Source of the DNA: Cystobasidium ongulense
Taxonomy: Eukaryota; Basidiomycota; Cystobasidiomycetes; Cystobasidiales; Cystobasidiaceae
Reading direction: 5' to 3'
DNA: 64,000 nt
Assembly: GCA_022835595.1 (NCBI GenBank)
Contig: BQUP01000001.1
Coordinates: 2,604,001 to 2,668,000, forward strand
A model generated the notes under the pieces. The model did no database searches and was not told where the DNA came from. It worked only from the letters and a program-made list of their open reading frames with translations. Both the position numbers and the translations under genes were made by a program. Shown here in pieces: positions 1-64,000 of the stretch; the first letter of the stretch is position 1, and every line of letters begins with the position of its first letter.

Positions 1-1604
1 AATGTGTTGTGAATTGCTCCACTAGGTGCACCCGAATTGCCGACTGTCTCAAGACGCGCTCTCTTGCTCGATTTGTCGGCATCTAGTGCAGGCATAGCAT
101 TTGCCATTCCAGCTCTTGATAACGGGGTATCAAGCACATCATCACTTTCAGTGCCATTGGTGGTAGTCGACGATAATGATCCACCGGACTCAGGTGTGAT
201 CTCGCGGTTACGCTTTGTAACAGTTCTACTAGTGTACGAAAGAGATCGCGAAAGAGGTCTTCGCATTGGGAATGGCCTCGATAATCGTCCCTGGTTGAAA
301 TTTGGCGGATGCGATGCCTGTAGTATTGCTGCAGGGGACGGTCCATTGGTACGGGCAGGGGCAGGAGCTAGGACACTGGGTACCTGAGCTGCAGGCGGAG
401 ATGATCCTGCCGTTGTAGTAGGGCTCTCGAATCTGGTCGAGCTATATCGTAGATTAGTAGGGGCGCCAGCTGCCTTTCGCGCTGCCATCGCTTCGGCTGC
501 TGTAGTGGAGGACATGGTGACTGCTCGTCGAGGACGAGTCGTAATTTCGAACTCTTCCAATTCGTCGTCCATGCCTTTGCTATTCCTACGCGACTTGTCT
601 TGGGCATTTCGCTTGACATGCTTTAGATCGCTGTCGGGCTGCCGTACGAAGGACAGTGTCAGCGTAATCGGAACGACATTCTGACAACGAAAGCGATCTT
701 ACAGTGTCGCGCATAATCTGGTCATGCTTCCAAATCGTGCAGCTACTGGCGACCGTCTTGCCGTCTGGGGCTGACTGCAATCTGCGCCAACCGTAAATGT
801 TGACTGTGGTCCAGTCATTAGCTAGATTCTCAATTCTCGGATGGCAAGGACATACGTTGTCGAGCCTAAGGATGTTAAGTACGTCAATTCCGAGTCATAT
901 AGTGACAGTCAATACGCATTGAACTTACGAAAGATGAGTAAGAGTTCTGATTGAAGAGCTCTGGAATGACTCTTTCCATCAAACCAGCTTTGTCGGGCAC
1001 GAGAAAATACTTGCCGTTCTCGCTCCACCTTGTGTGCCAAATAGTCAGCTGACAGGTATTTAGGTACAAGGCGCTGCCGTCATACCTCATATACGGGCTC
1101 TCTGGGTTCTCCCGTAGGAAAGTAGTGAGGGTGAAGAGAAAGGTTGCGGGACGGGTACCGCTGCCCTTTGAAGACGATGCCCGGTCACTAGCCTCCGACT
1201 GAATAGACAGTGCAGGCGAAGACGCTCTCGATAGCCCTGCCCCAGACCAATTTGGGCCAAGCAGACCCGACGCATCAGGGGCTGTGGAGGGTTCTGCACT
1301 TGCCTGGTCTTCGTTGTGGTTTCTCAACTTGAATGTGATAGAAGCGCGACGCAGGATCGTACTAGGGAGCAGCGACGAGGGTCCGGAGTTTTGCGTTACG
1401 TTTGTGGTAAGCGCGGGTATTTCGCCAGCTTGAGATTCCGGAAGATCATGCGTAGGCACTTCCATTACCTGCAAAATGATGAGCTCGGCCTTATGGGTAC
1501 GGCATCACGGATCTGCCTACCTTTGTAGCATTTACCTGATTGTCTTCGACTACAAAGTGGGCAACGTCCCTAGAGCAGACTGAGGTTTGGTTTGAGGTGT
1601 CCAT
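1..1604 (-). CDS. HSF-type transcription factor, 3' part off the left edge
   Basis: Probably a sequence-specific nuclear transcription factor of the heat-shock-factor fold. I place exons at 1604-1536, 1468-916, 803-703 and 638 to the edge; all junctions are GT-AG and keep frame. The short first exon starts at ATG 1604 (MDTSNQTS). After a Ser-rich leader of roughly 110 residues comes the winged helix: a FLRENPES helix, then RWSENGKYFLVPD, PELFNQNSYSSFV, an intron, LNIYGW, and a wing ending DLKHVKRNAQDKSRR, as in HSF and Skn7-like proteins. The recognition helix has weak identity (FVSSM for FVRQ) and there are about 15 extra residues between the first helix and the RW strand. The last exon is Ser/Thr/Pro-rich and still open at base 1, so any coiled coil or activation domain is not visible. 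The first intron could also use a donor 12 bases earlier. Confidence 0.75.
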
Positions 1605-2289
1605 ATTGGCCACGACAATCTGAATATGGGAAGCCAAGCTGTTCTGCCACTCGCAAACCACCGAGACGATCAGAAGAGATAGCCGAGATCTTGTTGGGAA
1701 GCGAGATGGGACAAAGCTTGAAGAAGGGACATGCAGCCTTCACCGCTCGAGATGCCATCGCGATGGACGGTTCCTTTCGAGCGCGAGCATCTCTTGCGGA
1801 CTTTGAGCGGGCCAAACGACAGACGCACACTTTACGATAAAGGGCGAGGGAACTGACATGAGGTGCGATTTCGTACCTGATAGCGAGAATGGATAAGCCC
1901 CGTCGCCACAAACATATCATTAGAATTTCCCTTTGGTCTGGCCAAACAAACGAATATCACATAGGCTTTACGAACGCAGTGATACCGCCAGCAATCAGGA
2001 GTCGTGGTAAAGCTGAAGAATGATAGGCATCAGTAAAGGGTTGTTCCACGCTTTCAATGAAGGTCGCCGTAAAGTGTCCGCCGTGCACGGACAGCCGTGA
2101 GGCGGGTGAATTGTGATTAAGGTAGTGAAGCTACGCCCGGGAGCGGCGTCACAGGTCAAAATACCCTCTCTTACGTCTTGTATATGTTATTCAGGCTCGT
2201 GTAACTGTACCTGGCCTACTATGCTACATGCTATCGGTTTAACTGGGCTCTCGATCGAATCTTGTACGAGGGGATACTGAATGGGAGCT
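1605..2289. other. Intergenic region between HSF-type gene and CLASP
   Basis: This stretch holds the presumed promoter of the leftward HSF-type gene and the 3' end of CLASP. Short reading frames on both strands around 1570-1920 have Cys/Arg-rich, family-free translations and no splice logic, so I call no gene here. Confidence 0.5.
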
Positions 2290-5200
2290 TCAAGAGGTGG
2301 TCGTACTGCGAGCAAACAAATACGTGCAAAGATTGATTTGCGATTTTGATAGGCCGTCTAGCAGGCCAAATAGCTTGTTATCGTCTTGAATGACTTGGTG
2401 CGCTTTCACAATGACCATTGCGGCGGTCTGACGGAGTGCCGCTTGTGGGGAGTTCAATGCCTGCGCACAGATGTATACTTAGTAAAGGGTGAACTATTGT
2501 GTATATGCTTGAAGCCTTTATAGTGTGTACTCACCTTCTTGACGAGGTGTCGAGAGCGAACAACTTCCTCTTCGAGAACTTCCGCAGGAAGAAGGCTGAA
2601 GAGGGAGCCCATAGCCTTTAGACCCATTGCGAAAGTCCAGCCATACATCTCCTCCGCCTCTCTGGCCTTTTCAGAAGTAGCTGATGGATCTTGCAAGGCT
2701 TCTAGGCACAGTCGAATACATGATGCCGCATACAAAGGCTCCGTAGCGGCCACGACACCAAGAGCGACACATTCGGCTCCAGTGCGGACCTATAGTAGGT
2801 TGTTCATAAGCATCGATAGATCCTTAAGCGTATCCTCAACAATCGAGAATACGTACATTCTTATCGCGTGTCCTGCTGACGTCGAAGAGCACTTCCAGGA
2901 GACTCAGCTCCCGCCCGTTCAGCAATGCTGGCTGACAGATAGCCAAGTGAAGGAGGGCAACGAGACAATCAAAAGAATAGCCATCGTCCTGTAATGGCAA
3001 AAATAGGATCAGGCCATGTCTCCAATATGAAAGACCAGGTTTGCTGACCTTGCTATCGCGAAGCGATCTGCCGAGTTCATCCACAAGTCTTCCATACAGA
3101 TTTCCCTCTTGCCAGATTAGAGCTGCGGATTCATTATCATCTATTACGGGCAGATCTTTGCTCAGCCGTCCGAGTCGAAGCAGCTGTTCTCTGGTGCATG
3201 TCCTGCCCTCAAGAGCTGCGAGCAAGGTCTTGAGCTCGTCTTGCGCGCTAGATCCCGTTGTCGCAGGTTGTACCTTAGAGAGTGCCACTAAGTCGAAGTC
3301 AGCTTACTGTGCGCTGATATGTTGGCACGCATACGTACGGTCAGCTTTGCTTATCCACCACTCATCTTGAGTGAAGTTTGTTAGGAATGAAGTTTGGCTA
3401 GCCATGCTGCCATTTGCAGGATTTGCAGGGCTGTCGTTCAGATGCAATGACTGAAACTTCTGAAGCAGGGGAGTCATGTTGCTAGCGTGCTCGACACCAT
3501 ATGCGCCGTTCTGCTCCGATCTCCTTTTGCCTTCGGGGGTGTAGGGCACAGGTATGTCTTGCGATAATGTTTCATCTGCGGTCGGGTAGGTCTTTTCCAA
3601 GACAGTCGTATCGCCAGCATCTGTCTGGCTATCGGGCTCTGTTAGCTCTAAGAACCGGTGCGCGGTCTGCTCAGCCTGGTCGGCAAGACCTTTGACTGCC
3701 TCCTCCACCTCGACACTTCCATTCGCTTCGAAACTTGTGTCCATGAGCCCATCGAGAATCCGCGACCGTTCACTGAGATCGAGATCTGCTTCATAGTTTC
3801 TGGATGGTCGTAGCACTGTTGCATTATAGTTCATGAGATTCACAGATTCGTCGTCTGTCGACTCTAAACCGTCAGGCATAGCATTGAACGTAGATGCTTC
3901 GATATCGGAGTAGTCACTGTCGGCATGCGGCGCTTTGAGCGGTGGAGAACTTGAAGGACTTCTCGACATCCTCCCCTCAGACTGTTGCCTGGAAGGGAAA
4001 GCTGTTTGAGTCGGAGTTCTACTGTTATCAAAACTCGATTGTAAGCCCGTCTGGCTTGGGGGTGACATATATGTCTGACTGATGCTGCGTCTCTGGCCGA
4101 GTTCGCCAGAGAAAGTACGAGTGCGTGGGCTGTGCTGATTGCTACGAGGAGGGCTAGGAATGTGAGAAGTCGCAAGGCTACCGTAGATAGAAGAAGGTCT
4201 CCTCGTGGGCGTAGTAGCGCTCATACCCAGGCGTGGCCGAATCAATGCGGGCGGAGGAGATGGGGTACTGGAGCGTGAAATCGATTCACGCTGCTTTGTG
4301 CTGGGACTTGTAGAGTCGGGTTCTGGCTCTAGCGGTTGTGACATTGATGATACCGGCGTTGATGCGGACAAATTGTTCGAATTGGTCGATGTAGACAGCG
4401 CTTGGGCTGCCCTACGAGAGTTTATCAAATCCCGCATAGAAGGTCTCCCGGATGCAGGTTTTTTGGTAGAAGCGACAGTATTACTTTGTTGCTCATGTAC
4501 CGGCTGCCGCAAGGTACTACGATTATCAGCCTTCTCCAGGCCCTTACGTGTAACGCTATCCACGCTTTGCAATATCGTCTGACCGAGCTCGGGCCAAATA
4601 TCGTATACAAGCCAAAACGTAGCTCGAGCAGTTTCCCTGACAGTAGCATTGGCGTCCGCAAGTTCTTTCTTGAGCATTTGCGACAGCAAGGCAAGTCCTG
4701 CGTTTGGAGATGCTTCTATTGCCTCCTTACTTACTTTGGCGTGTGCTTCTATAAAAGTTTTCAGATGCTGTGAAATGTATATGCGCGCAGGTACGTTCTT
4801 CTGATCGAGCATAGCAGCGAGCATAGGCAGGGTTTTGTGATAATAGGGACATTCACGAAGCATGATAGCAGCCGAATCTTGCGCGGCTTGAGCGATAGGC
4901 TTCTTCGTAAGGGAGGCTAGTTTGAGCAATCCGGCGAAGAGCGGTTCGAACAGCGTCGATAACCCATCCTTGAGATGAGACGCCAGCTCTCCAACAAGCT
5001 GACAGGCTGCAGCGGCGAGGGTCGTGCGCAGACTGTTGACCTATAAAATAGCATGAGGTTTAAGACTGCGATGTTCTCGGACCGATGTCACCTACCGCTT
5101 TCAGTATGCCCTCCACGGCAGTCTTTAGGCTCGCAACAAACGCGGTGCGATATGTTTGATGTACATTCCCCTTAATCATTCCTCGGATCCTGAAGATAGC

Positions 5201-6644
5201 CTTTTCCCGATCTTGCCAGTTGAACTCGGTTTCTTTGCCTGTGAAACAGGGTTGCATAGCAGCAAATTCTTGTTCCAGGTCACGCGCCGAGGCAATCTGT
5301 GGGCAAGACCTAAGCTATCATCGGATGGCGAAAACTTGGAAATTACTTACGTATACTACTTGGACGACATTTCCTTCTCCCGTCGAAGGCGGAGGTGCAT
5401 TGGCAGCTGCGACAGCTTCCAAGTCCGCGAGCAGTTCTTCGTGCGTTTTGTTCTTCGGTTCTTTCAAGAGTTTGTCACCTTTAGAAGGCTTGAAAGATCC
5501 GGTATTCGTCCCAGTCGACAGACGTGGTAGCGCGCCTGAGCTAGGTGACCTGCCCATCGACGCGACAGAAGGCGGCCTTGGTGGTGGTCGGCCAATCATT
5601 GAGGGGGTACGTCGACCTCCGCTCATAGCTTCGCTTGTGAAAGATCCATTTGCACCAGGCGGACTACCGGTCAAGCTACTTGAGCTTGAAGGTAGCCCAC
5701 TACCCAAGGTCCGTTTCAGAACAATATCGCTTGTCGTTTTACGAACGCCGAATTTCACTAGTTCTTTCTTCAGATCTGACTTTGCTGCTGGACCAACTGT
5801 TGGAGCAGTGAATATTGTAATCACGCTTTCTTTCGCGACATCTCGAACGACTGGATCTGAGTCTTCTAATGCATTGACTAGGATTGGTACCCATGCTCGC
5901 AGTGGCAAGGCAGGACAAGCAGCTCGAAGTTCAGTAAGGTATATAATGCTCTGGTAAACCAAATCATACGCGTCAGACAGAACGCCATTTCACTACGAAT
6001 AGCTTACGAGCCAAGTTTCGACTGACCTGCTCTCTAATCTTCGCATTCTTGCTAGAGAAGCCTTGCTCTTTGATGAGCTTGTCGAGTACAGCGAGGGGTT
6101 GTTGATCCGGCTGCAGTCTACTCTCTGTCCCCGATAAGGCCACACCAAGCTTCGCAGCTTGCAATAACGCAGCTCTTGCAGTAGCTCTAGCCGAGTCTTT
6201 TGCATCTCCAAGGAAGGTGATTAAACCTCCAGGTGGAAGAGCCAATGTATTCACTGCATTCTTGACGATGCTATCGAATTGGGAAGTAGAATGACCATCT
6301 CGTTTAAGTGCATGCCAATGTTCGTCTGCTATTGTGAAAAGTGCCAAAGTGCACGAGAGTCCAGCAGTGTAGACATGAGAATTGCCGTTCCTGAGCGAAA
6401 GCTTGAGTAGACTAGCTATACTCTCCAACGCTGTACTATCCACATCTGAACCTGTAGTATTGCTGATCTCCTGCTCTAAGGCTTGCAGTGCGCTGACCTT
6501 GCTGTCATTATCTGTTTTGCATTGTTGACAATCAGCTTTCGAAGTCAGGCAAGGGAATAGCAGCAGCATCAGCAGCGGCGCTTGCTCACCTATGCCCTTC
6601 AGATGCCTGTTGGCATCATCAATGGCAGCTTGCAGCTCAGCCAT
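2290..6644 (-). CDS. CLASP-family microtubule-stabilising protein (Stu1/Cls1 type)
   Basis: CLASP proteins bind microtubule plus ends and kinetochores through TOG (HEAT-repeat) domains, promote rescue and are needed for a bipolar spindle. I reconstruct nine exons: 6644-6590, 6511-6027, 5950-5351, 5296-5096, 5040-3339, 3287-3049, 2988-2857, 2789-2535 and 2460-2290. All are in frame, giving about 1279 residues. The N-terminal TOG begins near [17 protein letters not shown] linker rich in Ser and Arg precedes the CLASP_N/TOG2 segment, which carries the diagnostic [17 protein letters not shown] and later [16 protein letters not shown] long Ser/Pro/Arg-rich region follows, the usual microtubule-contact and phosphorylation zone. 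The C-terminal HEAT-like domain ends [19 protein letters not shown]. The start at 6644 is chosen because it sits just before the first TOG helix; an upstream ATG is possible. Confidence 0.93.
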
Positions 6645-7068
6645 GTGCGACGTGTCTGGCAGCGAGCTTTGTAGGTGTTGCGCGGTCGATTGAGTGAAGG
6701 TAGAGAGCACGCGCAGCTCATTGCGAAGCCAAAGCAAACCTATTCTACGCATGTACAGTTTCGACAAATATCATTAAAAGGAGATAACAACGACCTGGAA
6801 CAGTCTCTTGGTACAGGCAGCTTCTTCAGATACGAAGTACAACAGATATAACTGTAACGCGGGGCTAAATTATGCAACGCGAGATTCGGGATGGGTATGG
6901 CATGCTTGCTCAGTATTCCGGGTAGGCACTACACTAAAGTGAAGTCCTCTCCCCACCAAGCCTTCTCATTGCCCTAGGTCTAGAATTGATGGTTCATGAA
7001 GTCACTGTACGGGATAGATGCTCATCAGCCAACGGCACTACAATCCGAGCAGGCAGTCAACCCTAAAC

Positions 7069-8025
7069 TTACTCGTCATCTCCTCTACGCCGTCCTGATG
7101 GTTGATCATCTATAACATCATATCTATCATTCGACGGTCTAGGTTCATAATCATTCTGTGAAGCACTTCGTCCTTTACTGTTCCTGGTGCTACTATTGCC
7201 ACCAGCGTACGAAGTTGATAAATCAGCGTGATCTTCACGGATACCATATCTTTCACTCTTCTTTGCTCTTCCAGATTTCTTGCTTGATGAATTTCCTTTC
7301 CATCTACTTGAGGATGGTTCTTCATCCGTCTTGTTTGATCCGAATGATGAGAATCTTCCTCCCTTCTTTCGGGTTGAGTCAGATTGTTCACGTTCTCTTC
7401 TGTACATTGCTACATCGGGATCTTCAGGTAGATCATCGATGAGATGGTCGCTACCTCCTCTAGCTGAACCATTTCGGCCGTTACTACCAGCTGCAGCTCG
7501 TCTTCTCCGTTCTTCCTCCTCCTCACGATCAACATCATCCAGCCCAGAGCCATACTCCCGTTGATGTTGACGTTTGGCTCTTCGTCTACGCTCCCGCTCT
7601 TCTTCGGGCAGACCAGCGAGTAGGTCCTCTTCCTGAGGGTGCAGCTCATTGCCATCACCACCAAATCCAGCGCCCGGTTGAGCAGGCCTGATACCATGCT
7701 CCTCTACCCATCCTTGAGGTTCAATAGTATTACCGAATTCATCCTGGTATGGCTGTGTTGGGTCGTCGTATACGTTGTTTGGATTGCGCTCGCCGTATCT
7801 GCTGCCCCATTGTCGTGTTGACTTCACAAAGGCAGTGTTGTCTTCGACGAGGCCAGCTCGGAGGGCTGGAAAGGATGTCAATATCAGTATCGCTCTGGTA
7901 AATGTACACGGTGATAGTCATGTATGCTACCTACCCCACTTTGGCGTCCTTCCACGACCGTAATTGTTTCGAATGTATTGCAGATAGTAATTGCTGAGGA
8001 AGCGAGAGGACTCAGCTTTTGACAT
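7069..8025 (-). CDS. Hypothetical charged protein with conserved-looking N-terminus
   Basis: I do not recognise this family. Two exons (8025-7935 and 7865-7069) join in frame to give 295 residues. The first about 100 residues look folded or at least constrained: an aromatic start (SNYYLQYIRNNYGRGRTPKW), then QWGSRYGERNPNNVYDDP and QDEFGNTIEPQGWVEEHG. After that come Glu/Arg runs (EEERERRRRAKRQ, EEEEERRRRAAAG), probably helical, and a Ser/Lys/Asp-rich disordered tail ending RRRGDDE. There is no signal peptide or membrane segment. It lies upstream of CLASP on the same strand, with about 420 bases between its stop and the CLASP start. The compositional break suggests a short conserved module plus a tail, but I assign no function. 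Confidence 0.72.
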
Positions 8026-9161
8026 AGGGTGCCCGATTGGTCCTAATTAAGACACACTGTACGTGACCAGGGATGTAACCTGTAATGAAGATGACAGTGC
8101 GATAAGCAACACGTTCTCCCTCCTCACGGGCCATAAGGGCATGATCGGGCAAGGCGCGACTCACCGAGACAGGTGAATATAATGTTCAAGAAGAAGTCGC
8201 TGTTGCAATTGAAGTATTTTTAATCAGTACGAAGCCCCATTGCATAGTCTCTCTTCCCCTTCGAAGGCTGTCTGCAGCTTACATTCCAATGCCGAATCGA
8301 ATAAAGACAGCCAGTGGTGGGACGAGCCATCCGCACACCTGCACGCGCCAGGCGGGTCGAGAAGTGGTTTCAAAGAGAGGAAGCGAGTGCGTAGTGATTG
8401 GTGTGTGTTGGTCCCATGGAAAGACAGTGTCAGTTTCAACTGGAACCGCCTCGTTCTACCACATGGAACAGCAGCCGGCTACGCACCACGACGACCATGA
8501 GCGCTGCATGATGGCGTTTGAAGACTGCAGCAGATTCAGACAAGAGATCATCAGCCTGAGATACTTCTAATTGCTTTGCTGCCTTGCTCGTCCATCCTTC
8601 GTATCCAGTCGGGCTTATCCATCCAGCCAGCAAGTGCGGCTCCCGTGGCCGGACAAGCACATGGCTCGAATCTCTCTCTCTCTCGTTATCGCTGGAGGAC
8701 GCGGAAGGTTGACCTACATGAGCTCTTCTTCTTCCTCGCTGCTCGATGGCTATTCTGCTTCACTGGAGGAGCCATCTTGGCAGCTGTAAGATGGGTGTCA
8801 CTTCAATGACAAGAGGCAAGCGCTGGCTGGAAAGAAAGGCGGCGGGGATACCGAGTGGCGCAGGACAGTATGATGAACGAGGATACGATGCGTTATGATT
8901 GCTTGCTAGATTACATATGCTTGTTGAATATATTAGACGACTGGATCATCGCAGTATAGGGTTAATCAGATAATAACAATGAGTAGCTGCCGATTTCGTA
9001 ATGATATAGAAACCGCCATTCCTATGATACTTTTGGGAAGACTGAATCAGGCGAACGCCGGCTAGAAGAAACAATACCCATGGAGAAAGCCTTTGACTTT
9101 GACAATGTGAGGTCCGAGTATTGAGGCTCCTGATGTTCCAAGAAGATGGTCGAAGGATTTC
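8026..9161. other. Long intergenic region, no supported gene
   Basis: About 1.1 kb between the charged hypothetical protein and the GPI-type gene. Open frames of 70-95 codons occur on both strands at 8220-8800, but they overlap each other, lack splice partners and have no recognisable domain. The region presumably carries the promoter of the leftward gene ending at 7069 and the 3' untranslated region of the gene ending at 9162. Confidence 0.4.
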
Positions 9162-10243
9162 CTACAGCAACAGACTGCTTAGCAGGAAGAAGGCCACTAA
9201 AGCCGGAGCTGTCAGGCGAGCTATGTAGGCAAAGTTGGGATTGATCAGGACCACCCCAATGACATATTGTATACTTCCAACGCACCCGTCGACCTGCCAG
9301 CTGCTCCACTAGAACCGTTATTCTGGCTTGCTTGCGGAACGGCTTCAATTCCACCCGTTGAATTCGGACTTCCCGTTGCAGATGTTTGATTCGCACCAAA
9401 CGTGAAGGTGAAGGTGGTCCTCGCGGCAGGGGTTGTAGATGCGCTCGCGTTCATGCCGCTAGAAACACTGGGTGTAGGTGTTGATGAAGCGCGAGTTGCT
9501 CCCCATGTCCAGGAGAACTGTGATGGCTGGCCGGATGCTGCTGCCGATGTACTTGATGTACCATTGGCGTAGGATATACTGACTGCGGCTGCAGAGATGA
9601 AGAGGGATTGCACATCAGTATGAGAAATATACAAAACACGTGTCGGTAACGCCACTTACTTCCTTGGTCTGGGCACGAGTCTGGCGAGTCGTTACATATA
9701 CATTGATATGCAGAGCTGGAAGGAAAGATGCATGGCCTCAGTCATAGTTCCATCTCATTGACCCGAAATCTCTCTACAATACGTACTCGGTGCCATTGAT
9801 CAAGTACCTGTTCCCATCACAAATTGCGAGACTGTCAGTTTGCATCCCAAAGTCCGAGAATGGCACGCAGCCTGTTGTGTTGCTGAATATCGTCTGGTTT
9901 CCCGTTTCAAAAAGTATGGCATCTCCAGTGAGCGCGTCTATCGAGCCTGTCAATTGGGTTGCGTTGCATGTTGAAGGCACCAGGCAGGTAGACGCGAATC
10001 TGCAAGACGAGGACGATGAGGTGGAGTTTGAGGCTTCACCAGCTACCGCAGTAAGATTGCCGCATGATCCGCTGTATGTCAACACCTGCACAACACCTTC
10101 ATCAGCTCAGCTTTCTTCTACGCGACAAACCCCCGCATGAAAGTGCGACCTACGTGACAGATGGAGGGTGGAGCAGCATGGACGAGGGTGCTCGCCAGTG
10201 AGCTTGCAAGCACGAGCAGCGGCAGTGGGAGAGCTTCAAGCAT
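9162..10243 (-). CDS. Secreted Cys-rich, Ser/Thr-rich protein, predicted GPI-anchored
   Basis: Five exons (10243-10154, 10085-9787, 9715-9660, 9588-9286 and 9220-9162) join in frame to 268 residues. The start gives a clear signal peptide (MLEALPLPLLVLASSLAS, cleavage near VHAA). The mature N-terminal half is Cys-rich (ICH, GSCG, SCRFASTCLVPSTC, GCVPF, AICDG, QCICNDSPDSCP), with several N-x-S/T glycosylation sites. A Ser/Thr/Asn/Gly-rich stalk follows (FSWTWGATRAS, FTFTFGANQTS). The last exon encodes a hydrophobic tail, LTAPALVAFFLLSSLLL, with small residues before it, which is the expected GPI signal. It is therefore likely a cell-wall or plasma-membrane surface protein. I recognise no named family; WSC and CFEM spacings do not fit. 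Confidence 0.85.
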
Positions 10244-10573
10244 AGTGTTCAAGTATGTATCGAACAGGCTACGGAGCAAAGAAGCACTCGACTTACTCTC
10301 ATCTTTTTCAAGTCAAGTGACAAGCCGGAACGGCGTGGTGGCGACAAATTCGGGATGGTCGGTCAATTTCGAAAAAGACGCGTCGAGGCAGCGTTTGATG
10401 TTGAGGGTTCAATGAAGAGATATAGTCATTCATACACAGTCTAGTGAAGTTCGTTATTTGCAGTGGTAGGAAAGCAGAAGATTTGTGTCCTTGCTTGAAC
10501 ATCACTCCACTATTTGGGCTACATTGTAGGTTGATCTAGAGAGACCTAAATCTTCCAATCTCGTCTTTTCTCA
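10244..10573. other. Short intergenic region
   Basis: Contains the 5' flank of the leftward GPI-type gene and the 3' flank of the large protein that ends at 10574. I see no gene or structured element. Confidence 0.4.
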
Positions 10574-13500
10574 CTACTTTACTCCAAATCTGTGCAAGCT
10601 TTTAAAATTTGAAAACAAGTCAGGAACAAGTTTCATCTTGAGTAATTCTTCGCTCTCTTTGACACGTGCAGCTTCTTCGACGACCCTTGCTTTCTCTGTC
10701 TTTACCGTATCGATGATGCTTGCCAGGGGTGACATGGACTCTGATTGTATCCGATGGCTGTCAATGGGGATTAGAGAAGTCATTTAGCGCTTACCAAATT
10801 GCATCCGTCAAAGCTGGTGTTCATGTCAAACCTACATTTCCTCATTTCTACCACGCAAACTAGGAATTCGAATTAATCGCGTCAATAGTGTTGCCCTAAT
10901 TCCCGGCTTCCAAGCGCTCGAACAAGTAAAGAGGAAAGCACGGCTCACAGTTGTACGAGAGTGATATCCATCTGTTCAGCTTCATGGCATCCAGCAGCGA
11001 CAACATTGATAATATTATCAATTCCAGTATTCTTGCTTATCTTATAAGCGTTCAATTCATTGCGGTGATTTTTCACAAGCAGCATGGTGAGCTTGACGCT
11101 GAGATCGACTAATCTATCTGGCTCTTCTTCATTGTTGCCACCTCTGTCATCTTTTACGGTTTGGCGAGTGATCTTGGTAATACCATGGTGGTGCTGTTGA
11201 GCTTGCTTCAGTGTGGAACGTCTCTTATCTTCTACTTGATGACTTTGCAATGCTTCGAGCGGATCTTCAAGAAGCTGTATTTGATGATCTTCTTCATCAT
11301 ATCCTTTATGCGGAGTGCTAGTCTTAATTGGCGACAAAGTTCTTTTCAGAATCTCTTTGGCGGTACTTGGTTCGACTTCCATTGTCTTCGCAGGGACAGC
11401 CCTGCTTCTGACACGACGGGCGCTGCGAGTGCGCTTCTTGGCTTCAGCGTCAGACTTTGCACTCTCCTGGGTGGCCTCCTCAAAAGCTAAAGGAAATTGG
11501 GAGAAAAGACAAATTTCAGCCGAGCAGGCAAGAGGCCTCCACGCGACCTTGACGAAGCGTGAAGGCTTACCGTCCAGTAATTTCTTAGGTATAGCAGCTG
11601 TCCGCTTCCCTTCTGTCAGAATAGACTTGCGCGGCAGGATTTGCTCTTCACTGTCGCTATCAACGATCTCGATAGCTTGCTGTTTGAGTTGGTCGACGCC
11701 CTCTACTAACATTTGCTTTTCTACATTGTTATGCGCATCCTTGAACATGTCTGTGAGTTGACTTTCTATGCTGCCTTCTTGCTTGAGGATAGTGCGAGAG
11801 ACTTGCTCATAAGATTCGGCGACGATGGCATCGACTTCCATACTTGATTCTGATACGATCTGGTTGGGATTTGCGTCCGAAGCTTTGTTGTTGGCAGCCT
11901 TTTGCGTCTCAGATTTGCGAGTGGTCTCGTGCTTGACGATGGTTACGTCTGTTTTACCAGTAGAGGCAATTGACTTTTCTTTGCGAGATGGTTGTTGAAC
12001 CTTTTCCTCGTATTTTCTGGGAGTTGCAACTTCCATAGTTTCGACTTTGCTTTCTACATCCTCAATTTGTGCGATCGGCCTAATAGAAGGGTCAGGCGAG
12101 AGAGACTCTCTTCTAGCAGTGTTGAGTGTCTGCACTGGTGCCTGAGCTAGCGGTGCCTCGACATCCGCGAAGGAGTCGCCCGCCGATACAACATCGGCTT
12201 GCATGTCCTGATCGTCATAAAGAGTAGTGAAATTGCGAATAGCTTCATTCTCCTGATCTGCCTCCTGAAACTCGGCCACAGGTACATCTTCATCATCCAG
12301 ACCTTGCGCGGCTGGCGGAGCATTCGGAGTCTCATTAAAGAGATCTTCGAATGCATCATTGATTTCCTTTGCTAAGACCGCCGCTTTCTCGGGAGACACA
12401 GTCTCTGCTAGACGTTCCGGCTTATCCTGTCGGACTGAATGGGTGCTCTGATGTTTTGTAGCATCTGATGTAGCAGGATTGGCTCCGTGCTTCTTGTCCT
12501 TCTCTGTATTAGCGACTACCGGATTTCTTTTACGATCTACGAGTTGACTAAAGGATTTGATAGCTTTTGGCTGTTTGGTGGATTTGGAACGGTCGAAGAA
12601 GTCATTTTCCAGATGCGCTTCGGCGGTAGCTGGTTTGCCTTTTGTCGTTTCCTCGGCATGAGGAGCCGGAGAGGACAGCTCCTTCTCAGAGGTATTCTCT
12701 CCCTCGTCCGGTTGCTCCTCCTTCTTTCGAGCGTTCCTTGCTGGCATTTCGTTGTTTTGCACAGCGGGCTTTGCACGTGCACGGCTCCTGGTAACCCGTT
12801 TTTCAGTATCTGGTTCTTCATCTTCCAACTGCACTTCATCGACTGTCTCCTCATATACTCTGCGCTTCGTGGTACTAGCTGGCGTGGTTCTGCCTTTTCC
12901 ACGACCTCTGCCTCTGCCTTTTGCTGCAGCGCCTCGACCTTTGTTAGCAGATGTAGACTTTGATTTTTCTTCCTCAATACCCGCTTTGGAAAAATCATCA
13001 TAGTCGGTATCATCGCCACTTCCAGTTGAAGCTTTTAATTTCGTATCCGCCTTCTTGGGTTTGGGAAGCTCATCAAATCCAGAATCACGAGCCTTTTTCT
13101 TTTTCGGAGCCGGCTTTTCTTTAATGTTTGACTCGGGATGCGACTCGACTTTATCGACTTTCTTCTTCTTCTTCAAGACAGGTTTCTCTTTCTCTTCCGG
13201 CTCATAATCTGATTCGGAATCATTGACGATCTTCCTCTTCTTTCCAGACTTCTTCAAAGATTTGACCGTAATATTTTCCTCATCAGACGACGGCAGCTCT
13301 GATAAGTCTGTTGTCGACATCGCAATACTCCTTTCCTCGGGAAGGACAGATTGCATGGCTTTCTGAATAGTAGAAGTTGCCTCTGTTGAGACGACTTTCT
13401 CTTTGCCATTTGACACTCTTCTGGAAGTCACTTCTACTATGACCTGCCTTTTACTAACAGGCTTGGTCGCTCGCTTCAACGATCGCTCATCACTTGATGT

Positions 13501-15923
13501 ACTTTTGCTTCTCGATGCTCCTGTTGCTATGTCAGGTAGATCACTATCGGCACTAGTATCTAGGCTCATTCTAGCTGTCTCCGCAGATGTCTTCTGGTGC
13601 ATGATATTCTTCTGTTTGTCTGAAAGTGGCTTTGATTGGCTTACATCATTCTTCGATTCAAGTTCGATAGCATCGACTGCTCCTTCAGTGTTTTCCAGCT
13701 GTGTGCTCTTTTTCGAGGTTGTCTTGGGAAGTGGTGCAGCTTCAACAAATCTTTCCGATTCTTCCATCGTATCGTGTGGAGAGTTGCTCGCAATGATCTT
13801 CACGTATTCGGCAGCTCTAGCTTCCATCTTTTCCCGATTATCATCGCTATCTTGTGAATTTGCAGCGGCATCGTGAATACGAATGGGTTCTTGGCTCAGA
13901 GAGATTTTCTGTGGACCACTGTGCAGTTTTTTGACTGGGTTCAACCGTTGTGAGTCCAAAAGGGGCTATATGAATAATAAAGCATCAGCAAGCTGTCGGG
14001 CATAGTCAATGCAGCTGTAGCAAGTCTTACCACGTATCGATGCCCTAGAGCTTCCTGTAGGCGATGGATGTCCTCAGCTTGCATCTGGACGACGGTCTCA
14101 ACGATCTTGCCAGGGTCCTTCCTAAAAAGTTGTGGTGTTGTAGTGGGCATACCCGCAGTGACGAAAGTGACTACAAGTGGGAATGATACTAAACGACTTG
14201 GGTTTAGGTGGAAGCTAAGCATGCTAGTCGCTTACGTTGGTTGTCAATCTCCGAGTGCCAGGCCAGCAACTTGTCAAGCTGGATGTCAAGAACGTGATAT
14301 TCCTGGAGTGAAAAAACACCACATTCAGAGTGAGACATAATGCATTTTAGACACGACTGGACGTACGTCATTGGTATTGACGGAGCAGGAAATTGACCTG
14401 TCGTTAACACACAAAAGATACTTTCCTTCCGAGATCAATCCTTTTCTGTCCAGATTCATCTTACGACCTCCGACAATGATTTCTTTGTCGGTAACGAAGA
14501 ATAGCTGAGGCTGTCTGATGTTACAGTGGGACAGCATTTCGTGGAACCTGAACTTCAACTACCGATGGCCGCATTGTGAGTACACCCTCATCGATGTTGT
14601 GGCGATCAAGACGTTGACTCACTTTCTTGATAGCATTCGCATCGAAAGGTAAGCTAGCCCAAGCATCGCGAAGGTTCTGCACAGATTGTGCATCGTGAAA
14701 GGAGGACGGGAAAAGGTGCTTGGCTATTTTCTCATTCTTCTCCTTTCCTTTTTCCACGTGCTTGCCAGCTAAGTAGTAGGCTAAAGAACACTGAATACAT
14801 GACAGTGGAGTCAGTGAAACATTTATTTAAAAAAAAAAAGGAATGTGCTTCCTTACTGCGGTATAATCTGAAGTCGGTGTCAGTATCTGCAAGGCTACGC
14901 ATATACTTCGAAGTATCTTATTGCTCACCTCTTGAATATGCAAATATTCTCGACAGTGCCTTCAAACTGAACTTGCCGAACTTTTCTCTGATTGCTTTCG
15001 CTTCCGTGGTACACCAGAGGATAATATCGAGGAGCTGGAAACAAAGACGTTAGAATTGGCTGAAGAGAAAAACAGCTCTGGGAAACCTCACATCTCTGAG
15101 AGGCACGGGGGGAAAAAAGTCGAAGTTGTCGCTAGTGAAAAATTCTTCGAATGCGGGAAACAAAGCCTCGGCGATGGCGGCTTTGTGTTCTGCGTGACGC
15201 TCATGTTCAGCCTCAACACATATCAATGCGAGAAGCAGGGAACATACTAGGCAAGTTACGCTGTGCCTCTGGAACTTCGGGGCTCTCCAACGCGTCCATG
15301 AAGGTCTATAGATAGAGAGTACATTCAAACCTGCAGGGACCGCGCAAAATGTAGTGGACTTACCATAACAGCCCAAAAGCAGTTCGATAAGAGGCTTTCC
15401 ATAGCTCTTCCCTGCTCATCTTTGCCTTTGGCGAATACCCAGTTGGGTCTTTTGAGATCATCTCTAGATCCGCCCTTGATGGAGCACTCTTTCAGCAGAT
15501 TGAAAGACGCAATTATAAGGGTTCTCAAGATCTCAAAGGCTTCATCCTTTTCGTCTTTATGGTCTAGACAAGCAGGAAGTAGTTTTGAAATGGCCTTGCA
15601 GGTCTTCTCGGACGCCACTATGGAAGGGTCAAAGCGCTGTTGTTGGGAGTAAACATGGACAGGGAAGAGCGGACAGAAGAAGCAGGAGAGCAGGCAGAAC
15701 GGGCATGAAGGTCAGATGAAGTGCGTAGATGGTCGTTGGTGGCCGTGTTCATCGCTCTCACGCGTGTCTTTAGATCCAGGATAAGCTGCTGGAGGTCCTG
15801 CATGACGGCGGCTCGGTCGTTCTTGGTGAGGTTTCGAGCGGTTTCATTTTGTGTGTCGGGATAGAGGGGAGTGAGAGTGGTTGGTGTGTCTGTAGATGGT
15901 AGACCCAAGGTACCGCCTGCCAT
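10574..15923 (-). CDS. Large basic protein, possible Red1/SYCP2-type meiotic axis component
   Basis: A multi-exon gene of roughly 1500 residues. The N-terminus (start 15923, then MQDLQQLILDLKTR spliced to RFDPSIVASEKTCKAISKLL) is an all-helical, HEAT/armadillo-like region of about 300 residues, including LLDIILWCTTEAKAIREKFG. A beta-rich stretch follows (PQLFFVTDKEIIVGGRKMNL, then EGKYLLCVNDRSI, then FPLVVTFVTAG with helix KIVETVVQMQAEDIHRLQEALG), compatible with a PH/Spt16M-like domain. Next comes about 900 residues of disordered Lys/Glu/Ser-rich sequence with KKKKKVD-type nuclear signals (exon 13959 to about 10945). The last exon, ending at stop 10574-10576, carries a coiled coil (SIIDTVKTEKARVVEEAARV). 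This order (armadillo, PH-like, long basic linker, C-terminal coiled coil) matches the Red1/SYCP2 axis family. The family call is inference from architecture. Exon edges near 15200-15330 and 14750-14950 are unsure. Confidence 0.6.
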
Positions 15924-16103
15924 ACTGCAGTGTTGGCTGTCCGCTGCGCGCTGAGCTGGAGCGTCCGGGACGTCGGTTGGTCTGTGGGAGAAGGATGAAG
16001 GCACTCGGTCCACCAAAGTTCACACACGCACCAGTGATTTCTCTTCCTAGTTTCGCCCAATTGTTACAACGACGATGTGCACTGCTATACTGCATACTCC
16101 ATT

Positions 16104-17883
16104 TTACCACCCTCTTCTCGTCCAATCCCCCGAATCAATAGCACTGCCTCCCAAAGAGACCGCGCTATCCCACGCTTCCCTCGTCCATTCTTCTTTCCCG
16201 CTAGCTTTCATTGCACCAACTAAGCTTGCCCCGACCCAAGCAAGCAGTGATCTTTCCCATGCAAATGACGCAGCCGTGTCTTCGTCGCTTCCTCCGTCCG
16301 ATGTGACACCTTCCTCTGTATCTGGAGAAGCACTCGAACGAGTTGCACAATTGATTATACATACGCTTCTACTCAATCCTCGTAACGATATATATCGCTT
16401 GTCTCGATGAAGCAGAGTTCGTATCGATTCTGCGAGTCGAAGTGGAAAGCCGGGTAGCATACTGCCTCCTCCGATAATTAGGATATTAGAGATGAAAACT
16501 TTGCGCAAGTCAATGGCCAGCTGTGATAGATATTAAAGGACAGTATAAGCTCATCGAAAAGTAGGTTTTAGTCCTAATCTGCTCACCTTGAGTAAACTTT
16601 CCAGAATAAGCTCTGGTATCGATGGTTCATCGACATCACCGATTGAATCAAAGAATATATCCGTACATGCATGCCGCAGCCATCCAGGTATGCTCAAAGT
16701 TCCTCCCGTTAACCTGAGCGTCAAAGTAGTTGCATCTGATGGTTTATCTGCATCTCCTGTATATTTCCGCTTCAATCGAGAGTGACGGAAGGAAGAATAC
16801 GCTTCTCTCTCTGCTTCACTGCTTGCTGAAGACGAATATTCTTCGCTGTTGATGGTGAATCCGCTTCGCTCTTGGTTCAATGTGGTTGGAAGGCCATCAT
16901 CAGGCATATCTGGATCTACGAAACACGCACGCGTCTTGACTTCTTCTACCACTGCCATAGTGAGTATATCTAGAGGTACCGTTTTTACAAACGCACGTTC
17001 ACGCGATGTTGAAGAGGATGCGGGTTGGTTCTGCCGCGATGCGGATGAGCTTGAATGGAGATTTGGAGTATATATAGCGAAACGACTTAGAAGATCGCGC
17101 AGGTGTAGAGAAAGGCGTCTGGAAGCGACAGGGCTGGTGCTTAGGTGGGAGAAGAGCGGTCTTGACGCGTAGATCTGTTTCGAATCGGTCAGACAAGGTC
17201 TCTTTATACTCTGATATCGATAAAGGTAGACGAACTGGGAGTAAACACGTTTCGAGATTCCCTACATCCACAACCAAGCCCGTCGCTCTGCCTATCGATA
17301 GCAAAGCGCACAATGGCGAGAGCGCGAAGGATAATGAAGGTATGTGAAGATGTTCGAAGAGTGTTTTGGCTACAGTCTGCTTTATCCGCAGTGGGAGCAT
17401 TGGATTCTCTAGTATTATGACCTTCCGTGCCTTTGGGTCGGTCATTAACTCGCTTGAACAACAGGAATTGAGATTAGCCCATATATCGGCGTCTTGAGAA
17501 TTGAAGCGTACTCACTCATAGTAGACCCTCCTGAGAAGCTTCTTAATCATTCGGTTGCATTGCCGCTGTTGTTCTTTGCTTCCCACCGCGTCCACGGCAT
17601 CGTAAGTCCATAAATCACCAACATCAAACACAGCTCGAGGTGTTGATTCTCCACTAAAGCCAATCTTCCAGACGCGGCTGCCGATATCCAAGACTACTCT
17701 ATCTTCAGCTCCATACAAGGAGTGTCTTGAACGCATGGAAGTGGATGGGATGGCTGCGCTGGGCGTGAGAAGCGAGGTTGCTGGTGAAGATGCTCGTGCT
17801 GCACGACTGCTGGAGCTTGATGGCCCAGCTGTTGGCACGTAGCTGGACGAGCCAGAGGCGCTTGAGACGGTCCTTGCAGCCAT
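16104..17883 (-). CDS. ARP10: Actin-related protein 10 (Arp10/Arp11, dynactin pointed end)
   Basis: Arp10 caps the pointed end of the Arp1 minifilament in dynactin, the dynein activator. After a Ser/Ala-rich leader the actin fold starts at RVVLDIGSRVWKIGFSGE. The diagnostic Arp10 block follows in the second exon: KARKVIILENPMLPLRIKQT, then HIPSLSFALSPLCALLSIGR and ATGLVVDVGNLETCLLPV. The C-terminal exons give ILIIGGGSMLPGFPLRLAES and ERSLLAWVGASLVGAMK, the actin-like nucleotide-cleft and C-terminal motifs. Introns fall near 17446-17515, 16960-17000 and 16510-16550. The sequence is longer than small yeast Arp10 because of Ser-rich inserts. ATG 17883 is chosen; it lies 209 bases from the divergent hydrolase start. 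Together with CLASP it makes two microtubule-transport genes in this window. Confidence 0.9.
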
Positions 17884-18092
17884 CTTCAGTGCCACGACCG
17901 GCCCGATATGTTCATGACATTCGCCTATATTGGGGCAAAGTAGACAACCAAGCCGAAGGCCGTCCAGATTCAGCCTTGTGCTTGCCTCCGATCACCGTTC
18001 GAAGTACAAGTCTTCTTCACCGCTACTCAGACACACACAGAGTCTTGCTGCCCTTCGTGCTCCTCACAGGCATCAGTAGATTCAATACACAG
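17884..18092. promoter_or_regulatory. Divergent intergenic promoter, Arp10 / GH105 hydrolase
   Basis: Only about 210 bases separate the two diverging start codons, so both promoters must lie here or overlap the genes. I cannot identify specific sites. Confidence 0.5.
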
Positions 18093-19436
18093 ATGCCGTC
18101 CAGACTGAAGCCTTGGAATCTCGCTGTGCTAGCAGTGGCGGCCGTTGTGCTCACTGCAAGCGTACAAGCGGAGATGAAAGCAGAACCCCATTCAATTCGC
18201 ATGGCAAAGAGCATCATATCTCGCGGGCAAGGCATAGTGAACAATGAGGCTGACACCTCGATATGGCTTCAAGCTGGCTTTACGCAAAAGTCTTTTCAAG
18301 CTATCTTGAATGAATATGGGGATTCTACGGATGTGGATACCTCTTCCATATCTGATTATCTACTACAGAGCTCTAGATCAGCTGCTGTACCTTTAAGCAA
18401 CGCAACAGCCAACCTAAAACGATCTTTAGACCGACACAGTAATGGCAATAGCTTTCTCAAGTTCTACGAAGAAACAGGAGATGACGTTTATAAATCCGGT
18501 ATAGAAGGTCTGAAGACTGCCCTCGATGAACAAACGAGAAATGCCGAAGGTGGACTGTTCTATTTCGTTTATCCTAATTGGTCCTATCTCGATGGAATGT
18601 ATTCCTTCGCACCTTTCTACACTCTTTACGGTACTACCTATTCTACCGACAACAAGACTGCCATACTGGCAGACGTCACAAAACAGATGAACATACTATA
18701 TGAACGAACGTTTGATGATACGACAAAACTGCTAGTGCATGGCTATGATTATTCCAAAAGTGCCGTATGGGCCAATCCGGTAACAGGCGCTAGTCCTTGG
18801 GTCTGGGGACGTTCAATGGGGTGGTACCACATGGCTCTCGTAGATACGCTTGAACTGTACCCTAAAGACGGCGAAGGATATCAAAGCCTTCTGAAGAAGT
18901 TCAAGCAGCTCAGTGAAGCAGTCGTCCAGAATGCCGATGCGAGTACAGGCGCTTGGTATCAGATCATCGGTCAGAATGATAGAGAAGGGAACTATATAGA
19001 ATCGAGTGGTAGTGCGATGTTCGCTTATGCAATACTGAAAGGCGTTAGGAAAGGCTACCTCCCTTCTTATGGTAGCAAGGCTGTCCCAGCCCTGAAGATA
19101 GGCAACAGGTCCCACGTCCATTATGAAGACAGTGCAGTCAAGGCATACAAGCATATTGCGAAGACCTTCGTTGTCGACAATGGAAACAGTACATTGTCAT
19201 ACAATGGCACAGTAGCCGTATGCAGTTTGAATTCGACAGCCACGTATGAGGTGAGCCACTCATGAACGCGCTCGCTGGGATTTACTTGTGGCTGACATCT
19301 TTCAAAGTACTATGTCGGAAGGCCGATCTTATATGATAGCGTGCTTGGTAGCAATGCCTTCGTTCTAGCTTCACTAGAATACGAGCGATTGGGGCGCAAG
19401 CAATGTTCTCCGTGGAAGTATCGTGGAGTCGTGTAG
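18093..19436 (+). CDS. Secreted glycoside hydrolase family 88/105, unsaturated rhamnogalacturonyl/glycuronyl hydrolase
   Basis: Two exons (18093-19250 and 19308-19436) give 428 residues. The reading frame stays open upstream, but ATG 18093 gives a good signal peptide (LAVLAVAAVVLTASVQA), so I take that start. The (alpha/alpha)6-barrel family removes delta-4,5-unsaturated uronic residues left by polysaccharide lyases acting on pectin or related glycans. Supporting motifs are NWSYLDGMYSFAPFYTLYG (its Asp is the likely catalytic acid/base by analogy with YteR), WVWGRSMGWYHMALVDTLE, and GAWYQIIGQNDREGNYIESS followed by FAYAILKGVRKGYL. The last exon ends FVLASLEYERLG, the normal family end. Several N-glycosylation sites fit secretion. 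It suggests growth on plant cell-wall material. Confidence 0.92.
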
Positions 19437-19621
19437 CATTCTTTGACTGCAGTACAGATGGCAAATGCATTGATTGTAGCAATATCATACACCAGATTCA
19501 GATTCTTTGTTTAAGCCACAGTTGCCTTTCTATCCTTCTCCAAAATGCGCCTGCAGCACAAGGGATTATTCAGCTTAGTCAAAAGCGACCTGTTTGTGTA
19601 GTGAAATAAAGCGTCTCAAAC

Positions 19622-20280
19622 TCACCTCCGAGCGTCAAGAACTAACTTTGCTTTCTTCTCCTGCATAGTCATAGACCGCCACTCATCCAGAGCTCTCCGA
19701 TCCGTCGATTTTCCCTTGTCACTATTTAAAACATCTTGACTATTGCTCCTTTCTGCAAACTGACTATCTTGTTCCTTCGCTTGTTCTTGCAAGCCTAAAC
19801 GTTCGATAAAAGATGGATATTTTGCCTTGGACTTGACAGTTGTAGGCGTGGGTGGTGTTTGTTGAGCGACTGCGATAGGAGGAAGGAACCAAGCTGGCGG
19901 CTGTAATGTTACACGCACAGCTGGCTCAGTATTATGATTCCATGTATAATATGCAGCCGGTGTAGTAATTTTACCTGAACTGTTGGACTGTCCAGCAGGA
20001 ACTGTACGACCTGCTCGACGTTCCTAACTCTCCCAGTCCGCACGAACTCCCATTTGATATCTCTTTCCGACAATTGAGGGAACATAGCTTGTACTTGAGC
20101 TATATGAGATGGGGATACTATGTTATTCGCCAAGTGGTTGAGGCGCTCATTCGGTGCACTGCCTGTTGTGCCTGCGGAGCTTGATGATGTTGATCCGGTG
20201 CCGGGCGCGCTGGGCCGTGACCACCATCGATATGTCACGTATATCACCGCAAGAGCGAAGACTATCTGTATCTCGTCCAT
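19622..20280 (-). CDS. Cue1-like ER membrane protein (Ubc7 recruitment, ERAD)
   Basis: Cue1 proteins anchor the E2 enzyme Ubc7 at the ER for ER-associated degradation. The protein has one N-terminal membrane segment (IQIVFALAVIYVTYRWW), a Ser/Gly linker, and a CUE domain (HIAQVQAMFPQLSERDIKWE, then RVRNVEQVVQFLL) with the usual MFP motif. After a linker it ends in an amphipathic helix, DEWRSMTMQEKKAKLVLDAR, in the position of the Ubc7-binding region. The single intron is near 19926-19975; the in-frame acceptor appears to be TGAG just before CCAGCTGTG. The stop at 19622 overlaps a possible splice donor (AGGTGAGT), so a short further exon cannot be excluded. It converges with the hydrolase gene, with 185 bases between stops. 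Confidence 0.88.
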
Positions 20281-20393
20281 GTCGGAAGTGTCAGAGTGTG
20301 TAGCAGTGAGGAGACAAGTCGTGGTCGGTCAGTGACACTGCCGAAATGCATAAACGATCGGCAACTCTGAACATGGATGTACTATAAATGTAG

Positions 20394-20526
20394 CAAGTGT
20401 TCCAGCTACCATAGTTTGGGCCATAAAAAGGAACCTTCAGTTTTATGGAGTCTTATGCAGTTCATAAGACTCCATGAAATTGAAGATACCTTGTTATGGT
20501 CCAAACTATGGTAGCTGGAACACTTG
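20394..20526. repeat. 133-base foldback: 64-base inverted repeat with 5-base loop
   Basis: The left arm 20394-20457 starts CAAGTGTTCCAGCTACCATA and the right arm 20463-20526 is its reverse complement with about six mismatches; the loop is 20458-20462. The outer 26 bases of the arms are identical. TA lies just outside the right arm and one base outside the left arm, compatible with a TA target duplication. It sits between the Cue1 start and the peroxiredoxin stop, outside coding sequence. It could be a small nonautonomous DNA transposon (MITE), or a hairpin transcript source. No second copy was noticed in the window. Confidence 0.9.
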
Positions 20527-20803
20527 TACTCTTGTCCCAGCATCGTCAGTCAAGCATGGAAGGAGTTGACTCCTGTACCTACATCGTGTTGCGGCAAGTT
20601 AGTAGCAATATTCTCATCACGCACACGAAAGTGAGCTGGTCAGCAAGATACTCGCAAGGCACAAGGTTTGCCACCGGAGCATTGGGAAGTCATTAATTCA
20701 TATTGCTGTCATTCGGGCTAGACAATTCTAACAAAGTAATCAGACCTAATGAAGTAGGCTGTACGCACTCTACTAAGCTTATCACCCTATTGATGCGATA
20801 TAT

Positions 20804-22200
20804 TTATGATCCGTTCTTAAGGGTGGTGAAGCGTAGGTATGGCTTGGCATACTCTACATTTCCTGCTCCGAAGATTTTCTCTGCTTCGTCATTTGAAACG
20901 CTAGGATGGACAATTACGCGCGACCCTGGAGTCCAGTTTACTGGTGTAGTAATTCTGTTCTTGTCTCCAAGTTGTAGAGAGTCGATGCATCGGAGGACCT
21001 CGGTGAATTGACGACCGGTGGAGGCCTGTAGTACGCAATAGCGAGCATTTAGCACAAGTAGATGGGCATGAAGACAGACAGGACATGATGAGACATACAG
21101 GGTATTGCAGAGTCAATCTGATCTTCTTGTTGGGGTCAATGATGAAGACGGATCTGACGGTGAATGGGATTCCCTTCTCGTCGATGTTGGTAAGGTCCTG
21201 CTCATCGAGCATATCCTGTAGGATGCGTGTAACGTGTCAGTGTATGGCAATGTGCATAGCTTCCAAAAAAAGATGGCTTCTTACGTATAGGTGGGCAACC
21301 TTGCGGTCTGGGTCGGCAATGATGGGGAACTTGAGGTCTGTGTTGGAGAGCTCGTTGATGCTGAGAAGATAGGAAAGGGCAACGTAGCATGTCAGAAAGG
21401 GTCCTTATGTACGAACCATAGTCTACTCACTCCTTGATCCACTCCTCGTGAGCATCTAGGTCGTTGCAAGATAGACCAATGACCTTGACACCACGCTTCT
21501 CCCATTCCTTTCCGAGCTTGGAAACTTCACCTAGTTCGGTTGTGCAGACGGGAGTCCTGCAGGTAAAGAGCAATGTCAGTATACATGTTCCGGACAATTT
21601 GCATGACGCGATCAGCGAGACTCACTTGTCGGCGGGGTGACTGAAGACATTAGCAGCAAGAAGGAGCAGAGAAGGTGTTTGTCAGTGAGGCAATCGTTTG
21701 CTTGCTTATCGTGCATCTATGCTCTATCCGTCGACCGGCCGAAGTAGAAGGCGCAATTGCACGACAAGCCGAGCCAACGGGAAGAGCATGATGCAGCGGG
21801 AGTAAACGCACGAGAAGAGGATGGTCCATGATCCATCAATGAAGTCGTGGAACTTGATAGGACCTTGAGTAGTCTTTGCTTCAAAGTCAGGAGCGACTGA
21901 TCCGAGTCTGAGAGCTGCCATCTTCTTTGGTGCTTCTGCGTCTACTTTCTGTTTCTTGGAAGACGAATCGCTTCCGTTGGTGTCGGCGGGTTGATCTCGC
22001 TTTGTAGAGCTGGAGGTAGTATCTGCCACTGTCGAGTATATAGCTATTAGACAAGAAGCAAGAGCAAGACGACCTGCACACCCACTTTCTTTGTCAGGAT
22101 AATGCTGTTGCTGGAAAGAGCGAGGATGTGGCGAGCCCAAAGAGAAGCGATGGTGCAATTTCCCGATCATCCGCCCGGCATATCGGGTCGGCTCGCACAT
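20804..22200 (-). CDS. 1-Cys peroxiredoxin (Prx6/Prx1 type), possibly mitochondrial
   Basis: Thiol peroxidase reducing hydrogen peroxide and organic peroxides. The core begins [20 protein letters not shown]. The active-site region [17 protein letters not shown] is assembled across two introns; the peroxidatic Cys is in TPVCTTEL. Later come [38 protein letters not shown], and [10 protein letters not shown] joined to [19 protein letters not shown], the 1-Cys subfamily signature. The C-terminal extension ends FTTLKNG. A 15-base exon at 21626-21640 encodes most of SHPAD; other introns are 21026-21098 and 21216-21284. The residue after SHPAD is Lys, where Phe or Tyr is usual. Upstream of the catalytic core an extra N-terminal exon (from 22200, or Met at 22170) is basic and Ser/His-rich, like a mitochondrial presequence, followed by a Ser/Lys linker. 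Confidence 0.9.
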
Positions 22201-22613
22201 CACAAGAGATTCCACAGGCTTCCGTCACGCAACCATCCACCTTGACCGATGTAAGAAAGCTCTAAGTTACAGGACGTGCGGTACCGCCACGACGCAACAG
22301 AGCACACTCTGCTAACCCGAAAAAATCTCGTCGCACACTAGCTCAAGACCGCCAACCCAGCTAAAAGTATCATGATACGTCTATAGTTGGAACACATTGT
22401 GAAATGGTAAATTCTTGACCGAGCTTGTATCCACGACTCTGACCAAGAAGCGTGCGAACTCCTGTTCTGTTGGAAGCCCTCAACAGTATGTTATCTTCCA
22501 ATAACCTGAAGTCGAATCTTGGGCTTGCTCCGCAGCGCTGGGCGTTCTTTGCAAGAGTGCGGCGAACATATCACCTTGGCATGTCTGCTTTCGGAAACCA
22601 TGGGGTCTGTCTA
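22201..22613. other. Intergenic region
   Basis: Presumed promoter of the leftward peroxiredoxin and 3' flank of the first F-box-like gene. A plus-strand open frame at 22452-22697 overlaps the neighbouring gene and has no family signal, so it is not called. Confidence 0.35.
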
Positions 22614-23694
22614 TCAGTCGCTCGACCTTTGTGTACTCAGTATGCAAACACTCACATCCGGTATTGGCCGCAAAAGATATTGAGCTTTGCGAATTAGAGG
22701 TAACAGACCAGAACGGTTATACTTTTTATGCAGCCAACCTGGGATCGGTCCTTTCCAAGCTTCGTGAAAGTCGAGTGGGTATCCTTCATACCTGACGGTA
22801 GATAAGGCATGTTGTTCAGGAGAAGGCGAGATGGTATACGAACCCTTCTTGCAGGGGTCCATCCTCTCGTGTATGTCGTCGTGAATTGCTGTCCGGTGCA
22901 GTGAGAGGAGCTGTAAGTACCATGCTGGAGTGCTGTGGTGAGTTTTGCTTACTTAGTGGTGGATCAAAAGTTGAAACCTTGTGACCCGTTTCACGAAGCA
23001 ATAATACTACCCCTGCTAGAATTGGCTCAATTTCCTGGAAATACCAAAATGTCAGCGTTATGAAAGAAGAGACTTAGCCTGACGTAAGTATCTTGGTATT
23101 GCAGGTCGATTATTGAATGGCACCTACTTTTGCTATCTCCAAATCCGGCGTACCCAAATTATGAAAAATCTTCTTCCAGTGATCTGTCCAACCCCCCTGG
23201 CATCCCTCGAAAGTTGTATCAAGTACTGATAAGATGCAAGATGCTCGACCCTGTAGATCGAGTTCCTTCATAAGGGAACGACATTGGGCAGTTCTAAGGT
23301 AGCGTAGATCTTGAACTTCTGGATAGTACTTCGCTAATCTTTTAGCTATTCGAGACATTTTCGCCTTGTCACCGGCGAAAATGCAGACACATGGATCTGG
23401 TCTCTTGTAGGGATACCTGCTTCTCGTTTCCATAATCACGCTCCGCCGCGTGATGTCGGTTATCTTGTCGAACAATTCCAAGGGTAGCTTTGAGAAGTCG
23501 AAAGTCTTCTGAAGAGAAGAAGGTGGAGAGTTTGACTGTCGATTCCTAATGAGCTTCAAGAGTCGAGTGTACTTATACGCTTCTGCCTCGAGGCACAGCT
23601 CTTCTACCGTTACGCGCCAGCCAAACACGGAGCCCAGCGACTTGGGGTTGAGCAAGTCGTCTGCCATGATGTGGCAGTATGATGGCAGCATCAT
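22614..23694 (-). CDS. F-box-like protein, tandem paralog 1
   Basis: Not a named family. The main exon (start 23694, or Met at 23666) encodes GWRVTVEELCLEAEAYKYTR, LKLIRNRQSNS and then FDFSKLPLELFDKITDITRR, an F-box-like LPxELxDKI helix pair. Then follow a Cys-Val-Cys segment and a helical C-terminal half ending GTPDLEIAK. A donor there (AAA|GTAGGT) splices in frame to EIEPILAGVVLLRETGHKVS near 23030. Further exons give APLTAPDSNSRRHTRED and YPLDFHEAWKGPIPGWLHKK before the stop at 22614. The last junction is less certain: GATGTGAGT near 22640 could be another donor. It is clearly related to the next gene, with the same motif order and spacing. Role unknown; F-box proteins often act as SCF adaptors, but no substrate-binding repeat is visible. 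Confidence 0.7.
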
Positions 23695-23951
23695 GCGTCG
23701 ACTCGTCGATAACGAGGGGTCTTCTTATACATCTCAAAGCACTTGCAAGAAGGCAAGAGGTGGAAGTTGACTTCACTTTACCTTTACAACGACTGCAGCG
23801 ATCCGTGCGCGTGAGAGAGTCCTGAACTTGGTGGCAAAAGAGGGCAAAATCCAGTTTACATCTAACCTCACAGGGCTACCTTTCCAAGCTGACTACATAA
23901 CACAAACCCAAAACCAATAGACTTTATAAGGCGAAAAGTATAACTAACCTC

Positions 23952-25195
23952 TCACTTCTTCCAAGCTAACATCCTACCACTCGAAATCAATTCAAACAAA
24001 GGAGATTTCGATAACCTATAGATCTCCAAGCAAGTCTTCCTGTTAACTTTAACTTCTCGATGCTTCCATTCTTTTCCACCTATATTTGAGGTGTGTGATA
24101 TTTTGAAAGAACGTGGGATGATAAGTCGTGGTTGACGCATGAAATAGTGTGCGAACTGAAATTCTGTTAAAGGTTCGGAGGAAAGTATACCGGCTCCTAT
24201 TCCATAAAACAGCAAGGCAATTGACTCAGTCGGAAGCAACCATGTTCTATCATTCTAATTGGCTGGACTGACCCCAGAAATCCCTAAGAAGAATGGCGCT
24301 GTGACCTGCATCTCGGAGCATTACTCGAATGTATTCAGCAAGACTGTCTCTTCTTTGCCCGTGCTATAACGACACTTTATTCAGGAACCAACATGCCATT
24401 ATAGTCCAACGAGAGTGAGCACTCACACAGTTCTCCTGTGTGAAAGCCACTGGATGCGGTTCCTGTCAAGCCATGAAGAAAATTGAAGAACGAAGCTCAG
24501 CAATGAATCCTCATGCAACGAATTAAATCACGTGCAAAGAGATAGTCTCACAATGCCGATGGATGAGAGAGAAGTAAAGTGCCTAGGCGCTTCAAAATCA
24601 TTATGTGAAAGTGATTCCCATCTCATCGACCAAAGTCTCTGACAATGATTCAAACTATGATAGTGCCATTCGTTGGTCAAGCAAGCTCCTCCAGCGTTTA
24701 AAAGTTGTGGTTTTAAGAAGGCTTCCATCCTAGGATCCCTTATTTCTTCAATTGGGCGAGCGTATGGTTTCTCATAGGCTTTCGGGCCAGTTACCCATAG
24801 TTTACGCTGCACGCTGATACGATTCTTTTTTCTGGTCTTTTTAGGATTCTCCATAGAACGGCAAGCACAGGGTGTTGATGGACCTATGAATGGATGAGTG
24901 ACTACAGTCTCGAGCAATACGTCTTGTCTGACATTCTTTACTATCTTGTCGAACAATTCCAGAGGTAGACCTGCAAGGTCGAATGTTCCCTCCAAGGGAG
25001 TATGCGACCGAGCTTGACGCTTCCTTATCAGGTGGAGAGTACGTATAGATCGCCATGCTATTGCTTCGAGTGTGAGTGTATGCAGAGATACTTGCCAGCC
25101 ATAGATGGTGTCTGACGGTTCTGTGGTGGCGCTAGGACCGGCTGCTGGCTTCTTTGTTGGACATGTACCCAAGGGGACTGCAGGTGTGCTGGCCA
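23952..25195 (-). CDS. F-box-like protein, tandem paralog 2
   Basis: Start ATG 25195 (MASTPAVPLGTCPTKKPA). The body parallels paralog 1: IYGWQVSLHTLTLEAIAWRS, LHLIRKRQARS, FDLAGLPLELFDKIVKNVRQ, VLLETVVTHPFIGPSTPCAC, then a basic stretch and a helical region ending near 24540. After at least one intron between about 24240 and 24560, a C-terminal exon includes IALLFYGIGAGILSSEPLTE, which corresponds to PILAGVVLLRETGHKVSTFD of paralog 1, and ends SGRMLAWKK at 23952. Exact splice sites in 24240-24560 were not resolved. The open frame extends upstream of 25195, but that part looks like spurious leader. The two copies are well diverged outside the shared motifs, so the duplication is not recent. 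Confidence 0.68.
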
Positions 25196-25837
25196 TTGCA
25201 GCAGAGATAGATTTGCAGCAGTTGGTAGAAGTGGTCAGAACGAAAGGCAGAGTCGAGGTGTGTATAGTAGTGCGTGAGAATGCTTCATGTTGGACAAACA
25301 TGAATGATTGCGTGCACGTGAAGTTTCCGCCACCACAGATGCTAATAAGCAAGAGTAATACCCTGAGGATAGGAGTAATCCATTTTTCTAATGATAGTCC
25401 AGCTTTAGGGTGGGCCTAGTATGCATCTCGATCGCTTGCCTCTGCCGGGGACATGGCCAAATCGGATGCCGTGCTCGAGCTTGAACTGGAATCCTGCTTG
25501 TGTCCCGGATGACGTTTTCGCCTGGATCACTCGGAGCTCGCCAACATTATTGTCTGGGATTACAAGGGTGGTAGAAGGTGGCTAGTAGAGGAGAGGGAGG
25601 AATAGATTAGCAGAGTCGACACAGCTGTACCGCTGGTACTCGATTCCATCCTGCTGCTACGCCCGGCATCTATCTCGCTCATCTCGTGAGTAAGCGGCGG
25701 AAAGAGGTGCGCAGGATCAATAAAGACACTCGTTCAAGAAACACATCAACAAGCAACGCGTAGATAGGTGCATGTAGCCTGGAGAGAGAAGTGTGGATTG
25801 TACATCAAGCGTAGGCATAGCAGGTTGATCACTCACC
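25196..25837. promoter_or_regulatory. Divergent intergenic region, F-box-like paralog 2 / bZIP
   Basis: About 640 bases between diverging starts, presumably carrying both promoters and 5' untranslated regions. A plus-strand open frame at 25105-25419 is antisense to the F-box-like gene in part and not supported. No specific sites are assigned. Confidence 0.45.
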
Positions 25838-28800
25838 ATGGCAGCTGTCCATTCTTCCAGCACTGGCAGCAGCAGCAACAATAATGACAGCAAGAGCAAT
25901 GCCAATACCTCGACCCATCGAAACGGCACTGCTTCTCCAGGAGGATGGCACTTTCCAAAGTCTGGACTAGGCACACCTGACCTCTTCTACTCGTTCTCTG
26001 GAGGAAGCTCCAGTCATGGCGCTTCTCACGTTAGCAATGCAGCTGCAGGACCCTCGAGCTCTTCTTCCCAGCATCACCAGCAGCAGCACCATCAGCAGCC
26101 TGCATGGCTCAAGGCGAGTACAAGCACCACATCGCCAGCTAACAATAGCAATGGCAACACAGTCAACATCGCTGCTCCTCGCGCCGTGTCGACCTCTGCC
26201 GCCATCAAGAAAGAAGAAGCCGGCGACGACGACGACGATGACGCTAAAGTCGGCGAGGCTGGAGATCAGTCAACCTTTGGAGGCAAGTTTGCCAGAGATC
26301 AGGAGGAAGGTGAGCACAAAGTATCCATCTACTGTATTGTCCTGCTTTAATGCTCACGACTTCCCACTTCTTGCTCTTCCCTCCAATCTCTGAACTTGCA
26401 TTATCTATCGCGTAAAATTCTACTTGTCTGTCCGGCCGTGATCGGTGACTTTACCTCTTGGACCCATTTACGACAACCCACACACCTCCGCGTGGCCGCA
26501 TTGCATACCACCTCCCTACCTATGAACATCGCTCTTGGCATACTCCAGCAAACCGCACACATCGAGCACTCTCCGCTCCTCCGGTCAGGCAATCGCCAGC
26601 CTGGATCTTCCCATCTGCCGCAGGTGGCGGTTTTGGCCCTCACAAGACTCATCTGGAACAAGAACCAAATCCATTCGAACATTCGTTCTCAGTGAAAGAT
26701 GTGGACCATCATTCTGCACATCATCAATTCGCTCAAGCTATAAATGCAGGAAATGCTCCTGGAGGGAATGCAGGACAATCACATTCAGGGTACCCTGCAA
26801 ATGCATACGCTAATGTGAATAGCTCGTATGAGATTGGTCCTTCTAGACGAGCTCGTTCGCAATCCCCTAAAAGTGCTGGTTGGCAACACTCAAACATCAA
26901 TGCTGGTCATCATCTCAACAATCCATACCAAGATCAAGGTGCCTATACGAACTTGTTCAGCAATACAGCACCGGGAGGTGGAAACAAGAATGTATATGGC
27001 AATGTGTCAACACCTTCTTCTGAACTGCCTTCCTTTGGATGGGCGTTCGATCAGCAGTCTTCGTCGAACGCGCAGGGAAACGGTGCTACAGCAGGAGGCA
27101 TCTTCGACCCCACTTCTATCCGTACAGGTCTTACACCAGGAGGAGCTCTGGATAACAATAGACATGCACAACATTTACAACCTTTACACACTATGCAGAA
27201 TCCGAATGTAGGAGGCGGAGGTCCTCATTCTCCTGCTACTCAGGCTTTATTCGCAATGATGACCAATACAACGCCCGGTGCAGACGTAGGACCCTACCAT
27301 CAGGGAACCGAACATTCTTCCAATAGCCATAATCACCAGCATCAGCATGCTCCTTTGTCTGGCATGCAACACCGTCAAGCTGCTTTAGGCGATACATCCA
27401 GAACTTCTTCGACCAATAGCAGTTCGAGCGCTTCTCAAACACAACAAGTGCTCGGGCATGACGGGCAAGTTGTATATTCACAGACTATCCCTAGACCCCT
27501 GCAACATACTGGTCAATACAGCAACAATGGCCAACAACAACATCTTCAAACGCAGTACCACGGTGGTAATCCTGCATATTTGCAGCAGACTATACCTCGA
27601 CCTCTACCACCGCGCGCATTCGACAGTACCCAAAGTAGCGAAGCTTCATCATCTCAAAGTGTACCTCAGCTTCAACAACAGCAACAACGACAGCAAGGAG
27701 CGCAAAGACTTGGTGGAACAGATCAGAATCCACTTTATTTACTTTCTCAACATGCTCAGGATGGTCAGGTTCCTCAGTCTATTCCTCCTAATGTTGTGCA
27801 GCGGCTTCAATCTCAGGGTAATCAAAGGCATCTTTCAGATCCCCAAGTCGGAACTTCGAATAGTCACAATGAGGATGCTATGCTAGCTGCCGCCGCCCTA
27901 TCTGGGCTAAGCACACCAAGGCCGGCATATGTAGGAGGACCAGCTCCGACCAATATCAATGCAGGCACCATCAATACCTCACAACCTGTTCCTAACCTCG
28001 TACAGCCCCCACTAGGAAGACAGCAACAGCAACAACAGGCAGGGAAACCTCTACCGCCACCTGCCAACCTATTCCATGCACAAAAACCTTCAACGGATGC
28101 TCTCACTAAAGAAAATATGAAGGCTAATAACAAAGCCAATTCTACAAAGAAAGCTGGAGGGAATAAAAGAAAGAAAGGAAATACTGCTACTCCTGAACCT
28201 ACTGCTGTTGGTGGTGAAGATAGTAAGAAAGTCAGAAGAACATCAAGAAGGAATGCTGCTTCTTCTAATTTAGCGGAACCACAATCTGAAGATGAAAATG
28301 ATCAATCACAATCACAATCACAAATGCACCTTCAGCCTAATATCTATAATGAAGATAATTCCTTCAATAGAAGTCTTGGTGGTGGTAGTGGTGATATGAT
28401 GGGAGGCTTCAGTGACGATGATGATGACATGATGTCTAATAATGGATCCCTTAACGGAAGCAGAGATGGGATGGGCGGAAGTCAAGGCGGTGATGGTACT
28501 GGTGTCTCACCTCCCCGTAAAGGCGGTAGAGGTCCTAAACAGCATTTCGCAACGGAGGAAGATAAGCGCAAAAACTTCCTTGAAAGGAATAGACAAGGTA
28601 AGTTCTCCTTTCTTTCCTCCTCGAGGGTTTTATGAAGCCCATGTATTAACGTTCTTCACCACTCTAGCCGCTCTTAAATGTCGACAGCGCAAGAAACAAT
28701 GGCTTTCTCAACTTCAAAGTAAAGTTCAATATCTTACACAAGACAATGAAACGCTTCAGTCTACAGTTGCAAGACTTCGTGAAGAGGTAGCCAATCTAAG

Positions 28801-28957
28801 AGCTGTGTTAGGTGTACACGGCGATTGTCAGATGAATGTACCTCCTGGGCCTACGGGACCTGGTGGCGTCACGACTGTCGGCGCTTATATGCAAGGAGTA
28901 CAACAGCAAGGTTTGCCTTCAAATCAACAACAACAACAGCAACACCGTCAATACTAG
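25838..28957 (+). CDS. bZIP transcription factor, Atf1/CREB type
   Basis: Three exons (25838-26309, 26549-28597 and 28668-28957) join in frame to 936 residues. The N-terminus has TPDLFYSFSGG, as in Atf1-family Aft domains, and the second exon has EQEPNPFEHSFS, the matching short motif. The middle is Gln/Asn/Ser-rich with CAG/CAA runs. Near the C-terminus KRKNFLERNRQ is spliced to AALKCRQRKKQWLSQLQSKV, giving a full basic region and a leucine zipper (YLTQDNETLQSTVARLREEV). Atf1-type factors act downstream of the Hog1/Sty1 stress kinase and bind CRE sites as dimers. The intron inside the basic region (28598-28667) interrupts the DNA-contact helix. The first intron (239 bases) is long for this locus. 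Confidence 0.93.
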
Positions 28958-28985
28958 TACAACAGCAACACCGTTAATACTAGTA
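28934..28985. repeat. 26-base tandem duplication across the bZIP stop codon
   Basis: Two adjacent units, 28934-28959 and 28960-28985, differ at one base (GTCAAT versus GTTAAT). The stop codon TAG (28955-28957) lies in the first unit, so the second unit is untranslated. Confidence 0.93.
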
Positions 28986-29610
28986 TAAAGTCGATCGCGC
29001 TGCGGGCAGAGTTTGCACCAAAACATTAACAACAACCGACAGTACGCTATGACACAATGTAGCATGGACCTCAGCAGCAGAATACGCTGGTTTCACTTTT
29101 TCAACCCTCCATCGGCATCCGCAGTTTAATACTTCCTGCCTGAATGCTTCCCAAGATGTATGTTCTTCGATCGAAGGCTTGTCGAAGTCTTCTTCTTGGT
29201 TCGTATGTCTCTCCTTTATTCCGTCATTTGCCTGCGATATATACGTACATAATTACTTCGTCTTGTCATTGACACATCAAAAGCTCGCACTCTTTCACCC
29301 GCGATCATTGGAGGCTGCCATATCTTATACTCGGTTATGGATGCTACTCCTTTGGAGGGACTGTTACTATTCTCCTTTCCAGGCGTGAACTGTATATTCA
29401 TTAGGTTTCGCCTCGTCATGTACCTTTTCCTGTATTTATACTGTTCTAGAACAATCTCTTCGTACGCTCGTAAAGACACTCATCGGTCGGAACCTGTTTC
29501 AAGGACAGTCACTGTCTGTCTGATTGTGCGAAGAATGGGTAATATCATGCGTGCGCTGTTAGTCAGCTAGCATATGCTACATAGATTGACTTTTACTCCC
29601 TTCTTCTATT
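28986..29610. other. Convergent 3' region, bZIP / Zn2Cys6 regulator
   Basis: About 600 bases between two converging stop codons, presumably 3' untranslated sequence and terminators. Open frames of 70-90 codons on both strands overlap one another and show no domain. Confidence 0.4.
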
Positions 29611-32463
29611 CTAAACACCCTGTATCATATTCCAATCTGGTTCACACGCTCCGAAAGTCTCCCAGAACCCACTCTCGTCCCCATTGAATAAACTGGCTAG
29701 CGGATCAGCAGGCGCTAAAGTTGCCGATGAGGGATTTGGTTGCCTGGTATCTCCTAAAAACGTCCCGTTGTTGACGGAGAAGTTCAACTGATCGCCTAGT
29801 TGAGCGTCCATCTCTGCCGCTAGATCCTGGAACGGTCGTTCTGCTATGAATGGCGACAAGTCTGCATTATTGCCTAATGCTAATCCAGGTAAGCCATTTA
29901 CACTTCCGTTCGTGAACGGCTGAGATCGATTTCCAAACATGTCTTCATCTAGAGGAGGCACCAAGGCTGGTGAAGGTGCTCGAGTAGGATTCGGAGATTG
30001 CAGATCCAGATCGTGATGCACTTTTTGAAGCAGTCTAGCCAGAGCTGCTGAGTGTCTAGCACCCGGATGATGTTTATGAGTTGCAAGTGTCGAGAGACCC
30101 TTTGTCAGGGTGTAGATCAGGCGGAGTATAGCCCGCTTTTGAGGTGATGGCAAAGGCACGACCACTGAAGCTTTCAGAAGGAAGACTCCAGCATGGTTCA
30201 TGAAGAGGAAGAATCGCAGTGGTAGATATGCTAAGCCCTGTGAGGAAGATATTGTTAAATCAGGGTCGTAGCAGCAGGAAAACGAGTGTTGCACCCACCC
30301 CTGCTGGCTGAAGTCGCCCAATCGCTAAGCGAATGACATCAGCCTTGAGCAGAAGAAAGTCAGCAAGAGCAGCTATGCAGATGAAATTATGGTGCTTACA
30401 GCGGCATCGATCGCTTCTAGGATGTAGCGAGCATCAGAACATCCCATTAATCCCGAGGGGAAATAGTTTGCGGCACCCTTCACGCCGAGCGATGCATTAC
30501 GAGTCTGCACGCGTTGCATATGCGCTTGAAAGGAGAAGGCGTAAATGTAGAGTCGGACGTAGTGCTGCAGAAGTCTTGGTTCAGCAATTTCTGCCTAGGC
30601 GTAATGCTAGCGACGTTTCCTACAAAGGATATCCAGACACATTCATTGATTGGGTATGTTTGCCATGACTTCTTGCTCCACCGCCGGCGAAAGAACGCCA
30701 GGTCTGTCAAAACAAAGTCAGTTATGGGGAACGCATAGTTTCTGGTTTTACAACGCACTTTCACAGAAGTCATCGATGAACTTGTAATACTGTTCGGACT
30801 TCGCCAGAACCAAGGACCGACTCCTCGAAGGATATAGAACGTCATGTGCGTTCGACATCGTCATCGTGAGGTCAACCTGGCACTGTAGATACGAGGCATA
30901 ATCATCCTGCACGCCTGGGAAGTGCTGCAGCTCCGGAAAATCTTGAGCTGGGTCTGGATGTGAGCTTTGTGGTGTTAGACCGGGTCCGCGACACCAGAAA
31001 GATTTGCCTGCTCGAATGGCTGTTTGACGATCAAGGATGTAGCAGTCTAGGAACAAGAGAGTGAAGTGAGATGATGCGAATAGCTTTAACTTGGATGCGA
31101 TGTACTCACATATCCAAGCGACACGGCCGCGGTCTCTATTCCCTATTGCCTTTTCGCCAAAGTCTTCCTCGAGAGTGACCGAGCTATGCTCGAGGCCGAG
31201 TAGATAAGCGAGACGAACAGCCTGTATGGGTGTGACCCGGTCAACAAGAAGGCTTTCTCTATCAAGCGGCTTGGAGCTTACCACACCCACTGTCATCCAG
31301 CACATTCGATCTTCTGGTACAAACCCCGCTTCATGCCTTCTTCGAGGGGGATACTCGGATAAAAGTAAGAGACCTTCTATTGCCCCCACTGCAGCTCCTT
31401 CACCCTGTAGGGCCACATCTGAGAACAAAGTCCTCACCCTTCCCCATAGTCTGTCATGCAAATTGTAGTCGCCTTCTAGTGCAGCAGAGATGACCATGAT
31501 TGCAGACATAAGATGCTGCTCCTCCCTGGCCAAGGCTTCTATCTGGTCCGGCATTATAGGTAGACGTTTATAAGGTATCAAAGGCATTATAGGATGCGCA
31601 GACCCAAGGTAGAAGCGAAACAACCGGCACAAAGTCGCTTGGTCGAGAATTCCTTCTTGAAGTAGAAAGAACGGAGGCGGCACTTTAGCTTCCGCCGACC
31701 CTTTTCCTTTGGCTTGCCATGAGGTAGGCCAGATGTTGCTTGGTCCACCGTTCAGCATGCCTGCATGATCCTGGTCTTCGCTGCTTCTTTCTTTCGGCTC
31801 GGCTTGATCCAGCAACCTGACTGCGTCCGACGTGTTCCTGACGGAAAACGCAGCCAGAGCTTCGCTCGCTAGTCTTTCTTCCAAACTGGTCGTGTTCCGA
31901 GCAGGTGAGTCAGAGACACTGGAATATCGGCCGTGTCTGCTCTCTTGAGCGTTGTAATGGCTCGGTCCGCCAGTAATTTTCAGCCCTTCCGTACTAGAGT
32001 TCGCTTGCATTGAATTCATAAAGCTTTGCCACCCAACGAGGTCTGGCGCACTGGCAGCATCGTTAGGGAGGGGATTTTCGATAGGATCTAACTTGAAATG
32101 CTGCTGGGTGGAAGAGTTGTACAAATGATTGCCCGAATGATCACTAGCGAATGTAGAGCTCCTGGCCTTGGACGAGCCAGGTGGGCGCCCTTTCCTTTTT
32201 TTTTCAGGAAAGACTGGAGGAGTCAGAGCGTCAGTTGCGCCTGCACCCTTAGAAATTTATCTAACGAGAGGGCACATACTGCAAGCGACACCTTCTCTAG
32301 AGCAGGCAAGACAAGGTGGCTGCGGAGATATCGGGTCCAGGTGACAGCGGTGTTTTTTCGCCCGGCAGTTTGCACACGCCTGGAAGACTCGCTTGAATGT
32401 GGGTACTTTCGTAGTTGACACCTTGAAAGCACTGTTGCCGTCATCATTTACAGCTGGAGCCAT
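29611..32463 (-). CDS. Zn2Cys6 fungal transcription factor
   Basis: A fungal-specific regulator, about 850 residues over several exons. The binuclear zinc cluster is near the N-terminus: FKRVFQACANCRAKKHRC, then a 10-residue loop to CLACSREGVAC, matching C-x2-C-x6-C-x10-C-x2-C-x6-C. A Ser-rich linker leads to the middle homology (fungal_trans) region: LATLCRLFRFYLGSAHPIMP and AIEGLLLLSEYPPRR. C-terminal exons carry helices around AIRAGKSFWCRGPGL and ALARLLQKVHHDLDL, then an Asn/Pro/Ser-rich tail with LASLFNGDESGFWETFG, a plausible acidic/aromatic activation patch before the stop at 29611. Start ATG 32463 is the first in frame after upstream low-quality sequence. Targets cannot be read from the sequence; the nearest metabolic genes are 6-11 kb away. 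Confidence 0.88.
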
Positions 32464-33020
32464 CTCCTCGCTGGCGTTTACTTCTGCGGTCAGTTGATTT
32501 GCTACGAGCAAGAGAAAGAGCCGACGTCCTCCACAAAGCCAATCGAGCTTCAGCTGGGATGTATAGAAGCTTCCAGGCAACGGCAAGCAAGAAACCTCGC
32601 TCTGTCAAGATCTACTCGAGCCAGGCTAAAGCTCTGCCACTGTGCAAAGCCTTAAATGCCAGGAAGTGGGGACTTGCTCTTGCCGCTTCATCCAAGTTCT
32701 ACAACCAGCAAGACACGCATAGACTCGAGTGTTCTTGACAGGTGCCTTCATCGCCAATAAGGAACGGCTTGTAAGCCTACAAATGGCCGCTGTTGCTCTG
32801 TCATACCATAGCTTCAATTAGCTTGGCTGTGTTCCCGCTTCGGCAGTTTTCTAGAAGTAGCCGCCGATTGCCGTGCAGCCTTGACACCTCTTGTTCAGCA
32901 CATTTCGGGGATGACAGCAATACAGCTGGATATAGGCTACATGATCGATACGAATAGATAGCTGTCAAGAGGGGCAGATGGATACGGAAATTTATACCAA
33001 TTTTCAGACGTGTCCCTGGT
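32464..33020. other. Intergenic region upstream of the Zn2Cys6 gene
   Basis: About 560 bases between the regulator start and the SKI3 stop. Short overlapping open frames only; the likely content is the regulator promoter and the SKI3 3' end. Confidence 0.4.
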
Positions 33021-36000
33021 CTAGTATGCCAGCCATGGCTGCCGATGTATGCGATGTTCAATTGTCCGACGAGCGTGACCGCCAGCTCCCGGCTCGCTGA
33101 CCCCGCCCACATCTATATTCAGTGAAAGTGCTGTCTCCAATTCCACTCTAGCTTTCGCTGAACTTGGATCAGCATGCAGTGCATGAGCGTAGATCCGTTT
33201 TTCGCTCTCGACATCGCCAAGCAGTCTCTTTTGCGAGGCTAGGAGATACGGAATCTCTGCAGTATCGTCTTGCTTGAGTTGTTCATCGGTAGGAAGCTTG
33301 TTGATTTCTGCAAGAGCTGCTTCGAGAAGTTCATCATTGCTTCTGACGATAGCCATGGCGGATAAAGTAGTGATGACCGGCACGTTGGGCGAGTTGGTCT
33401 CCTCGTCATAGATGCTGTAAATTGAAAGGCTTTAGCTTTCGAACTATATGACAGCTACATGTAGTATGTTCCTATCACTCACTTGTCCAACAGTTGCTTT
33501 TCAGCTTCTTCCACTTGCTCATCGCCGCCGAGGATATACAGCACACGAGACAGCAGAAGAGTGACCTGCGTTGTCAAGCGTCTCTTTGTATTCTGGCCTT
33601 CCGCATCAGCGGGTACGTCATCCAAGGCAGACCGAGCTTCTTCGAATCCTTCCAAGCACTCTTGTACCGAGTCCAGCCAGAAGAAAGCCAGCGCTTTCAA
33701 CAGAATAGCTTGGGTCTTGAGAATGGCGGCATGCGCCTTTCCATCGCCATTCTCTGCGGATAACAGTCCAAGCGCAGCTTCCAAAGCACTGATTGCGGGT
33801 GTATAATCTTCATTCGCTATGAGCGCTCTCGCCAAACTGATGTTCGACAGAACATACTTGTTCTCCACTTCGGCGGTTTCTGTCTCTTCGTATTCCATCT
33901 CTACAAGCTTGACTGCCTCTTGAAAAGCCGACACGGCCTCGTCATAATGACCTAACCTTTCGCCAAGCAGCCCGTGCAGATGATACGCCGCGGAAGATGC
34001 CGAAGTCGAAGCAGCGCGCTGATTGATATAACGTGTCGTCTCGAAGTGCGCTTTAACAAAAGCTTCCGGTTCATTTGCTTTGTTGTGCAGCTTGAAACAT
34101 GACCATGCCGAGGCTAGCTCCGCTTCGGGCTGTATGAATTCTCAATTAGCTTCTGTCCGGTAACTTTAGCTGGCGAGCTTACTACTGCACCATTCGATAG
34201 CGTCGCTGCATGCTCTGTCAAGGTTAGTGCTTGTTCCTCTTCGCCGTGCATTCGCGCTAAAGCTGCTTGACCGAGCCATGCTTGAGGGTAATCGGGATCG
34301 AGTACTTGTGCACGCAAAAAGGCCTTGTTAGATAACTCGTAGTCTTCGTGGAACAAGTAGAACAGGCCCAGGTTTGTCCAAGGTACCGCACTCTGTTGGG
34401 CAATGCTAAGCGTTAGCAGCGAAGACATAACCGTCATTAGGTTCATCTCACTCGTAGATTCAGCTCGCACGCTCGAATTAACGCGTGCTGAGCTAGCTTA
34501 GGTGATACTCGCGTGGATAGCACCCCAAGTAGATTCCAAAAGGTTCCGTTGAGGGGCTCCTTCTGCAAAGCTGTCCGAACGCAGTGAACGCTTTCGATTC
34601 GCACATCTTCCAATTTACGGCTCAAGGCTAATTCGCTGTAGTAAGACTCTAGTCTATGTAAGGCTTGTCCAATATCGAACCAGGCACTTCCTGATGTATC
34701 ATCTGCTTGTGGGTAGAGGAGCATGCGCATCGAGTAAGCGAGCACAGCCAAAGCACCGCATACTGCTGAAAGTGGCTTGTTTGAAACGACACCCGTCATT
34801 ATCTTAGTCGTGATCACTGTCACCGTAGGGTTGCTTTTGTCGATATCTTCTTTGGCAAGTCTTGTAGTCAAGTTTTCCACCGTCGCCCTTATGGCCTCGT
34901 TTTCTCCAGGAAGCAGAGTAGACAGTCTTAGCAGCGCATCGCCTATGAGCTTCCAGCCGATTCGAGCTGCTGACTGGCCTTTGTCCAGTAAGTCAATACT
35001 GCTTATCAGACACGCCTGAAGGCTTGCAATGCAGCGCATCGTGAAGCCGTTTCTTGCTTCGGCAAGAGCGAGTGATAGGCGCGTTTCTGCAACCGCAGCC
35101 GCGATGACAAGCTCCTCGGGAAGCTCCTTCTTTAGCTCCAGCAAAGCTAGCAGTGCTTCATCAAATAATCCTATTTGTCTCTGGATATCCGCAACGAGGT
35201 ATCTGGATTGCCAGCTTGATGGCTCCAGCTCAATGACGCGTAGGAGAGTCTTGAGCGCTGCTACGTGTTTGCCAGCTCCACGGTACGCGATAGCGAGCTG
35301 CAGCCAGCAGCTAGCATCTGTCTGCATACCTCTGACGGCGTGTTGTAATGACGGTATAGCCTTGTCGAAGCGCTTGCTTTTCTGCTTGGAGCAAGAGCAG
35401 TCCCAATTCGTTAGACATCTGAAAATGCTCCGGCAAGCAAGGACGACTGACCAAATCTGCCATACCAATGGCCTTCCAGGCCCAACCATACTTCTTTGCT
35501 GCAAAGCTTCCTGCTGCCGGCGTTTCAACAGCACCATACTTTCCTTGGCTTGCATTCAAGTTGCGGACTAGTCTGCGCGCGATGGCTTCTACCAGGTCCC
35601 AGTCTTCTGTTTCAGAGTATGATTCCGCTAACATCCGAGCAGCAATTTCTTCCTTCTCATCTAGCTCAAAGGCACGCTGAAAGCATCTTGTGGCACTCTC
35701 TTCGTCGGGCGGGCTAACGTCTTCGAGATAGCAGAAACCGAGAGAAGTAAAGGAGGCAGCGTAGGTGTTGTCACGAAGTATACTTGCATTGAAGGCTTCG
35801 AAGGCAGCTGCTTGATGCTCCTCATCTCGGATGAGTCTCAGACATTGCCCATATCTCCACCACGAGCGCGCTTTGGCTGCATGTTCGACCTCTGGATTTT
35901 GATCCATCAGCACCGCTACTTGGTGAAGCTCCTCTAAAGCAGTCTCCGCCTGCTCTGACACGTTTCCTAAACACCAAGCCCTTTCCGCTTTTGTTTCGAA

Positions 36001-37969
36001 CTTGATAGCATCGTCTGATGTTTCATTGTGTACACGCTCAAAGTCGCTGTATGCATCTTGCCACCGCTCACCGTGTTCGTAGATGTAAGCCCTGGCGAGC
36101 AGACAGCGCAGATCATCGGGTGAGCGTCGTAGGAGCGTGTCTAGAAGTCTGAGTGCACGCGTGTGTTGTAAAGGGGGATTGAGATGTGTTAAAGCGACGG
36201 CGAGATTCGTTTCCAGGACTGCGATCAACCTTGAAGCGAATCTAATGTCAGCTCAGCGGTATACCGTCGCAGGCGCGATCTACTGACCCAGATAATCGTA
36301 GACCAATCTGGCTCTCTGTGGCTTTAGCCAGATTTATACCGGCCTGAGCGATGTCCGCAACTAGCTCGTAGTCCTTTAAGGCTAAGTAGAAGTTGCTTGC
36401 CAATATATGAGCCCGGATGGATGTGTCCTGTGCCTCTGTAAAAGCCATATCGACTTCGGCAGAAAAGCTCGCCAAAGGCGGGCTCTCTTTCTTGTCCTCG
36501 CCTTTCTCAAGCTCAAGCGGACCAGGTAACTTGCGCACAATCTGTAAAAGCTTGGCCAAGCCAGAACTGCGCAATTTATGAGCTGCGTCTGCTGAGCGCA
36601 GATCATTCAAGACTTACTCTGGGAATAGCTCGATGAATCGCTTGAGCGTATAGTCATCCCAATCGTCTGTGACACGCAAGTCAGCTCCACCAATGGTGTA
36701 AACGATAATATGCTCACCTTCAGTCTGCATTTCATGCCATTCAATAGCAATCATCCAGGCAAGCTCCAGTGGTATGCGCAAAGTTATGATATCCCTCGCC
36801 ATTGACTGCACCTTTGCTCGAATCTTGTCTTTCTGCTTCTGCGCGATGCCTCGCTTTTTCTTTGCTTCCTCTTGTACCACTTCCGACTGTGCACTTTCCA
36901 GAGCATCAGCAAAGGGTGTCGGAACAGCAAGTAAAAGGTCATAAGAATATTGCAAAAGCTTCTGCTCAAGTTCGCGCCGGAGCTCGTCTGGCGCTTGGTA
37001 ATGTTCCATGATCTGTTCGTATAAAGCTATGCAAAGGGTTCAGACTCCCTCTATAACACACAATTAGCTGTGTATGGGGCTTACCTGGAAGCTCAGATTT
37101 GCTCATGAATTCTTGCATTACAGCTTTACGTGTAGCTTCAGCCGAACTAGTGTTGCTTAACCGCTGCCTCCTCTTCTCAATTTCTCGCTGGATTGCCATC
37201 TGTTCTTCTTTTTCTTTCTCTCCGAGAATTTCTTCTAAAATGGGCAGTGAATTGTGAATCAAGCTTTCGGCCTCGAATGTTGAGGAGCCCGTCGGATTTG
37301 TTTGGTCCGGCGAGGGGAGCTGATTGAGAAGGTGGTAATAAGGACTTTCGGGTAGGAACATCTTGAGGGTTTGAAGGACTTCCGCACGATTCCCATGTTC
37401 CTTGCGGGCATGAAGAACTTTTTGCAAGGCTTCGGCACATCTTGTGACATCGTCACTGAAGCAGACAGTTTCTATTAGGATAGCACGAACATAAGACCGA
37501 TGCAGATCTTACCTCTCGGCAGCGAGATCGGCGAGGTGAAGCTGTGTCTCAATATACTCAGGCCAGCGCTCCGTTTTCTCATAGAAGCTTGCTATACCCT
37601 GTTGACCAATCTGTTAGCTGCAGCATGTTACGCTCGTGGATCTCTGACGCACCTGCCATGCCAGCTGTGTCTTCGGTTGCGCATCTATGGCCGCTTTGTA
37701 GGCTTCTTCACTTTCTTCAAGCTTGCCCAGGTTGAGCTTCGCGACGGCCAGGAAGACGCGAGCATTGTAGTTGTTTGACTCGAATGTCAGTACATCACTG
37801 TCATGCGCGCAGTATGGAGCCAGGCATCAGTATTGCTTCCCAGGAATCTGACGTATCACAAAGGTAGCAGTGAAACCAACCTAGCGCTTCGTTCTGCTTT
37901 CGGCCAGTCTTTGGCAGTGATAGACTCTCTAGCAGCCTTGAGCTTGCTCTTGACGAGCGCTGTTGACAT
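33021..37969 (-). CDS. SKI3: SKI3 / TTC37-like TPR protein, Ski complex scaffold
   Basis: Ski3 is the TPR scaffold that holds the Ski2 helicase and Ski8 and feeds mRNA into the cytoplasmic exosome for 3'-5' decay. The gene has about ten exons and roughly 1400 residues. The N-terminus STALVKSKLKAARESITAKD followed, after an intron, by NNYNARVFLAVAKLNLGKLE and EESEEAYKAAIDAQPKTQLA is the family N-terminal TPR signature. TPR helices continue throughout, for example SWLQLAIAYRGAGKHVAALK, VELEPSSWQSRYLVADIQRQ, AVPWTNLGLFYLFHEDYELS, and PQAWLGQAALARMHGEEEQA, with alpha-helical spacers. The C-terminus carries degenerate TPRs (SSAKARVELETALSLN) before the stop at 33021. Start ATG 37969 immediately precedes the first helix. 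No catalytic domain is expected or seen. Confidence 0.92.
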
Positions 37970-38251
37970 CCAGAGCTATGCAATTACCTTTGCTGTGGTG
38001 AGAACGGAACAGAGTTTCGATTACCAGCGTCAACTTCGCGACCCTCAAGCCCAAGCTGCTTGGGATCAAACAACTCATGCGACACGATGCTGCATCTTCA
38101 GGAACACCTCTGTCAAGACCTACGCAGCACGCTTCAGCGCTGCTGGTGCGCTGGCTGCGCGACCAGAACAGTAACGGCAGCGATGCTTTGCATTTGAGAA
38201 TTCGCTGTAGGCGCAGACACAGGTGGACTAGTAGTCAAGATAGTCTATAGA

Positions 38252-40469
38252 TTACACTACAGCTTCCATCGATGAAGGACTTCGCTTTCTCACTCTCATA
38301 TGCAGGCCACCTTTAATTCCCATGTTGAGTGCTGGCAAACTTTCAAACTTCTTATCCGGCTCTGTCAGCTGGACATCGAAGCGCTGCACGATTGCAGCAG
38401 CAATAGAAAGACCTTCATACGTGGCCAGTGCTCGCCCAAGACAACTCCGGGGTCCTGCATTCCACGAATGATACTCTAGCATTGTGAGAAGGGATGTCAG
38501 CGTTTCGATAGCCGGCTAAAAAGACCTTGCCTTACTGAATGGACTGTAGGAAACGCTCTCGCCGTTTTCCCTGAACCAGCGGAAGGGATCGAACACAGCG
38601 CAGTCATCTCCCCAAATCTGTGGCATTCGAGACATAACGTAGTTCTGATAGCTGACAATGTCACCTCTGCAGTTTCAAGCGTCAGATTACAGCCTATGGT
38701 ACGGGATTATCATAATTCTTACTTCTTCACATAGCGAGCCGGCATGTTCAATTCAGGGACAGCAGGTAGGACATCGTCCTCTGCAGCTTCCATCTGTCCA
38801 GCAGGTGAGACAGTGTTCAGACGGGCGCTCTCGTCCCACATCGCATTGAGGAACTTCAATTTCTAAATTCCAGGTTTCGCATCAGCATAGTATCATTGTC
38901 AAAAGTGGTAGAACATACTGGAGCTTCGCTGTAAGTTAAAAAACCTTGAATGCCTTGCTGGCTGAGCTCATCGTGTACTCTTCTCAGTGGCTCAAAATGG
39001 TTATTAGCCGAACAGTGAAGCTCCTTCATGAGCCAGCTGGTGCCGTAGGCAGTCGTGTCTCCTGCGAATGACAGCATGAGCCAATATAAGGTCAGTTTCG
39101 TTTGAAAGGCTTACGCCCGGCAGCCAGGAAGCTGAAGCACATTCCTCCTAAAGTGTACTTGTCATCGGTGGTTTGCATGAAGAGCTCGAGAAGGTCTACG
39201 CCGCCTTCGGTCTCGACCTTGTTGAAACCCCGGTTCTTTTCATCAATTCTCTGCTGGATGAGTCCGTCGACCTCGGCATAGAAGAGACTGACTGCTTCTT
39301 TGGTGATGCGATCTTGTCCAGTCCACTTCTCTGTGATCTTCCAAAGAGGATTGCGACGTCGTTTGTCAAATACTATCGAGGTCATCAACCTTAGCGGTCG
39401 AAGCTTGGGGCGGCAACTGCAATACTCACAGCTCTGGGCCCGATCAAATGCCTTCACAAAGGGTGGTGTGTGCTCGAGACATGCAGGATCGTCTGAAAGG
39501 ATTCGAGCAGCAAGCCTGTCTTCATGAAATGCGACTTTGAGGAAGAGACAAAGCAGAAATCGACCCATAAGATCTTGGAAATCGAAGGCTCGATCTTCTT
39601 CCGATAATTTGGAGAGTAGACGCATCAAAATATCGAGCCAATGATGCATTGATGCAGTGATGTGGGTTTCGAAATTCTAAGAAGGGATCGAGTGAGTTCT
39701 CAGGACCTACTCAACCGATATCTCAAGTTGATTACGCTTACTCTTTTGCTAAAAGCTCGAGTCGCTGCTTTTCGCTGGAACTGCCATTCTTGGCCATCTG
39801 ACACGAACTGAAAGACCCTGTCAGGCATTCGATAATCACCCGTCAATGGATATAGCTACACCTACGATACCTGTTCGATGTAAAGCACCAAAGACATTGC
39901 GAGTGAAGGCACCCCGGATATACTGCCTCGTCAATCAGCGGCTGTGTTTTGATTCCCAAAATAAAACCTCTCACATTCTTGCTATTATGCTGTGCGCCAA
40001 GCAAGTCAGCTCGTACTGACATAAGATCGGTGTATAGAGGGCAGCCTCACCTTTTGTATGTGCTCCAGGTAGGTTGGATGGTTGATGATATGCAAGCGGG
40101 AAAATGGTATGGTCATTTCGTAGGCTGGACCGAATCTTTCGTAGAGGGACCACCATGCTACGCAGCTGGCATCGCCTTTCGTCTCTAGCTCTTGAACACT
40201 ACCTCTCAGAAACGTGCCCTTCGGTCCGGTTATGAAGCTTCTGTTGGCTGAAGAGGTAGACCAGAAGCCTCGGTTACGGTATGTCCAACATAGTACTAAA
40301 TGACAAACCACGCAACGGACCCCGGTGGCGTTCAGGTTAGGTTGGCTGGGAACTTATCGCAACGAAAGGCATACTCACCTAGCACGATTGCAATAAGAGC
40401 CAAACTTCCACATTGCAGGACTTTGGGAATAGACCTGATGGCGAATATGGCGAGCTCCTTGTCGAGCAT
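38252..40469 (-). CDS. Cytochrome P450, CYP52/CYP63-like
   Basis: A microsomal heme monooxygenase; the clan resembles fungal CYP52/CYP63 enzymes that hydroxylate alkanes and fatty acids, but the substrate is inference. The N-terminal anchor is KVLQCGSLALIAIVLGEYAF. Next comes YERFGPAYEMTIPFSRLHII. The I-helix oxygen-binding motif FLAAGRDTTAYGTSW is rebuilt across the intron near 39077-39115. The K-helix ExxR is AMWDESARLNTVSP, and the meander is followed by the heme loop YHSWNAGPRSCLGRALATYE. The heme loop has Trp where the family consensus FxxGxRxCxG has Phe. Multiple introns; exon edges between 39650 and 40300 are not fully resolved. It ends 283 bases from the SKI3 start and is transcribed away from the MFS transporter. 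Confidence 0.88.
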
Positions 40470-41055
40470 AGTTGTCCCCGGCAGTGATTTGCTCGATGTC
40501 CTCCACGATATACTGATAGCAAGGAGCAATAGCGATGCGAGGGACTTGTCAAGAATTGGTGAAAGTTGTTGGGTCTTGACGATGCGAGTGTCTCCTCTGA
40601 CTTGATGTCAACGGAGCGGGGCTCCAGCTTGAAATCATCTTTGTCTGATGAAAAGGGCCGCCTGGCCAAAATCGAACCGACGCTGGCAATTGTCGGTTGC
40701 TTTTCCGGCGTTCAATCGAAAGCGCCGCAGAGGGATTTGTGGTTATCAGTGAACCGATATGAGGGCGGGGATGAAGACCGTGCCTTAGTTTTCTTGCCAA
40801 GCTCTATCATGGCTCTATCTACTCAAATATGAAAAGGGAAATTCTGGCCAGTTTCTGGACAAACGCGGTGCCTTTGCAATATTGCCCGGTAACATAAAGC
40901 GGGGCTCCAAGGTGAACTCTTTAAAGGTCTTCATCCATATCGTCAGCCTTTCCCTTTCTTCAAGAAGCTGCAGCCATCATCACTCCATCCATTTGGTGTT
41001 TCAGTCAGCCTCTTTAGCGCTTACTCTACGAGCGCCGATTTAGCCAAAGCCTACC
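40470..41055. promoter_or_regulatory. Divergent promoter region, P450 / MFS transporter
   Basis: About 590 bases between two diverging starts; open frames here overlap on both strands and look spurious. A shared bidirectional promoter would let the two genes be co-regulated, but I can name no specific site. Confidence 0.5.
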
Positions 41056-43441
41056 ATGTCCTCATCTCCAGATATGAGCGCTTCCAAAGAGGACGGAAAC
41101 ATCGAAAATGTATGTTCAGCCGCAAAAGAAAAATGGCTGTTGTCAATTAACTTTCAGTAAACTGATACTTGCTTCCAGGTTGAACATGGCTCTATACCTG
41201 TAGATAATTCCAGGGCGCACCAGCCACAAATCGACCCTGCCATGCGCAAGCGGATTGTCCGAAAGCTAGACAAGCGTATCATACCATGCCTTGTGAGTGT
41301 GAGGTAGTTGCAGTGTGTTATGCAGACCTCTGACGCCTCTTTGCAGATGTTCATGTATCTCGCAAATTGTTAGTATCAACGAATTTAACAGGTCCAAAGC
41401 ACAATAAGGTCTAATATTTTCTTTCTTCTTCGGCAGACGTTGATCGATCCAACGTAGCTGCTGCTCGAGTCAAGGGCCTACAACGGGATCTAGGTCTCAA
41501 TGGTATGTTCCTGTTTGGACGCCGATCAATCGTAAGGAAATGTGCTGACTTTGCGTACAGACCTTCAATACGCCAATGTCATTTCGCTTTTCTTCGTTAC
41601 CTACGTCGGACTCCAGGTGCCCATCACTTTCGGAGTAGCGTATGTAAAGAAACCGACCTGTCAGTCGTATTCAGACGGCTGTGGTCATTTTGCACATAAG
41701 TTCTCTCACTGACTCGAATATCTACAACCAGATTTCATCTGCGGCTGCATGAGTGAGCAGATTGTTTTTTTCGGACCTCCTCACGCTGAACAGTTTAATA
41801 GTCCTCTGGGGCGCAATCAGTACTGCAGCGGGAGCTGTACACAACTACGCTGGTATCCTCGCAGTACGGCTAACGCTAGGCATAGCAGAAGCAGCGTTCT
41901 TCCCGGTGGCATTGTTTACTCTGTCCAAGTTTTACACACGAGAAGAGATGGTAAGCAGCATTAGCGTGCATGCACAAAGCATTGCTTATGACACACCTTG
42001 TTTAGGGTTTTCGTGCAACTGCATACTATGCGGCTGCGCTCTTAGCTGGGGCTTTTGGTAGGCAATCCAGCGCGTTAGCTAGCAAGGTGAGGAAGCTGAC
42101 TGTTTTGTAACTACAGGTAGTCTTCTCGCTGCGGGGATAATCGATGGAACGAATGGAAAGGGTGGTATTGCCGGCTGGAGGTGAGTGCAGGATTCGACCT
42201 TGTGTGCGCAGCCGGATACTATGCTGACACAGCCAACAAGATACCTTTTTTACATCGAAGGAGCTATCACCATCGTCGGAGGCATAGTTATCGCTTTCAT
42301 ACTACCAAATTTTCCTGGCGATGCTCCTTTCCTAACCGAAGAGGAACGGTACTGGGCTGTACGAAGACTAGTGGACGATTCTGGAAGAGTGGATGAGCAG
42401 AAGGAAGGGGAGAAATGGCACGGTAAGCTTGGAAACACGTACCACACTTGCAGAAGTATAAAACTAATCATCAATTTAATTTTAAAGCACCCATTGTGGC
42501 AGCATTTACAGAACCAGTCCTCTACCTGCTCGCCATCTGCATTTGGACCTTGACAGCAGGCGTCAGTTTCAATCAATATTCACCTACTTTGACTGCGTCT
42601 CTTGGGTTTGGCTCGACACAAGCTCTTCTGCTCACTGCACCTCCATACGGTATGTGGATAATTTTCTGTCTGCAAGGAAACCATGCAGCTGACAAGAACG
42701 CGTTCAGTCTATGCTATGTTGCTAGCCTTGGCCAATAGCTGGCACTCTGACCGACAAAAGGAACGCTCGTGGCACATCATTGGGCCAATGGTGCCTGCAT
42801 GCATTGGTGTCATCATTCCTCTCGCTACGACGAGCGTTGCTGCCCGATACGTCGGTATCTTCTTGATGGTGCGCACTTTAATCGACTTCTGTTCCAAGGA
42901 CTGATCTGACATTGATTCTATCGACAGACGGGTGCATACGCAGCCTACACTGTACTCTTGAGCTACATAGCTGGCTCTTTCCCCGGCGAGCCTCGACGAA
43001 GAGCAGTTGCCGTAGCTTTCCTGGCGGCCTTTTCGAATACCGCAAATATCGCAGGGTAGGTCGTATGACCTCTTGTCGAGATGAAGCGTGGGCTTATCTG
43101 AAACATAATCGCAGAGGATACTTCTTCCGAGCCGATAGATTTGGACCGTCATATCGAGGCTCGTTTGCCATTATCCTGAGCATGTTCGCTACGTGTGCCG
43201 TGTCGGCGTATACTGTGCGACTGTACCTCATCCGGAAGAACAAGCAGCTTGACCGGGCAGAAGCGCTCATCGCACAAGCACAAGGTAACGTGGATGATAG
43301 TCTAGTGGAAAAGACAGCCCGCCTACAAGGCATATCGATCGAGGAGGCTGCGAATCTCAAGGCTTCGTATCGGTACTATGTGAGTATGGACGTAATGTTT
43401 CAAGACTGAAGGGCTGACTCTTGAGCTTCATTAGATCTGAT
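41056..43441 (+). CDS. MFS transporter, anion:cation symporter (Dal5/allantoate permease) type
   Basis: A plasma-membrane proton-coupled transporter for small organic anions, such as allantoate, nicotinate or other carboxylates; the substrate is not readable. The N-terminus has the family signature RKLDKRIIPCLMFMYLANYV then DRSNVAAARVKGLQRDLGLN. Transmembrane pairs follow: ANVISLFFVTYVGLQVP, GILAVRLTLGIAEAAFFPVA, LFYIEGAITIVGGIVIAFIL, PVLYLLAICIWTLTAGVSFN, and late helices GSFAIILSMFATCAVSAYTV. About ten short introns keep frame; the last leaves only ATC TGA (43436-43441) in the final exon, so the protein ends SYRYYI. Start ATG 41056 is the first in a clean context. It runs divergently from the P450. 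Confidence 0.9.
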
Positions 43442-43897
43442 ACACGAGCAGAGAGTGCACAAAGACAACGCCTATCTCCAAGTTTCGCCGCGCATGTCAA
43501 GAATTCCAGGCTTCTTCGTATTGTAGCATGTCGGCTGGATTGGTATAAATGAATCAGCCATCTGTAATGAAAATGCCATCGTGTCTTGCTAGCTATAGTG
43601 TTCTGCGGGCAACTTGGCAAAAATCTATTTTCTTACTCAATCGTGCAGAGGACAAGGGTTGTCTGGTTGACGCCAGCCAAAGCTGGTCTTCCCACAACCG
43701 GAGCACTTCTCCCACAGTCTGACCAGTCAGCCCTCGAGGTGCCTCTGTTCGTACATAACATGCCAGACGGTAGACCAGACTATACAAGTCTATCGAGGTG
43801 AAGACGCTTCTGCTGCTTCCAGGTGGCAGTCCTGCAACAACTTCGACGCGACGTCGACGTGATCGAGTGAAGACTTCACCACATACTACAGCCAGAC
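43442..43897. other. Intergenic region
   Basis: 3' flank of the transporter and promoter of the LIM gene, about 460 bases. Only short antisense and overlapping open frames; no feature called. Confidence 0.4.
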
Positions 43898-45939
43898 ATG
43901 AGCAGCAGTCGGCCACGCAGCTGGTATGCTGTATCGCAACCATATACCAATCAAGCTCCTGGACAGCAGGCCCCGCTTCCGCCTGGCGCGCCAGATTTCC
44001 CACCCGTCAGTGCAGCTCCAGCGACCGTCGCAACGCCAACCGAACCACGGTACCAGTCTGCAGGACATGCTCCTCATCGGTCTCTACAGCACCAGTATGA
44101 CCTGCAGCATGAAGATGGACAGCCGAGGTATGCCAGCCTGCCACTAGCTACCTCGCAGAATGGGGGACCCCCAGCGCACGCAGCAGCTATGGGCTATCAC
44201 TGGTCGCCAGGCCGCCAGTCGAGGCATTCGCAACCCATACTGCCAAGTCAAACCGAAGAACAGGCTGTTATGCTATCAAGTCCACATGTAGAGCCTCCCA
44301 CTCGCTCGAAAAGTCCAAAGTTGGGCAGCCATCACGAGCATCACGTGCCTGTTCAACCAAGACAGAACTCCGCCGGACCGCTACACAACCCTTCTGAAAT
44401 ATCGCGAATCAAGTCCCCTCAGCCTCGAAGGAATACGGCTCCTTCTCCTATTCTACCTCTGACGCAAAACCCGATAACAACTGGGGTTCCAGATATACGC
44501 GCTTCAACGCCAAGCGGTCGAAGACCTCTACCTGCACCACCTCCTCAGTCTCTACCCCAGCTGCCGTCGGCAGCACTCGAATCTTATAGATCCGCATCAA
44601 GCAGCATATCTCCGTCTCCAGATCTGTCACGCTCCCCTTCGGTTGCCTCTAATGCATCTGTGTCGAGTAGTGACAGCACGCGGCGAAGACCTCTTCCACA
44701 ACCTCCGCAAAACACGCCCGCAGAACGCTTTCATGAGCGAGCGTCTAGTACAAATGCACCGGCATCCTACGCCGATGCGCAGGCCTTCGTGTCGAGAAAC
44801 ATTTACCCTAGTCACCAATATCCCGGTGGGCCACGGAGCATCCACAACCAACCTCAAGAAGAACCTGCTCACGTACAAGACGTACGTTCCCGAGTCGAAC
44901 AGATGACAATCAAAGCTCGCCAAGCTGCGGATGAGCGAAACTCTCCCCAGCCTAGCATCCCTTCGACATCAAATTCGAATGGTAGTTCCAGCCCTTCCAT
45001 TCAGCTTCCTGCAATAAGCGTGCCCAGCTTCTCTTTCGATGAACCTAATGAGCCATCTTCATCTGCCGCGCCTGCCATCTCAATATCAGTAGCGCCGCCC
45101 TCACCTTCACTCAAAGCTACAAGCTCAGAGTACTTTGGTGTGCAACTCGAAGACGAGCATGTGCCTTTGCCATCTTCCTCTGTACCCATGGCAACCTCGA
45201 CGAAAGCTCACGCGACGGCTTGCCCTAAATGCGAAAGACCAGTACTATACGGCCGCACAGTAAATGCTATGGGAAAGCGTTGGCATCCAGACTGTTTCGT
45301 TTGTGAACAATGTGAAACCAAATTGGAACATATGGAATTCTTCACAAAAGACGGTAGACCCTACTGCCACGTCGACTATCACGAAGTGAGTGTCTCACAG
45401 ATCAACAACTCTTATTGCCAACTGACACGAGCTATAGCTGTTCTCTATACGATGTAATCATTGCAAAACGCCTATTGTTGACGAATCATACATCACGATT
45501 GACGACCCGGTCCTTGGAAAACGACAATATCACGAGCTTCACTTTTTTTGTGCCAATTGTGGCGACCCTTTTATAGATCCTAAAGCCCACGGCAATTCGG
45601 ATGCGGCGGATCCCGAGCTTGCTGCAAGACCTTTCACAGTTCACAACGGTCATCCGTACTGCGAAGCCTGTAACCTACGACTGCATCGACCGAAATGTAA
45701 TAATTGCAAGAAACCGATACCCGGTGATGTACTCAAAGCACTCAACAAGGACTGGTGCGAGGAGTGTTTCGTATGCACAGTAAGTCATCTTCCTGTTCAG
45801 ATATAGTACCATCGCTAATGTATATTTGCAGGTGTGTCGTCGGCCCTTTAAAGACGGCACCTTTGCAGTCCACCAAGGTCTGCCACATTGTGAATTGTGC
45901 TTGAAGCGTATTCTGATAGCAGCCGCAACGTCTTCATAA
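43898..45939 (+). CDS. Paxillin-like protein with three LIM domains
   Basis: Three exons (43898-45385, 45438-45779 and 45832-45939) join in frame to 645 residues. The first about 440 residues are Pro/Ser-rich and disordered, with polyproline (PLPAPPPQSLPQLP) and basic-Ser motifs, probable docking and phosphorylation sites. Three zinc-binding LIM domains follow: ACPKCERPVLYGRTVNAMGK with WHPDCFVCEQCETKLEHMEF; IRCNHCKTPIVDESYITIDD with FFCANCGDPFIDP; and PKCNNCKKPIPGDVLKALNK with WCEECFVCTVCRRPF, ending CELCLKRI. Fungal paxillin (Pxl1) links Rho signalling, actin and myosin at sites of polarised growth and the cytokinetic ring. The LIM count and end placement fit that group. It converges with NOT3/5, with 146 bases between stops. 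Confidence 0.9.
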
Positions 45940-46085
45940 TCAGCATATGTAGAACATAGTCGTTAGGAGTACCTGTTAGAGCAGGTCGTCTGTAGCTAGA
46001 AGTCCCGATACAGGGATTTGGATACATTGCATTTTGCAGATACAAGAACTAGGAGTTGAGACCACAATGGCTTTGACTAACAAAT

Positions 46086-48761
46086 TTACTCTTCGAGATG
46101 ACGATAAAAGAAAGAGAAATTCTCTTTACGTCTCTGTGCCCAACTGCCTTCGAAATCAAAATACAAATATACGCCTTGTTCGTACTCATCTGTTATTGTT
46201 TGAGGCTCATTCGCACGTTGGAACCAAGTTAGGTATTGCTTGTGGAATCGCCATGACTGTTTCTTGAGTTCTTGTGCTGCCAAGTATTGCATATACGTAC
46301 CTTGGCAATAGTAGAAGATGTAGAAGAGGGTGTCTACGTCGAACTTTGCGAAGAGGCTTGGGTTGGCTAGATGCGGCGAGGGCTGCTGGGGGTAGTAATG
46401 AGGCGTTGGATATGGATTCCTGGGGATGTAGTACTTTGGTCTGTGAAGTATACGTCAGAAACCTCCTGCAGTTGACAAGCTTCAGGGACTTACTTCTCTG
46501 CATCTGATGGCTGAGGAATATTAGGGTATCCCGCTTCGAGTATATTGTGTATCGCTCCGAGATCGTTATCTCTGCGTAGTGCTAGATAAAAGATGGACCA
46601 ATTAGCACGAGAATCCTTCATTATGATCTTCTGCACTTACATTTCTGTTTCGCGCTCTCGAAACTTGTCACCAAGTCTGCTAGACTGCTTGGCAATCGTG
46701 GTTCGCCAGATCCAGATGGCTGTCCAATCGCTCCGTGCTGAGTATTCTGAGATTTAGGCGACCCTGAAGCTGGAGTTGCATCGTCTGACATTGGCAGTCC
46801 AGTCCTATCTTCCGGTTGAGATTGGCCGCTGTTCAATTGCTGTCTTTGAGGCTGAGAGCCGACTTCAAGTGCTTGCAACGGCGCCATACTCGCTGCCTGT
46901 TGAGAAGGTGACAGAATACGCGCCGCTTCTGACATTGAAGCTGGGGATGGTGATAGTGTCTGCTGTATTTGCGATGGGGCCACCTGTAGAATGAAAAGCA
47001 TTCGGTAAGAACTGGATTACGAGGAGAAGCCGCAAATCGGATTGACGACAGAGCACTTACGCTAGGCGCAGCTGATGTTTGACTAGGTGCTGGACTCGGA
47101 GAAGCTTCTGCTGATGGCTCTGCCGGAGCAGCCATTGGCAGAGCTTGTTTAGATAGCTCAGGTGACGACGCAGCTGGTCCTTTCGCGGGCGCGGTGGTTT
47201 GTGAGGTCGGTGGGCTGATAACAGAGGTAGGTGAGGCGGCTTGTGCCGCACTGGTAGAGGTAGGGGACATCAGAGATGCCTGCGCTGTCGTTGAAGACGC
47301 GGTCTGCGTCGAGGTGGCGGCTTGCGGAGCCGCATTCACTGCAGATGCAGCTGCTGCAGAGTATCGGATAGGTGGAAGAATAGTCGGCACAGCTCTTGGA
47401 GGTGGGACATTTGGTGTTGGCTCCTTCGCTGACACCGGAAGGATTGAGCTGCTTGATGTCCTCGACCCTGCTGCCACAAGACCCGTTGGCCGTTGCGCTG
47501 TACCATCTAAGGTAGGCTTTCGTGCTGCTGCTCCTGTTGGTTTGGTCTTCGATGACGTCGGACTTGAAGCCTTATCCACCTCCGTGTCGTCTTTTTCTTT
47601 GGTAAATGGCGTTGGCTTGCTCTCTTTCCTCACTGGCGTGCGTGCTTGTTGTGAAGGTGGTGGCACATGCGAGCCGATGTCGGAAGTGTCTGCTAGTGAT
47701 GTCGAGTCGAGTGATGATTGGATATCATCGTTGGCAATACCGAAGGCCTCTTCCTCGTCTTCGAGATTTAATTCGTCGTACAATCCCTCGTCTTCTTCGA
47801 AGTCCTCCTCCTGCAAGTCAAAGGTAGAGTCGTCAGACTCGTGTATATCGACAAGAGGCAGTGATACTTCGTGTCTTACCGTATTACTCTCGACATAATA
47901 GCTAATGTCTTCCTTGAGCGCTTGCACGCGGTCAGGATCTAGATTGCCATTCTCCATCAGGCGGTTGATGAGCTCCAGCCTGGAGACATGCCAGTTCCTT
48001 CGCTCATTTTGCTCCTCCAGCACCACAACACGGTCTGCATTACTCGAGCCACCCTTCTTGCTCTTCTTTGCACCCCCTTGCAGCTGTTCAATCTCTGCTT
48101 CTGTCGACTCCACCTGCCGCGACAGTTCGTCCACTTGCGCTGAAATGAAATTCACTGTTTCCTGCTTGAGTTGCTCGCGTGGATCTAGTCGATGTCCAGC
48201 ACTGAGCCCTTCTTTCGAGAAGGCTTTCGTCTTCATCTCCTTCTCGCATGCTTTAAATCGTTCCATTTGCTGGAAGATGCCATGCCAGTCAGTCAATCCT
48301 GATGCCCTCACTAGGCCCCGCCTTGCACTTGCTCGAACAGAGTACAGAGCTTCGCAGACTACTCACCGTCTCTATCAGTTTGCGATTGTCTGTCAATGCC
48401 TTCTTGTCCTTGATATCATTGCTCGCCAGCCATGTCTTGATCTGGTCACGCAGCCGCTGCAGCTTCTTAATCTGTGTCTTGAGCTCAGCCTCGACTACTT
48501 GGAACGAGCATTGTGGTGTTCACGGGTTGGTCAGCAGGTGTACGTGGATCTAGTCTGTGACTTTTATAGCACTCACTCTTCTCCTTGTGTCCATGGTTCG
48601 ACGTTTGCTGGATCTTCTGGTATTGCTCCTCAAACGCCTCTACGCCTTCGGCGACCTTCTTCAGCGTCTTGTCAATCTCGGCTGCGGCAGACACAGCATC
48701 AGCACCTGCTCGGGCATGCACTCCCTTCCATACACTCACTCTGCAGCTTCCGCGCCGCCAT
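46086..48761 (-). CDS. NOT3: CCR4-NOT complex subunit NOT3/NOT5
   Basis: A scaffold subunit of the CCR4-NOT deadenylase, with NOT2 forming the module that senses slow ribosomes and controls mRNA decay. The start is a tiny exon, MAARKLQ (ATG 48761), spliced to [20 protein letters not shown], the canonical NOT3/5 N-terminus. The coiled-coil NOT3 domain continues with [20 protein letters not shown] and [20 protein letters not shown]. Then comes an acidic patch ([20 protein letters not shown]), a long Pro/Ala/Ser/Thr-rich linker, and the C-terminal NOT box, including [40 protein letters not shown] and [14 protein letters not shown] before the stop at 46086. Several introns; that near 46280-46500 splits the NOT box. 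It diverges from the DUF2236 gene by about 960 bases. Confidence 0.94.
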
Positions 48762-49718
48762 GTTGAAACGCGTGTGCCTTGGGCTATTCGATTGTGTGAA
48801 GGTCAAGAGGAACAACGGCGAGCAGCAATGGTTTGAATCGCCCCAACAGACAGATGAGGTGAGAAGATGGCATAGACTGGTTTAGATCCTATAACAGTAC
48901 GGAAGCGTAATGGCTGGCTGTCCATTCATGACGCCTTGGGCATACTAGGTGCGAAGAGTATGTATACTATTGCTTGACCATTCAATCCGTCAGGGCTACC
49001 TCAAAACGAGACCAGCAAAGGGCGAGGTCAAGCACAGCAGTACCAGATCGCTTCCACAACCTCCATTGACCATATTCAACCTCGATGCCTTAAAGCTTCA
49101 CAGTCCAGAACACCGCTCGACTCGACCACCTGCAATGCATGTGGGGATTATACACGATGGCAGACAGGAAACACGCTCAGCTCACCGCTTGAAGGAGGTC
49201 CTCAGCAGCAGCCACCCGAAGCTGGACCTTGACGTTTCTAGACCAATCTTTCGCTTTCGGCATTAGGTATAGGTCGCTCTTTTCCTGCCGCCACACGCCA
49301 CTACAGCGGTAACGACATTGTGTCTTTTCCTTGCGTCCGTAGCGATCCTTACAAGTATACTCCTTACGTATTTATGCCTTGTCAGCATGCGCAAACTTGT
49401 CCTACTAGATGCACAGCACAAACGCTTCCAACACGCGACGACCAACACAACTCGATCATCTATGCAACAATCTTTCCTCTTTTAACGGCTTCCATTCATT
49501 CCAATTCTGACTAGACTGCCAGTCTGATATTTGGTCATTCTATAGTTTATCTCGTAGGCTCATCGCCCGGAACCATTCCATCCGGCAGAGGCGGACACCC
49601 TTTTCACGACACAGCGGCACCATCGCACAATCGACTGCCTTTTAAAGCGCAACAACTCGAGCCTGTTGCAAAGCGTCAGCACAGTTTTTAAAATCCCGCA
49701 TACTGTAAACACATCAAG
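48762..49718. promoter_or_regulatory. Long divergent intergenic region, NOT3/5 / DUF2236 gene
   Basis: About 960 bases. A plus-strand open frame at 48949-49266 (about 105 codons) and a minus-strand frame at 49263-49448 show no family, no splice partners and ordinary shadow composition, so neither is called. Presumably both promoters and 5' untranslated regions. Confidence 0.4.
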
Positions 49719-51663
49719 ATGGTATACTCTGCAATGTTAGGTCTCCGTACGCCTACTCCGTTCGTTATTGGTGACCTCTCAGCACCCATCGGTTCACGTA
49801 AAGCCGCCACGATCGAAGACGGCGATGTTGGTGATCACGTTAAGGATGGTAAATGGGCTCTGTTACTCGTCGCAGCGTGTGTTCAAGGCTGACATCCACA
49901 TCTCAGGTGACTGGGTGACCCGTTGGGGCTGGCTCATGGAATGGGGCGATGGCTGTATCCGGCCAGCTGAATTAGAAGCGGTGAGTCTATACGTCCCTTT
50001 GACGTCTTAAATGTGTCTCATCTATGGCAAGCTGACGGTGCAACTCGATTCTTGTCTAGCTTCGACACGAAGGAGACCCTTTGTGCGATGCCGTTGTCCG
50101 TTTCTTCAATCTCAAGACCGGGCAAGATGCACTCAAGGCTCTCGAATCTTATGTTGCCACTACACCACGTGAGGAGTGGGATAACGATGTAGCTGAGTTT
50201 TGGGAGTCAATAGCTTGCGATCCTCCAGGGGATGTATCTGCCCTGCCTCATCCTGCACGATACTATACTCTCGATGGTAGCATAGACAGAAAAGGTAAAG
50301 GGAAAATGGCGGAAGACGAGGTTGATGAGGTACTCGAGTCGGATTTTACCCCTGAAGAAGCTATGCATAAGCGTAACAGACAACCGAAAGCTGTATTATC
50401 GGAAGGACAGGCTGTATTTTGGCGATATTCCTCCGGGATGCTTACTACTCTCCTTCATTTCTCTCTCGCAGGAGGTAAGCTGTCTTATCTTATCGGCAGA
50501 TTTGCATATGAGCATGTACTGATGTACTTTGTTGTTCTATTCCGAAGGCTTTGCCTCTGCTCGCATTATGTCAGTTCTACACGAAACGGGATACTTGACT
50601 TCCCCTTCCAGGGATGCTACATATAGACGATTAATTGAGACCACACAAGCTCTTATCGACTTTATGGGGGACATGACTCCTATCACTGGCAAAGGGTGGA
50701 AAAGTGCTGTCAGAGTCAGGATGTTGCATTCTCAAGTCCGTCTAAGGATTCTGGACGGAAAGTCCCGCTTGAAAACGTACAGTGTCGAGAAAGATGGCAT
50801 TCCCATAAATCAGGAGTGAGTCTTGTCGCTGCTTTACATCAGGGTTTCAATCTTGGCTGACTGTCAACTGCATCTACAGAGATTTGGCCGCTACGTTGGG
50901 AGGATTCTGCCTCGCTCCACTGTGGTGTCAGCGTCGAATGGGGATTAAGCTAACCTCAAGGGAGGAGCTAGCTTTCATAGCTGCCTGGCGACATGTTGGC
51001 TACTATCTCGGTATAAAGCCTGATCTACTCGAACGATTCTACGGCACTAGAAACACGGAAACAGCTACCCGGTCACACCGCTTCTTTGCATGTGTCGCTT
51101 TTCACCTCTTCCGACCTGAACTACCGAAAGATCCGTACGCAACTCCGACTTATACTATCCTGAGTGCTGTCTCGCAGAGACCACCGCAAGTCAAAACTAC
51201 AGGATATCACTGCGAGTTGAGTCGATTCTTGCTTGGTCCCGGGCTAGCAGATCAGTTGGCCGTTCCTAGAGGAGATTTCAATGATCGATTTGGAGTAGAA
51301 CAATTTGCTTGGATTACATGGGCATCTTCATTATTTGGTAGATATTATAAACCAGGCTGGGAAATGAAAAGACAAGAGCTATTTAGAAGGATAATCACTT
51401 TGATGGTAGCTTGGCAATTGGGGGAAAGAAGAAGTAGATTTGCTATGAAAGATGAGAAGGATCACGAGAAGAAGATTTCGGAATTAGATCACGATGAGGC
51501 GGGTGAACCTGCTGGTCTAGAAATGGGTATCAAAGTTGGAAAAGAAGTTAGAAGCCAAATGACTTATTTATTCGCTGAGATGGGATGTGTGCTCGCTGGC
51601 TTAGGGACTGTATGCGCTATTGCGCTTTGGCAGAGTATCAGCATGGCCAGTCGTTGGATGTAG
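49719..51663 (+). CDS. DUF2236 / ER-bound oxygenase (mpaB, latex-clearing) family protein
   Basis: Five exons (49719-49838, 49888-49980, 50060-50474, 50548-50815 and 50880-51663) join in frame to 559 residues. The family, named DUF2236 in databases, includes the bacterial latex-clearing protein Lcp, a heme-b dioxygenase, and fungal MpaB, an ER-bound oxygenase cleaving a polyprenyl side chain in mycophenolic acid synthesis. Supporting segments are HISGDWVTRWGWLMEWGDGC; GQAVFWRYSSGMLTTLLHFS then GGFASARIMSVLHETGYLTS; AVRVRMLHSQVRLRIL, with the His of the family core; and LAFIAAWRHVGYYLGIKPDL. A C-terminal hydrophobic helix (GCVLAGLGTVCAIALWQSIS) suggests membrane attachment. Substrate unknown; no polyketide or terpene genes are nearby. 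Confidence 0.87.
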
Positions 51664-52322
51664 GAGGCAATACAATGATTTGATGTGTTTGCTGACGGCT
51701 TTTATCGTTGTTTACTAGATGCGCATTTATACCCTTCCATACCTGTACCTCAACTGTAGCATACAACCATATCTACATCTCTTTATATCGCATCCTCGAG
51801 CCTGTAACGTATCATTATCTGCGACATGTAGATCTCCACTGTTGATGCCCAAGTGACCCAGTATGCTAGGTTATCGCCGGATATTCGAGGCTATCCGCTC
51901 CGCCAGCGGATTGTTTTGCCACCGAAGCTGGCAGGCAGGAGTGTTGTAGCATGGCATTGACGTCGAGGTATGGATTAGTCTGAGTTTCCGCACCAGTATC
52001 TTTGCTGCATAGTCCAGTAACTATACATTGTGTTCTGGAATCTATTCCGCCGGATGATCGGACGCGCCGTGCATGCGTACTACCGCTGTCTTGACTTGCA
52101 GTATATCATCTGGCCAACGACAAACCGCGGTGGGATCCACCAAGGACACCTTCGCCCGTCCAGCTACTGCGGATGACTGGAACATCTGTCGGCTTGTTCC
52201 TGTATGTGACGGTCTCGCCGTGACCTGCTTGACGCATCAAAGCGGCCCCGTATCCATCAACACAACCTCTGGACATACCGGCAGTACAACACGGCCTTCG
52301 TTGCGACCCATCTGTACACTCC
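51664..52322. other. Intergenic region between two co-oriented genes
   Basis: 3' flank of the DUF2236 gene and promoter of the MATH-BTB gene. An open frame from 52073 overlaps the next gene in another frame and is not supported. Confidence 0.4.
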
Positions 52323-55073
52323 ATGCAAAGAACATCTCAAGTCGCTGTAGGCGTTTCAAAGACCCATCAGCCTCTCTCTGCCCTTGCCGGCAGCGCTGCC
52401 GGCCCAGCAGCAGCCATGAATCCTGATGACAGCTTCTTGGAGACCAAGTCAATCACGCTCGAATGGAAAGTAAGCAATCTCAAGAACTTGTTTGACACAA
52501 GCAGAGGAGATGCGAAGAGTAGGTGTATTAAAAGTAGGTGCTGCACCAAGTCTCTGTTTCTACGCTGTGCTGATGATGTATTTATCCAGGCCCACTGTGT
52601 ACGTGTTTGACAATCCGTACGCGTTTTGAAACTCACTAACAGAACTTCAACCGGCACACACAGTCGGCGACGGGAAATGGGAGATCTACTTCTACGGCAA
52701 TTCTGGATCAGACTATGTCTCTCTCTATCTTTCTGCCGAGCCGACAGTCGAAGAGCGAGAACGTGGGCTCAAGTTTGCCGCCAGGGGTCGAAGCTATACC
52801 GCTGCTATGCTGGCCAAGTCTGCTTCCAATCCTGCTCTTGCTGCAGCCGCTGCAGCGGCTGTTGCCAACAAGCATGCTCAACAGCAGCATCTGCATCTTC
52901 AACATCTTGCGAATCAGCATTCCTCCTCATCTTCTTCCTTAAACCAACAACAACAATCATCAGGAGGTAGTAATGTCGGTCAACCTCCCGCATCCCATTC
53001 ATCACCATGGATAAGGGAAGGATCCTTTCGATTTGCATTTGAAATCAAGTCGATAAACAAGAAAGAAGCTCCTATCAAAATGATGGAAGCAGCAGATCAC
53101 GTTTTCAGTTCTGAAGCTAGAAATTGGGGTTGGCAGTCTTTTGCAAGAAGATCTGATGTTTATTATAATAACATGGTCGTCAGGCATTCTGATTCTTTCA
53201 TCATTGCTTGTACTATCACGCATACCCCCTCCAGACCTTCTCCGCCTGCTAGTAGTCTTACTTTACAGAAGAGGCTCATGCCGTTAGAATTAGTCAATGC
53301 TTTTGCTGGTATGTTTGACGATCCTGCATATTCCGACGTCAAATTCGTTATTACGTGAGCGGCTTCGTCAATATGTGTAAATGCAGACTAACAATTGCAT
53401 ACCTCGCAGGAGTCGCTCTCCTATCACCGGCAAGAAAAAGGAAAGATCCCTATATGCTATACGAAAGATTCTGAGTTCGAGAGCCGAATGTAGGCGATAC
53501 TGTTCCAATTTGCCTAAACACCTTGAGCATGAACTGACATTGCGATGCACAGACTTTGACACGATGTTTTCATCTGGCTTTTCTGAAGCTAAGAACATGA
53601 CAAATTCAGATGGACAGCCTTCCTCTCGAAGATCATCGATGAGGGTCAAAGGCGACGAGGACGAAGACAGTGACATGGAGAGTGTTGACTCGGACGATTT
53701 GATGGCAATGTACGACTCTGCTTCGGAAGGTGATGAAGAAGAAGAATATCAAGATGGTGAGGACGGAAATTCTACAACACAGGAAGTCACTCGAATTGAC
53801 GAGGAGAAAGAAGATGGTCTCACGGCTTCGGAAGATGAAGATGACGATATAGGAGATGCTGAAAATCATACAGCTCATACGAGCATTAACGAGGATCCAG
53901 AAGAAGATCTCGATTCGGCAAGCAGTATGCTCTTCTCGCCAACTGTCGCATCTGTGAAGCCCAATAGCCGAAGTGATGTCATGAAGGTTGACACTCTCCC
54001 GTTGGCCACTTCAATGCTGCCCGCTTCTCCTTCGAGGAGATATCCCACCCGCTTTTCCTTGACAGGCTCTCTTAGCGACACGGCTGCGGAAGAAGCAGGA
54101 ACATCAACTATGAGATCGGTATCTACAAATATACATGCCACGCCCATGCAGAATACATCCCCACGTAGTCAGAGGTACCAGAAGAGAGTCGAGACAAAGA
54201 CGGAGGTCCAAAAGACACGAGACAATCCTTCTCCTTCGAAAAGTAGGAAGGAGTGCGTAACGGTTGTAGTGAAAGATGCAAGGTAAGCAGATGGTCCGTA
54301 ATACGATAAGTCAATTTGAGCATACTGAGTAATACGACATCATACACCGGTTTAGCTACTCGACTTACAAAGCGCTATTATACTTCCTCTATACCGACAC
54401 GATTACCTTCAAACCTTTATCTTCTATCTATGCTCATGCGAAGGATACAGCAGAAGCATATGACCGAGCTGTGAGACCCTTTTTTATTCCATATGAAACG
54501 TACGCTTCCCTTGGCATGGCTTACCATCTGTTCTGTTCGTGCTAGTTCTCGTACAAAACAAGAAAGCAGTTCTTCGATGCTTACACTGCAGCAATTTACG
54601 GTCCAACTTCACCACGGCATTCTCAACCTAAAGATTTGATGTGCAGCTCGAAAGCAATTTATAAGATCGCAGATAAACTCAATATACCAGAACTTAAGAA
54701 TAGAGCGTTTGAGCATATCGTTCAGAGTCTGACTATCGAAACTATACCTTATGAAGTATTCTCAGCATTCTCTGATCAATTCCCTGAAGTTCGTAAAGTA
54801 CAGCTTGATATGATGTTGCATTACTGGGTGAGTCGAGCATCGACGTTTATCTATTTGCAGTTTTGAAAATACTAATACTCGCCTGGATTATTCTAGAACG
54901 AAGTTCGTGAAGGTCAAGCTATGAAGAATGTCCTCAGATTGATCAGGCTTGAGCCTGAGCGATTTCCTGGCTACGAAGAAGTCTGGCAACATCTTTTGCT
55001 CAACTTGGAATATAGAGCAAGCTCGCACACAGCAAATCCAAGCACCTCACCTGTGAAAGAGAGTGCTATGTGA
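52323..55073 (+). CDS. MATH-BTB protein with an acidic insert inside the BTB domain
   Basis: MATH-BTB proteins are typically substrate adaptors of Cullin-3 ubiquitin ligases. Start ATG 52323; exon 1 ends 52518. A 9-base exon (52590-52598) then joins exon 3 (52664-53354), giving DAKSPLFGDGKWEIYFYG, the core MATH strand pair, followed by SDYVSLYLSAEPT. MATH continues after an Ala/Gln/Ser insertion (about 70 residues) to WIREGSFRFAFEIKSI and WGWQSFARRSDVYYNN. The BTB domain begins YSDVKFVIT (exon 53410-53489 carries RSLYAIRKILSSRAE) and continues YFDTMFSSGFSEA. It is then interrupted by about 220 acidic and Ser-rich residues, resuming at VVVKDASYSTYKALLYFLYT. BACK-like helices follow (IYKIADKLNIPELKNRAFEH). 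Stop 55071-55073. The later introns near 54475-54545 and 54825-54895 are approximate. Confidence 0.88.
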
Positions 55074-55362
55074 TCACGACAGATTGACCAACGCCAGGCC
55101 GTCGCGAATAGTTTTAGTATGACGAATCAACCCTGTTCTACTATTTTGTTGTTTTCTTCCAACGCGCTTTCCAACAAGCCTTCTTCTTAATTTTCATGTA
55201 TCGATAGACCGCACCGAATATCAAATCATGCGTGGTTTCTGGGAGGGACTGTTTCTCATGATATACGAACTTTGCTTTGGCAACAACACGGACTGAGAGG
55301 GGGGTACTACTGCCTCATGAGATGATATGCAATACAAAAGAGGGTAATTAATAGTGACGAAA
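55074..55362. other. Convergent 3' region
   Basis: About 290 bases between the stops of MATH-BTB and Rrp17; presumably 3' untranslated sequence only. Confidence 0.4.
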
Positions 55363-56416
55363 TTACTTCTTTCCACCTTTCTTAGATGGCTTGCCAGGTT
55401 TATTGCTTCTGCCTATACTAGCTTTTTCATTCCTTCGAGCTTTCTGTTTCTGTGTCACTGAACGTCTAGCAGCTTTCGTTTCATATGTGAATTTCTTAGC
55501 AGGTTGCTTTTCTGGAGTCGGGTCCCGTACTGATAAGAATTCATCTTGTGGTCTAACTGTACGTTTTTTTATTGATGACGAAGGTTTCGAGCTTGGTAGG
55601 ATGCCGAAAAGGTTGACATTACGATCTTCATTCGTCAATCCATCACCACCGACTTTCCCTTCCCGCCAGTCATCCCAAGCGTTATCTGCTTTTCCGAAGC
55701 CATCATCCTCTTGATCTTGTCCTTCATTCAGCTCTTCATCGTCATCATCTTCTTCATCTTCATATTTCCGACTGGACTTGTTCTTTGTAATCTTTGCAAC
55801 GACCTCACTCTCCTCATCGTCTGAAGGTCTGAACTCTTCAATAATGACATGTGACACGACCTCGTCGTTTGAATATTCCTGTTCTTCTGCATCTTCTGGA
55901 CCATCTCCCTCAATCACCTTCATGAGCTCTTTGGGATCCAGCATAGGAGCACCTCCGTAGAATTCAGTGGCTGCTTTGACGTTCTCTTCGGCTTGTTTCT
56001 TGCGTGTGTCTCGTAGCTGTTCAAAAACGACCACAAGAAAGGATATTCAGCACTTGAGAAAGTCATCATACATACTCCCTAATTGCTGTAAAAGACGCAC
56101 TTGTTGCCGTAACAGCTTTGCTTCTTCTTTCTCTCGAACAGCAGCTCTCAATCGAGCAGCCTCTTTCTTTTCTTGCTTGCGCTTGGAGAATCCAGTGAGG
56201 AACTCTCTGCATCACAACCAAAAGGTGAGTTAGTAAGACTATGCTTCATGTGGACAACTGCTGCCCATGTATCGTCATGACACACCTCCTAGCATCATCG
56301 TCAAACAAGACCTCTTTCGGAGCAGGTTTTGACCGTCCGCCTTTTAATTTCAACTTTCTCACCCCGCGGGCATTCTTATCCATCTTGCTCCTCGTCTTCT
56401 CAGTAGAATGCGCCAT
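55363..56416 (-). CDS. RRP17: Rrp17/NOL12-type ribosome biogenesis protein
   Basis: Rrp17 (Nop25, NOL12) is a nucleolar 5'-3' exonuclease-like factor in maturation of the 60S subunit. The first exon encodes MAHSTEKTRSKMDKNARGVR and PAPKEVLFDDDARR, joined to FLTGFSKRKQEKKEAARLRA, the family signature, then KEEAKLLRQQ and the helix LRDTRKKQAEENVKAATEFY. An acidic linker (EDEEDDDDEELNEGQDQEDD) follows, and the tail is Lys/Arg-rich (KKFTYETKAARRSVTQKQKA and GRSNKPGKPSKKGGKK), as expected for a nucleolar RNA binder. Start ATG 56416 chosen; an upstream in-frame ATG would add only about 14 residues. Two introns lie near 56035-56095 and 56215-56285. Confidence 0.9.
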
Positions 56417-56867
56417 TGTGTAATGCTTGTGGTGTTGATGAACAGGATCTAAGCACATTTCGAAAGAGTTGACGCTTTGAAGCGCAATTCTTGATCACGT
56501 TGATGGTGGCAAATTTCAGTAGCAAGTAGTATGTGCGTTCGAAAGCTTTTAATCTACTTGTAGGCAAGTCTTTAACAAGAAGCTTCAATTCAGACTTGGA
56601 GAGTGACTGCATGTCTAGTTGGCGTCGGAGCTTTCATTGCCTTCTCCAGCACTTCTCAAATTCTACATCAACAAGATTAATCTCCAGCGCTACTACTACT
56701 GTCATAGTTCACAAAACGTACATCTCATCTTCGAGCGCACGATGCCGTTCTCTGCCTTTCCCAGGATAGCTATAATGCGATGTAGCGCTCTCAGGGCATC
56801 ATAAGCAACATGGGAAATCGGCAAGAACAAGCATATGTGTCATCCTCACCCAAACCCAATTGAAAGA
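56417..56867. other. Intergenic region
   Basis: About 450 bases between Rrp17 and the RING gene. A minus-strand frame ending at 56400 (70 codons) overlaps the Rrp17 start and lacks any family or splice support; I do not call it. Confidence 0.4.
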
Positions 56868-58092
56868 TCACTTTCCCAGTAAATTAGCTGATATCTCAGC
56901 AGCTTCGTCATCCGTATCTTCCTGCAATTCATTCGATGTATTTGACGAGTCCATAGAAGCAGTTTGTTGGCTTAATTTCTCATTTTCTAGTGCTGCCTTT
57001 CGATCAGCTTGTTTCATAGCTTCCGCTTCCGCTTCTAACCTTTCCAATCTATCCACTACCCTAACTACCTCTTCAAGTAAATAGACCTTAACATAATGTC
57101 TTCCTGGTTGCCTGCATTCTGGACAATCTGGCGTAGTTGCTAGATTGTATAGTCTTAAATGCGAATCATTCCATTGTTTCAAGCAATGTCTGCACATTGT
57201 ATGACCGCATTCGAGCGTTGTCACATCGCCTGGCTTGAAGAGTTCGTAGCACAGCGAACAAGAGAGTGTAGAGCGGAGGTTCTCGAAGACATCTCGCATG
57301 CGAAGGTAGGCATCGTGAAGGTCTTTGTCCTTTTGCATGATCTCGCATCAGTAAACCTTTTATAGCCGGGTAGAACATGGCAATCAAGACTCACAGAGAC
57401 AGGCATGTAATTTCTTGCTGATTTTAGCTCCTCTACCTCCTTTTCTTTGAGGGCGAGCGCCTCGCGAAGATCTTGAATCTGAAGTCTTGCATCGACATAC
57501 TTCTCTTCTCGTCCGGACAAGCCCTGCAAGAGATGTCAGCGATAGGCCTTGCTTTGAGCCCGTATAGATAGTAAGACTTACCTTCCGACTCCTGTTCAGT
57601 TCATCATTAAGCACTTTGTTCTGGTATGCAAGACTTAGAACAGTCTATACAGCGAAGATTCCGCCACCAAGTCAATCCTGAATCAGCACACTTTCGAGCC
57701 TGGCAGATACAACAAGAGACGACGTTACTTACAGCTCTATATCTATCCCTCTCATGTTCCATTGCTTTCAGATCTCTGACGACGGCAGCATGCTGTTTTT
57801 CCTTCTGTCTGGCTTGTGCCAGTTCCTGCTTCGCCGTCTCCAAACGAGCGTAGAGAGCATCGAGCTCGGACGTTGAAATCGGTGTCGAAGCCTCTTTCGA
57901 GGACGCGGGCTCTTCATTGACTAGATCTTTACTTTGCATGCCGGTGTGCTCATATTCTATATCGCCTGCTGTTTCTGATTGCTGGGCAGCTTGCTTGAGA
58001 TTCGCCTTGGCCAGGTCATCGACATCCGGATGGTCGGCCTGAGGCTGCTGCTTTCTACCGAGACTGGACGGCTGGACGTTGTCTACTTCCAT
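56868..58092 (-). CDS. RING-finger protein with N-terminal coiled coils
   Basis: A probable E3 ubiquitin ligase of unknown target. Start ATG 58092 (MEVDNVQPSSLGRKQQPQAD). A disordered leader is followed by heptad-rich helices: ELDALYARLETAKQELAQAR, then EKYVDARLQIQDLREALALK and EKEVEELKSA. The RING is near the C-terminus: CSLCYELFKPGDVTTLECGH, TMCRHCLKQWNDSH and DCPECRQPG, with the full C-x2-C, C-x-H-x2-C-x2-C and C-x2-C zinc ligands. A further short coiled coil (VVRVVDRLERLEAEAEAMKQ) precedes an acidic tail ending ISANLLGK. Introns are near 57320-57400, 57530-57600 and 57615-57735. Coiled coils before the RING suggest dimerisation. I do not recognise a specific ortholog. Confidence 0.82.
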
Positions 58093-58832
58093 TGTGAGCG
58101 TGTATCAGGACTGGATAGATTAGCTTCTCATGATCTGATTAGAATGCAGTCAACAGCAGTGTGTCCGACATTAACTCTTGCTGCCGTGTTCGTCTGCAGG
58201 AAAGTGCTGGAACACGTGATTAAGCGTAGTCAGCAAAGCTTCGGGGACTCGGCTATCATACACCATATCATACAGACACATCCAGACACTTCCAGCATTT
58301 CGTATATAGCTACATTTCCACAATCTAATTTCTACTTCTCCACCCGGTCAAACAGCATTGGTGAACCGGCAAAAAAACCAACTAACCCACTACAAAACCG
58401 TAACAAAAGAAAAAGAGAAGAAAGAAAAAGAGCAGACATACTTGTATAGATATAGAAAGAGAACTGGAGAAATAAAGCCCCAAGGCGGCACAGCATTTAT
58501 AGGAGACGGAAATAGCAGAGAACCCGACTGAGATATAGCACTAGTCGTTTGTCTTTGGTCTATTTCGCTTCTTCGAGGAAGCTCTTTTGTTGTTATTTTT
58601 GTATTTTGAAAAGTCCATATCCCAATCCTCTATGGAAGGGTGTGTAGCAGGAAAACGACGAGAAGGCATGCGTAACGAAGTTGCATAGATTGAGAAAGCA
58701 GGCAGAACGAAATTGCGATAGGTATAGATGGAAAATGACCATAATTGCGAAAAGAGGGAAGAAGAAGGTTTCCGAAATAGTATTTTGATCAGTCCGTAGT
58801 GAATGTATCGAGCCGTTTGAGTGGTTGACGTC
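58093..58832. other. Intergenic region
   Basis: About 740 bases: promoter of the RING gene and 3' flank of the large HSF-like gene. A plus-strand frame at 57979-58449 overlaps the RING gene antisense and ends in low-complexity Lys/Arg; not called. Confidence 0.4.
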
Positions 58833-61800
58833 TCAACTGGTATATAGTGTAGCGAGGGGAGAAATGAACTGTTCGATTAACATAGAATCTTCACTTTCAT
58901 CATCGTCCGACACAGTAATAACAGCTTCGTGTAACTGTCTCATTGCGTAGGATGATGAGCGATGAGTACCAACGAAAATACCAGCAAGAGTCATACTCTG
59001 TAAGAATGGCATTTGTAGAAGCAAACCATCAGGTGTGAGTAGCTCATTCTCTTTCCATTTTTTAGGTGTTGCAGGACAAGGATCGAAAGGTGTTGTTACT
59101 GTTGGTGTTGTTGAAGAAGAAGAACCAAACGGTGATGATGCTGTAAGAACGGATTGTTCAGGATCGGCGTCGCCGACCGTGCCATGGGATTCGACTCGTG
59201 AAGTAGGCCATTCCTTTTCAGGTATGATGCAGCACTCTTTCCCCTTGAATTTGAGATTTACACTCTCAGCTTGAATAGCAGTGGATCTAGACCATAGCAC
59301 AGAGCCTTCGGAATCGCTTCTTTCCAAGCCAGTATTTTTCTGGAAAATATAGGGTGATGTGACGACATTGTCAGAAATAATGCCCGGGAGACCAGCATTC
59401 ATTGATCTTGGGGATGGCATATAGATATTGAATAGTGAGTCTACTAGATCATCATCGTCCGTATCTTGCTTTGATAGGGCTGCCTGAGTCTGGTCTGGAA
59501 CGAAAGCAGAAGTTGACGTTGGGTGGAGGTACTGCGGATCCATGCCGTTGCATGGCGTGCGGCTGCCATTCACTCCATTATTGATGGAAGTCAGACTTTC
59601 CTCATCGACCTGCCTAGAATCCGTATGACTCGGCGATGCAGATTCTATCTTTAAGGTAGGAACTGTTTGCAAATTGTTCATGTTCATGACCAATTCGGTA
59701 TTCTCCCCTAGCGAACACGCAGCTGCAATCTTCTGTTGGATGAGATCGAGCGGTACTTTCACATTGTCATGAGGAAGGATAGATCCAAATGAGACACACA
59801 TCCCTTCAGAGTGTTCCCGAGTACTGTTCATGGTATACGAAGCTTCTTCTTTCTCTGCTGCACCGTCGATTCTCATCTCGGTCTCTTCTTCTTGAGCCTG
59901 GATTTCATTTACCTTCACAGGCATCCCACGAGTGAATGCAATATTCATTCCAAGGATGGAATGTGCATGCGCAACACTAGAGAGGCAGGGCTCCGAAGCG
60001 CTAAGCCTTTCCCTTGCGGTCTTTGCGATCGATTCTTCTCTAGGTGTGCTGGGACCATTGAATGGCAATTGTCGGGCAACTGGGCGAGGAGCATCAAAGA
60101 CTGGAGAACCAGCTTTCAGAGTTGCTTTCTTCACAGCCATGACGGCATCAAGAATAGTGTCTTGTCGATGTTCTTCCTTTTGCATTGGTAAAGGTTCTGA
60201 TACGACAGAAGACAACTCGGAGCTAGTATCATCGATTGAATCTTGCCTTTTGTTTTCGATGTGAGCTCGACATCTTGGTATAATAGGCGAACGATCTGGA
60301 GGAGAAGACAGCTCAATCTCCATTTGCGTCTCATCTTCCCGATTTTTCGCTTCGGCTTCTTCCAATTTTGGGGCTTTACAGTCAAAAACTGCTTCAAGCA
60401 TCTCTTGCTTAACCTTTATTTCGAAATCCGGACTCTTGGCGCGCTTTAAAGCTCGTAACAATCTCATCGAAGTACCACAATCTTCGACGACATGAGGAAG
60501 ATATTCAACATCCCCGCCGTGTACTTCATCTTCTTCGATTATAACAGCTTTGATCTTCGAGTTAAAATGTACAAATTCGGAAACTCCACCAAATTCATCT
60601 TCGACTTCATTCTTCTTCTGTGCTGCTACTGATCGACTACCGCGAAGCGGATATCGCTTGATACTTGTACCATCGCTTTTGTCGGGAGTTACAGAAGTAG
60701 AAAATGGGGCAGTGCATCCAAAGCGGCTTTGTTTGTCATCACGAGGAGAAAGCGACATATGTTTCTTGCCAGAGTAAACGTTGCTAGCAAGTCTTGCGGA
60801 GCGTAGCGGACGAGCAGCAGAGATAGGTATGGTAGGTTTAGTAGGTACGCTCTTTCCTCTCGTCAGAACTTTCTTACAGTCTTGACGATCTTTATTTTTC
60901 TTTAAAGGAGGACTATCTAGTGACTGTGCCGCGATCTTACGTTTATAATGCCATCCACGTCTGTTTCTTGGTGGTGTTGTTGGTTGTTCTGATGGAGAGA
61001 TCGATACAAGTGTTTCTTGTTTTTTAACTCTTTTTTTTGATACTACATCCCAATCAGCTACCCATGTGCTCTTTCTCTTGTTTGAGGTTCCAGATGATGC
61101 AGTATTTGCTTCATACACCTCGGATACTTTGCAAGTCTTGGTTGCTGTTTTGACAGTCTCATCGAATTGAACGCTCTTGCTCGAAGCTGCTATGATTGCT
61201 TGCTTCTTTGGAATAGGTGAGGTTGCTTTCTTGCCTACTTGAGGAGCAACAGTGGTTTGGCTTGGCTGGAGGGCGCTTTTTTCAGCAGCAGTACCAACAG
61301 TCTGAGTCGGTGTATCTCTGCGCTAAGGTTGTGAAGACAGGAAAGCAAGAAAATTGACAAGATAGATTAACAGCAAGAAGAGAAAAAGCCATGTCAGGCA
61401 CAATACCAAATCAGAACACATCACAACATAGAGGCGCTGGAGAGGCATCACCTCAAGAAGAACTGTACTCACATGAGTTTCATGCTTACAAACGTGTAAT
61501 TTAGCTTTTTGACATGATGATAGATGAGTGGCTAAACCTAGTTTGTCGACTTCATCGGGTCTAACTTTATCAAAATGATAGTTCTGTTGAAATTTGCAAA
61601 TGGGGATGAGCATGATGAAGACGCTGTCAGTGAACGAAATACTCGTTGTATATCAGGCAGCTGAAGCCTTGAAACTTACCACAAGTTGTTTATACTGGTG
61701 CGGTAAGGTAACCAACAGCACGATGATCAGTCATGTCAATGTATACGGGAGAAGATATCTAGTGCACTGAAAGTGAACATACCAAAGCCTTGAAACTGTT

Positions 61801-63179
61801 TTGATGAGTGTATCCACAGGCGTTTAATTCGTTCCGCAAACCTTCCGTATCAAAGATGAGAATGTAATCACCACAAGTAGACCAAGCTACGCTTTTACTA
61901 TGTGGGTGTGAATTGATATAGCTGTGAGTAGCCAGAGCGGGCGCAGTGATGGAGGGAAGCAGAAGAGAATGTCAGCATCAAGGAGAACTGAGTTGGAACA
62001 TCCATCAAGTTGCATGATGTAGAAAGAGAAGGACGAATATGGGTGTGTAGGAAGATATCGATTTATTGAAACTCACTTGATCAAATGTTGATCAAATTTC
62101 TTACTACGTCTGTATTCATCCGTTACTTTTTCAGGTTTCTTGCGCTCTATACTTTCACTCTTCTGGATATTTGTTCTTAAGCTTGTTTTATCGCTGTCTT
62201 TCAGAAGCAGCTTGACGTCGCGAGCGAGTTTTTGTTTTATAGGTTTTTCAATCTCTTGTTCTGTATCAGCATCTGTGTCTAATTCATTGCAAGTAAGCGA
62301 GTTATGGATTGATTGCCTCTTGATAGGGATGAATGGTTTTGGTTCGGGCAGAGAAGAAGTAGATGAAGAAGCAATTTCGGAAGGTTCTTCAGTGGCGGCG
62401 TCTTGAGTGACGTCTGGCGGGAGGTGTGTTGTTTCGTTTGTTGAGACAGCTATAGACTCGGATGATCCCTGGCTAGACGAATCACGAGGACCAAATGGTT
62501 GACGGAGTCTTCTCTTCGGTTTCACTCGTGTTGGAGCCATGGTGGTGGGAGGTAGATCAACCGATTTCGAGGGGTTAGAAGAAGAGGAAGAAGTAGGAGC
62601 GAGTGTTCTCTGTTTCGTGTGCATCGGTGGAAAAGTTCTCTGTGCCTGATCTCTTGTCTGCTTGTCTGCCAGTGTCTGCGCTTCGGAAGTGGCGAACCGG
62701 CAGACTGGAAGAGTGTCAACCTTGACAGTGCCAGGAACGGGGAGATGTGTTTCTTCAGCGTGAAAAGCGGAGAGTGTTCTTTTATGTGATGTGCGGGATG
62801 ATATGTCTGAGAGTGTGTCTAGTGATGGCATTATCGAGGTTTGCTTGGATACGAGTGAGGGCGCTCGAGGTGCAATGCTCGTCTCTGCTAGAGGGGCGAG
62901 TGGGACTTCCGGTGAAGAGCAGTGGGTGCGTCCTTCAAGGGAAGTGTTGAGTGTGTTGATTGAGGATGAAGAGGAAGACAGAAGAGAAGGGCAGATGGAG
63001 GATGTGGAAGTGTGAAGGTTCGTGTCCTGGAAGTCGTCGTCTTCGTCCTCGCTGTCGAGTGAGGATAGGTCGGAGGAGGAGCCATCGACGATGGCATTGG
63101 AGGTGCGTCGAGAGTCATGGTGGGTATGGGTTGAAGGTGTAGTTGATGCAGTACGAGTGGATGAGTGCTGCTCCTCCAT
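58833..63179 (-). CDS. Large disordered protein with a divergent HSF-type DNA-binding domain
   Basis: Five exons (63179-62077, 61921-61783, 61694-61680, 61583-61473 and 61322-58833) join in frame to 1285 residues. The first about 365 residues are Ser/Thr/Pro-rich and disordered. A winged-helix segment follows: KKFDQHLINYINSHPHSKSV, AWSTCGDYILIFDTEGLRNE, HQNSFKALYKQLVNYHFDKV and then LSSCQKAKLHVCKHETH. The third piece aligns residue for residue with the HSF recognition helix and wing start (F-x4-[KR]-Q-L-x2-Y-x-F-x-K-V). The YKQLV part is encoded by the 15-base exon. The last exon is an 830-residue disordered region with basic nuclear signals (SNKRKSTWVADWDVVSKKRV) and acidic Ser patches, ending PLATLYTS. 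Probably a nuclear regulator. The family assignment rests on the helix alignment, not on a search. Confidence 0.75.
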
Positions 63180-64000
63180 GCCGTATGATGGCTCAGAGGA
63201 TGGTGGATGAGGTTGCAGAGGAAGGTGGATAGACTGCAGAGAGAGGATGAATGAAAGCGAGTGAGCGGGTCAGACTGCCATGTAAATGATGATAGTGAAC
63301 GAAAGAGAATGAAGAAGAGAGTCAGTCGAATCAAGAAAGAGAAGCAGGACGAGCAATCTCTTCCACTTCAACAGATTTTGGCCATTTCCTTCCGAGGACA
63401 CCACCGATCCTATGCAACCAACAGCCAGTCCCCCCGACGGGCGAGCCTAGTCTCCCACAGACCAACTGCCAAATTCACATTCTCCCATGCTACAATCACC
63501 CGGCGCGCCGTTCCTGCTGGCCCAATGCTCAGTTGGTTTGGCGTCGTTCTCTCCGTGCATGCTTCGGTTCGTTCGTGCTGCATCGGCTTTGGCTGGGGTA
63601 GACCTTGTAAAGAGGAACTCTTGCGTAGAATGATTGAATAATGTAGAGACTTGTACATCTACAAGGTAGAAAGGTAGCGGCCACGGTGACAGCCTCCCTT
63701 CTTCATGTCCCTCTGCCGTAGAAGCACAAGCTATAGGGCAGTCGGACAACTTGTATTCAAATTTCATCGATATGTCATACGGTGCCATGCTTCAATTTGG
63801 TTCGTTTACGGGTTTCCATTGCTTGCAAGTTCGATGTTGAATGGACATCTTCTACCACCTTCTTCCTGGAGATCCGGCTTATCGACGAGGTGAGGGGAAG
63901 ACCAAAGTCGAATGGAGGGATGTTGTATTCTCTCAATCTGTCCATGCAAGGCGAGTGAAAGTGGTTGCTTCATCTGTACCATCCATCTCCTTCTACACGC
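63180..64000. other. Upstream region of the large HSF-like gene
   Basis: About 820 bases to the right edge, presumably its promoter. Plus-strand open frames at 63261-63641 and a minus frame at 63447-63788 are mutually overlapping, with shadow-like composition. I call nothing. Confidence 0.4.

Follow-up and report, generated by a model that had tools for sequence, protein, structure and literature searches.

The 64-kb window studied here, a stretch of 64,000 nucleotides from Cystobasidium ongulense, contains a five-exon gene on the minus strand that encodes a long protein with an HSF-type domain in its interior. The gene, which we shall call the candidate, extends from an ATG at position 63179 to a stop codon ending at position 58833 (Table 1). 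Its spliced open reading frame of 3858 nt encodes 1285 amino acids with no internal stops. The four introns, of 155, 88, 96 and 150 nt, were inferred without transcripts; each has GT..AG boundaries and keeps the reading frame. An earlier sequence-only reading of this DNA had given end points and a protein length that fit this model exactly.

Table 1. Positions in the window of the candidate gene and of the second HSF-type domain. Secondary structure of the candidate's domain was assigned by alignment to HSFs.
Feature	Positions	Strand	Description
Exon 1	62077..63179	-	Disordered-looking N-terminal part, residues 1-367, within which helix 1 of the HSF domain begins (at ~62096); GT donor, open frame
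Exon 2	61783..61921	-	HSF domain from the remainder of helix 1 through the first strands to helix 2
Exon 3	61680..61694	-	Microexon of 15 nt (YKQLV) within the recognition helix; carries the Lys and the Val that occupy the Arg71 and Asn74 positions of human HSF1; both edges coincide with intron sites of other HSF genes
Exon 4	61473..61583	-	Recognition helix to its end (NYHFDKV), followed by the wing and by the last strand as far as KHETH
Exon 5	58833..61322	-	End of the HSF domain (RRDTP, to ~61302) and 829-residue C-terminal part
HSF-type domain of candidate, genomic span	61302..62096	-	Residues 362 to ~463, spread over five exons
HSF domain of L015, second HSF-type gene of the window	703..1171	-	PF00447 63.0 bits as spliced by eye; divergent group

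A codon-usage model built from seven further long frames in the window was used to assess the coding character of the exons. The claimed frame is the best of the six in all five exons, the preference being weak in the short exons. Scores for exons 2 and 4 are just under zero, and exon 3 is too small to be counted. When the protein was searched against the 19.77-Mb genome, the four candidates scored contained only the gene's own exons, and a second genomic copy was therefore rejected. Downstream on the same strand lies a RING-finger frame at 56868-57347 (zf-RING_UBOX, E = 1.8e-8), and one frame matches the Aft1_OSA domain at a score under the threshold.

The presence of an HSF-type domain was established by profile searches. 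In the whole protein, hmmscan places PF00447 at residues 362-461 with 28.1 bits (E = 3.1e-6; cut-off 22), covering positions 1-91 of the 100 in the profile, and the domain alone scores 33.6 bits (E = 5.7e-8). No further Pfam family was found in the whole protein at E values up to 10, and the receiver domain of a Skn7-type response regulator is absent by the same search. A profile of ten HSF domains, seven from the C. ongulense genome and three human with the candidate excluded, matched residues 361-463 with 43.8 bits, where the best shuffled sequence reached 9.9 (1962 scored of 2000 made). With a profile of three related domains of the genome (L013, L014 and L015, see below) the candidate scored 53.7 bits, and with a canonical HSF profile 20.7 bits; these values were reached by none of the 1732 and none of the 1903 shuffles scored, respectively, from 2000 made in each case. 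Since no scored shuffle reached the profile scores, chance resemblance to HSF was rejected. Of 27 core positions at which canonical HSFs are hydrophobic, 21 carry a hydrophobic residue in the candidate (counting cysteine), a number attained by none of 10000 shuffles; this pattern supports a winged-helix fold indirectly.

The domain is nevertheless far from the canonical sequences, with 13-22% identity to the seven HSF domains on the canonical side. Its best solved relatives when searched alone are weak matches, namely 1fbs (an HSF, E = 0.0039) and 5d5w (E = 0.014), with unrelated chains appearing from 0.017. The database label of 5d5w is putative transcription factor; we take it to be Chaetomium Skn7. 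A profile that combines the candidate's domain with those of three sister genes finds HSF structures with an E-value of 2.9e-15. The sequence-only reading had proposed a divergent HSF-type domain, and with the PF00447 score of the spliced protein over its cut-off and the shuffle controls passed, this is borne out. The 16-residue segment that it had aligned with the HSF pattern position for position does indeed align without gaps, with 7 of 16 residues identical by eye. In exon-by-exon PF00447 searches of the genome (ten candidates scored in each) the candidate was not among the matches listed, most likely because the domain is split over five exons. Scans of this kind can overlook genes such as this one.

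The genome contains at least nine HSF-type genes, including the candidate. Seven of the others are found by PF00447: L009 (HSF1-like), L010, L011 (Skn7-like), L012, L013, L014 and L015, where the labels HSF1-like and Skn7-like are given by resemblance. The ninth, L029 (genome C8, 472459-472620), was reached through a weak match to L014 (E = 0.155); its spliced domain is HSF-like and its introns are shared. The sister domains were spliced by eye, with the HSF pattern as a guide; the models of L010 and L015 take AAG as an acceptor, and in the Skn7-like gene one letter at a junction is a guess.

L015 is the other HSF-type gene that had been noted in the window. It contains a 10-nt microexon within the recognition helix, the first edge of which is at the site of the 15-nt microexon of the candidate. 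The two genes are about 60 kb apart; for nine genes in 19.77 Mb about 0.2 such pairs are expected by chance, and a meaningful clustering was rejected as not being beyond chance. L014 (genome C8, ~549018-549370) also matches the Ets domain of Pfam with 21.3 bits (E = 3.3e-4), below the cut-off of 26.9, which hints that the winged helices of HSF and ETS proteins may be linked. In L012 (genome C8, ~273843-274031) a junction within helix 2 is without a clear splice donor: the intron may be unusual, the assembly wrong at this point, or the gene in decay. The joining of the first two pieces of L012 is tentative.

Each of the candidate's four introns has a counterpart, identical in alignment column and in phase, in at least one other HSF gene of the genome. 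Intron 1 is shared with the HSF1-like gene, L010, L013 and L029, intron 2 with L015, and introns 3 and 4 with L014 and L029. The coincidence was stable in 11 of 11 MAFFT runs, some settings being repeated. With 9 known sites among 309 the chance of four coincidences out of four is 3.4e-7, or 8.9e-7 if two more sites are allowed, figures that are optimistic because the null is uniform though introns are not uniformly placed, and because splice sites were chosen with the HSF pattern in view; they were computed before L029 was found. Intron 4 divides KHETH from RRDTP, with counterparts RHPRL/NRDSP in L014 and HENLLRDSP in L013, and the RRDTP sequence read across it resembles LRDSP, NRDSP and MRDT of the sister genes. 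A literature search gave no paper using the term basidiomycete HSF intron positions.

How is the candidate related to the other HSF genes? In a tree of the domains one split, with support 100/99, separates the candidate, L013, L014, L015 and L029 from the HSF1-like gene, L010, the Skn7-like gene, L012 and human HSF1, HSF2 and HSF4. Its bootstrap value was 96, 98, 98 and 100% on omission of L013, L029, both of these, and the candidate, respectively. Profiles from which the tested member was left out gave the same division, with five out of five divergent members preferring the divergent profile and seven out of seven canonical members the canonical one; the candidate scored 51.6 against 21.7 bits, and L015 merely 56.5 against 54.8. 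A wing ending in His-[E/P/D]-x-x-x-R-D is common to the candidate, L013, L014 and L015. The conclusion that emerges is that at least five HSF genes of this genome form a divergent group and that the candidate is one of them. Splits inside the group are weak and the branch of the candidate is the longest, at 6 to 10 changes per column, so that its place within the group is unsure and may be influenced by long-branch effects.

Human HSF1 and HSF2 are described as reading GAA by means of an invariant arginine (Arg71 and Arg63, respectively), aided by Asn74/66 and Arg117/109 (PMC8379338). At the position of Arg71 the candidate has lysine, whereas arginine is found in all ten other aligned domains and in L029. 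L013, L014, L015 and L029 thus keep this residue, and among the nine genes its loss is specific to the candidate. The position of Asn74 is occupied by valine. Asparagine is present here in seven of the ten other domains, but L010 has serine, L013 cysteine and L014 arginine, and L029, outside these ten, also has arginine; the loosening at this position is therefore not special to the candidate. Arg117 is aligned with a glutamate, in a poorly aligned tail. Further changes are Ser68 to alanine and Lys62 to histidine, while Lys80, Tyr76 and Gln72 are retained, as is most of the hydrophobic core. The turn preceding helix 3 contains one extra residue in the candidate, L013 and L014, and two in L029. 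Thus the candidate shares the divergent side of the tree with its four sisters, and each of its intron sites with at least one of them, but differs from them in having lysine in place of Arg71; it is the most divergent member of a divergent HSF group. A literature search found no paper with the phrase Arg-to-Lys change at this position.

On a simple residue scale most of the protein looks disordered, and the window of residues 361-420 is the most ordered stretch. The earlier description of a disordered protein stands to this extent, such a scale being no disorder predictor. No HR-A/B heptads were seen by a simple count of heptads, as distinct from a coiled-coil program. The best proline-free window, far toward the C terminus, has 5 of 8 a/d positions and is not above shuffles, compared with 7 of 8 in the stretch after the domain of the HSF1-like protein of the same genome. 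With neither HR-A/B by this count nor another Pfam domain, the protein is without recognized HSF oligomerization architecture, as the sequence-only reading had stated. There are four basic motifs, and 3.7% of shuffles have as many. No AT-hooks were found in the protein, and SUMO-interaction motifs, SUMO sites and SP/TP sites were rejected as functional clues, being not above shuffles.

Compared with the PF00447 family (HSF1, Skn7, Sfl1), the candidate has the same domain and shares its helix-1 intron with the HSF1-like gene of its own genome, but differs in the lysine and valine at the Arg71 and Asn74 positions, the extra residue before helix 3 and the lack of a visible HR-A/B. Mammalian HSF5 departs from the family in ways that are partly similar. 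It is described as lacking heptad repeats, as carrying an insertion between helix 2 and the recognition helix, and as binding a single-GAA motif (PMC11059408); the candidate likewise shows no heptad repeats by the simple count and is altered in the linker between these helices. Departure from the classic heat-shock element, reported for HSF5 (PMC11059408), is expected of the candidate as well. The two differ in that HSF5 retains the arginine where the candidate has lysine (PMC11059408). The divergent profile matches HSF5 (8zys) with E = 1.3e-4, far poorer than its matches to HSF1, HSF2 and HSF4. By analogy HSF5 would be the best functional precedent, and it is not a close relative by sequence.

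Basidiomycetes are known to carry several HSF genes. Eight, encoding 247-1352 residues and with 3-11 introns, are described in Ganoderma lucidum (PMC13116305), and in the 700-aa ThHSF1 of Trametes hirsuta the modelled DNA-touching residues are reported to extend from 332 to 381, with HR-A beginning at 393 (PMC12772356). These mushrooms thus resemble C. ongulense, by description only, in having several genes, rich in introns, with very long proteins and a domain away from the N terminus (PMC13116305, PMC12772356). The position of the domain in mid-protein, which had been considered an oddity, is consequently not one, as the domain of ThHSF1 is also reported to be far from the N terminus (PMC12772356). 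Cryptococcus is reported to have Hsf1, Hsf2 and Hsf3 (PMC10165103), of which Hsf3 is said to be closest to human HSF5 (PMC9477856). The earlier suggestion of a new class of HSF-fold regulator is correct in so far as a genuine, though divergent, HSF-type domain is present, but is overstated, since the candidate is the extreme member of a divergent group of at least five genes. It is a divergent variant within the known HSF family, and both its length and the place of its domain have precedents in mushrooms.

What might such a protein do? We consider it probable that the candidate is a nuclear sequence-specific DNA-binding regulator with an HSF-derived winged-helix domain, standing with at least four sisters in a divergent group, and judging from its residues it most likely no longer reads the classic heat-shock element. 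The residue changes, the longer turn and the missing HR-A/B lead us to infer a DNA-binding protein of the winged-helix type whose specificity is altered and which does not form HSF1-type trimers. The winged-helix fold would be kept, and the domain would dock in the major groove via the YKQLVNYHFDKV helix, probably without trimerization of the HSF1 type. Lysine in place of arginine, valine in place of asparagine and the turn before helix 3 longer by one residue would together move the target off nGAAn repeats. The long arms of the protein may recruit co-regulators, and the four basic motifs would be consistent with a nuclear location. The DNA-binding fragment of HSF5 is reported to be a monomer, but the full-length protein to oligomerize through a part outside the DNA-binding region (PMC11059408), so the missing HR-A/B is no proof that the candidate is monomeric.

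A serious rival, though we think it unlikely, is that the candidate has lost specific DNA binding altogether, the HSF fold persisting as a protein-protein interaction module within a large scaffold. In maize HSFs replacement of the matching arginine by alanine is reported to have abolished binding, and that arginine to be essential for binding the heat-shock element (PMC12251660). In the candidate both this residue and Asn74 are changed, probably also Arg117; the change of the arginine is unique among the nine genes, its four divergent sisters retaining it, and the branch is the longest of the HSF domains compared. On the other hand, substitution of arginine by lysine is conservative and keeps the charge, Lys80, Tyr76 and Gln72 are retained together with most of the hydrophobic core, and the reading frame is intact through five exons. 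That the protein is instead an ordinary HSF, trimerizing and binding heat-shock elements as HSF1 does, would agree with its membership of PF00447 and with the helix-1 intron held in common with the HSF1-like gene. This is improbable in view of the low score with the canonical profile, the altered base-contact residues, heptads that are not above shuffles and fewer than those of the HSF1-like protein, and the presence of separate genes that by resemblance are HSF1-like and Skn7-like.

Least probable of all is that the gene model is wrong, and that an HSF-like frame was produced by a favourable choice of exons or by chance. Introns inferred without transcripts, a microexon of just 15 nt and coding scores slightly below zero in exons 2 and 4 might suggest this. 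It is countered by four GT..AG introns that keep the frame, at sites recurring in other HSF genes, by the match of RRDTP across intron 4 to the sister sequences, and by the shuffle controls.

Returning to the reading of the candidate as a DNA-binding regulator of altered specificity, a more far-reaching form of it is possible, which we put forward tentatively. The shared introns and wing motif may define an undescribed fungal HSF subfamily, in which the candidate, with lysine in place of the guanine-reading arginine, would read a new DNA site and would have lost its connection both to the heat-shock element and to trimerization of the HSF1 type. A literature search found no such divergent group in titles or abstract openings, most subscription papers lying outside its coverage. 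In the usual view, a single invariant arginine links the HSF fold to the GAA code. If the proposal is true, the natural exchange of this arginine, alongside sister genes that keep it, would show how the GAA code can be rewritten.
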